Positions 1-41,798 of a stretch of DNA of 41,798 bases are shown here, one piece after another. Source of the DNA: Candidatus Omnitrophota bacterium (GTDB taxonomy: Bacteria; Omnitrophota; Gorgyraeia; Zapsychrales; Zapsychraceae); assembly GCA_029568545.1 (NCBI GenBank), contig JAKQAH010000035.1:1-41798 (forward strand). The letters run 5' to 3'. The first letter of the stretch is position 1. Every line of letters starts with the position of its first letter. The translations under genes were made by a program, and so were the position numbers. Under the pieces are notes generated by a model that was given only the letters and a program-made list of their open reading frames with translations, searched no databases and had not been told where the DNA came from.

Positions 1-12
1 AATCGTCTCCAT
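1..12 (-). CDS. 5' end of a CDS leaving the window (only 4 codons visible)
   Basis: ATG (reverse complement of 10-12) preceded by GGGGAGGTGAAAACA, a plausible ribosome binding site. Confidence 0.3.
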
Positions 13-36
13 TGTTTTCACCTCCCCGAAACCAAT

Positions 37-354
37 TCATCTGGCCCAGCTGATCCAGCCCCACAAGGCCAAGAAAAAGTACACAACGAACAAAAACGAC
101 TGGGCGTATAAACGCTTCCGGAAATCGATCACTGCCCAGCATGCGTTCGTAAACATCCACACCAGAAACCCGGCCGGGTCTTTATTCACATTCAAGACAA
201 CGCCGAAGATAGACAGGCCCGCGAGCATCCACATCACCAGTTCCTTAAACTCTTTCGGGTCCTTGCCGAACGGCCGGTTGGCTTCAACAAGCTTGCGCCG
301 GTTGTACCAGCTCAAGTTTTTATAGATTTCTTTCCATCCCTTATTGACTCTCAT
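37..354 (-). CDS. Hypothetical small membrane protein
   Basis: ORF with two hydrophobic segments; internal start MRVNKGWKEIY preferred because the longer ORF overlaps the upstream gene heavily. Confidence 0.55.
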   Translation of the reverse strand: MRVNKGWKEIYKNLSWYNRRKLVEANRPFGKDPKEFKELVMWMLAGLSIFGVVLNVNKDPAGFLVWMFTNACWAVIDFRKRLYAQSFLFVVYFFLALWGWISWAR

Positions 355-634
355 CCGGTCTCCTTTCCTTGCTCTTCGGAACACGCTCAACAATGAAAAA
401 TTCCTCCCCGATCTTTTCGGTAGCGCATTCGGTAAAGACGCTGGCCAGAAGCGCGCCGACATCATCGGTCACATGAATGATCACGCGATGGCCGGACAAA
501 AGAAACGACCCGTCCATCTTGACCCGGGCCTTGCCGAACACTCCGCGCGCCGCGCGCATCGCCGATTCCATCTGATCCTGAATCAGTTGTTTATCGATCC
601 TTTCATCGAACTCGAACTTATAAACGAACTCCAT
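341..634 (-). CDS. Hypothetical protein (97 aa)
   Basis: ORF with AGGAGG-like sequence just upstream of ATG; codirectional with neighbours. Confidence 0.55.
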   Translation of the reverse strand: MEFVYKFEFDERIDKQLIQDQMESAMRAARGVFGKARVKMDGSFLLSGHRVIIHVTDDVGALLASVFTECATEKIGEEFFIVERVPKSKERRPDESQ

Positions 635-652
635 GCAAATCCTCCTCTCTGA

Positions 653-1186
653 TTACCTCAGATATTCCTCAAGCCCCTCTTTACGAAATGCCTCGCGGAT
701 ACGCTTAACTTCATCCTGAAGTGTTGCTCGCGGCATTTTCATGATCTCGCCAACCTTCACTTGGCTCATGCCCTCCGACAAATACCGGCATATTTGTTTC
801 TGTCTAAATGAAAGCCCTGCTGTCGCTTTTGCAATTGCATCTGGAAGATCAGCGACGGTAACCTTCTCCACGATTTTTTCTTCAACCATCAATGCCTTCT
901 CCTTTAATCCGATTAATTCTTCATCGTCATTCATGGCATCAAGCGATTCGCTCATATAAAATGTTTTCCGTTTGTACGCGCCTTTGATCCGGGCGATATC
1001 TGCCAACCTGTTCTGAATAACCCGATTCAAGAAAGTTCTTTCCTCCGCGCCTTCTCCATCGCGATACTTGCTCTTCATAAAAAACCAATGAACCAGACAT
1101 TCCTGCAAAAGATCTTCGAATCCCTCATTCCTTAAGCAATGATTTGCGCGCTGAGCGTCCCTGATAAGACAGCGAACCTCGCGCAA
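653..1186 (-). CDS. Sigma-70-like factor with C-terminal HTH, phage/mobile-element type
   Basis: N-terminal region-2-like segment (FEDLLQECLVHWFF...RTFLNRVIQNRLADIAR) and region-4-like HTH (LSFRQKQICRYLSEGMSQVKVGEIMKMPRATLQDEVKRI); true start may lie upstream. Confidence 0.6.
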   Translation of the reverse strand: MREVRCLIRDAQRANHCLRNEGFEDLLQECLVHWFFMKSKYRDGEGAEERTFLNRVIQNRLADIARIKGAYKRKTFYMSESLDAMNDDEELIGLKEKALMVEEKIVEKVTVADLPDAIAKATAGLSFRQKQICRYLSEGMSQVKVGEIMKMPRATLQDEVKRIREAFRKEGLEEYLR

Positions 1187-1285
1187 TTCCCAGTCTTCAA
1201 ATAAGCCGCGATAATTCTGACTAATAGGGACACTCCTTTGTTAGGCAGTGTCCGGAAATTAGCCTCGTTAATCCCGTTGACCACT

Positions 1286-1501
1286 TTATGGTCTCTTCGA
1301 TCGTGTAATTGGTTTGCATCCCGATAGTTCATCAGGCGTCGGCTCTCTTTTTAATATTCCGGTTAGAACGGCTTTGACGGCTTCAAGGATCTTCTTGTTC
1401 TGCATTGTCCGGGCAACACCTTCCAATGGCTTGTCCGGATAAATGACATTGAATCCCCGTTTAAACCGTTTTTCGAAATTTGAAACTTGCCTGTCGCCCA
1501 T
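1286..1501 (-). CDS. Hypothetical small protein (71 aa)
   Basis: ORF between sigma-like gene and recombinase, divergent from the recombinase. Confidence 0.4.
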   Translation of the reverse strand: MGDRQVSNFEKRFKRGFNVIYPDKPLEGVARTMQNKKILEAVKAVLTGILKREPTPDELSGCKPITRSKRP

Positions 1502-1521
1502 ATCTCCCCTCTACTTGCTAC

Positions 1522-1602
1522 ATACGAAGAAATCCGGAAACCTGCCGGAAAAAAGTTGAAAAACATAAAAAATTTCCGTCACCCTGCCGGAAATCTTCGT
1601 AT
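1522..1602. repeat. Inverted repeat ATACGAAGAAATCCGG ... CCGGAAATCTTCGTAT with internal CCTGCCGGAAA direct repeats
   Basis: Arms 1522-1537 and 1587-1602 match except for 2 central bp; CCTGCCGGAAA occurs at 1541 and 1584; lies between divergent genes. Confidence 0.65.
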
Positions 1603-1722
1603 ATAGCTAATAGGAGCAAGCGTCTGCGATCTCCGCGCAGAAAGGCTCTAAGATGTTGTTATAGCTTGACTTGTGACAGCTTCCATTATAGGGTTGGGTC
1701 GCAATGCAAAAAACGAGTTTGA

Positions 1723-3444
1723 ATGACCGGCATGACAAAAATAATTAGATCAAAAGAAAAGAAACGATTCGTGATCTACACCCGGTGCTCGACCGACGAT
1801 CAGGCGCAGGGCGATTTCACGACACTGGACGCGCAAGCGCATCACTGCAAAAACATGCTCGATGCGTTCGGCTATGAACTTGGAGAAATAGGAAAGAACG
1901 GAATAGTCAACGATGACGGCTATTCCGGAAAAGATTTGAACCGGCCGGGAATACAGCTGATCCTTGAGAACGTAAGGCAAAAGAAGAAAATTGACGGCAT
2001 AATTTTCTTCCGGCTCGACCGGCTCACGCGCAATACGCGCGACCTCTATGCCCTCATCGATTTATTCCGCGAAAAAGAAGTAGATTTTATTTCGGTAAGA
2101 GAAAACCTCGACAGCTCCACCGCGATCGGCCGCGTGGTTATAGGAATACTCGGCATCCTCTCCGCGTTCGAACGCGAGCTGACCGGCGAACGCGTGAAAG
2201 CCTCCGCGATCGCCCGCGTACGCCAAGGCAAATGGGTCGGCGGTTTCTTGGCGCACGGTTATAAACTGGAAAAAGACGGCGAACGCCTGCCAAACGGCAG
2301 ACAACCTCACAAAGTTGTTCTGGATCCGGAACTCGCGCCCAAACTCAGGATTATCTGGGAAATGGCGGCCAACAACAAATCGCTCATGGAGATCGGCCAA
2401 GAGCTGGAGCGGCAAGGCGTAAAAACCTGCCGCGGCAAAGTCTGGCGCAAACAGACATTGTCATCCGTCATCAAAAACCCTTTTTATAAAGGGTACATCC
2501 TCTACGCCAATGAACTTCACAAAGGAAATCACGAAGCGATGATCGAACCCGCGATCTGGGAGAAGGCCAATAGAATCGTCAAAGCCAAACTACCCGGCCA
2601 TGGATTCAGCAGAAGACCAAAAACATATAATTATTTATTGAGCGGACTGCTCAAGTGCGGGAAATGCGGAAGCCACCTGATATCGGCCTCCAACAAGGGG
2701 CGGGATGGAAAGAAGTTTCATTACTATATCTGCGGCAGGTCGAAACAAAAACTCGGATGCAATGAACTGGGCATCCCGGCCCCGGTCTTTGACCGGGCCC
2801 TGATCGGATACTTCCGGAAAGCCTCCCAGAACCGGGATATCATCATCAAAGGCATCGGCGATGCCATGCGCGAAGCCCAGCTCATGGCCGGGCGCATCGA
2901 CACCATGATCGCAGAAACCGAAGCCAAACTCAACGATTGCCAGCACGAAGCCAAGACCCTGCTGGATCTGGCCATGACCGGCACCGTAACGCAAGGCCCA
3001 GCTTATAAAAACAAGATGTCGGAAATAGATAACCAAATAATAATGCTCGAGGACAAGCTGACCAAACTTCGGTCACAAAAGTCGGCCAACGACATGACGG
3101 CCAACTCGGCCAATTACCTCCACGAAACCCTGCAGTTCGCCTTGGAATACCTCGACAAAGCCCCTGCGGATGCCCAGAAAAGCCTCATATTCGCCCTTAT
3201 AAAAGAGATTACGATCCATAGCGACGTAATTGACCTGCGGATGTACTTGGGCGATCCTGAACAAACCCTGCAGGCCGATATCCACGACTGCGAACACAGC
3301 CAAACCGCCGTAAAAAACAAAAACCCCGTTCCGGAATTACTCCGAAACGGGGCTGATGTTAACGATCAAGCGCTTGTTGCGCATGGTCGTCCAAAATGGC
3401 TCCCCCGCGAGGACTCGAACCTCGGACCCAGTGGTTACACTTGA
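1723..3444 (+). CDS. Large serine recombinase (resolvase domain, recombinase domain, zinc ribbon, coiled coil)
   Basis: FVIYTRCSTDDQ..., FFRLDRLTRNTRDL, SAFERELTGERVKASAIARVRQGKWVGG; zinc ribbon KCGKCGSHL...YYICGR...GCNE; start may be MTKIIRSK (1732); C-terminus runs into antisense tRNA sequence. Confidence 0.93.
   Translation: MTGMTKIIRSKEKKRFVIYTRCSTDDQAQGDFTTLDAQAHHCKNMLDAFGYELGEIGKNGIVNDDGYSGKDLNRPGIQLILENVRQKKKIDGIIFFRLDRLTRNTRDLYALIDLFREKEVDFISVRENLDSSTAIGRVVIGILGILSAFERELTGERVKASAIARVRQGKWVGGFLAHGYKLEKDGERLPNGRQPHKVVLDPELAPKLRIIWEMAANNKSLMEIGQELERQGVKTCRGKVWRKQTLSSVIKNPFYKGYILYANELHKGNHEAMIEPAIWEKANRIVKAKLPGHGFSRRPKTYNYLLSGLLKCGKCGSHLISASNKGRDGKKFHYYICGRSKQKLGCNELGIPAPVFDRALIGYFRKASQNRDIIIKGIGDAMREAQLMAGRIDTMIAETEAKLNDCQHEAKTLLDLAMTGTVTQGPAYKNKMSEIDNQIIMLEDKLTKLRSQKSANDMTANSANYLHETLQFALEYLDKAPADAQKSLIFALIKEITIHSDVIDLRMYLGDPEQTLQADIHDCEHSQTAVKNKNPVPELLRNGADVNDQALVAHGRPKWLPREDSNLGPSGYT
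3311..3352 (-). terminator. Rho-independent terminator downstream of tRNA-Asn
   Basis: Minus-strand CCCCGTTTCGG-AGTAATT-CCGGAACGGGG followed by TTTTTGTTTTTT; embedded in the 3' end of the recombinase ORF. Confidence 0.8.
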
Positions 3445-3972
3445 CCCGCTATTCCTAACGGAAGTGGACTTTCTCTTCACCGTCGGCTTAACGTTACGGT
3501 GGCAGGTGTAAAGTCTCTGCACGTTCCCTGAACACTTAGGATCAGGGCTTCGCTCAGGATTACCCGCCGGTTTCCCGGTTTGGGCTTCCCTGAATTAGCC
3601 TGCTGTTTCAACCGGCGTTTCCGCCGGAAGCTGCGTCTGAGCATGAATTTCACGATGACAATTGGCACAAACAAGAAGACATTTATCGATCTCTTCTCGT
3701 ACCTTAGTCCAACTTCGAGTATAACCTTTACTCGAAACACTGAAATCCTTTTGATCAGGATCTCGGTGATGGAACTCTAAGGCTTCGATACAGCGGTCAT
3801 AACCACAAATCTGGCATCGACCACCCTTATATTCAACTGCTTTCTGTCTCATTTTCTTACGTCTTTTATGGACAGCAGCAATTAAATATTGCCGGCGATC
3901 TTTGTATGTCCGCGTATCTTTTCTTGCCATTGCCCTCATCCATTTGCTCGTTCCGCCTTCGGCGGAACTCTC
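3438..3972 (-). mobile_element. Group I intron (resembles the IC3 tRNA-intron subgroup), 535 nt, inserted between anticodon positions 35 and 36
   Basis: 5' exon ends in U, intron ends in G; P-like AATTCAGGGAAGCC (3583-3596), Q-like AATCCTGAGCGAAGC (3547-3561), R-like GTGCAGAGACTTTACACC (3505-3522), S-like AAGAGAAAGTCC (3466-3477); P3 GCAGG/CCTGC, P4 TCAGG/CCTGA, P7 GACTTT/AAAGTC and P8 CACCGT/ACGGTG found by eye. Confidence 0.92.
3595..3939 (-). CDS. HNH endonuclease encoded within the group I intron (putative homing endonuclease)
   Basis: CQICGYDRCIEALEFHHRDPDQKDF...CLLVCANCHREIH, an HNH/zinc-finger signature; start may be the second Met. Confidence 0.88.
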   Translation of the reverse strand: MRAMARKDTRTYKDRRQYLIAAVHKRRKKMRQKAVEYKGGRCQICGYDRCIEALEFHHRDPDQKDFSVSSKGYTRSWTKVREEIDKCLLVCANCHREIHAQTQLPAETPVETAG

Positions 3973-4021
3973 ACAGCCACTTGCTCTACCAGCTGAGCTA
4001 CAGGGGATTAAAATTTCGGAG

Positions 4022-4070
4022 AAATTTTAATCCCCAGCACCCCTTCAAATAACTTGCTGGGTGCAGGGGA
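4022..4070 (-). repeat. Leader hairpin unit upstream of tRNA-Asn carrying a copy of the tRNA 5' end (TCCCCTG)
   Basis: TCCCC-T-GCACCC...GGGTGC-T-GGGGA stem; the 3' strand is also complementary to the tRNA-Asn 5' end. Confidence 0.8.
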
Positions 4071-4135
4071 ATATTCTTTTAAAATTCTCTCCAAAACAAG
4101 GGACACTATAAAGAACAGGGGAAAACGTTATATGG

Positions 4136-4163
4136 ATTATAATTAAAAATCTTCAAAAGTCAA
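4136..4163 (-). promoter_or_regulatory. sigma70-like promoter of tRNA-Asn
   Basis: TTGACT - 16 nt - TATAAT on the minus strand. Confidence 0.7.
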
Positions 4164-4184
4164 TGAATCAAATCGCCTAAATTC

Positions 4185-4787
4185 CTACTCCTTCACTTCC
4201 CTCCTCGTCATCATCGACATCCCCAGCGTCGACATGTCAGCGTACTCCAAGGACCCTCCCATCGGGATCCCCACGCTGATGCGGCTGATCTTCACCCCCA
4301 AGGGTTTTAATTCCTTGATCAGGTAAAGAGCCGTCATTTCGCCTTCATTGTCAGGATCGGTCGCGATCACGACTTCCTGGACATCCTGCTCGCGCACGCG
4401 GCGGATAAGCTGCGGGATCTTAATGTCATCGGGGCCGCACCCATCGGCGGGAGAAATGACCCCCAGCAAAACATGATAATGCCCCTTGAACGCTCCGGAG
4501 CGCTCGATGGCCAGAACATCCTTTGGATTTTCAACCACACAAACCGTCTTTTCATCCCGGCCCGTGTCGCTGCAGATCATGCAGACTTCGGTATCGCTCA
4601 AATTATTGCATATGCGGCAGAACATCAGGCCGTCCTTAAGCTCAACGATGCTTTTGGCGATCGCATTTGCCTCTTCTCTGGGATGATTGAGAAGCCAAAA
4701 GGCAATGCGTTCGGCGCTGCGCGGGCCGATGCCGGGAAGCTTGGTGAGCTTTTCGATCAAATTTTGGATTAATCTGGGATAAGCCAT
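4185..4787 (-). CDS. recR: Recombination protein RecR
   Basis: LTKLPGIGPRSAERIAFWLL, CRICNNLSDTEVCMICSD, Toprim segment VVENPKDVLAIERSGAFKGHYHVLLGVISPADGCGPDDI. Confidence 0.97.
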   Translation of the reverse strand: MAYPRLIQNLIEKLTKLPGIGPRSAERIAFWLLNHPREEANAIAKSIVELKDGLMFCRICNNLSDTEVCMICSDTGRDEKTVCVVENPKDVLAIERSGAFKGHYHVLLGVISPADGCGPDDIKIPQLIRRVREQDVQEVVIATDPDNEGEMTALYLIKELKPLGVKISRISVGIPMGGSLEYADMSTLGMSMMTRREVKE

Positions 4788-4816
4788 AACTCACTAGAGA
4801 ATCGGGGTGAGATTGA

Positions 4817-4887
4817 GTTGTGCGTTATGAGTCGGGAATGAGGCCGGATCCCAATCTCATCCTCACCCTCGCCCCATAACCCACAAC
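4817..4887. repeat. Imperfect inverted repeat between dnaX and recR
   Basis: CATAACCCACAAC (4875-4887) versus GTTGTGCGTTATG (4817-4829), 12 of 13 complementary; flanking CAATCTCA/TGAGATTG complementarity. Confidence 0.6.
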
Positions 4888-4910
4888 ACGCCCTCCCCCT
4901 AATGATTAAA

Positions 4911-6638
4911 TTACCCTTCGTGCCACCGGTTGACCACTTTCCCGTGGAAAGAATCAATGACCTCCTTGACGTTCTCCGCCTCTTCCTGGGGATTGCCGTC
5001 GGTCACGATCAAATATTTGACGATGATCGGCATTTTCAACTTCTCGGAAAACACCCGCTCAACAAATTCGATATTGCGTTTATCTTCTAACGTATCCTTT
5101 TGAAAATGGCATTCCGGAGGGAAACCGATCGTCAGGGTCTTATCGGTAAAAGTATACGGAACCCCGCTTTGCAAATACGTAGCGATCGACATGCGCTCGC
5201 GGCTGACCCCATGGGTCAGGGCATCCCACGCCTTTCTGATCTTCGGCAGGTCCAAATCCGTTTCTTCCGGCTCATCCACATGCCCAAATTCTTGAGCGGC
5301 CAATACGTCCAAATCTTCGGCATTCTTATCGGCCAGCCCCAAAGGCTCATCCTCTTCCTCATTGGGAAGATCTTTTCCGCTTTCATCCGCCTGGGGGGAA
5401 GATCCTGTAATATCCACTTGGCCCTTCTTGTCACGCAAGACACTTGCCGGGGAGAGGCCTCGCGATTTTTCATCGAAAACCCTCACCGGCTGTTCCCCGC
5501 GAGACGCCGATGGGGATTTCGCCGTTTCCCCTTGATAGGTCAATTTCGCCAAAGCGACTTCCAAGGGCATGCGTACGGATTCAATAATGCGCGCCGTTTC
5601 CTGGGCCTCGATAAAAACATCGATCGCCATCAGGATCTCTTTAAGCGTGAATTTCTTACACTGGCCAAGAAGCGTATCCTTAAGGGCATTCGGATAGTCG
5701 ATCAGCTTGCCGATCGACCTCAGCTGCTCCTCCGTCGATTGCGAGCCTATCTTCATGATCATCAAATGCCGGAAATGCTCCGTGATATCCCGGCATAACT
5801 GCCGGACGTCCTTGCCCTTATCAAGGATCTTGTCCATCACTTGAAGGCACAGCGAGCAATCTTTTTGGCCCAGCGCATCCGCGAGCTCAAACAAGAACTG
5901 CGTTTCGACAAGGCCCAGCATCGAGAAGACGTCTTGCGCGCCAATGCCCTTGTCGCTCAGGGCGCTCAACTGGTCCAGGATGCTAATGGCATCCCGGAGG
6001 CCTCCTTGGGCCGCTTTCGCGATCGCATAAAGCGCCTCCTGATCGATCTTAAGCTTCTCCTCCTTGCTGATCTGTTCCAGCGATCCGACCAGTACCTTCA
6101 TCGGAATACGCCTGAAATCATACCGCTGGCACCGGGAAATGATCGTTGCCGGGATTTTATTCGGCGCCGTTGTCGCAAAGATGAATTTCACGTGTTCCGG
6201 CGGCTCTTCCAGCGTCTTGAGAAGCGCGTTGAACGCTTCGGCCGTCAGCATATGGACTTCATCGACAATATAGATCTTATAGCGCCCGCAGGAAGGCGCG
6301 AATTTCACGTTTTCCCGTAAGGCGCGGATCTCATCGATCCCGCGATTGGACGCCCCGTCGATTTCCAGAACGTCAAAGCTCGTGCCTTTGGCGATCTCCG
6401 TGCAGGCCGGACATTTGCCGCAAGGTTTGAGCGTCGGCCCTTTTTCGCAATTTAAGGATTTGGCGAGAATGCGCGCGCAGGAGGTCTTGCCGATCCCGCG
6501 CGGGCCGCAAAACAGATAGGCTTGCGTCAGACGGTTCGATTGGATGGTTTTCTTCAGAAGATCAGTGATGTGCTCCTGCCCGACGACTTCATCGAACGTT
6601 TGCGGGCGGTATTTCCGGGCTAAGACAAGATAGGCCAT
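4911..6638 (-). CDS. dnaX: DNA polymerase III subunits gamma/tau
   Basis: LARKYRPQTFDEVVGQEHI, LFCGPRGIGKTSCARILAKSLNC, CGKCPACTEI, YIVDEVHMLTAEAFNALLKTLEEPPEHVKFIFATT. Confidence 0.97.
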   Translation of the reverse strand: MAYLVLARKYRPQTFDEVVGQEHITDLLKKTIQSNRLTQAYLFCGPRGIGKTSCARILAKSLNCEKGPTLKPCGKCPACTEIAKGTSFDVLEIDGASNRGIDEIRALRENVKFAPSCGRYKIYIVDEVHMLTAEAFNALLKTLEEPPEHVKFIFATTAPNKIPATIISRCQRYDFRRIPMKVLVGSLEQISKEEKLKIDQEALYAIAKAAQGGLRDAISILDQLSALSDKGIGAQDVFSMLGLVETQFLFELADALGQKDCSLCLQVMDKILDKGKDVRQLCRDITEHFRHLMIMKIGSQSTEEQLRSIGKLIDYPNALKDTLLGQCKKFTLKEILMAIDVFIEAQETARIIESVRMPLEVALAKLTYQGETAKSPSASRGEQPVRVFDEKSRGLSPASVLRDKKGQVDITGSSPQADESGKDLPNEEEDEPLGLADKNAEDLDVLAAQEFGHVDEPEETDLDLPKIRKAWDALTHGVSRERMSIATYLQSGVPYTFTDKTLTIGFPPECHFQKDTLEDKRNIEFVERVFSEKLKMPIIVKYLIVTDGNPQEEAENVKEVIDSFHGKVVNRWHEG

Positions 6639-6697
6639 GACGCGAATTTAAGAATTAATGGTCGGAGTAAATTTGACGCCGCTATTCTAACATAAAC

Positions 6698-6997
6698 TTA
6701 ATAAAACTCAACACTGTGATCGCAAATAAAGAAATCGCCCGCGCGCTCCAGAAACGAAAGAATGTTCTGAAAACAACTGTCCACATGGCGCTGGTCCGCA
6801 TTGATCATGGCGAACCCAAGGGTTGCCGTCTGCCACTTTTCCTGCCCGTCCAGCTCGGCGACCGAAACATTGAACTCCCGACGGATTCTGTCTTTCAGGC
6901 TTTTTAGAACAAAGCGCTTTTCTTTGAGCGACTGCGCCTGCGGGATGTGGATCGCAACGGAAAGAACGCCCAGATGTTGCGTGTATTCTTGGATCAT
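6698..6997 (-). CDS. ylxP: DUF503 / YlxP-like protein
   Basis: LSVAIHIPQAQSLKEKRFVLKSLKDRIRREFNVSVAELDGQEKWQTATLGFA. Confidence 0.88.
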   Translation of the reverse strand: MIQEYTQHLGVLSVAIHIPQAQSLKEKRFVLKSLKDRIRREFNVSVAELDGQEKWQTATLGFAMINADQRHVDSCFQNILSFLERAGDFFICDHSVEFY

Positions 6998-7130
6998 GGA
7001 AAAAGATTTGTTAAATGAATCCCCATCCGCCTCTTATAGACAGCAAGGGCATGGCTCGCGGGGCTCTTCGATCCCGTAGGTATGTATTTTATCAACATAT
7101 GCCCCAAAGAGGAAGGAATTAAAAAATATT

Positions 7131-9266
7131 TTAATCTTTTTTGCGCATCGTTAACGCGATCCGCCGGCGCTTGGGGTCGATCTCCAAGACCCTGACATTG
7201 ACTTTTTGATGCACTTTGACGACCTCATGCGGATCCTTGATGTACCGGTCGGAAAGCTGGCTGATATGTACAAGCCCGTCTTGATGAACGCCGACGTCCA
7301 CAAAAGCCCCGAACGCCGTCACATTGGTGACCACGCCAGGCAGCGCCATGCCGACGCTGAGATCCTCCATCGTCATGACCCCTTCTTTAAAGCTAAAGAT
7401 CTGAAACGGCGGGCGCGGGTCCCGTCCCGGCTTGGCAAGTTCGTCTTGGATATCGATCAACGTCGGCAGGCCGACGTGTTCCGTCACATATTTTTTCAGG
7501 TCGATCTGCTTGCGCAATTGCTCCTTGGCCATCAGCTCTTCGACCGAACATCCGAGATCTTTGAGCATGCGATGAATAATCGGATACGATTCCGGATGCA
7601 CGGCGCTCGCATCCAAGGGGTTCTTCCCGTCGCGAATCCTAAGGAATCCGGCCGCTTGTTCAAAGGCTTTCGGGCCGAGCCCCGGAACCTCGCGGATCTG
7701 TTCGCGCGAAACAAACGGCCCCTTGCCATTGCGGAAATCAATGATGGCCTGGGCCCGCGCGGGCCCCAGCCCGGACACATAGGTCAGCAATTGCTTGCTC
7801 GCCGTGTTCACCTCGACGCCGACCTGATTGACGCAGCTGATGACAACATCATCCAGGCTCCGCTTCAAAAGATTCTGGTCAACATCATGCTGGTATTGGC
7901 CGACGCCGATCGATTTGGGATCGATCTTAACGAGTTCCGCTAGGGGATCCATGAGCCGCCGGCCGATCGAAACAGACCCGCGGACCGTCACATCGTGATC
8001 AGGGAACTCTTCCCGGGCAACATCAGAAGCCGAATAAATGGACGCCCCGCTCTCATTGACAACCACGGCCTGAATCTCTTTCGGCAGGCCGATGCTGCGG
8101 ATAAATTGGTCCGTTTCCCGGCTGGCCGTACCGTTGCCGATCGCAATGACCTTGATCGAGAATTTCTTGCAAAGACTTTTAATCGTCTGCGCCGCATCTT
8201 CCCTCGCTCCCTCCGACTGGGCAAGATAGATCGTGTCGTTGGCAACAAGCTTTCCCTGGCTGTCCAGGCAAACCACCTTGCATCCCGTCCGCAGACCCGG
8301 ATCGATCGCTAAGACATTCGTCTGCCCCAGCGGCGGCGCCATGAGCAGCTCGCGCAAATTACTGTTAAAAACTCTAATCGCTTCCTGGTCCGCCCTTTTC
8401 TTGAGTTCCAGACGGATCTCGGTTTCCAGCGACAAAGATAAAAGCCTTTTGTAGCTGTCATGAACGGCCACCCCAACTTGCTGAGAGTCCGCATTCTTTG
8501 ATTTGACAAACGCCGATTCCAAGATCGCGATCGCGTCGTCTTCCGGCGGCAAAATCCGCACAATGAGGAACTCTTCTTTCTCGCCACGGCGCACCGCCAG
8601 GATCCGATGCGACGGCGCGCTGCGCGCCAGCTCCTCCCATTGGAAATAATCCTTGAATTTGATGCCTTCCTCTTCCTTGCCGCGGATAACGCGGGATGTG
8701 ATCACCGCTTTGTCATAGAACAATTTGCGCAACTGGGCCCGGGCATTCGCGTCCTCATTGATCCATTCGGCGATAATGTCGCGCGCGCCGGCCAATGCCT
8801 CGTCGGTCGATTCGACCTTTTTCTCGGCATTGACGAACTGGACCGCTTCCCTCTCGGGATCGATGCCGGTCTGGTCAAAGATCATTTTGGCCAGCGGCTC
8901 CAGCCCTTTTTCTTTGGCGACCGTCGCTTTAGTGCGTCGCTTAGGTTTAAAGGGAAGATAGATATCCTCGAGGACCGCCATGGTCTGGGCGGCCAGGATC
9001 TTTTCTTTCAATTCATCGGTGAGCTTGCCTTGTTCCTGAATGGAGCTAAGGACCGTCGCGCGGCGCTTGTCTAATTCCCGCAGCTGCCCCACGCGGTCGC
9101 GGATGTTGGTGATGGCGACTTCGTCGAGATTGCCCGTGACCTCCTTGCGGTAGCGGGCGATGAACGGAACGGTCGAGCCGTCGTCGAGCAAACGGATCGT
9201 GTCCGCAACCTGTTCGGCATGCAGCTTTAATTCTTGGGCAATCTTGGCATCGTAATTCCTATCCAT
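7131..9266 (-). CDS. tex: Tex-family S1 RNA-binding transcription accessory protein
   Basis: VPFIARYRKEVTGNLDE, LAIDPGLRTGCKVVCLD, YQHDVDQNLLKRSLDDVVISCVNQVGVEVNTAS, C-terminal S1 domain GVVTNVTAFGAFVDVGVHQDGLVHISQLS. Confidence 0.96.
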   Translation of the reverse strand: MDRNYDAKIAQELKLHAEQVADTIRLLDDGSTVPFIARYRKEVTGNLDEVAITNIRDRVGQLRELDKRRATVLSSIQEQGKLTDELKEKILAAQTMAVLEDIYLPFKPKRRTKATVAKEKGLEPLAKMIFDQTGIDPEREAVQFVNAEKKVESTDEALAGARDIIAEWINEDANARAQLRKLFYDKAVITSRVIRGKEEEGIKFKDYFQWEELARSAPSHRILAVRRGEKEEFLIVRILPPEDDAIAILESAFVKSKNADSQQVGVAVHDSYKRLLSLSLETEIRLELKKRADQEAIRVFNSNLRELLMAPPLGQTNVLAIDPGLRTGCKVVCLDSQGKLVANDTIYLAQSEGAREDAAQTIKSLCKKFSIKVIAIGNGTASRETDQFIRSIGLPKEIQAVVVNESGASIYSASDVAREEFPDHDVTVRGSVSIGRRLMDPLAELVKIDPKSIGVGQYQHDVDQNLLKRSLDDVVISCVNQVGVEVNTASKQLLTYVSGLGPARAQAIIDFRNGKGPFVSREQIREVPGLGPKAFEQAAGFLRIRDGKNPLDASAVHPESYPIIHRMLKDLGCSVEELMAKEQLRKQIDLKKYVTEHVGLPTLIDIQDELAKPGRDPRPPFQIFSFKEGVMTMEDLSVGMALPGVVTNVTAFGAFVDVGVHQDGLVHISQLSDRYIKDPHEVVKVHQKVNVRVLEIDPKRRRIALTMRKKD

Positions 9267-9310
9267 AGATTGCTATTATAACGAGAAACCCATTTTCCGC
9301 ACCTGTTTTT

Positions 9311-9348
9311 AGACAAAAAAAGGAACCGTCCTCAGGGACTGTTCCTTT
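9311..9348 (-). terminator. Rho-independent terminator of the pseudopilin operon
   Basis: Minus-strand AAAGGAACAGTCC-CTGA-GGACGGTTCCTTTTTTTGTC. Confidence 0.85.
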
Positions 9349-9375
9349 CACGCATTACCCATTCAAAAAAAGTTC

Positions 9376-10923
9376 TTACGGATTATCGATTTTTTGCCAG
9401 GAAACAACTTTGATCAAGTTCACGGGATCGCCGCCGATCATCCCGGGAGGAAGATTTTTAGCAGCCTTCGGGACCTGATAAATACTCGGAACTTGGTCCG
9501 TAATATTGAAATGATTGGCAACAATGGTTCCCATCAGGTCAGTTTGTTTGGCCGTACGCACTTCTCCTTCGGCATAAAACAGGCCCATCACATCCCGTTG
9601 AGCGCTGTTTCCCACATTGATATTCTTCGGGGTCATAATTCCCAGTATATTGGTCGGAAAGGAGTTATTGCCGGCCGTATATAAATTAACATCTATGGTC
9701 GCATTCCCGGTCACCAGGATCGACCCTGTGCCTGTGTAATTAATAGTTCCTCCAGTCAGAGACAAATTGTTATTGCTCTGAACATAAATCATCCCCTTGA
9801 CGGTCATATTTCCCGCGCCGTCCATCGTGACACAATTCGTGGCACAATCCCCTAAGGTAAAACTTGATGCGGGAGTTACAGCCGCCAGCTCATTCGTTAA
9901 GACAAGCCCGTTGTCCGCGAAATATTCATAATAATCCTTACTGGGATCATCCGGATAGGGATCGCTCAAACTTGGGAATGTGACAGCATCGCCGAGATCA
10001 TAGGCATTGGAAAAACCGTTATCGGAATAAACGTTACCGGACCCTTGATTTCCGTTATATCCATCCGTGACAAAAACCCCATCGACCTTTTCTTTCGTGG
10101 TGTTGCCAACGACATTGGGTTCCCCCACTGATGAAGAACCGCTTAATCCCACAAGGCCTCTTTTAACGCGAAGTTCCGCATTTAAAGTCTCCACCCCCAG
10201 ATCAACACCAACATCTGTCGTCGGAAGCGCCGGCACCTTTGCTCTAAGCAGAGGGTCTAAACCAGTATAATTGTTGCGAACAAGCTCTGCCGTCCCTCCC
10301 AGATCGATGGCATTATCCCCCGGATCAAGGCCATCCCCCAGGATATGGACCGATCCGCTCACATTGACATTCCCGTTCACCCAGCCGCCGGAAGAGCCGG
10401 AACCTCCGAAAATCGCGTTATCCCACGGAGAGAGGCTGACAATACGGACATAAACACGAACAGTCTGTCTGATGCTGCCCACCATTCCTGTCGACCGGAT
10501 CCAGATATCGTCCGATCCCGAACTTTTCAGACTAATTGAATAAGAACCATCCCCAAGAACTGTCGATGGATAAGCATTATTAGCGGCATCTGACGCATCA
10601 GGGAAAGGAAAATACCCGTTCGCATCGGTATCGGTCGAATCATATGTCCATCCGTTAATCTCGTCGTCAGACCAGTCTTCATCGGCCGAAAAGTCCTTTT
10701 TAAGATTATAGATCATCCGTTCAACGCCGGCTTCGGCCAAATAAAATGCTTGCGTGATTTTCCGTTGGGACTCCGCCGCCCTCCCCTCATTGGAACTTGC
10801 AATCAAAAAGGCCGTTCCCAGAAGCAACAATACCGTGATCAATAAGTAGGTGGTCAACAGAACGCTGCCTTTTTCATTCGCTATTCTCAAAAGAAATGTT
10901 ATCTTGCGACCCATCGTCATCAT
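9376..10923 (-). CDS. Pilus assembly PilX-like protein with N-terminal TM and long Gly/Asn/Ser-rich repeats
   Basis: NEKGSVLLTTYLLITVLLLLGTAFLIASSNEGRAAESQRKITQAFYLAEAGVERMIYNL. Confidence 0.75.
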   Translation of the reverse strand: MMTMGRKITFLLRIANEKGSVLLTTYLLITVLLLLGTAFLIASSNEGRAAESQRKITQAFYLAEAGVERMIYNLKKDFSADEDWSDDEINGWTYDSTDTDANGYFPFPDASDAANNAYPSTVLGDGSYSISLKSSGSDDIWIRSTGMVGSIRQTVRVYVRIVSLSPWDNAIFGGSGSSGGWVNGNVNVSGSVHILGDGLDPGDNAIDLGGTAELVRNNYTGLDPLLRAKVPALPTTDVGVDLGVETLNAELRVKRGLVGLSGSSSVGEPNVVGNTTKEKVDGVFVTDGYNGNQGSGNVYSDNGFSNAYDLGDAVTFPSLSDPYPDDPSKDYYEYFADNGLVLTNELAAVTPASSFTLGDCATNCVTMDGAGNMTVKGMIYVQSNNNLSLTGGTINYTGTGSILVTGNATIDVNLYTAGNNSFPTNILGIMTPKNINVGNSAQRDVMGLFYAEGEVRTAKQTDLMGTIVANHFNITDQVPSIYQVPKAAKNLPPGMIGGDPVNLIKVVSWQKIDNP

Positions 10924-10924
10924 T

Positions 10925-11485
10925 TTAGTTCCTCATCTGGATCTCAAAGGTGAGATCTGCGGTGATCGAAGTCCCTTTTATCGTGTTTTTTTGAGCCTGA
11001 AGAGCGACTTCGATTATGTCAGGAGATCCCGGTTGTCGCGTAAAACCTAATGTCGTGATATTCTGGGCAATCACTTTTGTTGTCCCGCCTTCGATCCTTT
11101 GAAGCTGATCGCCATCCGTTCCGCCGAGCACAAACCGTGTCGTATTTGCGCTCCAGGTAATGACGTTCCCGGAAACGCCGCTGGGCAAATAAAAAGTGAT
11201 GGACGTATATGCCGTTCCATTCGCGCTTGTGGGCCCAACCGTTATGGCGCTCGGAGATGTCTCCCGCAGATCATCTTTCATCCAATCCATCGCCTTGCGC
11301 AGCTCCTGCTGCAATTCCACTTGAACGCTGTTGACCTGCCAGGAGGATTCTCCCACCAGCAGCACCGTGTTGATCGCCCCGGCAAGAACGGCAAAGATCA
11401 ATACGGTGACCAAAACTTCAATGAGCGTATAACCCCGATTATTTTTTCCGCTCACCCGTCGCTGATCGATCATTGTCATATGCAT
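10925..11485 (-). CDS. Prepilin-type N-terminal cleavage/methylation protein (PilW/minor pseudopilin-like)
   Basis: NRGYTLIEVLVTVLIFAVLAGAI, prepilin signature. Confidence 0.88.
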   Translation of the reverse strand: MHMTMIDQRRVSGKNNRGYTLIEVLVTVLIFAVLAGAINTVLLVGESSWQVNSVQVELQQELRKAMDWMKDDLRETSPSAITVGPTSANGTAYTSITFYLPSGVSGNVITWSANTTRFVLGGTDGDQLQRIEGGTTKVIAQNITTLGFTRQPGSPDIIEVALQAQKNTIKGTSITADLTFEIQMRN

Positions 11486-11515
11486 AAAACCTTTGCGAAG
11501 TAATACTCCTGAATC

Positions 11516-12019
11516 TTATCGTTTTGCGATCAGACTGATAACGGTGGCGATCGAGAAAAGATCGCCCTCCGCATCTACCGTCTCCCCGGAACCGACTGCG
11601 CCGTCCAGATCAAAGTCCCCGCCTATGATCCGGCCGTATTTATCTTCCCAGCTGGCGACGATCTTGATCCGCAACAGATCAGCATCGCCTGCCGTAAACT
11701 CGTCAATATAAATAACGCCCATGCCGTTCGTCTGGCTCAACGCGAAGGTATGGCCCGGCGTGCCGCCTGAAGCATAATCCGTCGCGATGGAATCGTAATC
11801 GTAATTGCGGATCTCTTCCATTTTTCCCTGAAGCTCGCTCATAACCAGCGTTTTATTCTGAGACAGTTCGGAAAGCGCGGAACAGCGGATGAAGACCTGG
11901 ATCAACCCGACCAGCGTAAACCCCAATATCAGGACCGCCAACAGAAGTTCAACCAGCGTAAACCCCGCAAAATTCCAAGAATTTTTTTTCATACGATTTG
12001 CCTTGTGAAGATACAGCAC
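11516..12019 (-). CDS. Prepilin-type N-terminal cleavage/methylation protein (PilV-like)
   Basis: FAGFTLVELLLAVLILGFTLVGLIQVF; start may be MKKNSWNF. Confidence 0.88.
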   Translation of the reverse strand: MLYLHKANRMKKNSWNFAGFTLVELLLAVLILGFTLVGLIQVFIRCSALSELSQNKTLVMSELQGKMEEIRNYDYDSIATDYASGGTPGHTFALSQTNGMGVIYIDEFTAGDADLLRIKIVASWEDKYGRIIGGDFDLDGAVGSGETVDAEGDLFSIATVISLIAKR

Positions 12020-12103
12020 TGATTGAATAGTATTATACTCTATTCCAAACTCGCCATAAAAGAGAATATCAATTATTTTGCGCCCCTTCTTGCCAAAACG
12101 ATC

Positions 12104-12137
12104 ACAAAAAAACCCATCTCAACGAAAAAGATGGGTT
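12104..12137 (-). terminator. Riboswitch expression-platform terminator
   Basis: Minus-strand AACCCATCT-TTTTCGTTG-AGATGGGTT followed by TTTTTG. Confidence 0.85.
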
Positions 12138-12320
12138 CTGATCGGTCCCTGGCTTGATCCGGCAACTGGCTGCCCTGGCTTTCAGGGCCCTATAGCTTTG
12201 CCACGGCGCCGCTACATACTAATAGCGTTTGACTCCGCCGAGCCCGACGCAGTTCCCAAACGAAAGTTTTGGAACGAAGTCGGGGTCCTCACCTTGCGAT
12301 GAGTTTGCCTTTTTCGTTGA
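12138..12320 (-). ncRNA. Candidate c-di-GMP-I (GEMM-like) riboswitch upstream of the pseudopilin operon, with an apparent insertion
   Basis: GGCAAACTCATC-GCAA-GGTGAGGAC (P2 with GNRA loop) and GCAAAGCTATAGGGCCC...AGGGCAGCCAGTTGCCG (P3 side) match the GEMM pattern; TCAACGAAAAAG at the 5' edge is perfectly complementary to the terminator segment CTTTTTCGTTGA. Confidence 0.7.
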
Positions 12321-12368
12321 TCAATCTTGTCTATTAAAAGTGTAAAACACAAAAAGATAAATAGCAAA

Positions 12369-13217
12369 TCAGTTGGCGGGAACCAAAATTTGCTTGGGGA
12401 AACTTTCTGTTACGGCTCCGCTTCCGACGCTGGTTGGCCCCTGATCGTTCGGCGTTCCCCCGAGAGCTGACGGCACATTGCTGGCGGTAACCGCCCCATC
12501 CTTTCCGACAGGTTGGCCGTATTCATCATAATAAAATTCAGCGACCAGTTTCCCGTTTTGATCGTAGGATTTTCTAAACCCAACAGGGTCTTTGACCGTG
12601 AAATACCATTCATATTTCAGTTTTCCGTCACGGAAATAAACCTTGCCGATCCCCGCCTCCTTGGTCTCTGATCCCTGCCGGGCATCGGTATAATCCTCGG
12701 CCATCCGCACCGTTCCGTCATAATAATATTCCGTACTGGTCAAGATCTTGCCGGATTGATACTGCGCTTCCTGCTTTAAAACGCCATCGCTGTAAAATAC
12801 CTTGGCGGGACCTTCCCGCTTCTGGTTCCGGTAATATTCCACGCCGTACGTCTCGTTAGATTCGTTGATAAACTTCACTTTTCCATCGGGGATTTGCCCT
12901 TCCTGATCATACGTCACCCCTTGGGAAAACTTATTCTGAGCGATCTCCACCCCATCCTGATAAAACATGTTGATTTCATATTTTCGGTCGGGAGACAAGC
13001 GGGTCTTCCGGATGACTTCCTTGCCGGCAACGACTTTGGGCCGTTCTTTTTGCGGAGAAACCTGCGCAACTTTTTCGGCAACAGGAACCGGCGCCGATGT
13101 GATCTGTCTGGTCTGTTCCTGGAGCCAGCGGTTCGCCATAACGATGCCGATGACCATCACCGCGACGATCACAATCGCCAGAAGCCCGACATGATTTCTA
13201 GAAGTTGCATTGGCCAT
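12369..13217 (-). CDS. YwqK/MORN-variant repeat protein with N-terminal TM
   Basis: Repeated xxxYYxxGxLKxExxYxxGK units (VFYSDGVLKQEAQYQSGKILTSTEYYYDGTVRMAEDY). Confidence 0.75.
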   Translation of the reverse strand: MANATSRNHVGLLAIVIVAVMVIGIVMANRWLQEQTRQITSAPVPVAEKVAQVSPQKERPKVVAGKEVIRKTRLSPDRKYEINMFYQDGVEIAQNKFSQGVTYDQEGQIPDGKVKFINESNETYGVEYYRNQKREGPAKVFYSDGVLKQEAQYQSGKILTSTEYYYDGTVRMAEDYTDARQGSETKEAGIGKVYFRDGKLKYEWYFTVKDPVGFRKSYDQNGKLVAEFYYDEYGQPVGKDGAVTASNVPSALGGTPNDQGPTSVGSGAVTESFPKQILVPAN

Positions 13218-13289
13218 GGGTTTTTTATGAAATGCTTCAAACAGCCTTTCATAGAAAGTCTACCACCGAATCCTTTTTTTCAAAAGCAA

Positions 13290-13345
13290 ATATGCATAAA
13301 AAAGGCGCCCCGCTCACAAGAACATTCTTGCGCCGAGTCGCCTTT
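13290..13345 (-). terminator. Terminator hairpin downstream of tRNA-Ser
   Basis: Minus-strand AAAAAGGCG...CGCAAGAA-TG-TTCTTG...CGCCTTTTTT. Confidence 0.65.
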
Positions 13346-13430
13346 TTAAATGAGTACGGCATTTGGTTTTCTCTAAATCAAGGAAAACCAAATACCATTT
13401 AAACTCAGGCGCGTTCTATGAACGCGCCTT
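13345..13430 (-). repeat. Two further stem-loops downstream of tRNA-Ser
   Basis: GGCGCGTTC/GAACGCGCC (about 13408-13428) and GGTATTTGGTTTTC/GAAAACCAAATGCC (about 13357-13396). Confidence 0.65.
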
Positions 13431-13440
13431 CGTATCTAAA

Positions 13441-13527
13441 CGGAGAGGCCGGGATTCGAACCCGAGGTCCCGTTACCAGGACAACTGCTTAGCAGGCAGT
13501 TGCGTTCAGCCACTCCGCCACCTCTCC
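13441..13527 (-). tRNA. tRNA-Ser(GCU)
   Basis: GGAGAGG...CCTCTCC acceptor, GGTTCGAATCC T arm, long variable arm, anticodon loop CTGCTAA; no encoded CCA. Confidence 0.95.
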
Positions 13528-13563
13528 ACAATATAAAAAACTATCTATCAAGGATCAAGAAAA

Positions 13564-13622
13564 GAGAGGTGGCTGTTAGGCTTACCATAATTTTTATTCA
13601 GAAAAAGCCGTCGCCATCTCTA
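13564..13622 (-). repeat. tRNA-Ser leader hairpin unit, proximal
   Basis: AGAGATGGCGACGGC ... GCCACCTCTC; the 3' strand (13564-13573) is the exact reverse complement of tRNA-Ser nt 2-11. Confidence 0.75.
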
Positions 13623-13659
13623 CACCGCAAAGCAAATTAACCCAAGGATCCGAGAGAAA

Positions 13660-13715
13660 GAGAGGCGACTTTTAAGGTTACTATAAACGCCCTTCGAAAA
13701 ACCGGCGCCACCTCT
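13660..13715 (-). repeat. tRNA-Ser leader hairpin unit, distal
   Basis: AAGAGGTGGCGCCGG ... GTCGCCTCTC; similar layout to the proximal unit, about 95 nt further upstream. Confidence 0.7.
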
Positions 13716-13752
13716 TCCCTGTTTGCGGAGCAAAATACAATGAGAACGCTCC

Positions 13753-13781
13753 TTTATACCAGACTTTTCAGGACGTGTAAA
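13753..13781 (-). promoter_or_regulatory. sigma70-like promoter of tRNA-Ser, extended -10
   Basis: TTTACA - 17 nt ending TGG - TATAAA. Confidence 0.7.
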
Positions 13782-13812
13782 GACAGAAGTACATTTACAT
13801 CTGTGAAGGATG

Positions 13813-14331
13813 TTACGAGGGTTTGAAGTGCCCGTGGAAGCGGGCCGAGGATCTCTCCGCATCTCTGATATGCAATTGATGCTTATCGAGAAATTCTATG
13901 TCGATAGCTTTCATGTTCTGCAGCTGATGCGCGCTGCCGTCGGGTAGCTTAAAATACTCTTCCAGCCTTTTCTCAGAAACTCCCCGGACAAACTTTCTCC
14001 GGGTCTTTTTGCCAAAACGCACCTTGTTATAAAAACTCCATCCCCGGATCATGAACACAATAAAAATAATGACCGAGATATAAACGAATTTCAACTCCTG
14101 GAGGCCGATGAGACCGCCCAGGTCGACCATGTGGCGGAAAAACACGCGGAAGCTGACCAACCACAACAGGATGATCAAGAGCGGCCGGCAAAGAAAAATC
14201 CAGATCGCCCAGCCGAGGGTCGTTAAACTGAACTCGATACGCCGGCGGGTTACTTTCAAGGCTTCCGGCCTATTGATGATCAGGTCATCAAATTTCCGTC
14301 TTTTTCGTAACTCTTTTTCCCATTTTTCCAT
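13813..14331 (-). CDS. pgaD: PgaD-like inner-membrane protein
   Basis: Two TM segments and position after the PgaC-like gene; start MEKWEKELRKRRKFDD chosen over a longer overlapping ORF. Confidence 0.65.
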   Translation of the reverse strand: MEKWEKELRKRRKFDDLIINRPEALKVTRRRIEFSLTTLGWAIWIFLCRPLLIILLWLVSFRVFFRHMVDLGGLIGLQELKFVYISVIIFIVFMIRGWSFYNKVRFGKKTRRKFVRGVSEKRLEEYFKLPDGSAHQLQNMKAIDIEFLDKHQLHIRDAERSSARFHGHFKPS

Positions 14332-14342
14332 TTTACATTCCT

Positions 14343-15566
14343 CTAAAATCCCCGGTCCGGGCTCTCCCAAACGGCAGGAGTCCCTTTCTTTTTCAAGAGC
14401 GCCTTCGGCAGCCCGATGATCGTAACGGCAGCGTTCAAGATCCAATAAACACCGGGATACCAGATCAACCAGAAGAACATCTTGGTGATCCCTTTCTCGA
14501 ATCGGCTGTCAATGAGAAGCCCAATCAAGACCTGGCAAAGGCAAACGATCGCCAGAATAACACCCGTCCATCCGGGAAAAATGCTCCGGACTTCAATCCC
14601 GGGCGGCAAATCGATGATTTTATCAAGAAAAAACATCACGATGGTCAGCGTAAAAAGATACGCCCATAAGACGCTCAAAACATATTCGAAATAGATCGGC
14701 CAAATCCGCCGTTGCGCCCAATCCAGCATGGACCGGCCGTATTTTCGCAGAACTTCGCTTCCTCCCTGCGCCCAGCGCAATCGCTGGCGCCAGAGCCCTC
14801 GGACCGTCTCCGGCATCAGGATCCAGCATAAAGCGCGCGGCTCATAGCGGATATCCCAAAACTTCAGCTGCAGTTTCCAGCTGATATCGATATCCTCGGT
14901 CACCATATCGTTGCTCCAAAATCCGACGGACATCAGGGCCGACTTGCGGAACGCCGCGATAACGCCCGAGACCGTGTAAATCTTCCCGATAATGCGCTGC
15001 GTGCGCTTGATCATCCCGACGATCGATGAAAATTCTCCCACCTGGATCTTCCCGACTATGCTGGTGCGGTTGCGCACGCGCGGATTCCCGGTGATCGCGC
15101 CGACCCTCGGGAAGTTCAGGAAATGCCACATGAAAAACTTGATCGCTTTCGCATCCAATAGCGCATCGGCGTCGATGCAGACCAAATATTCCCCTTTGGC
15201 CGCCATCGAGGCCATCGTTAGCCCCATGCCTTTGCCCTGATTGGTCGTCATATTGATGACGCGCATGTGCGGGCGCGTTCTCTGCAGGCCTTTCAAAAGA
15301 TGCAAGGTCTTATCGGTCGACGCATCATTGATCGCAATGATCTCGAGATTCCTGTATTCCTGCTTGTCCAGATACTCGATGGTCTGAATGATGCACTCTT
15401 CCTCGTTGTGGCAGGGAATGAGAATGGACACCAGCGGCTCTTCCGGCAAGACTTCAGGATAATTTTGCCGCTCGCGGAAAAAATGATAGCAGAACCCGCC
15501 GGTCATCAGGACAAACGCCATGAAGAGCGGATAATAGAACACAAAGCTGTAAATAAACTGCATCAT
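14343..15566 (-). CDS. pgaC: Poly-beta-1,6-N-acetylglucosamine synthase PgaC (family 2 glycosyltransferase)
   Basis: VSILIPCHNEEECI, AINDASTDKT, LVCIDADALLD, TEDIDISWKLQ, QRLRWAQGG. Confidence 0.94.
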   Translation of the reverse strand: MMQFIYSFVFYYPLFMAFVLMTGGFCYHFFRERQNYPEVLPEEPLVSILIPCHNEEECIIQTIEYLDKQEYRNLEIIAINDASTDKTLHLLKGLQRTRPHMRVINMTTNQGKGMGLTMASMAAKGEYLVCIDADALLDAKAIKFFMWHFLNFPRVGAITGNPRVRNRTSIVGKIQVGEFSSIVGMIKRTQRIIGKIYTVSGVIAAFRKSALMSVGFWSNDMVTEDIDISWKLQLKFWDIRYEPRALCWILMPETVRGLWRQRLRWAQGGSEVLRKYGRSMLDWAQRRIWPIYFEYVLSVLWAYLFTLTIVMFFLDKIIDLPPGIEVRSIFPGWTGVILAIVCLCQVLIGLLIDSRFEKGITKMFFWLIWYPGVYWILNAAVTIIGLPKALLKKKGTPAVWESPDRGF

Positions 15567-17506
15567 TTCCAGTCCCTTTTATAAGGAAAATTTTCTACAG
15601 ACATCATGCTACGAATAATATTTTTTTGGGGATGATCCTTCACATAATCGTCCGGATAATACGCAATATGCCGGGCCCCCGAAGCTACAAGCGCCTCCAA
15701 CCACTGGTTGACAATCTTGCTGTTAATCCATCTTTGTTTTTTCCAATCGAACGTTTGAACTTTAAAAACTGTTTTCTCAATCCCTTCGGGATGCGTCTTG
15801 ACGGCTGCCACAAGTTCTTTGAGCCATTTCTTGGGATTCTTGACCTCTTCCAGATACGGATAGGCCATAATGACCACATAATCGTAACGCTCAAGGCTCC
15901 GGCCGTAATCTTGAGAAAAACGCGCAATAGCCGATTCATCCAGGACAACAGGAGCATACAATGTTCTGGCCGATTCAATTTCGGGCCAGTATTTAGCAAC
16001 CGTCATGAGAAGATGCTCACTCAACGCATTGATCACCGTAACCTTCTCATCGATCCATTCGGATGTTTGGCCAGCATCGATCATCTTCGGATCCGTCAAC
16101 TCATCCTGGCCGGTAATTTCCTGATATTTTTTTATGGCATCGGGATGAAAATCTTCCCGGCTGTTCAAATAACCGTCATCCTGAAAAACAATGCCATCGA
16201 TACCGGCGTAGACCGCCAAATCTTCATAAAGTTTGGTCAATATCTCCCTGACTTCGGCGCTGAACGGGCTCAGGCGTTTGTACCACGCCGATGTGACCTG
16301 CGTTTCTCCCGAAACATATTCGCGGACATAAAGGTCGTCGCGCGCCATATCTTCCGGAAGTTCCAAACTTAGCATCGGCATCCAGGCATAAACCTTGACT
16401 CCGGCACGGGTTTTCAACTGATGGGCCACGCGGCTGAAAAGATCCTGTTTGACCGGCAATATCCTGTTCGGAAAATAAACCTCACGGATATTCCCCGTCG
16501 CATGATCATCACAAAAAGCCTGCAAATAAACCGTTGTCGGCCGGAGGTCTTTGATCCGGTCGAGAAAAACCCCCAGGTTCCTTTCCGTTTGCTCCGGGTC
16601 GGGATCATAGATCATATCCAAGTCGGCTTGAACAATGCGGTTTTGCGGATACAGATTAGGGGCTAATTTCAAGTCTTTAAGTAAATCAACGATCCGGGGG
16701 TTTTCGTAAACCAGGAACCGATTGATTTGATCAAAGGGGCTCTTCGTAACCACCTTATCATTCAGAGTAAACCCGATCTGAAACCCGACCTTTTTTGCCT
16801 CTTCGACAGCTATTTCGTTATAAAGACCATACGGCCACACAAGAGCCCTAATGGCCTGCCCCGTCTTCTTTTCTAATATCTCCTTGGACATCTTTAGATC
16901 GGCATAAACACGTTCCTGATAGGCCTCCCGGCTTTCGTATGTTCCCGTTTGCGTATCGAACGCACGGCTAACGGCCGCCGCCGCTTTGTTCCCCTGAGGA
17001 TTGTACGTGATGCCGGTATGCAAATTCTGGGAATGCGAAACAACCTCGACATAGGGGCTCTCGGCAACTTCCCGGATCTGGTCCCAATTCATCAGCGGAT
17101 GCATGACGTATTCGGGCCTCTCTCCGTCGATCCAATTGGTGACCACCGCCAACATGCTGGGGATCTCATATTCTTCCAGAAGCGGATAGACAAAGTCATA
17201 AAAACTGTCGTAGGCATCATCGAACGTCAGCAAAATGGTTTTTTCCGGAAGTTCCTTATCCCCGTTCTTGGATTGGATCAAATCGTCGAGGCTGATAAAT
17301 GTATACCCGTGCATCTTAAAATATTCAATCGTATCGATCAGGCTTTTTTGATCAACCCCCGTATTGTCCAAATCGACCTCTTTAGGCACATCGTGATAGC
17401 AGAGAATGATCGTGCCTTCATAGGCCCGCAAAACAGGCGGTGATACGAAGAAAAAGGCGGCCGCCAAGAGCGCCACTATCCCGATTTTTTGTTTTCTGTT
17501 CATCAT
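15563..17506 (-). CDS. pgaB: PgaB-like polysaccharide deacetylase with C-terminal glycoside-hydrolase-like domain
   Basis: IILCYHDV, ILLTFDDAYDSFYDFVYPLLEEY; C-terminal VKVYAWMPMLSLELP...DGIVFQDDGYL. Confidence 0.93.
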   Translation of the reverse strand: MMNRKQKIGIVALLAAAFFFVSPPVLRAYEGTIILCYHDVPKEVDLDNTGVDQKSLIDTIEYFKMHGYTFISLDDLIQSKNGDKELPEKTILLTFDDAYDSFYDFVYPLLEEYEIPSMLAVVTNWIDGERPEYVMHPLMNWDQIREVAESPYVEVVSHSQNLHTGITYNPQGNKAAAAVSRAFDTQTGTYESREAYQERVYADLKMSKEILEKKTGQAIRALVWPYGLYNEIAVEEAKKVGFQIGFTLNDKVVTKSPFDQINRFLVYENPRIVDLLKDLKLAPNLYPQNRIVQADLDMIYDPDPEQTERNLGVFLDRIKDLRPTTVYLQAFCDDHATGNIREVYFPNRILPVKQDLFSRVAHQLKTRAGVKVYAWMPMLSLELPEDMARDDLYVREYVSGETQVTSAWYKRLSPFSAEVREILTKLYEDLAVYAGIDGIVFQDDGYLNSREDFHPDAIKKYQEITGQDELTDPKMIDAGQTSEWIDEKVTVINALSEHLLMTVAKYWPEIESARTLYAPVVLDESAIARFSQDYGRSLERYDYVVIMAYPYLEEVKNPKKWLKELVAAVKTHPEGIEKTVFKVQTFDWKKQRWINSKIVNQWLEALVASGARHIAYYPDDYVKDHPQKNIIRSMMSVENFPYKRDWK

Positions 17507-17523
17507 TTTACCTTTTCACCACT

Positions 17524-17602
17524 GTCATTCTGAGCGAAGCGAAGAATCTAGACCGACAAGATTCTTCTACCCCATACTTAAACGATGGGGTATCAGAATG
17601 AC
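17524..17602. repeat. Palindromic repeat between pgaA and pgaB
   Basis: GTCATTCTGA (17524-17533) and TCAGAATGAC (17593-17602), nested AGAATCT/AGATTCT and CCCCAT/ATGGGG arms. Confidence 0.8.
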
Positions 17603-17608
17603 GAAATG

Positions 17609-20600
17609 TTAAAACTTAAACCTTAGCGTCGTGTAAACATTCAGCGCATCCGTGCCTTCCCCGTCATATTCGTTCATGCTGTAGGTCGCCCCGATCAGCC
17701 AGCTCTTGGTGTCGGAGAACTGATGGTCCTGCTCATAACGGATATATCCCACGTCGCTGCTTCCGAAATTATCCTGCCATTTTTTTCCCACCCCGACATA
17801 CATGCGGTCGACCCAGGCTTTGTCATAGCGCCGGAACCATGTATGTTCGACCATCGGGACGAGATAGAACGAATAAACTTCCTCAGGGCTGAAATAGCCG
17901 ACGTCCTGGTCGGCAAAAGTTTCATAGCTGAATTCCGTTCCAAGGCGCGTTTTCCAATAAGCAGACGTGGTCAAAGCTGTATCCGTCCTCCAAAAATAAT
18001 TAAAATATTCGTTATCATCCGTAAAATCTTTATAAGAAACCCCGAGCGTCGTATCAAACACTTCGCTGGCCCGATAAGTGGCCGACAATGTGTAGCGGTC
18101 CGCCTCGACGCCATCCGCTCTTGACCGCGAAGGAATATCCAACGTATTGGATTCATACCCAAAATCAAAGGTCCAATGATCATCCGGCTGGTAGCGGACT
18201 TCCCCCAAAAATCCCAGTTCATCAGTTTCCTCATAATCGCCGGTCAAAGCGCCTACCAGGCGCCAAGCGTTGTTGACCTGCCATTCATCCCCAATTCTGA
18301 ATTTGCGCGCAATCTCGTTGCCGTCTACCTGATTCGTTTCGCGGCGGATGATCTCGGCGAACAAATTATGATGAAACCCGACCGGTTGATCTCCGCGCAG
18401 CGAAAGCGTGAATTCTTCATCCCCTGGCCATTCAGTCGTATAGCTGCCGCTAAACGTCACCGTGGACATTTCCTCCACTTCAAAAGCGCGTTGGAGGCGC
18501 TGCGCGTGTTTATTAGTCGGCTTCTTCTCTAATATGGCCTTGAGCTCTTCCCGCGCCTCTTCTTTCTGCATGTTCTCATTGAGCGCCCGGGCGTACCCGA
18601 TACGGGCGGATATCAGCGTATCATCGATCGTGCGGACCGCTTTAAAATCTTCCAACGCCCGGCGTTTCCAGCCGCGATATAAATGATTATGGGCCTCCGC
18701 CGTTCTTAAATCCGTATTAAACGGCGATACTTTTTTCACATCTTTAATATATTTTTCCGCTTCTCTTAAGCGGTCCTGGTACATCAACAACCACGCCTTG
18801 TTGAAGGCAATGTCCGCCTTCTGCCAGTTATCTTGCAAAATCCCGCGCTCGATGATCTTCTCCGGCGTTACTTGGTCGATCCGGTCCAATTTCTCTTGCG
18901 CTTCTTTAAACCTTCCCAGATCGACGAGCGTATAGTACACCGACATTTGCACATCAAACGATGGATCCGTTTGGGCCAATCTGTTAAAAATTTCCAATGC
19001 TTCTTCGGGCTTCTCGAGATAGAGGTAAGCATCTGCCGCCGACCGTTCAACCCATGGCGGGACCTCTGTTCCTTCCCGGACAAGAGCCTCATAGGCGTCG
19101 ACAATCTCCTGCATCTTCTCTTCCTGCCGCAGCGCCAGGAACCGATCCCATTGAACCCGTTGATAATTCTCCGACACTTTTTCATCTTCCGGATTTTCCG
19201 AGGATGCGCGTTCATATTCCTCTTGGAATTGGTCGATCTTCTGCAAAGCCAACTTCGATTCCTCCCAACGGATCTCATGCATCGGAACGTTCGTCCGCGC
19301 GCGCTCGACTACGACAGCATCAACAATATCGGGATGCTGTTCCGCTTCCCTAAGAACAATGCTTGTCGCGCCGAGATCCATCAAGCTCCTGAGTTTGAGG
19401 TTGAATGCCGCACGATTATCGGGAAAGATCTTTAGGATTTGGTCATAGACTTTCACGGCCTTCCAATATTCGCCGGTCGCATCATAAATTTCGGCCTTGA
19501 GGAACATCGCTTCCTGTTGCTGCGGATCCGCCTTTAAAACCTCGTCGATCAAACTCAAAGCTTTTTCTGTATCCCCTTCTTCCATATTCGACCGGATAAA
19601 AGCCAACTGGACCCGATTCGCATACTCTTGTTCCTCGATGGCTTCAACATAGGGAGCAATATATTGCCAATGCTTTTCCGGCAATGCGATCTCCTTATCG
19701 CATCTTTTATAGGCGCGGGCGACTTCTTTAAGAAAATACGGGGCCGGATCCTGATCGATATTCATCTGCTGATAATCCGAAACGGCTTGCTCAAAATTTT
19801 CCTGCCAGATGTAGATGACAATGCGGTCCATTGCGATCTGCTGCGATTTATTCTCAAAAACCTCCAGCCGATCAAGAAGGCCTAACGCCTCATTAAATTG
19901 ATCCTGGCGGGCAAAGGCAATAGCCTCATCATAAACCAGATAAAACCCTTCGTTCATATCGCTTAATATATCGGCTGGCAGAGAATCCCCGGCCTCTTTT
20001 TTGATCTGTTCGATCGCATCAAAGAATCCCTTCCACTGTTTCTGGGAAGCGTAAAGCAGCGCTTGTAAACTTTGCAAGCGCAATGCGTCGGAATGGTCCT
20101 CTACGGCCTTGCTCAATAGGTTCTGGGCAGATGCAAGATCCCCGGTCTGGACCAAGGCATAGATCAGGTTGATCTTTACATCTATATCGGTGGGATCTTT
20201 TTGAAGAACATCTTTCGAGAGGTCAATAGCATCCGCATAACGCCCGACTTCTTTGAGAGCTTTGATGATTTCTTTCAATACCGAATCCGGCAAATCAGCC
20301 CCGGAATTCTGATCATAAACAGCCAGCGACTCTTCATATTTCTCCGCCCAAGCCGAAATAGCGATATAGTCGGCAAGGATCCCGGGATCTTCCGGGTATT
20401 CATGATAGGCCTTTTGGATATAGCTATAAGCGGAGATCAAATCACCATTGCGGGCATATTGAACAGCCTTGTCGTGATCGCTGAGAACGATCGGCCCGAC
20501 AGTTTGCTCAATGTCCGTGATAATGGGAATCGTTTTCTCTACGCTCAGGTCTTCCCCATAACTATTAGCCGGACATAAGCAAAAAAGAGCGATCGAAATA

Positions 20601-20626
20601 TATATGACTTTTCTTTTAAATGCCAT
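17609..20626 (-). CDS. pgaA: PgaA-like poly-GlcNAc export porin (TPR plus beta-barrel)
   Basis: Signal peptide, long TPR array, C-terminal alternating beta strands ending LNVYTTLRFKF; first in a pga-ordered operon. Confidence 0.9.
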   Translation of the reverse strand: MAFKRKVIYISIALFCLCPANSYGEDLSVEKTIPIITDIEQTVGPIVLSDHDKAVQYARNGDLISAYSYIQKAYHEYPEDPGILADYIAISAWAEKYEESLAVYDQNSGADLPDSVLKEIIKALKEVGRYADAIDLSKDVLQKDPTDIDVKINLIYALVQTGDLASAQNLLSKAVEDHSDALRLQSLQALLYASQKQWKGFFDAIEQIKKEAGDSLPADILSDMNEGFYLVYDEAIAFARQDQFNEALGLLDRLEVFENKSQQIAMDRIVIYIWQENFEQAVSDYQQMNIDQDPAPYFLKEVARAYKRCDKEIALPEKHWQYIAPYVEAIEEQEYANRVQLAFIRSNMEEGDTEKALSLIDEVLKADPQQQEAMFLKAEIYDATGEYWKAVKVYDQILKIFPDNRAAFNLKLRSLMDLGATSIVLREAEQHPDIVDAVVVERARTNVPMHEIRWEESKLALQKIDQFQEEYERASSENPEDEKVSENYQRVQWDRFLALRQEEKMQEIVDAYEALVREGTEVPPWVERSAADAYLYLEKPEEALEIFNRLAQTDPSFDVQMSVYYTLVDLGRFKEAQEKLDRIDQVTPEKIIERGILQDNWQKADIAFNKAWLLMYQDRLREAEKYIKDVKKVSPFNTDLRTAEAHNHLYRGWKRRALEDFKAVRTIDDTLISARIGYARALNENMQKEEAREELKAILEKKPTNKHAQRLQRAFEVEEMSTVTFSGSYTTEWPGDEEFTLSLRGDQPVGFHHNLFAEIIRRETNQVDGNEIARKFRIGDEWQVNNAWRLVGALTGDYEETDELGFLGEVRYQPDDHWTFDFGYESNTLDIPSRSRADGVEADRYTLSATYRASEVFDTTLGVSYKDFTDDNEYFNYFWRTDTALTTSAYWKTRLGTEFSYETFADQDVGYFSPEEVYSFYLVPMVEHTWFRRYDKAWVDRMYVGVGKKWQDNFGSSDVGYIRYEQDHQFSDTKSWLIGATYSMNEYDGEGTDALNVYTTLRFKF

Positions 20627-20760
20627 CTTTTATATCCTAAATCCTATATTTTCATTTCTTTCGATGAGCAGGACTTTCCTACTTTGTCCTAATAAAGCCC
20701 ACCCATAATAGGAAGTATATACTATATAAGAGCGAAAAAACAAGATGCGCGCGAAGTATC

Positions 20761-20792
20761 AAAAAAAAATCCCCATTTCTCAGTTGGGGATT
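20761..20792 (-). terminator. Rho-independent terminator downstream of tadA
   Basis: Minus-strand AATCCCCA-ACTGAGAA-TGGGGATTTTTTTTT. Confidence 0.85.
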
Positions 20793-20859
20793 AAGTTATT
20801 TGTTTCCAGCATCTTATGATCATTTTCTTCCTTTCTTTATTTTAAATATAAAATTATAT

Positions 20860-21381
20860 TTATCCCTCCTTCCTTAATTCTGCCCTTTTTTTATGAAAAA
20901 ACTGACTTATCAAGCCCCCGCATTCTTCCTCTAAAACCCCTCGAAAAACATCCATGCTGTGATTGAGCTGATTGTTTTGAGCAATATTGAGGACGGATCC
21001 GCAGGCTCCCGTCTTAGGGTCGGCAGCGCCAAAATAAATTGTTTTGATGCGCGCCAGGACAAGAGCGCCAACACACATACTGCAAGGCTCAAGAGTCACG
21101 TAGATCGCGCAATCATAAAGCCATTTGCATGACAAGGCGCTGGCGGCTTGGGTAATCGCGATCATCTCCGCATGAGCCGTAGGATCTTTGAGCATCTCCA
21201 CCTGGTTATGCGCCCTGGCGATGATTTTATTCTCACGAACGATCACGGCGCCGACAGGGACTTCATCTTTGGCGAAAGCGTCCTTCGCCTGCCTTAGCGC
21301 TTCCTTCATGAAAGCATGTTCGGGGTGAAGAATGGATTTCTCCATCAGGCTATTTTCGTTTTGATTGTTTAAAAGAGCCAT
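20860..21381 (-). CDS. tadA: tRNA-specific adenosine deaminase TadA
   Basis: DPTAHAEMIAI, VTLEPCSMCVGALVLARI, FGAADPKTGACGSV; start may be MEKSILHP (21345). Confidence 0.94.
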   Translation of the reverse strand: MALLNNQNENSLMEKSILHPEHAFMKEALRQAKDAFAKDEVPVGAVIVRENKIIARAHNQVEMLKDPTAHAEMIAITQAASALSCKWLYDCAIYVTLEPCSMCVGALVLARIKTIYFGAADPKTGACGSVLNIAQNNQLNHSMDVFRGVLEEECGGLISQFFHKKRAELRKEG

Positions 21382-22978
21382 AAACCGGAAGCAAGATCGT
21401 CACAAGAGTTCCCTTATGGACATCGCTTTTGATCATGACTTCGCCCTGATGGCTTGTGATAATGGAATAAACAACGGAAAGCCCGAGCCCTGAGCTTTTT
21501 GCCAGCCCATGGGATTTGGTGGTAAAAAACGGCTCGAAAACACGGCCCAAAACCTCGGGAGGGATCCCGATGCCGTCGTCCTGGCAATCAATGCGCACGG
21601 AACGGGCCTTTTGGCAGGTCGCTTTGATCCGGATCTTCCCTCCGCCGCTGGGTAACGATTGAATCGCATTGCTTAATACATTGTTCAAGGCCTGGCCTAA
21701 ATCAAACGCCCCGATCGCCACCCGAGGCAAATGTGAACTGATCTTTAAGGCAACATCAATATCCGAAGATTCCAACGAATGTTTTAAAAGATTGACGGTT
21801 TCCCGGATCACCGCGTCAACATCGCAGTGCCGCCCTTCCACTTTTGCCTTCCTTCGGCTGAGGCTAACAATTTTCTCCGTCGTCTCATAGCAGTATTTCA
21901 CCTGATCGTTGATCGTGCGCAGCGTTTTCATGATGTCGCTGAATTCCTTGTAGCCGATATATTCAAAATAACAATTCTGGTATTTGTTGATTAATCCCTG
22001 GGAACGAACCGCGAGGCCTTTGAGCGGGTGCTGGATCTCGCGGGCCATCCCGGCGACAAAATGCTGCAAGGCCTTCATCTTTTCCGATTCCCGGACAAGC
22101 TTCTCCATTTCTTTCCTCTGGCTCATGTTGCGGAACAGCACATGGGCCTGGGTCACTTTCTTGCCGATAAAAATCGGCGAAGCAATAAATTCCGACGGGA
22201 TGATCTTACCATCCTTGCTCCTTATATCGAGATCGTTGCAAACCGAAGGGGCCCCGCCTTTGACCAAGCTGAAACACGCTTGCGCTTTCGGCAAGGACGA
22301 CCGTTCCATATAGGCGCTAAAATGCGTGCCGATGACTTTTGAGACCGGCATCTTGAACATTTGCGCTGCCGCTTTGTTGGCGTACATGATCATGCCGTTC
22401 ATATTGACCATCAAAATGCCTTCGGCCGCCTGTTCGCTCAAGACCCGATAGCGGTCCTCGGACGCTTTCAGCCTGGTTTGAAAAGCCAGCTGCTGGGTGA
22501 TATCCCGCCCGACCGTCAGGATGTAATCTTCGGACCTGTAGACCATATGCGCGGCGGTGATTTCAATCGTCCGGACCTTGCCCCCCTTGACGAGCCGGTT
22601 GATGATATAGACGGCCGGTTTTTTCTTTTTTCTGATCTCGTCAAAATATGTTTTCTTCCATTTGGAAAAACCTATTTTCTCCTGGAAGAAATCTGTTACC
22701 GGACGGTATAAAATGTCTTTAAGAGGGTACCCGAGACCCCGGACCGTCGCTTTATTGACAAAAATAATGCGCGCCCGGCTGTCCGATATCATGACCTCGT
22801 CGCCTATTTGGTCCACAACGTGCCGGAAAAAATCCGGACCGTCTTTGGAAAAAGGCGGATTCTTTGAGGCGTTTTCAAAAGATATTCGATGGGAAGAATA
22901 TTTTGATCGGGAAGATCGACCCAAGGATGCGGGAGAGCGCGATTCGGAAGGCTGGGAACGCTTTTTTTGCATCGTCAT
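21350..22978 (-). CDS. PAS-domain sensor histidine-kinase-like protein with altered H-box
   Basis: Two PAS-like segments; N-box LNNVLSNAIQSLPSGGG, DDGIGIPPEVLGRVFEPFFTTK, GLGLSVVYSI; H-box position reads GMAREIQHPL; start MTMQKKRSQ chosen so the CDS does not reach the tRNA. Confidence 0.85.
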   Translation of the reverse strand: MTMQKKRSQPSESRSPASLGRSSRSKYSSHRISFENASKNPPFSKDGPDFFRHVVDQIGDEVMISDSRARIIFVNKATVRGLGYPLKDILYRPVTDFFQEKIGFSKWKKTYFDEIRKKKKPAVYIINRLVKGGKVRTIEITAAHMVYRSEDYILTVGRDITQQLAFQTRLKASEDRYRVLSEQAAEGILMVNMNGMIMYANKAAAQMFKMPVSKVIGTHFSAYMERSSLPKAQACFSLVKGGAPSVCNDLDIRSKDGKIIPSEFIASPIFIGKKVTQAHVLFRNMSQRKEMEKLVRESEKMKALQHFVAGMAREIQHPLKGLAVRSQGLINKYQNCYFEYIGYKEFSDIMKTLRTINDQVKYCYETTEKIVSLSRRKAKVEGRHCDVDAVIRETVNLLKHSLESSDIDVALKISSHLPRVAIGAFDLGQALNNVLSNAIQSLPSGGGKIRIKATCQKARSVRIDCQDDGIGIPPEVLGRVFEPFFTTKSHGLAKSSGLGLSVVYSIITSHQGEVMIKSDVHKGTLVTILLPVYGSFKQSKRK

Positions 22979-23047
22979 TTGTGCTCTTTTAGAATTTGGC
23001 GCGCCGGGACCCCTAGCTAAGAAAAGCGAGGTAAGCACCACGGCTTT

Positions 23048-23124
23048 TGGTGCGCCTGAGAGGATTCGAACCTCTAACCCTCTGCTCCGTAGGCAGATGC
23101 TCTATCCAATTGAGCTACAGGCGC
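23048..23124 (-). tRNA. tRNA-Arg(ACG)
   Basis: GCGCCTGTAGCTCAATTGGATAGAGCATCTGCCTACGGAGCAGAGGGTTAGAGGTTCGAATCCTCTCAGGCGCACCA; anticodon loop CTACGGA, encoded CCA. Confidence 0.97.
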
Positions 23125-23150
23125 AAATTACAATAATTTTTATTTAGAAC

Positions 23151-23327
23151 AATTTGCGCCAGTACCCCTTCGTTCAAGTCCTGGGTGCAGGCGCAAACGA
23201 CAATAATATTTTATTTAGAGACATTTGCGCCAGTACCCCGTCTACCAACTCAGGGTGCAGGCGCATGCAAAACAAAAACAAATAATCCCCGCTAGTACCC
23301 CATCCAATAACTCCGGGTAAGGCGCGC
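23151..23327 (-). repeat. Three leader hairpin units upstream of tRNA-Arg (23151-23197, 23222-23266, degenerate 23287-23327)
   Basis: TTTGCGCCTGCACCC-N-GGGGTACTGGCGCAAAT repeated with 70-nt spacing; the tRNA itself begins TTTGCGCCTGTAGC in the same register. Confidence 0.88.
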
Positions 23328-23359
23328 ATGAAAAATATTATCAGTAACTTTTGTGCAGT

Positions 23360-23387
23360 ATTATATCAGCGATTTTGATATTGGCAA
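23360..23387 (-). promoter_or_regulatory. sigma70-like promoter of tRNA-Arg, extended -10
   Basis: TTGCCA - 16 nt ending TGA - TATAAT. Confidence 0.7.
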
Positions 23388-23453
23388 GAAGGTTGTGCGG
23401 CTTTACTCTGGAAAGATGATCCTGGGAGCATCCCCATCATACCGGGATAGAAA

Positions 23454-23831
23454 TCATCTGTTGGCGCCCAGGCAAGTTTCTATTTTATGAATGAGTTCAG
23501 GGGGCGCGATCGGCTTGATCAAATATTCCTTGACCCCCTCGCATTTGAACACTTCTTCCATTTCTTCTTTAGCCGTTATAACAATGACGGGCAGCATGGG
23601 CTGGCGCTCAACCACCCTCAGGGCCCGCAGCGTGCGGATGAACACATACCCGTCCATGGACGGCATCATCACATCCAGGACAATCAGATCGGGCTGGCAG
23701 TTCCGGACCTGTTCCAGGCCTTCGTTGCCGTCATTCGCCGTGTACACCTCATATTGTTTTTTCAGCAAAGCAGCTTTGACCATCTCAACGACCGTTCGGT
23801 CATCGTCGATAACAAGGATTTTATGCGCCAT
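23454..23831 (-). CDS. CheY-like single-domain response regulator
   Basis: KILVIDDDRTVVEMVKAAL, DLIVLDVMMPSMDGY, PVIVITAK, YLIKPIAPPEL. Confidence 0.93.
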   Translation of the reverse strand: MAHKILVIDDDRTVVEMVKAALLKKQYEVYTANDGNEGLEQVRNCQPDLIVLDVMMPSMDGYVFIRTLRALRVVERQPMLPVIVITAKEEMEEVFKCEGVKEYLIKPIAPPELIHKIETCLGANR

Positions 23832-24020
23832 ATCTCCTGCCTTTAAACAAAGGTTGGCATCCTTCGGATGCTTTTGGAACTATGCTCATATTATAAATTT
23901 CCGTATCGGATAAACAATAAAAAAATATTTTTTGCTGCCCCTTAAAAAAGCCCCCAAAACGCTAATGGCACGGATGAAAAACTGCTAATAATCATTGCTT
24001 TCATCCAAGAGTTCGATAGA

Positions 24021-24389
24021 ATGCCCTTAAGGAGCGTTGTTATGGGCTTGAACGACCTGATGAACAAGATCCGGTACTGGGATAACCTGACAGCGAAATG
24101 GCTGATGCGCCATTTTTATTTCATGTTCTTCCAGATCGTCCTGTTCGTGATCTTCCTGTTCTGGTTCGTCAATATGTTCAACGTCATCGACACGAACTAC
24201 CAGATCTCGGAAGCATCGGCTCTGGAACGCGCCGTCATGACGCAATCGATCAATACCACCATTATCGTCCTGCTTTTGCTTCTTAATTCCTTCTGGATGC
24301 TTTACATTTTTAACGGCATCCAGCGGCTCACGAGCATCCTCAAAGACGTCAGCTACAACATCACCCGCCTGCGCAACCAAAATAAATAA
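24021..24389 (+). CDS. Small membrane protein with two TM segments, convergent to ftsA
   Basis: FQIVLFVIFLFWFVNMFNVI and TTIIVLLLLLNSFWMLYIF; start may be MGLNDLMNK (24042). Confidence 0.65.
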   Translation: MPLRSVVMGLNDLMNKIRYWDNLTAKWLMRHFYFMFFQIVLFVIFLFWFVNMFNVIDTNYQISEASALERAVMTQSINTTIIVLLLLLNSFWMLYIFNGIQRLTSILKDVSYNITRLRNQNK

Positions 24390-24410
24390 CCGTTTCAACC
24401 GATCGCGGAC

Positions 24411-25652
24411 CTAAAAATATTCTTGGTACAGGTCTTTCACCCTGCTGACAATACGCTTGTTCCAGGGCAAATGATTATTGGCTAACAGCACATGCTGGAA
24501 TGTCTTTTTAAACCCGCCCTGAGCCAGCCCGATGACCGGCGAAAAAAGCGCCGTATGGCTCAAATTCTTGCGCAACGGCAGGTTTAATTGCCCCAGCTTG
24601 ACATTCATCTGCAGGCTCTCAGAAATGCGCTCAATAAAACCGGGCAATAAAGCTCCTCCTCCGACCACTGTCATCCCCTTGCCGATCTTGTCCTTCAAAC
24701 CGGAACGCGTAACCGCCATACGGATGCGCTCAATCATCTCTCCAACGATCGGCTCGATCGCCTGGCAAACCATTCCCCGTTTGACGGGAATGTAGGCATC
24801 GTCCCGCTTGACTAGAATCTCCTCGTCCCGATATTTGTCGGAGCCCGAAGTCACGGCATAGGAGATTTTGATTTCTTCCGCCAGCTCGAACGGCACGCCG
24901 ATGCTCTCGGAAATGCTCCGGGTCAAATGATCGCCCCCGACGCTGATTTTCTCCATGGATTGCAATACCCCATCGTGAAACACCAGAACCGTTGTGCACT
25001 GCGCCCCGAGATCGACCAGAACGCACCCCTGTTTCTTGTCGCTGTCGCTTAAGACCACTTCGGAAGTCGCATAACTGCTCGAGAAAACATTGACGACTTC
25101 ATAGCCGGCCTCGTGGAACGCTTTGGTGATATTGCGGATCAAATTGGCATTGATGACGATCATCAAAGAATGGACGCCGAGTTTCCGGCCATAGAGGCCC
25201 AGGGGGTTCAACGTGACGCTGATATCATCGACTTTATAATATTGCGGAAGATCGTGCAGGATCTCCTCATCCATCTTGATACCCAGCAAACGGGCATTAT
25301 GATTCGCTTTTTTGATGTCGGCGCTGGAAATGATCTTGTTGCCGCGGTCGACCAGGGGGATGACCGTCTTTGTCGGGCGCGCCTCCATCATCGCGCTGCC
25401 TAATCCCAACTGCACCTCTTTGAACTTCATGCCCGTTTTTTTCGTCAGCTCAAGGATGGTGTCATGGATGCATTCGGAGAACTCCGCCAGATCCCTGACC
25501 GCGTTGTCCTTGAACCCGAAGATTTTGTGATCGTAGGCGCCGATCAGCTCCATGTCCGAAGGGCTCTTGATCCGCAGAATGCCCGCTTTGATCTTTTGCG
25601 TTCCGATATCGATCCCGAAATAATATTTCTCAGTTATTATTTTATTGAGCAT
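24411..25652 (-). CDS. ftsA: Cell division protein FtsA
   Basis: YFGIDIGTQKIKAGI, GCVLVDLGAQCTTVLVF, VVGGGALLPGF; position in dcw cluster. Confidence 0.92.
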   Translation of the reverse strand: MLNKIITEKYYFGIDIGTQKIKAGILRIKSPSDMELIGAYDHKIFGFKDNAVRDLAEFSECIHDTILELTKKTGMKFKEVQLGLGSAMMEARPTKTVIPLVDRGNKIISSADIKKANHNARLLGIKMDEEILHDLPQYYKVDDISVTLNPLGLYGRKLGVHSLMIVINANLIRNITKAFHEAGYEVVNVFSSSYATSEVVLSDSDKKQGCVLVDLGAQCTTVLVFHDGVLQSMEKISVGGDHLTRSISESIGVPFELAEEIKISYAVTSGSDKYRDEEILVKRDDAYIPVKRGMVCQAIEPIVGEMIERIRMAVTRSGLKDKIGKGMTVVGGGALLPGFIERISESLQMNVKLGQLNLPLRKNLSHTALFSPVIGLAQGGFKKTFQHVLLANNHLPWNKRIVSRVKDLYQEYF

Positions 25653-25667
25653 GCCTTCCCCGCCCCG

Positions 25668-26423
25668 TTACTTCTTGCCGATAATCGGCTCGTTGAACCT
25701 CAAATCAATGTATTTGACTTGGCTGATATCCAGCTGGCCTTGCGACAAAACCACGCTGAGGACCTTCATGCCATGCGCGATCTTATCCTGATCCAGAATA
25801 ACATCCGGATTGTCCTGCAAGGTGAAATAGACTTTGGACATGTTCTCCACATGGACGCTCTCGATGCGGTAAGAAGACAGGCTCTTCTCGGCTTGGAAGC
25901 CTTTGAGGATGGCCAACGCCGTCTTCATCTCCGGGCCGTCAAAGGGCAATCCCCGGACGGGTTCCCGGCTATGCCGTTGTAAACCGATGATCTGCGGAAA
26001 CTTTCTCTCTTCTTTGTCATCAACGGAAAGCACAACCCCCTGATCGTCGAGAACAACCGTCTTCCCGTCGATTGGCACCTGTACAAACGGGAACCGCTGC
26101 TTGGCAATGACAGCGACCTGGTTCGGGAACCGCCGGACAACCTTCAGATCCGAAGCTTGGGGATATTTTTTGCTCAAATCGCGCTGGACCGTCCGCAGAT
26201 AAACGGCAAAAATATTCTGGCCCAACAGATGCTTTAAATCGTCTTGATCGACAAACTCCAGGGAAGAATCAATGGTCACGGAATGGATCCGGAAATACTC
26301 GTTATTGCGCAAAACATATTTTGCGCCCCGGCCCACGGCCCATCCGACCAGCACCGCCAGAACAGCCGCCACCCAGAACTTAACGGCGAAAAGTAATATT
26401 TTGGATTTTGCTTTTTTTGCCAT
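25668..26423 (-). CDS. ftsQ: Cell division protein FtsQ/DivIB (POTRA domain)
   Basis: N-terminal TM, YFRIHSVTIDSSLEFVDQDDLKHLLGQNIF..., YIDLRFNEPIIGKK C-terminus; dcw position. Confidence 0.85.
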   Translation of the reverse strand: MAKKAKSKILLFAVKFWVAAVLAVLVGWAVGRGAKYVLRNNEYFRIHSVTIDSSLEFVDQDDLKHLLGQNIFAVYLRTVQRDLSKKYPQASDLKVVRRFPNQVAVIAKQRFPFVQVPIDGKTVVLDDQGVVLSVDDKEERKFPQIIGLQRHSREPVRGLPFDGPEMKTALAILKGFQAEKSLSSYRIESVHVENMSKVYFTLQDNPDVILDQDKIAHGMKVLSVVLSQGQLDISQVKYIDLRFNEPIIGKK

Positions 26424-27357
26424 ATGCCAACACGATCAGTTGATAGCACAGTTGGTCAAACCCAATGCCCCTGTGCTGGGCCGCCTTGGGCAATAAACTC
26501 GTTGCTGTAAAGCCGGGAATTGTATTGATCTCGAGCACATAATGCGATTGATCGTCGGCGAGGATGAAATCGACCCGCGAGATATCTTCACAGCCCAAAA
26601 CCCTATGCGCCGCAAGAGCCGCCTTCTGGATCCCGTCCGAAATGTCCTGAGGAATACGGGCCGGAACAATATAATCGGTCATGCCTTTCGTATATTTAGC
26701 CTCAAAATCGAAGAAAGGACGCTTCGGACAGATCTCGACAACGGGAAGAGCCTCTCTTCCAAGAATGCCGACCGTCAATTCCTTGCCCTTGATGTAGCGC
26801 TCGATCAACGCCGTATCGCCATATTGCCAGGCATCTTCGATCGCTCGCGCAAGCTCCGAAGAAGTCCTGACAAAACTGACGCCAATGCTGGATCCTTCAC
26901 AGGCAGGCTTCACGACAACGGGAAAGCCTCCCAAGGCCTCAATAGCGCCGGGAATATCGATGGGATCTTTTCTGGACAACGCGACAAAAGAAGGGATCTT
27001 GATCCCGTTCTTTTTGAACATCTCTTGCGCCAAAGCCTTGTTGATGGCCAAACGGCTTGCTTCAACCCCTGATCCCGCGTAGGGGATCCCGGCATCCTCC
27101 AAAATAGATTGGATCGTTCCATCTTCGCCCAACCGCCCGTGCAAGGCGATAAAAGCCAGATCAATCCCGGATTTCTCCAATAGAGAACGAATCGCCTCCG
27201 GTTCGCCGTCCGTAATATCCAGCCCAACGACCTCGCAACCCCGGCGGCCAAGCGCCTCAACAATAGCCTGGCCGGATTTCAGCGATATCTCCCGCTCGGA
27301 AGAGACCCCGCCCATCAGCACGCCGATACGACCTAATTTTTCAACCGGAAGATCCAT
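26380..27357 (-). CDS. ddl: D-alanine--D-alanine ligase
   Basis: GVLMGGVSSEREISLKSG, ALHGRLGEDGTIQ, VVKPACEGSSIGVS, EINTIPGFTATSLLPKAA. Confidence 0.96.
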   Translation of the reverse strand: MDLPVEKLGRIGVLMGGVSSEREISLKSGQAIVEALGRRGCEVVGLDITDGEPEAIRSLLEKSGIDLAFIALHGRLGEDGTIQSILEDAGIPYAGSGVEASRLAINKALAQEMFKKNGIKIPSFVALSRKDPIDIPGAIEALGGFPVVVKPACEGSSIGVSFVRTSSELARAIEDAWQYGDTALIERYIKGKELTVGILGREALPVVEICPKRPFFDFEAKYTKGMTDYIVPARIPQDISDGIQKAALAAHRVLGCEDISRVDFILADDQSHYVLEINTIPGFTATSLLPKAAQHRGIGFDQLCYQLIVLAYGKKSKIQNITFRR

Positions 27358-28778
27358 TATAAGATTTTATCCGCAACGGCCGGGGAACTTTTTAACGCTT
27401 CGAGCAGATCATCGCTGATGCGCGTAATGTCGCCGGCCCCCAAAGTTATTACTATATCCCGCGGCTTAACAATGTCCAAGACATAATCAACAATTCTGTC
27501 CTTGGGAAGATAACACGACGGCTTGTCGGTGAGCAGACGGATGCGCTCATGGATCCTTTCCGACGTGACCCCTTCGATCGGTTTTTCGCTGGCCGCATAG
27601 ATGTCCGTAATGATCACATGATCGCTGCTGCCGGCCAAACTCGCGGCAAATTCTTCCAGCAGTCCCTGGACACGCGAATACCGGTGCGGCTGAAAAATGG
27701 CGATCAGCTTTCGCGCCTTCTCTTTTCCGTTGGCAGCTTCAAGCGACCGCTTGAACGATTGCGCCGCTTCCAGCGTCGCACGTATTTCCGTCGGATGATG
27801 CGCATAATCATCGATGACCCAGACATCGTTGGCCTGGCCTTTTAACTGAAACCGCCGCTGAACCCCCCAGAAGCCTTTGAAACTTTCTTTTATGACATTA
27901 AAATCGACGGAAAGCTCGAGGCCGACGCTGATACAAGCCAAGGCATTGGCCACATTATGCCGTCCGGGAACTTTCAGAATAACCCGACCGGAATTCTCGC
28001 CGTTTATGAAAACATCAAACTGGGACTCGAAATGGTCGAAGGAAATGTTCGAAGCATAAACATCATGCTGATCGGAAAACCCGTATGTCTTGTAGGGCCG
28101 CCCGCTCTTTTGCAGCAGATCCATTAATCGCTCGTCCTCCCCATAGGCAAAAATCACCCCGTCTTCTTCAGTTCTTCTAATAAATCGACGGTACGTATCA
28201 AGAATCGTCTGCCAGTCATGGTAGAAATCAACATGCTCAAAATCAATATTTGTGATCACGGAATATCGCGGCTTAAAATACAGGAATGACCCGTCGCTCT
28301 CATCGACTTCCGTCACAAAATACTTGCCGGTTCCAAGCTCGGCATGGGCTTGCGTTCCCGTAACGATCCCTCCGATCGCCGTCGTCGGCTGCAGGCCGGC
28401 CCTGACCAGCAAATTGGCGATCATGGAGGTTGTCGTGGTTTTTCCATGCGCCCCGGCGACGGTGATGCCGATATACCCCTCCATCAATTCCGCCAAAAGC
28501 TTGGCGCGCTGCATGACGGGTATTTTGCGCTGATGAGCTTCGGCCAACTCGGGATTATCGCTGCGGATGGCCGATGAAAAAACCACGCAGTCCGCTCCCT
28601 GGACATTCTCAGCCCTGTGACCCGTATAAATGACAGCGCCGCGCTCTTTTAAGCGCTCCGTCACCTGATTGCTGCGAAGGTCCGACCCGCTCACGGAACA
28701 TCCCTTATCCAGCGACAATGCCGCCAAAGCGCCCATCCCGATGCCGCCAATACCGATAAAATGGTAATGTTTATTCAT
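27357..28778 (-). CDS. murC: UDP-N-acetylmuramate--L-alanine ligase
   Basis: HFIGIGGIGMGALA, GITVAGAHGKTTTTSMIA, DDYAHHPTEIRATL, FQPHRYSR. Confidence 0.97.
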   Translation of the reverse strand: MNKHYHFIGIGGIGMGALAALSLDKGCSVSGSDLRSNQVTERLKERGAVIYTGHRAENVQGADCVVFSSAIRSDNPELAEAHQRKIPVMQRAKLLAELMEGYIGITVAGAHGKTTTTSMIANLLVRAGLQPTTAIGGIVTGTQAHAELGTGKYFVTEVDESDGSFLYFKPRYSVITNIDFEHVDFYHDWQTILDTYRRFIRRTEEDGVIFAYGEDERLMDLLQKSGRPYKTYGFSDQHDVYASNISFDHFESQFDVFINGENSGRVILKVPGRHNVANALACISVGLELSVDFNVIKESFKGFWGVQRRFQLKGQANDVWVIDDYAHHPTEIRATLEAAQSFKRSLEAANGKEKARKLIAIFQPHRYSRVQGLLEEFAASLAGSSDHVIITDIYAASEKPIEGVTSERIHERIRLLTDKPSCYLPKDRIVDYVLDIVKPRDIVITLGAGDITRISDDLLEALKSSPAVADKIL

Positions 28779-29550
28779 TTTTCAGATATTTCACCCACGC
28801 CTCATTTAAGTCATCCACAGTCTTGAATCTGACATACACCGAATCCAAGGCCGAAGCAAAAGATTCCCCGTCCTTTAATTTCTTGCATAACCGGATAAAC
28901 TGCTGATCTCCCAGTTCATGAATCATAAAATTGACAACGCTGGCCGCTTCGGCGTAAAAAAGATTGATCAGGTCCCGTCCGGTGCCATATCTCAAACGCG
29001 TCATGGTTAATTGGCTGAGCGGGCGAAATGTCCCGTCCTTCATCGCTTTACGGACGGTATCATGCGCCCCCCACCGCTTCGCTTTTTCCTGATGCATGGC
29101 GACCCCCTCTTCGAACCATGAGGGAATGTCAGCCTGAAATCCTACAAACTCGCGAAAAATGATATGCGCTAATTCATGCGGCAGCGTCGAATCAAAAAAA
29201 CCGTGAGCCGAAGGGAACGTTCGGATTGTTTTTTCCTTAGTCGAAGCTGCGCCGCTTGACCATTTTGACTGCCGGGCAGAGGCCACATAGTCATCCGCAT
29301 TATTATAGATATAAATCTTGGCCCGGTTCTCCCAGGACCATCCTTTGTCCCGGGTAACCCCGAGGTTTTCGGAGATCTCGACGTAATAATCTTCCGCCGC
29401 TTTATCAACCGTTTTAACAAAATCGAGCGGAGCTTCTTTGTAATAAACAATGAAATGCTGGCGGCTATATTCTTTCCACTCCTGCGCACACACGGGAACC
29501 GCGCTTGCCATCAAGAGGATCAAAGCCAGAAGGGTCGCTTTCTGTTTCAT
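28771..29550 (-). CDS. Peptidase MA-like gluzincin metalloprotease, secreted
   Basis: Signal peptide MKQKATLLALILLMASAVPVCAQ; zinc motif LPHELAHIIF with WFEEGVAMHQE downstream. Confidence 0.8.
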   Translation of the reverse strand: MKQKATLLALILLMASAVPVCAQEWKEYSRQHFIVYYKEAPLDFVKTVDKAAEDYYVEISENLGVTRDKGWSWENRAKIYIYNNADDYVASARQSKWSSGAASTKEKTIRTFPSAHGFFDSTLPHELAHIIFREFVGFQADIPSWFEEGVAMHQEKAKRWGAHDTVRKAMKDGTFRPLSQLTMTRLRYGTGRDLINLFYAEAASVVNFMIHELGDQQFIRLCKKLKDGESFASALDSVYVRFKTVDDLNEAWVKYLKNE

Positions 29551-30614
29551 TGCGCTAAGCCCGTAACCTCCCGTGCCAATCTTTGCGCCGCATCCGGAAA
29601 ACAAATCTGGTCAAATTTTCTGTTGATATTTTTCCCATCTTTCAAGATTCTTAAAATAGCTTCGCTCATTTTAGAAACGGTCACATCCCGCTCTTCGATC
29701 ATTTGCGCGAGGCCCGCCTGACACAAAACAGACGCATTCTCCCGTTGATGCCCCTGCGCATGCGGATACGGGATTAAAATCGACGGTAATCGAAAATGAG
29801 CTAATTCGCTGACGGTCGCAGCGCCTGATCGGGAAATCACCACGTCAGCAATATGATAGGCTTCTTCCATCTTATCCAAAAAATCGAATAACGCAAAGGG
29901 TATTCCGAATTCATTATACCTGTCTTTCAGGCTCAAATAGTCGTCTTTCCCGGAAACATGGATCGCTTGAAAATCCAGGATCTCCCTTAAGGATGGCACG
30001 CACGCCGCGAACGCTTCGTTAATGCTGTGGCTGCCCTGACTGCCGCCAAAAACAAAAATGGTTGTTTTATTGTCCTTCAAGCCGAACGCGCGGACAATAG
30101 CGGCCCGATCCATCGGCCGCTGGGAAAGACGGCAGGGGCAACCCGTCAAAACGGTTTTGTGCTCATTGAAATAACGCGCGGCCGCAGGAAAGCTGATCGC
30201 GATCTTTTTCACGAACTTGGCGAGGATCTTATTGGCCCGGCCCGGAACAGCGTTCTGCTCATGGATCATCGCCGGATATCTCAGGAGAATGGCCGACGCG
30301 ACGGCCGGAAAAGCCCCATAGCCCCCGAAACCAAGCACGGCATCCGGCTTAAAACGCCGCAAACAGCCGCAAGCCTTGAAGATCCCTTGAACCATCGCAA
30401 TCATGGACCCAAAAGCTTTTGACAGCGACGATGTTACAAAACCCTTTGTTCCGAGCTCTTCAAACGCAAACCCGCTTGCGCGCATTTGTTCCTGCGCCCG
30501 ACGAAAGGCACCCAAAAACAAGATCGCGTGCCCGCTGCGCTTGAGCTCTTCGGCGACTTGGAACGCCGGAAAAAGATGGCCTCCCGTACCTCCCGTTGCG
30601 ATCACGATCCTCAT
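29547..30614 (-). CDS. murG: UDP-GlcNAc--lipid-linked MurNAc transferase MurG
   Basis: IATGGTGGHLFPAFQVAEEL, GFGGYGAFPAV, HEQNAVPGRANKILA, GGSQGSHSINEA. Confidence 0.97.
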   Translation of the reverse strand: MRIVIATGGTGGHLFPAFQVAEELKRSGHAILFLGAFRRAQEQMRASGFAFEELGTKGFVTSSLSKAFGSMIAMVQGIFKACGCLRRFKPDAVLGFGGYGAFPAVASAILLRYPAMIHEQNAVPGRANKILAKFVKKIAISFPAAARYFNEHKTVLTGCPCRLSQRPMDRAAIVRAFGLKDNKTTIFVFGGSQGSHSINEAFAACVPSLREILDFQAIHVSGKDDYLSLKDRYNEFGIPFALFDFLDKMEEAYHIADVVISRSGAATVSELAHFRLPSILIPYPHAQGHQRENASVLCQAGLAQMIEERDVTVSKMSEAILRILKDGKNINRKFDQICFPDAAQRLAREVTGLAQ

Positions 30615-31699
30615 AGGTCCTCGATCCGCGAAATATTCATCAGCAAGGCCACCGCGATCATGTTAAAAATCAATGCCGACCCGCCGTAGCTGACGAACGG
30701 CAGAGGCAATCCTTTCGTCGGAAACGCCCCGATGCTCACCCCGATATTGATCACCGCCTGAAGCCCGATCAGCATCACGATGCCAAAGGCAAGGAAATAA
30801 CCGAACGGTTCGGTTGTGCGTTTAACGATACGGGCCCCTTGCCAGATCAATGCGGAAAATAAAATAACAACCGCGAGCGTTCCCAGCAGCCCCAATTCTT
30901 CACCAACAATCGATAAAATGAAGTCCGTATGGGCCGCCGGAAGATAAAAAAGCTTCTGAACGCTCTGGCCCAAGCCGACCCCGAAAATCCCGCCTGATCC
31001 CAAAGCGATCTGGGATTGAGACAGCTGAAACCCTACGCCCTGCGCGTCTTTCCAGGGATCGATGAACGCGATAATCCTGCGTAGCCGGTAAGACTCGCTG
31101 ACAACAAGAAAGACCAAAAGCGGCACGCCGGATAAGGCCAAGCAACTCAAGTGAAGGATCCGCGCTCCGGCGACAAACATCATGATCAAAATCATTATGG
31201 CAATCAAAAAGGAATTTCCCAGATCGGGTTGCTTGACAATCAAGGCACATAGCACGCACAGGACCATAATCAAGGGGAAAAATCCCTCCCAGAAATTTCT
31301 TATCTTATTCTGTTTTCGCGACAGGAAATCCGCCAAATAGACCAAGATCACCAACTTGGCGAATTCGGAAGGCTGAAAATTGAAAAACCCGATTTTAAAC
31401 CAGCGCCGAGCGCCGAAACTGGCCCTGCCGATACCGGGAACAAGAACAAGCACCAAAAGAACGATCGCAACGATCAACAGCGGTTTGGCCGCTTGTTTTA
31501 AAATCCGGTAATCGATCGCCATAGTGCCCAGCGCTGCCAGAAGCGCGATGCAAAGAAACAGGATATGCCGGCCAAGATAATACGTTTTATCTCCAAGCTC
31601 CTGCAAGGCATAAATACCGCTCGCGCTGTAGATCATAATGATCCCGAGGCTGATCAGAAGCGTTACGATAACAGCGATGGATATACGGATATCACGCAT
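30611..31699 (-). CDS. ftsW: Lipid II polymerase FtsW (SEDS family)
   Basis: FQPSEFAKLVILVYLADFLS, GVGLGQSVQKLFYLPAAHTDFILSIVGEELG, LPFVSYGGSALIFNM. Confidence 0.96.
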   Translation of the reverse strand: MRDIRISIAVIVTLLISLGIIMIYSASGIYALQELGDKTYYLGRHILFLCIALLAALGTMAIDYRILKQAAKPLLIVAIVLLVLVLVPGIGRASFGARRWFKIGFFNFQPSEFAKLVILVYLADFLSRKQNKIRNFWEGFFPLIMVLCVLCALIVKQPDLGNSFLIAIMILIMMFVAGARILHLSCLALSGVPLLVFLVVSESYRLRRIIAFIDPWKDAQGVGFQLSQSQIALGSGGIFGVGLGQSVQKLFYLPAAHTDFILSIVGEELGLLGTLAVVILFSALIWQGARIVKRTTEPFGYFLAFGIVMLIGLQAVINIGVSIGAFPTKGLPLPFVSYGGSALIFNMIAVALLMNISRIEDL

Positions 31700-31700
31700 G

Positions 31701-33011
31701 TCATGTTAACCGACGGACAATGTCTTTGAAAACACGCCCGCGGTCCTCATAGTCCTTGAACATGTCAAAGCTCGCGCACATCGGGCTCAAAAGAACGCAA
31801 TCGCCCTTGGCGGCGCTTTGCCGAGCCTGGAGAACGGCCTCCTCCAGCGTCGAGCATTCCTGAAGATCAACAAGCTTTTCGAATGTCTGACGGATTTTCT
31901 TTCTCGCTTCGCCGATCGCGTACATCCGCTTGACCTTCTGCTGAACGATCTTTGACAGAACCGAAAAATCAATGTTCTTATCGCGGCCGCCGCAAATCAT
32001 CAGAATCGGCTGGTTCAGGCTTTGCAGCGCCCACATCCCCGCTTCGGCCGTTGTCGCCTTGGAATCATTAATGAAATCAATGCCATCGAGGCAGCGCACG
32101 CTCTCCAACCGGTGTTCCACCCCCTTGAATTCCCGGAAAACTTTTTCGCAACAATCATCATCGATCCCAAGGATCCTCCCCACTTCCAAAACGGCTAAAT
32201 GGTTTGGATTCCGCGCCTTCTCCCCCGGCGCACCCGTGTTGAAATAAACAACCCAGGATTTAATGTCTTTTGCCGCCTCCGCCATTTTGGGATCTTGAGC
32301 ATTGAGAACGGCAAAATCTTTTTGATCCTGATTCAAAAAGAGACGCATCTTGGCCTGGAAATATTCCTCCAGATCCTTGTGACGGTCGAGATGGTTCTGG
32401 TTAAAATTTAAGAGTACCGCAATATGCGGCTGAAAACCTTTGACTCTTAGATCTTGGGCGGAAGCCCGGCGAAACGGCGAAACAGGATCAAGGACGGATT
32501 CCAGCTGAAAAGAACTGATCTCGAGAACAACATAATCGGTCTGAGCTAAGTCAAGAACAAACCCGGCCAACGGAGAACCAATGTTGCCGCACAAACACGC
32601 CTTATGGCCGGCCGCCACGATCATATCCCTGATCAAGGTGGATACGGTCGTCTTGCCGTTGCTTCCAGTGATAGCAATGATCGGCTTATCGCAAAACTGC
32701 GAAGCGAATTCGACCTCGCCAAGAACAAGAGTGCCGTTCTCATTGGCCCATTGGACCGGCGGGGCATCAAAACGCACGCCCGGGCTCACAACGACGATAT
32801 CGCTGTCCTCAACGAACGCCCGGCTATGGCCCTGGCATTCCAAAACAACATTTTGTTGCTTGGCCCAATCCCTGAACTCGTGGGGAAAGCTCTCCTCTGG
32901 GCCCAACTCCGAGATCTTGGCTTTTCCGCCGAGAGCAGTCACCAGGCGCGCCAAAGCCATCCCGCTCCGCTTTCCTCCGACGATCGTGACTCGTTTTCCT
33001 TTGATATTCAT
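31701..33011 (-). CDS. murD: UDP-N-acetylmuramoylalanine--D-glutamate ligase
   Basis: IAITGSNGKTTVSTLI, NFNQNHLDRH, FINDSKATTAEAGMWAL, ICGGRDKN. Confidence 0.96.
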   Translation of the reverse strand: MNIKGKRVTIVGGKRSGMALARLVTALGGKAKISELGPEESFPHEFRDWAKQQNVVLECQGHSRAFVEDSDIVVVSPGVRFDAPPVQWANENGTLVLGEVEFASQFCDKPIIAITGSNGKTTVSTLIRDMIVAAGHKACLCGNIGSPLAGFVLDLAQTDYVVLEISSFQLESVLDPVSPFRRASAQDLRVKGFQPHIAVLLNFNQNHLDRHKDLEEYFQAKMRLFLNQDQKDFAVLNAQDPKMAEAAKDIKSWVVYFNTGAPGEKARNPNHLAVLEVGRILGIDDDCCEKVFREFKGVEHRLESVRCLDGIDFINDSKATTAEAGMWALQSLNQPILMICGGRDKNIDFSVLSKIVQQKVKRMYAIGEARKKIRQTFEKLVDLQECSTLEEAVLQARQSAAKGDCVLLSPMCASFDMFKDYEDRGRVFKDIVRRLT

Positions 33012-33032
33012 GAGGCAGGCTATTTCAGCTTC

Positions 33033-34121
33033 CTATCTGATTTTCAGCGTCATCAGGGTTATCAGCGCCAGAACGATCGCGATGATCCAGAACCGGATGA
33101 TGATCTTGGATTCATTCCAGCCCGACAATTGCAGGTGATGATGCAGAGGAGACATTTTGAACAGCTTCTTGCCGCGCACCCTGACCGACCAGATCTGTAA
33201 AATGACCGACGTGGCTTCCAGGACGAAAATACCGCCCATAATGACCAGCAAGAACTCTTTCTTGATCAAGACAGCGATCACGCCCAGCGTGCCGCCGAGA
33301 GACAGCGACCCGACATCTCCCATGAAAACGGTTGCCGGATAACAGTTGAACCATAAAAACCCTAAGCTCGCTCCCATGATGGCGGAACAAAAGACGGCTA
33401 ATTCGCCGGTTCCCGGAATATAGGGAATGAACAAATACGCGCTGAAAGCTAAATGACCGGTGATGTAGCTGAGCACGGCGAGGGTCAACCCGACCATCAA
33501 CACGCAGCCGATCGCCAATCCATCAAGCCCGTCGGTAAGATTAACGGCATTGGATGTTCCGATCACGACCAAAGCGCCAAAGGGAATATAAAAAATCCCC
33601 AGATCGATGATAATGTCCTTGAAGAACGGGAGGTCCATTTGCGTGGGAGTGTCGGGATTAAAATAAACATAGCTGCCGATAAAACATCCTAAGAGGATCT
33701 CCCAGATCAATTTCGTGCGTTTGGTCAATCCTCTCTTCTTGCCTGATCGGGTCAGTTTAACATAATCATCGACCCATCCCAAGATCGCAAGATAGGCGCA
33801 GGTAAATGCCGTCAGAAGAATGTAGCGGTTCCCCAGATCCGCCCACAAAAAAACAGAGAGCAGAATGCTGATAATGATAAAAACACCACCCATCGTGGGT
33901 GTTCCTTCTTTAGTGTGATGAAAGGGATCGAGGGCCGGGCAATCATCCCTTTTCGCGATCTCCCGGATCTTCATCTTCTTCAGCTTCTCGATAAAAAAGG
34001 GGCCGAGAGCGATGCAAAGAAGAAAGGTCGTCAATCCTGCCATCGCGGTGCGGAACGTGATGTACCGGAAGATATTGAGGCCGGAAAAAATAAAACGGAA
34101 TTCAGACAAGTAATAAAGCAT
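33033..34121 (-). CDS. mraY: Phospho-N-acetylmuramoyl-pentapeptide transferase
   Basis: HHTKEGTPTMGGVFII, NAVNLTDGLDGLAIG, VFMGDVGSLSLGGTLG, SPLHHHLQLSGW. Confidence 0.97.
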   Translation of the reverse strand: MLYYLSEFRFIFSGLNIFRYITFRTAMAGLTTFLLCIALGPFFIEKLKKMKIREIAKRDDCPALDPFHHTKEGTPTMGGVFIIISILLSVFLWADLGNRYILLTAFTCAYLAILGWVDDYVKLTRSGKKRGLTKRTKLIWEILLGCFIGSYVYFNPDTPTQMDLPFFKDIIIDLGIFYIPFGALVVIGTSNAVNLTDGLDGLAIGCVLMVGLTLAVLSYITGHLAFSAYLFIPYIPGTGELAVFCSAIMGASLGFLWFNCYPATVFMGDVGSLSLGGTLGVIAVLIKKEFLLVIMGGIFVLEATSVILQIWSVRVRGKKLFKMSPLHHHLQLSGWNESKIIIRFWIIAIVLALITLMTLKIR

Positions 34122-34135
34122 GCGGGTGCGGGATC

Positions 34136-35500
34136 TTATTTAAAATGTTTTTCCAGATAGGCGACAACTCTTTCCATATGCATTCCCCGCGATCCTTTGA
34201 CGAGGATCGCATCCCCGGGACGGCAAATCCTGTTAAGCTGCCGTTCCACATCCTTCAAATCGCTGCTATGCCGCGCGATAACATGGCTCGATAAACGACG
34301 GAGCGCTTGCGCGATATACCGGGCCTGCCTGCCCATCGTCACGACTACATTCGCCGTTGACTGCGCGATCTCCCTGCCGATCGACTCATGTAGTTTCCTT
34401 GACTGCGGGCCCAATTCAAGCATGTCCGCACAAACAATGATTTTCCGGCCGCGGACATGCAACGCATCGAGAGTTTTAATCGCGCTTTTAAAGGAAACAG
34501 GATTGGCATTGTACGTGTCATTGATCAGCCACATCTGCCCCATTTTCCTGATTTCCTGGCGGCCGCCCCGGAATTTAAAGCGGCTTAAGCCGACAACGAT
34601 ATCATTATAACGAATTTTAAAGGCCCGACCACAAGAAATTGAACTTAATGCATTGTAAACATTGTGGATGGCCGGGGTCTGAAGCGAGAACCGATAACCG
34701 TTGACCTGAAACTGAACGCCGCAGTTATTCTTGGCACAAACATTGACGGCTTGATACGCAACCTTGCTGCTGCACCCGACACGGATGATCTTTCTTCGGC
34801 CTCTTTTTTTTGCCAAACCCCGCAGATAAGGATCATCGGCGTTAAAAATGACGAGTCCGCGCGAATCCATGTAATTGATCATCTGGGATTTTTCGCGAAA
34901 AACGCCCGCGCGCGACCTTAACCTTTCCAAATGGGATTCCCCGATATTCGTGAAGATCGTTACCGTCGGGCGAGTAATCCGGGCCAGCCATCGGATATCT
35001 CCGGGCTGATTGGTGCCGAGCTCAAGGACAGCGATCTCATGCGAAGAATTAAGCTTGAGAAGGGTCAACGGGACCCCGTATTGATTATTTTCCGTCCCGA
35101 CATTCTTTAAAACCTTATATTTCCTGACGAGAACAGATGCTACCATCTCTTTGGTCGTCGTCTTGCCCGTGCTCCCTGTGATCGCGATCACCGGAATATC
35201 AAATCGTTGGCGGTGCCAACCCGCAATCTGCCCCAAAGCTTGGGTCGTATCGCGCACGCGAATGACAGGAACGCCCGCAAAACCGGCGGTCTTTTGAGAA
35301 ACAATGACCGCAACAGCCCCTTTGTCGACGGCCTCCTTGATGAAATCATGCCCGTCAAATTTCGGCCCTTTGATCGCAATAAAAGCCTCCCCCCGATTGA
35401 TCGTGCGCGTATTGATGGAGAAGCCTTTGACAATGGTCGACGCATCCGCCGATGCGGACAATGCGTTCGTGATTTCCTTGATTTTCTGGACTGTCAGCAT
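34136..35500 (-). CDS. murF: UDP-N-acetylmuramoyl-tripeptide--D-alanyl-D-alanine ligase
   Basis: AITGSTGKTTTKEMVASVL, VLELGTNQPGDIRWL, NDTYNANPVSFKSA, VKGSRGMHMERVV. Confidence 0.95.
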   Translation of the reverse strand: MLTVQKIKEITNALSASADASTIVKGFSINTRTINRGEAFIAIKGPKFDGHDFIKEAVDKGAVAVIVSQKTAGFAGVPVIRVRDTTQALGQIAGWHRQRFDIPVIAITGSTGKTTTKEMVASVLVRKYKVLKNVGTENNQYGVPLTLLKLNSSHEIAVLELGTNQPGDIRWLARITRPTVTIFTNIGESHLERLRSRAGVFREKSQMINYMDSRGLVIFNADDPYLRGLAKKRGRRKIIRVGCSSKVAYQAVNVCAKNNCGVQFQVNGYRFSLQTPAIHNVYNALSSISCGRAFKIRYNDIVVGLSRFKFRGGRQEIRKMGQMWLINDTYNANPVSFKSAIKTLDALHVRGRKIIVCADMLELGPQSRKLHESIGREIAQSTANVVVTMGRQARYIAQALRRLSSHVIARHSSDLKDVERQLNRICRPGDAILVKGSRGMHMERVVAYLEKHFK

Positions 35501-36954
35501 GTCAGAAATTTCTTGACGATTTCCCGCTCATTGAAATAGACGGGACCGTTCGCAAAGATTTGATACATCTCATGGCCCTTGCCGGCGATCAAGACCGCAT
35601 CGCCGCTCTTGGCCATCTTCAGGGCCTGCCCGATCGCTTCTTCCCGGTTGACAATCACTTTATAATTATCCCGTTGAAATCCGGGAAGGATCTGATCGAT
35701 GATCGATTGGGGATCTTCATTTCGGGGATTGTCACTTGTGACAAATGCGAAATCCGCCAGCCGGCCGGCCACCTCGCCCATCAGCGGGCGTTTTGTTTTA
35801 TCGCGGTTGCCGCCGCAGCCGAAGACGAGAATGATCTTTGCTTTGCTGATCTTGCGGACCGTTTCCAGGACATTTTTCAGCGCATCCTGCGTGTGCGCGT
35901 AATCGATAAAAACAGAAAACTTCTGCCCACAGTCAACACGCTCCAGGCGCCCGGGAACGGCCCCCAAGCGATCGATCCCTTTCCGAATGTCTTTCAAACT
36001 CACTCCTTCGGCGAGACACATCGAAATCGCCGCCAGAATATTGTAAATGTTATACATTCCGACGAGCCTCGTTTTAATCTCGACCTTGCCCTCCAATGCG
36101 ATCAGCGCAAATCGGCTCCCTGACATGTCCATCCGGATTTTTTTCGCCATGACGTCCGCCGTCCGCTCAATCCCGTACGTCACGACCTTCGCCTGCGTCA
36201 TCGATAGCAGCCTTTGGCCATAAGGATCGTCTATGTTGATAACAGCCGTGCTTCCCGGCCCCAAATTCCTGAACAAAAGCGATTTGGCCTGAAAATAATT
36301 CTCCCTCGTTTCATGATAATCCAGATGATCGCTGGTCAAATTCGTGAAGATCGCCCCTTTGAAATCGATGCCGTGAACGCGGTCCTGGGTCAAAGCGTGC
36401 GAAGAAACCTCCATGACGCAATAAGGCACATGTTGCCAAGCCAAACTCGTCAGAAAATGTTGGTTATCAAGAAAACCCGGCGTCGTCTGCCCCGCCGGCA
36501 CAACGGTATCTGCCAACCGATAGTTGACCGTGCCGATGACCCCGCACTCTTTTTTCGCTTGCCCTAAGATAGCCTCGAACAAATACGTGATCGTTGTCTT
36601 TCCGTTGGTTCCTGTGATCCCGATCGTCCGCACCGTCTGGGACGGGTTACCATAAAGCCGGGAAACAACTTGATGCAAAAAGTCCTGCGCATCATCAACC
36701 TTCAAGAAGCAGATTCTTGGATGCTGCTCCTGCAGTTGCGTAACATCGGCCATCGTCGCCACGGCAAAGACCCGTCGGGAACATGCCTCCTTGATATAGT
36801 CTGCCCCATCGTGAACTTTCCCGTGAAGCGCTACAAAAAGGCCCCCCATCATGGCTTTGCGCGAATCGCAGCTGATGGAAAGAATATCCACGGATTCAAA
36901 GCGCGGATCGATCTTTCCCCGGTAGATATCATGCAATAATTCATTTAATTTCAT
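35494..36954 (-). CDS. murE: UDP-N-acetylmuramoyl-tripeptide synthetase
   Basis: GITGTNGKTTITYLFEAIL, MEVSSHALTQDRVHGIDFKGAIFTNLTSDHLDYH, DYAHTQDALKNVL, VTSDNPRNEDP. Confidence 0.96.
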   Translation of the reverse strand: MKLNELLHDIYRGKIDPRFESVDILSISCDSRKAMMGGLFVALHGKVHDGADYIKEACSRRVFAVATMADVTQLQEQHPRICFLKVDDAQDFLHQVVSRLYGNPSQTVRTIGITGTNGKTTITYLFEAILGQAKKECGVIGTVNYRLADTVVPAGQTTPGFLDNQHFLTSLAWQHVPYCVMEVSSHALTQDRVHGIDFKGAIFTNLTSDHLDYHETRENYFQAKSLLFRNLGPGSTAVINIDDPYGQRLLSMTQAKVVTYGIERTADVMAKKIRMDMSGSRFALIALEGKVEIKTRLVGMYNIYNILAAISMCLAEGVSLKDIRKGIDRLGAVPGRLERVDCGQKFSVFIDYAHTQDALKNVLETVRKISKAKIILVFGCGGNRDKTKRPLMGEVAGRLADFAFVTSDNPRNEDPQSIIDQILPGFQRDNYKVIVNREEAIGQALKMAKSGDAVLIAGKGHEMYQIFANGPVYFNEREIVKKFLTC

Positions 36955-36969
36955 TACTATGGCCTTTTT

Positions 36970-38646
36970 TTAATCGGAGATCCTAAGATACTTCAGCGCA
37001 TCCGACATAACCTCCTGAAAGACCGGGGCGCACACTGTTCCGCCGAAATAACTTGGATGAGGCTGATCAAGAATAACAATCGCCGCTAACCGGGGATTGT
37101 CCGCGGGCGCAAATCCCATAAAGCTGGCGTAATATTTCCCCATCACATACCTTCCATCGATCACCTTGCGGGCCGTTCCGGTCTTGCCGGCCACCTTGAC
37201 TCCTTTGATCTGGGCTTTTTTAGCCGTCCCGTTCTCGACGACTCCTTTGAGGATTTCCGTAACACGCCTGGCGGTTGTCGCATCGATCACCCGATCGACT
37301 TCTTGCGGCTCAAAGGCTTTAATAATCTGGTTGTTGTTATCCTCGACGTATTTTACCACAAACGGCTTCATGAAAACCCCTTCATTAGCGATGGCTGCAA
37401 GAGCACAAACCAGCTGAAGCGAAGTCACCGTCACTTCATAGCCGATAGGGATCGCGCCGATGGTTGTCTTGGACCATTGCGATGGGTCCTTAAGCCAGCC
37501 GTTCACTTCCCCGAGCAGATCGATCCCGGTCGGAAGGCCAAATCGGAACCTTTGGGCATATTTATAGATATTGGCCGGCCCAACTTTCTGCGCGATCTTA
37601 ACAACCCCGATATTGCTCGAAACACCGATGACATCCCTGAATGTCAGCGTGCCGTGGGGCGTGTGATCCGTCAGAATATGGTTGGCAATGCGGAATTTCC
37701 CGTTTTCGCAAAAGATCTTATCTTCTTCCGTAAAAATATTTTCTGCCAGAGCGGCGGCTGTGGTAATAACTTTAAACACCGAACCCGGTTCGTACACATA
37801 GCTGATAGCCCTGTTGGTACGGCTTTCGACAGTGCTTTTCGCCACATCATCCAGATTATAAGTCGGGCGATTGGCCAAAGCCAGGATCTCCCCCGTCTTG
37901 ACGTCCATAACAATGATGATGGCCGCTTTTGCGTCATACTTTTGATAAGCTTTCTCCAGCGCCCGTTCGGCGATATATTGAATCGTCTCATCAATGGTCA
38001 GCACAAGATGAAAGCCGTCTTGGGGAGGAACATAGCTTTCCCCGATCTGCAGCTGGGTCTGGTGCGCATCGCGCAGAACCTGCATTTGCCCCGGCCGACC
38101 TCTAAGATACCGGTTGTAAAACAGCTCCAGGCCTTCCAGGCCGTCATTATCTGTATCGGCAAAGCCGATCACATGAGCCGCCAGGTTGCCGTTAGGATAA
38201 TAACGTTTGCTCTCCCGGCGGAAGCCCAGGCCTTTGATCTTTAGCTTCTTGATCGCTTCTGTTGTTTCGGCGGATAATTTCCGTTGAAGCCAAACAAAGT
38301 ATTTCTCGCGGCTTAACCGCTGCGCGATCGTGTCAGGAGCCATCCCCAACAACGGCGCCAACTTCTGGATAGCCTCTTTTTTCTCCTCGGCGGACATAAC
38401 GCGCGGATTGGCGTAAAGCGAATAAACCGGCACGTTAAATGCCAGCGGCCTGAGATTGCGGTCATAGATCGTGCCGCGAACAGGCTCCAATTCGAAAGAA
38501 TAGTTGTGCTGCTTCTGGGCTTTATCGGCTAGAAACGTCGAGGAATAAACCTGAATGAGGATCAATTTGACGGCAAAAACGAACAGGCAGCCTAAGAGGA
38601 CTAGGGTGACCAGGCTGAAACGAAAGGCATGTTTTTGATTAGGCAT
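36970..38646 (-). CDS. ftsI: Division-type penicillin-binding protein (PBP2/FtsI transpeptidase)
   Basis: RGTIYDRNLRPLA, YEPGSVFKVITTAAAL, SSNIGVVKIA, VAGKTGTARKV. Confidence 0.95.
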   Translation of the reverse strand: MPNQKHAFRFSLVTLVLLGCLFVFAVKLILIQVYSSTFLADKAQKQHNYSFELEPVRGTIYDRNLRPLAFNVPVYSLYANPRVMSAEEKKEAIQKLAPLLGMAPDTIAQRLSREKYFVWLQRKLSAETTEAIKKLKIKGLGFRRESKRYYPNGNLAAHVIGFADTDNDGLEGLELFYNRYLRGRPGQMQVLRDAHQTQLQIGESYVPPQDGFHLVLTIDETIQYIAERALEKAYQKYDAKAAIIIVMDVKTGEILALANRPTYNLDDVAKSTVESRTNRAISYVYEPGSVFKVITTAAALAENIFTEEDKIFCENGKFRIANHILTDHTPHGTLTFRDVIGVSSNIGVVKIAQKVGPANIYKYAQRFRFGLPTGIDLLGEVNGWLKDPSQWSKTTIGAIPIGYEVTVTSLQLVCALAAIANEGVFMKPFVVKYVEDNNNQIIKAFEPQEVDRVIDATTARRVTEILKGVVENGTAKKAQIKGVKVAGKTGTARKVIDGRYVMGKYYASFMGFAPADNPRLAAIVILDQPHPSYFGGTVCAPVFQEVMSDALKYLRISD

Positions 38647-38740
38647 ATCGGGCTATCGGTACCGTCGGATCATATGCGCACAACGCAGGCACACGCTTCC
38701 GGAATCGGACAAAGGCGATACAATAAAAGATTTCTGGAAT

Positions 38741-39127
38741 CTATTCGGCTGTTTTGGCTTGAGCCTCGATGCCAAGGGACAGCAAACTGAACAAAGGATT
38801 AACCTGCTTCGCAAGCCTGGGGCCTTGATCTAATGATTTGTCTTGCGCCAGCATCTCCTCCGAGGCGACAATTTGCACAACATCATCAGCGTCGGCAAAC
38901 TGCATATCGGAGTTTTCTTTCAGCATGGTCACGCCAATATGATTGACGGACTTCAGCATGAGAATCTTATAGGTCGCATCCCCGTTCTTTTCTACAAGAC
39001 TTCGGATCTCCTGTTCCTTTGCATTGCCCCTGTAGGCCAGGTCAACAATTTGCATCCGCATATGAATGTACGCCAACGCCAGGATAACGACAATACCCAT
39101 AAATTTGAAGAATTTACACAGTTGCAT
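38741..39127 (-). CDS. FtsL-like small bitopic membrane protein
   Basis: N-terminal TM then extended extracytoplasmic segment; located between rsmH and ftsI as ftsL usually is. Confidence 0.55.
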   Translation of the reverse strand: MQLCKFFKFMGIVVILALAYIHMRMQIVDLAYRGNAKEQEIRSLVEKNGDATYKILMLKSVNHIGVTMLKENSDMQFADADDVVQIVASEEMLAQDKSLDQGPRLAKQVNPLFSLLSLGIEAQAKTAE

Positions 39128-40075
39128 TTAAATCCTTTCTGCGATCCGCAACCGGGCACTGCGCGCCCGGGGATTGGATTTAGCCTCGCATTCGCTCGGC
39201 CGCAAAGGTTTTTTGGTAATCAAACGGAACTTCCCGGCTCTTGCCCAATCACGGAACTTCTGCTTAACAATCCTGTCTTCTAGCGAATGAAATGAGATGA
39301 CGCCGATACGCCCTCCGGCAGCTAAGACCGCGCCGCACTTTCCCAGGGCTTCCTCAAGCGCCTCCAACTCCCGATTGACCGCAATCCGCAACGCCTGAAA
39401 CGTCCTGGTCGCCGGATGAATCTTTTCCCTTCCCGCATGATGCGGCATGGCCCGAAGAACAATGTCGCTTAGCTCCTTGGTCGTCTCAATGGGCTTGTGC
39501 GACCGGCGTTCGACAATGGAGCGCGCTATGCGGCGGTGCCAGCGCTCTTCCCCAAAATCCTTGAGGATCAAGGAAATCTCCTCTTGCGATAACGAATTCA
39601 CCAGATCAAACGCCGAAATATAACTCTCCTGATCCATCCGCATATCCAGGGGACCTTCTGCCCGAAAACTGAACCCTCTTGAAGGATCGTTGAGCTGAAA
39701 ACTGGACAGCCCGAGATCCAATAAAATGCGGTCAGCGGCGCGAATCCCGTGCCGAGCCAGGATCTCGTCGATATGGCAATAGTTGTCATAAACGAAATCA
39801 CACCGCGTCACATAGGCTGCTAAATTCATTTTAGCTACGGCTAAGGCACGGGCGTCGCGGTCGATCCCGACCAATCGTCCCTTTTCTCCAATGAGACCCA
39901 ATACGGCCTTCGCGTGGCCGCCCAGCCCTAACGTTCCGTCGACAAAAATATTGCCCGGCGCCGGTTTCAGATGCTCGATCACTTCATTGAGCATGACAGG
40001 AATATGCGACCGCTCCTCGCCGCCTCCGCTTTCTTGTGCGCGATCCATATTTTCCGTTCTGCCTGCATGACGCAT
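39128..40075 (-). CDS. rsmH: 16S rRNA m4C1402 methyltransferase RsmH (MraW)
   Basis: HIPVMLNEVIEHL, DGTLGLGGHAKAVL, GIDRDARAL, LDLGLSSFQL, TFQALRIAVNRELEAL, ISFHSLEDRIVKQKFR. Confidence 0.97.
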   Translation of the reverse strand: MRHAGRTENMDRAQESGGGEERSHIPVMLNEVIEHLKPAPGNIFVDGTLGLGGHAKAVLGLIGEKGRLVGIDRDARALAVAKMNLAAYVTRCDFVYDNYCHIDEILARHGIRAADRILLDLGLSSFQLNDPSRGFSFRAEGPLDMRMDQESYISAFDLVNSLSQEEISLILKDFGEERWHRRIARSIVERRSHKPIETTKELSDIVLRAMPHHAGREKIHPATRTFQALRIAVNRELEALEEALGKCGAVLAAGGRIGVISFHSLEDRIVKQKFRDWARAGKFRLITKKPLRPSECEAKSNPRARSARLRIAERI

Positions 40076-40080
40076 GATAG

Positions 40081-40518
40081 TTAAAGATTGAGTATATTCT
40101 CGGCGATCTGCTCAAAGGATCCGCTGGAATTGTCATAGAACTCTTGCCAATTCTTCTTATCCCAAATCTCAATGCGGTTCGAGACGCCGATGAGAATGGC
40201 GTCTTTTTTGATGTCCGCATAATCTTTCAAATACTGGGGAATAATAAACCGTCCTTGCTTATCGGGAACGGCATCAATAGCGCCGGAAAAGAACATGCGG
40301 TTGAAGCTTCTCGTTTCCTTCTTGGTAAATGACATGGTCTTGAATTTTTGTTCCTGGACGCGCCACTCGTCCTCCGTGAACATGAAAATGCATTTGTCCA
40401 GACCGCGGGTCAGGAAGAACCGATCGATCCGGTATTCCTTGCAGACTTCGCGGAATTTCGCCGGCAGGATGAGCCTGCCTTTTTTATCAATGCCATGCTT
40501 GTATTCACCGTAAAACAT
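40081..40518 (-). CDS. mraZ: Transcriptional regulator MraZ
   Basis: MFYGEYKHGIDKKGRLILPAKFRE, two SpoVT-AbrB-like halves (DKQGRFIIPQYLKDYA). Confidence 0.96.
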   Translation of the reverse strand: MFYGEYKHGIDKKGRLILPAKFREVCKEYRIDRFFLTRGLDKCIFMFTEDEWRVQEQKFKTMSFTKKETRSFNRMFFSGAIDAVPDKQGRFIIPQYLKDYADIKKDAILIGVSNRIEIWDKKNWQEFYDNSSGSFEQIAENILNL

Positions 40519-40548
40519 AGGGCCTCAATAGGACTAGTTATTAATAAA

Positions 40549-40575
40549 ATCCACTTTACTCCACTTCTCGCCACT
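40549..40575 (-). promoter_or_regulatory. Candidate MraZ operator: three GTGG repeats at 10-bp period
   Basis: GTGGCGAGAAGTGGAGTAAAGTGGA; CCAC on + at 40551, 40561, 40571. Confidence 0.8.
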
Positions 40576-40584
40576 ACAGTTTAC

Positions 40585-40613
40585 AGTATACGTATGGGCA
40601 TGGGCATTGTCAA
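40585..40613 (-). promoter_or_regulatory. sigma70-like promoter of the mraZ/dcw operon
   Basis: TTGACA - 17 nt - TATACT. Confidence 0.85.
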
Positions 40614-40774
40614 CACAATTATTCAGCAAAATACGTGTATGTTATTAATGTGCAATGATTTGTATGCTATCAGGAAAGGAGTTTTGTTTTGGGCGGATTC
40701 AAAGAAAAAGCGAAAAATCTGGAGAAAGAAAAACCCCGCACTCATCCACAGAGTTTTTCATAGGTTGATCTTGA

Positions 40775-41707
40775 TTAGAGCGATTTTAGAATCGCGCGGG
40801 ATCGAGCCTCATCACGCTTCAACTGCGCGATCATTCGGGCGGCGGACTGGAACATCTTTTCGTTGCGGATCTTTTTGATAAACTCGACCGTAATTTCTTT
40901 TCCGTAGATATTCTTTGAGAAATCAAAGATATGCGTTTCAATATTAATGTCAGAATTATTTTTCTTGAACGACGGACGATGCCCGATGTTCGCCATTCCT
41001 TTCGAATGTTTGCCGCCGATTAAAACATGCACAGCGTAAACTCCCGTCGGCAAAATAATTTCATTTTCCGGGCTAATGTTCGCCGTCGGAAATCCGAGCG
41101 TCCTGCCCCTGCCGTCACCTTTCATGACTTTTCCCGCAATCGACAGATCCCGCCCGAGATGCCGTTTAATAACAGAAAGGCGCCCCTTAGTAATCAGCCG
41201 GCGGATCCGGGAACTGCCGATCTTCCTCTTCCCCACTTTGACCGATGATACCGTATGGACTTCCATGCCATAGCGCGCTCCTTCTTTCTTAAAATAGTCG
41301 AGCGTTCCCTGTCGATCTTTGCCAAATTGGAAATCCTCACCGACAAAAACAGCCTTCGGCCGAAGATAATCCGCCAAATATTTTTTGACGAATTGCGATG
41401 CTGTTAACCGGGAAAATCTTTTTGTGAACCGGATCACGATGCAGGCGTGAACACCCAGCCGCTCAAACAGTTCGACCCGTTGGGCCAAGGAAACAATAAA
41501 TGGCAAATACTTGTTCGGATGCAATACCTGGACAGGATGCGGCGCGAAGGTCATCACAATGGCCGTGCCGTTGATCCTCTTCGCTTTTCGAACGGCTGCA
41601 CGGATCAGTTTTTGATGGCCCATATGAAGGCCGTCAAAAACCCCAATTGTCACGACCGGGTTCTTAAAATATTTCCTAGTCTTCCCAGTTCCGTATATGA
41701 CCTTCAT
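40775..41707 (-). CDS. ribF: Bifunctional riboflavin kinase/FAD synthetase
   Basis: VTIGVFDGLHMGHQKLI, VFVGEDFQFGKDRQG, SSRIRRLI, GKVMKGDGRGRTLGFPTANI. Confidence 0.96.
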   Translation of the reverse strand: MKVIYGTGKTRKYFKNPVVTIGVFDGLHMGHQKLIRAAVRKAKRINGTAIVMTFAPHPVQVLHPNKYLPFIVSLAQRVELFERLGVHACIVIRFTKRFSRLTASQFVKKYLADYLRPKAVFVGEDFQFGKDRQGTLDYFKKEGARYGMEVHTVSSVKVGKRKIGSSRIRRLITKGRLSVIKRHLGRDLSIAGKVMKGDGRGRTLGFPTANISPENEIILPTGVYAVHVLIGGKHSKGMANIGHRPSFKKNNSDINIETHIFDFSKNIYGKEITVEFIKKIRNEKMFQSAARMIAQLKRDEARSRAILKSL

Positions 41708-41798
41708 TCAAATCCTCGATATTTACGGCATCTTCAATCGCAAATTTCCCAACTTTTGTCCTTTGGATTTGCGAAATACACGCTCCGCATCCCAGCGC
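41676..41798 (-). CDS. truB: tRNA pseudouridine synthase B, C-terminal fragment (runs off window)
   Basis: Translated by hand: ALGCGACISQIQRTKVGKFAIEDAVNIEDLNEGHIRNWED*, TruB-like C-terminus immediately upstream of ribF. Confidence 0.8.
   Translation of the reverse strand, partial: ALGCGACISQIQRTKVGKFAIEDAVNIEDLNEGHIRNWED

Follow-up and report, generated by a model that had tools for sequence, protein, structure and literature searches.

The window, a 41,798-nt contig of a Candidatus Omnitrophota bacterium, carries on its minus strand a leader of about 220 nt located 5′ of a run of pseudopilin-like genes (Table 1). By reading of the sequence, positions 12324 to 12103 of this strand hold a full c-di-GMP-I (GEMM-I) aptamer followed by an intrinsic terminator. 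An initial sequence-only reading was correct in placing an insertion-bearing GEMM-I riboswitch ahead of pseudopilin genes, and gene and domain annotation confirms that a pseudopilin-type operon follows the riboswitch. Just upstream of the riboswitch and pseudopilin genes is a pga-like biofilm locus (13813-20626, minus strand), in which pgaA-, pgaB-, pgaC- and pgaD-like genes occur in order, consistent with poly-N-acetylglucosamine production; a tRNA-Ser gene and a MORN-repeat protein (12369-13217) are likewise located upstream of the leader. Elsewhere in the window, a group I intron (3445-3688, minus strand; RF00028, 71.8 bits) is directly followed by an apparent tRNA 3′ end (GGTTCGAGTCC...GAGCCA). 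An HNH-like reading frame is found upstream of this intron, and a serine-recombinase-like ORF (1723-3444, plus strand) ends at its edge.

Table 1. Coordinates of the leader elements and neighbouring genes in the window.
Feature	Position	Strand	Basis or comment
P1 5′ strand UUGAUC	12319-12324	-	pairs with 12159-12154; forms in the spliced-aptamer fold
UCAACGAAAAAG, P1 end and J1/2 to G20 (12309)	12309-12320	-	predicted antiterminator 5′ strand
P2 CTCATC-GCAA-GGTGAG with G42 A43 C44	12285-12303	-	P2 itself 12303-12288, GAC 12287-12285
Insert hairpin 1, 42 nt, CTTCG-type palindrome	12243-12284	-	folding, similarity searches
Insert hairpin 2, 41 nt, directly abutting hairpin 1	12202-12242	-	degenerate; resembles hairpin 2 of L203
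G45 C46 A47 A48 A49 G C, proximal 2-bp helix strand and J2/3	12195-12201	-	alignment
P3 arm (GGGCCCTGAAAGCCAGGGCAGCC), conserved bulged G83 at 12170	12168-12190	-	alignment
C92 (12162) and P1 3′ strand GATCAA (12159-12154)	12154-12162	-	spliced-aptamer fold
Intrinsic terminator, stem 12139-12109 and U-tract	12103-12139	-	loop region CUUUUUCGUUGA (12130-12119)
First pseudopilin-like gene 3′ of the switch, ATG at 11992	11516-11992	-	N_methyl, E = 6e-4, just under the Pfam cut-off
Second pseudopilin-like gene	10925-11485	-	N_methyl, E = 1.4e-8
Third gene of the run, 515 aa, PilX-like by inspection	9376-10923	-	no Pfam match
PgaC-like glycosyltransferase 2	14343-15566	-	domain annotation
PgaB-like polysaccharide deacetylase/GHL13	15563-17506	-	domain annotation
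PgaA barrel	17609-20626	-	domain annotation

Both halves of the GEMM-I pattern are present, as first proposed, one running from the P1 5′ strand to GGAC (12324-12285) and the other from GCAAAGC to the P1 3′ strand (12201-12154). In Vc2, residues G20, A47 and C92 contact c-di-GMP (PMC4744006), and C44 and G83 form an interhelical pair (PMC3764141, whose residue numbering we follow). The three ligand residues are intact in the window (G20 = 12309, A47 = 12199, C92 = 12162) and occupy invariant alignment columns; C44 (12285), G83 and the GNRA tetraloop of P2 (GCAA, 12297-12294) are present as well. Since the ligand residues and the interhelical pair are in place and the genome encodes GGDEF proteins (seven GGDEF domain matches), c-di-GMP is the predicted ligand. 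Relative to RF01051 (Vibrio cholerae Vc1/Vc2), the window shares P1, P2 with its tetraloop, P3, the ligand and interhelical residues and a terminator platform, but has 83 nt forming two abutting hairpins between C44 and G45 and scores below threshold in Rfam. The usual form, in which P2 is continuous and GGAC leads directly into GCAAAGC, is thus not found here; we did not count a continuous P2 as essential because about 100 otherwise complete relatives depart from it in the same way.

At gathering threshold Rfam returned no match at the riboswitch stretch, most likely because of the insert. A permissive cmscan yielded RF03167 (c-di-GMP-I-GGC), the best-scoring model of the clan, at 27.5 bits (E = 1.5e-4; gathering score 59), with an alignment that leaves a 102-nt stretch, insert included, undisplayed. 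A covariance model built from 10 uninterrupted relatives only, with the window left out, recovered the aptamer of the window, insert and all, with a score of 46.1 bits (E = 2.7e-13). After removal of the insert the window aligns cleanly with its orthologues, two-sided changes occur in 10 of 17 consensus pairs when the spliced window is aligned with 12 related aptamers, and the fold of the whole leader lies 4.2 sd below shuffles. A chance resemblance with no riboswitch at the locus, which the failure to attain Rfam gathering thresholds might suggest, is practically negligible given the E-value from the independent model, the orthologous aptamers that relatives have at this position and the terminator downstream of the aptamer. 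We rejected the RF03167 label, as the consensus of that model reads GCGAA (G47) and the window reads GCAAA; carrying A47, the window is predicted to form the canonical ligand pocket. The GEMM-Ib variant that recognizes 3′,3′-cGAMP has an A at position 20, and was set aside for the window, which has G at 12309.

The insert occupies 12284 to 12202, exactly between C44 and G45, close to the "about 85" nt first estimated. The CCCGAC...GTCGGG enclosure noted in the sequence-only reading is hairpin 1, and its CGCTA/TAGCG hairpin is contained in hairpin 2 within a larger CGGC/GCCG stem. In the minimum-energy fold a 4-nt linker separates the two hairpins of the window.

Downstream of the aptamer, J1/2 is perfectly complementary over 12 nt to the terminator loop; 16 of 1,000 shuffled terminators pair equally well overall with the 5′ strand. 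In folds of successive prefixes the antiterminator is the minimum-energy state at 207 to 214 nt, where the terminator is still incomplete, and the terminator wins once it is complete. We therefore predict from these models an off-switch, a sign that depends on folding-energy differences of only a few kcal/mol. Binding of c-di-GMP would hold P1 and J1/2 in the aptamer, the terminator would form and the genes would be off; with no ligand, J1/2 would pair with the terminator and transcription would go on. The pseudopilin genes would thus be controlled by a c-di-GMP-I riboswitch with a transcription-terminating platform. In some relatives, judged by eye, the P3 3′ strand is apparently used against the terminator instead.

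That the insertion inactivated the aptamer and left a decaying riboswitch appears very unlikely. The insert adjoins the pocket and the fold of hairpin 2 in the window is poorer than that of most others, as decay would have it, but the conserved residues, P1, P3 and the terminator are all intact, and interrupted aptamers as a group keep both their 3′ aptamer motifs and their terminators (79 of 100 interrupted, 57 of 84 uninterrupted; random, 58 of 400). This retention of terminators disfavours widespread decay.

The aptamer of the window is one of many of the GEMM-I class that are interrupted at this point. A second aptamer in the same genome (C1:7736-7862) has a different 47-nt insert at the same position, and about 100 others, mostly from Omnitrophota, have inserts of 25 to 95 nt at C44/G45 whose sequences are unrelated. 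A family search with a gap of 25 to 55 nt gave 9 matches (reversed-pattern control, 0), one of which, L071, has its hairpin pair on the opposite P2 strand. A phylum search with gaps of 60 to 90 nt gave matches in 41 of 384 genomes (reversed-pattern control, 0), and a scan of GTDB genomes gave 100 stretches. The named cases after parsing are 62 Omnitrophota, 4 Auribacterota, 2 Desulfohalobiaceae and 1 Planctomycetales; about 40 parsed cases are left that bear no phylum label, and most of these belong to genomes of the phylum from which the window derives. Chance pattern matches in unrelated phyla (e.g. L114, L126, L142, L151) were set aside.

Two hairpins were found in 106 of 122 parsed inserts. 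Exactly two abutting hairpins (at most one unpaired base) were found in 89 of the 122 pattern matches, a set that includes chance matches, compared with 122 of 12,200 (1.0%) mononucleotide shuffles. The departures that were inspected proved to be chance matches, to have misplaced end points or alternative folds, or to contain only a few unpaired bases, and the insert in the real cases inspected folds as two abutting hairpins that make a four-way junction. A direct search with gaps of 6 to 32 nt found no single-hairpin insert among its 5 matches, which were 2 long first hairpins of doublets, 1 insert-free aptamer and 2 doublets (one of 25 nt). As MAFFT alignment of inserted aptamers misaligns the hairpins, the insert was judged by folding and shuffling rather than by pair counts. 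By eye, kissing-loop pairing between the two hairpins was not seen consistently.

Pairs of hairpins are also found at other points of the aptamer. On the P2 5′ strand, between the second and third base pair, a search matched 20 genomes out of 384 (control, 0). One of these matches, L302, arose by chance upstream, and most of the rest are paired ~21-nt hairpins. Two orthologues (G020, G030) have pairs in P3, G019 has pairs on both P2 strands, and G035 has what appears to be a second insert. Order-wide GEMM-I matches of 140 to 168 nt were rejected as examples of the same phenomenon, their extensions lying inside P3. This long-P3 form (L036 to L066) occurs about once per genome and has a conserved GCCGATAAAGG/CTTTATCGGC complementarity to the 3′ part of the leader. 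At L075/L088 (G024:C50), an aptamer with a two-hairpin insert and its terminator is followed in tandem by an uninterrupted aptamer. In the open-access literature we found no account of Omnitrophota riboswitches or of comparable inserts in GEMM-I, and as far as our searches show the two-hairpin insertion is undescribed.

Upstream of the pseudopilin orthologues, the riboswitch is interrupted in some genomes (G000, G004, G012, G019, G025, G035, G038, G020, G030) and uninterrupted in others (G002, G014, G046, G018, G040, G015, G034, G022, G008, G007). Within one genus the site differs by the doublet only: GGCAAACC runs directly into CATCG in G014, and 42 nt separate the two in G025. The tree of 19 orthologues needs at least seven changes between the empty and occupied states, and places occupied G004 outside a pair of occupied G000 and empty G002 in a clade with 100/99 support. 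The doublets of the window, G028 and G016 have the same orientation, and those of G004 and two G001 copies fit better reversed; these calls are only moderately strong because the identity differences are about 5 to 11 points. No target-site duplication was seen.

Relatives of some inserts are dispersed outside riboswitches. At E ≤ 1, the 83-nt insert of G028 has matches in 27 of 37 relatives; its hairpin resembles hairpin 1 of the window (87% over 38 nt, E = 6.7e-7). The full-length matches of the G028 insert (80 to 88%) are partly other riboswitch inserts (L229, L230 and L233, by their flanks); single hairpins of ~42 nt are found elsewhere in the genomes, with identity across families reaching 100% over 40 nt, and several stand beside tRNA genes. 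The hairpin 1 type thus has copies outside the locus in relatives; no second copy of the window hairpins was found in the window's own genome (78% complete), and hairpin 2 is too degenerate for firm assignment. A second family, in which each doublet comprises two 21-nt hairpins, has scattered copies in 10 of 51 relatives (control, 0), both within aptamers and at other locations. When all inserts were compared by local BLAST, dispersed relatives turned up mainly for the 82 to 84 nt CTTCG group, and most other types gave no dispersed copies in the sequence searched. A mobile origin is therefore supported for two families only, and we infer it for all other insert types.

Around 1501-1538 of L311, L320, L324 and L325, dispersed 42-nt doublets of hairpins interrupt apparent tRNA 5′ fragments (acceptor strand and D-arm) about 20 to 55 bases upstream of intact tRNA genes. 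In two genomes of one genus, a protein of about 430 to 450 aa is encoded directly 3′ of GEMM-I riboswitches (L070, 876-2147; L071, 1-1299, minus strand). Its IS200-type transposase domain (PF01797), by inspection without the HUH histidines, is fused to a membrane segment and another domain, and the protein is perhaps a domesticated transposase under c-di-GMP control.

REPINs have been described as REP sequences in inverted pairs that behave as one mobile unit (PMC3116915). Like REP/REPIN elements (PMC3733652, PMC3116915), the hairpins described here are imperfect palindromes of 20 to 40 nt that are dispersed in related genomes, some as inverted doublets; we regard the two as a close functional parallel and claim no membership. 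By eye, no GTAG or CGTC end tag was seen, and unlike REP/REPIN elements these hairpins lie at a fixed point inside a conserved riboswitch aptamer. An IS200-type transposase domain (PF01797) was found in 12 of 13 genomes tested. The pair in the window most likely descends from REP/MITE-like palindromic doublets dispersed in Omnitrophota, which probably entered GEMM-I aptamers repeatedly and were retained only if they arrived as a pair. Alternatively, the pairs could have grown in place without transposition, by template switching during replication or by short-palindrome duplication in helix-encoding DNA. The lack of visible target-site duplications and of dispersed relatives for many insert types fits such growth, as do the G013 and G024 hairpins, which look like inverted copies of each other. 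We consider it improbable, as 40-nt hairpins are 98 to 100% identical between families of the order, full doublets occur outside riboswitches and opposite orientations occur at one site.

From the general behaviour of RNA four-way junctions, the two abutting helices of the insert, placed immediately 3′ of C44 (the partner of G83 in P3), would turn the internal-loop region of P2 into a junction of this type in which the P2 halves could stay coaxial, and the pocket may form. We favour as the probable reading that the locus is a working c-di-GMP riboswitch, a predicted off-switch, which has absorbed a palindromic doublet at a point where the four-way junction leaves the aptamer stacked. The insert would then probably be near-neutral for ligand sensing. 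The sequence-only reading further suggested that the insert could add a sensing or tuning domain, which found no support: about 100 relatives share the architecture of two abutting hairpins and not the sequence, close orthologues are without the insert or have it in the opposite orientation, and the window hairpins are similar to palindromic repeats dispersed in relatives. A new sensing domain is thus a possibility without support, and a tuning effect is conceivable.

A broader version of this proposal takes the two-hairpin insert as a selected functional domain, namely a second sensor, a protein-binding site or a tuner of folding speed or affinity near the pocket. It would explain why about 100 aptamers adhere so strictly to two hairpins at a single point, and in the CTTCG type hairpin 1 has UUC internal loops and hairpin 2 has GAA loops, so that the strands can re-pair by branch migration. 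So strict an "always two" rule could reflect selection for a functional four-way junction. A selected domain nevertheless seems rather unlikely to us, since the inserts of different lineages have nothing in common in sequence, length or loops, orthologous riboswitches upstream of the same gene are without the insert or have it at other sites, and some hairpins match dispersed repeats. More speculatively, Omnitrophota GEMM-I aptamers may serve as landing sites for mobile palindromic doublets, some of which, such as the CTTCG pair, might provide a second conformational input. An abutting pair would make a four-way junction and the host RNA would therefore survive insertion, so that structured RNAs would act as a safe harbour for the repeats; this account is less likely than not.

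Under the favoured reading, a riboswitch class tolerates very different inserts beside its predicted pocket provided that they form two abutting hairpins, and small palindromic repeats become linked to the evolution of regulatory RNA. The natural pairs of occupied and empty sites are available for testing the two-hairpin rule. Because aptamers of this form fall below Rfam thresholds, existing annotation understates c-di-GMP control in Omnitrophota. Finally, where the inserted hairpins look like inverted copies of each other (L074 and L079 from G013, L075 from G024), a single long hairpin is an alternative fold of the insert, which is possibly a bistable element.

Follow-up and report, generated by a model that had tools for sequence, protein, structure and literature searches.

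Inverted-repeat units preceding a tRNA-Ser gene of an Omnitrophota bacterium as probable modules of a palindromic repeat family at tRNA gene ends

REP, BIME and REPIN sequences are short imperfect palindromes that are mostly extragenic, cluster in alternating orientation and vary in copy number between relatives (PMC2817692, PMC3116915), and REP sequences reach more than 100 copies per genome (PMC2817692). According to PMC2800124, GC-rich palindromes flank tRNA genes in the mitochondria of Neurospora crassa (Yin et al., 1981, cited therein), and hairpin elements occur in sponge mitochondria. The window analyzed in this study is the whole stretch of 41,798 nucleotides from a Candidatus Omnitrophota bacterium (contig C39 of a 1.4 Mb assembly that is 78% complete), and the assemblies compared with it are fragmented metagenome bins.

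All elements of the tRNA-Ser leader in the window lie on the minus strand, between a sigma-70-like TTTACA-N17-TATAAA promoter (13753..13781) upstream of the array and the tRNA-Ser(gct) gene (13440..13527; identified by ARAGORN and Rfam RF00005, which place some tRNA starts one base off). This promoter, proposed in the initial annotation, was confirmed at 13781-13753; a consensus promoter scan did not list it because the scan rule demands T at the last position. Its -10 context, AAGTCTGrTATAAA, also precedes tRNA-Ser(gct) in the congener G004, and the leader from there to the tRNA differs. The leader comprises two inverted-repeat units of 57-58 nt, each containing the tRNA 5' end once in sense and once in antisense. 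In the distal unit, the sense arm S1 (AAGAGGTGGCGCCGG, 13716-13702) includes a 10-nt match to the tRNA-Ser 5' end (AGAGGTGGCG, 13706..13715), and the antisense arm A1 is GTCGCCTCTC (13660..13669). The proximal unit contains the sense arm S2 (AGAGATGGCGACGGC, 13621-13607; listed as AGAGATGGCGACGG, 13608..13621), which like A1 was assigned from the sequence and a shuffle test, a hairpin with a conserved core, here termed M (GGCTTTTTCTGAATAAAAATTATGGTAAGCC, 13579..13609), and the antisense arm A2 (GCCACCTCTC, 13564..13573; inverted repeat I1), which is the exact reverse complement of tRNA-Ser nt 2-11 (13526-13517). A spacer in which inspection revealed a diverged M (TTTTCTTGAT...TATATTGT, 13528..13563) separates A2 from the tRNA and closes the hairpin A2:tRNA. 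The units start 94 nt apart, in agreement with the roughly 95 nt first reported, and the coordinates and pairings originally given for them were all confirmed. A further palindrome with an M-like loop (TTTTCCTTGATTTAGAGAAAA) lies 3' of tRNA-Ser on the same strand (13358..13396; inverted repeat I2, 93% complementary); outside the model matches described below, it likely belongs to the same repeat family.

Folding and shuffling were used to evaluate these pairings. The hairpin formed by A2 and tRNA nt 2-11 (-19.3 kcal/mol, z -3.5) is the strongest single hairpin of the Ser leader relative to shuffles, and the two units folded alone are weaker (z -1.4 and -2.4). The pairing between the distal antisense and the proximal sense arm, with one bulge, also holds (-19.5 kcal/mol, z -2.4). 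Among 20,000 dinucleotide shuffles of the leader, an antisense match of at least 10 nt appeared in 2 and a sense match of at least 10 nt in 21, and both together in 0.

When matches were anchored on the tRNA start, an AT-rich core M of about 22 nt (TTTTCTrrATAAAAAtAtTGTGGTAA) emerged that is common to the Ser, Arg, Ala and Gln units and is found between the antisense arm A and the tRNA and also within many unit hairpins. We built three covariance models: R1 from seven units of the source genome, R2 from the hairpin that runs from A through the spacer into the tRNA start, and R3 from 31 M hairpins with Ser excluded. The pairs of R1 covary, and its matches include leaders of other tRNAs in genomes of the same genus and in another family. 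Covariation is strong in R2 (score 0.623 vs 0.176) and is also present in the M-hairpin stem (0.538 vs 0.162 shuffled; double-changed cells 68 vs 21). R3 detects the Ser core at 13609-13579 with E = 2.6e-5 in 102 kb and 3.7e-4 genome-wide, and R2 matches the same hairpin with E = 2e-5. The initial annotation had held that the Ser loops differ from those of the Asn and Arg units and that a common logic, not a fixed sequence, is shared. The second part survives in that the architecture (sense copy, inner hairpin, antisense, spacer and tRNA) is repeated at many tRNAs, extends to other genomes and covaries; a fixed core exists as well, and since the proximal Ser loop is matched by a model built without Ser, it is incorrect to limit what is shared to the logic.

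Inspection of all tRNA leaders in the source genome revealed units at Arg(acg) (x3), Arg(tcg), Ala(ggc) (x2), Gln and Ser. In the window, three units precede tRNA-Arg(acg) (23120..23329, minus strand; R1 at 23153-23197, 23224-23267 and 23286-23329, R3 at 23120-23160 and 23190-23231). One unit also lies in the leader of an intron-split tRNA-Asn (4008..4073, minus strand; R1 at 4028-4073), with a 15 bp hairpin GGGGATTAAAATTT...AAATTTTAATCCCC. The intron in this tRNA-Asn is of group I (RF00028, E=1.9e-16) and carries an HNH-like ORF (window 3445-3688, minus strand; exons to about 4007), and similarly split tRNA-Asn starts occur in G004 (L377) and probably G024 (L241). No unit was seen at first inspection in the Met, Phe, Glu, Leu, Gly, Cys, Thr and Trp leaders of this genome; R3 later matched an M hairpin 5' of one Met tRNA (L018). 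Thus the concern originally raised, that other tRNA genes might lack comparable leaders, was not borne out: many tRNAs here and in relatives carry units. As for other Ser tRNAs, the 78% complete source assembly yielded only the one Ser tRNA (gct); the unit at Ser(gct) of G003 is present as a direct tandem copy, and variants occur at Ser(gct) of G004 and at Ser(gga) of G003 and G004.

R2 matches were obtained in 29 of 83 genomes of one Omnitrophota order, nearly all of them immediately 5' of tRNAs, and phylum-wide matches fall mostly within that order; in another order of the phylum, R3 matched in only 3 of 47 genomes. A search of genome contigs with the exact tRNA-Ser pattern gave no match, and the matches of a degenerate pattern outside Omnitrophota are mostly ordinary -10 boxes. 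In several families of the order, arrays accompany the same isoacceptors, Arg(cct) among them, a pattern suggestive of selective retention. The promoter of tRNA-Arg(acg) is kept in four congeners with -10-to-tRNA distances of 235 (G000), 189 (G001), 152 (G004) and 24 nt (G002), the last having the same promoter and no array.

Several other hairpins were noted in passing. The Arg leaders L111, L083, L038 and L256 contain extra long hairpins inside the M core, that is, nested palindromes mostly with TGTTG/TGATG-type loops. A second leader type, TTGCACCC..GGTTATTAGA..GGGTGCG followed directly 5' of the tRNA by TAAATTT..CACTTATGTTCGC..CCATAAGTG..AAATTTA, precedes Val-tac, Pro-tgg, Pro-cgg and Lys (L006, L009, L014, L012, L042); it has a related inner hairpin and no tRNA 5' copy. 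A dispersed hairpin, ACCCC-loop-GGGGT within TTCT(T)C..GAATGA(C) intergenic repeats (window 17558-17602, plus strand; L055, L056, L049), resembles the inner hairpin of the Arg and Asn units.

The sequence next to the antisense arm indicates which of the possible palindromes is maintained. Moving outward, the nucleotides after A pair with the immediate upstream flank of the tRNA at 88/100/100/81/69% (successive positions) and with the flank of the S1 copy at only 62/50/44/56/50%; therefore, the palindrome across the gene boundary is the one maintained. Pair counts are 286 Watson-Crick, 4 G.U and 4 A.C in gene-spanning stems and 378, 6 and 12 in unit palindromes. Mismatched stem positions thus do not favor G.U over A.C, as those of a helix under selection in RNA would, and count against a dedicated leader switch, with the qualification that the counts are small and some A.C pairs ancestral.

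Palindromes spanning gene ends were then evaluated independently of M in six genomes, using block-shuffled flanks (200 shuffles each). At p<=0.01 they were detected at 47 of 225 tRNA 5' ends vs 0 of 41 in non-Omnitrophota controls, and at 21 of 225 tRNA 3' ends vs 1 of 39 in controls, a ratio of about 2:1 between 5' and 3' copies. Among M hairpins adjoining tRNAs (R3, all tRNA loci, six genomes), 44 lie 5' of the gene in sense orientation, 12 lie 3' of it in antisense orientation and 4 have the opposite polarity; counts for contexts other than the 5' side are biased low because R3 was trained mostly on 5' copies. The hairpins of the first two groups point into the gene, so that the arrangement is mirror-symmetric and 3'-side copies, in RNA, would carry the complement of M. 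Several tRNA-Arg genes (L032, L159, L256, L294) are flanked on both sides, and their 3' arm matches the 3' strand of the acceptor stem. An array before a 5S rRNA gene (L229) copies the 5S 5' end. All R3 matches in the source genome are at tRNA genes, one of them at a contig end that cuts into a presumed tRNA, and those in G016 are also at tRNA genes with one exception. Arrays also occur in intergenic DNA of G023 and G004 that holds no Rfam RNA gene (L363-L376, L378). A separate case is tRNA-Phe of G023 (L240/L275), where an array of roughly 15 M hairpins in both orientations surrounds one gene.

With some confidence, we propose that each Ser unit is a module of a REP/BIME-like family in one Omnitrophota order, made up of overlapping palindromes that abut tRNA and 5S gene ends and have an arm copying the gene end. 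The architecture, the enrichment at both tRNA ends, the covariation, the polarity, the change in copy number between close relatives and the dispersed copies are all direct results of genome comparison. Each module consists of a conserved M core inside an inverted repeat of changing sequence. Neighboring palindromes overlap, and therefore their common arms of 5-10 nt alternate as S, antisense-S and S; the resulting chain reads S-hairpin-A-hairpin-S, with the tRNA gene standing in for one hairpin. Where an array meets a tRNA or 5S gene, the innermost palindrome closes on that gene with M pointing inward, and its outer arm carries, in reverse complement, the gene's first or last 5-12 nt together with the adjacent flank. 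By eye, module borders read GYCC...GGRC-TG; the foot beside a REP palindrome is of the GTAG or CGTC type.

Such arrays may grow and move as DNA palindromes, through single-stranded DNA transposition and/or snap-back template switching. Most economically, the M hairpins would seed or carry a DNA palindrome, which would lengthen outward by copying the opposite arm; a functional gene end would act as a fixed template, and the neutral outer arm, copied from it, would be kept perfect. We infer this copying from the comparison of sequences. The mirrored 3' copies and the arrays away from RNA genes fit a family of palindromic repeats that has adapted to gene ends better than they fit a logic specific to tRNA leaders. 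Situated downstream of the promoter and ahead of the tRNA, the 5' array is probably transcribed, and pairing of this RNA with the 5' strand of the emerging tRNA could be a by-product or a secondary use; given the 5' excess and the retention at isoacceptors, we regard a real influence on tRNA expression as possible though not probable. The same two observations count against the repeat-family reading, as does the lack of an autonomous mobilizer tied to the repeats. If the family reading is right, these repeats borrow sequence from the adjoining gene, repeatedly and beside the genes that cells conserve most. How DNA palindromes grow could then be tested directly by reading the arm as a copy of the tRNA end, its fixed template, and the arrays would provide a natural test of the leader and trailer pairing that a tRNA precursor tolerates.

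Alternatively, the arrays may act as RNA switches that tune tRNA output. Pairing of A with S1 would let the tRNA fold, and pairing of A with the tRNA 5' strand would span the RNase P site and block it; as variants, M could bind a protein or ligand that shifts the equilibrium, or a leaky terminator could arise from the S1:A hairpin and the U-rich start of M. In line with this, the array sits between promoter and tRNA, A and its flank prefer the tRNA and its own flank over S1, RNAfold (secondary structure only) pairs tRNA nt 1-5 with the leader in most full-length precursors (0.99 for the Ser leader of the window), and the isoacceptor retention and 5' bias fit as well. However, the mirror-image 3' copies, whose RNA has the complement of M, and the dispersed copies without RNA genes are at odds with it, as are the absence of a G.U preference, the array-free Arg(acg) leader of G002 and the failure to find a terminator at the Ser array. 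In view of the 3'-side and dispersed copies, we consider pure leader regulation possible but unlikely. A combined version is somewhat more doubtful still, namely that 5' palindromic repeats have been domesticated as bistable leader RNAs, which would sequester the tRNA 5' strand over the RNase P site and so exert gene-by-gene cis control of tRNA supply.

Guide-targeted single-strand transposition would likewise place repeats at gene ends: the A guide would pair with the gene end and set an M hairpin beside it, similar to IS200/IS605-type guide-target pairing, and one guide could serve both gene ends because acceptor stems are self-complementary. The inward polarity at both ends and the presence of the same arms on either side of one tRNA agree with this mechanism, and Y1 transposases (Y1_Tnp) are common, occurring in 13 of 15 genomes. 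Their presence does not track the repeats, however, and none was found in the repeat-bearing G034; attribution of the repeats to Y1/RAYT transposases is not supported for this reason. Moreover, the pairing runs into flank outside the gene, and every copy already matches its own target, such that the guide would have to be remade at each insertion, which makes this mechanism improbable. Chance, or ordinary inverted repeats close to a single tRNA, might be suggested by the ease with which short GC-rich matches arise and by the moderate folding of the lone Ser units, but it is refuted by the shuffles, the enrichment over shuffles and control genomes, the conserved core and the homologous arrays across an order.

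Several other candidates were discarded. M is not a promoter, as Arg arrays have no -35 hexamer at the right distance and the real promoters lie upstream of the arrays, nor is it an antitermination boxA, which in the rRNA leaders of this lineage reads TGTTCTTTGAAAT, unlike M. Compensation for a missing RNase P was excluded by the presence of RNase P RNA in 8 of 8 genomes tested. A known RNA family was also excluded: apart from tRNA, rRNA, the group I intron and a single c-di-GMP riboswitch, Rfam returned nothing above threshold, and the weaker matches (up to E=5) resemble chance hits. The clear c-di-GMP riboswitch is in G023 (L369); a weak sub-threshold c-di-GMP-I-GGC match (E=0.01) lies before pilin-like genes in the window at about 12157-12318 (L025 217-378, minus strand).

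Among described systems, T-box leaders and tRNA-related attenuators share with the Omnitrophota units a leader RNA with alternative pairings that involve tRNA sequence. The Omnitrophota units differ in preceding tRNA genes rather than amino-acid genes and in occurring also 3' of genes and at sites lacking an RNA gene. No leader family of Rfam matched them at the gathering level, and the T-box model gave no match there or up to E=5. The mirrored 3' copies and those without an RNA gene equally separate the units from regulatory RNAs confined to leaders. The mitochondrial palindromes, as far as the account consulted (PMC2800124) describes them, are similar in being palindromic repeats beside tRNA genes that spread in intergenic DNA, whereas the Omnitrophota repeats are bacterial and have an AT-rich core and variable arms matching their own tRNA end. 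With REP and BIME sequences they share short imperfect palindromes and arrays of alternating S and A arms with mixed M orientation. Unlike REP sequences with more than 100 copies, they have 7-36 R3 matches per genome (E<=0.05, at incomplete model sensitivity), and no tie to RAYT was found; for these two reasons they are not classed as REP. No such repeat family at tRNA ends was found in Rfam or the literature searched, and arms that copy a gene end combined with inward polarity are, as far as searched, undescribed. The Omnitrophota repeats also differ from REP and BIME sequences in their strong placement at tRNA ends with inward polarity, their conserved AT-rich core and their arms, which copy the end of the adjacent tRNA or 5S gene.
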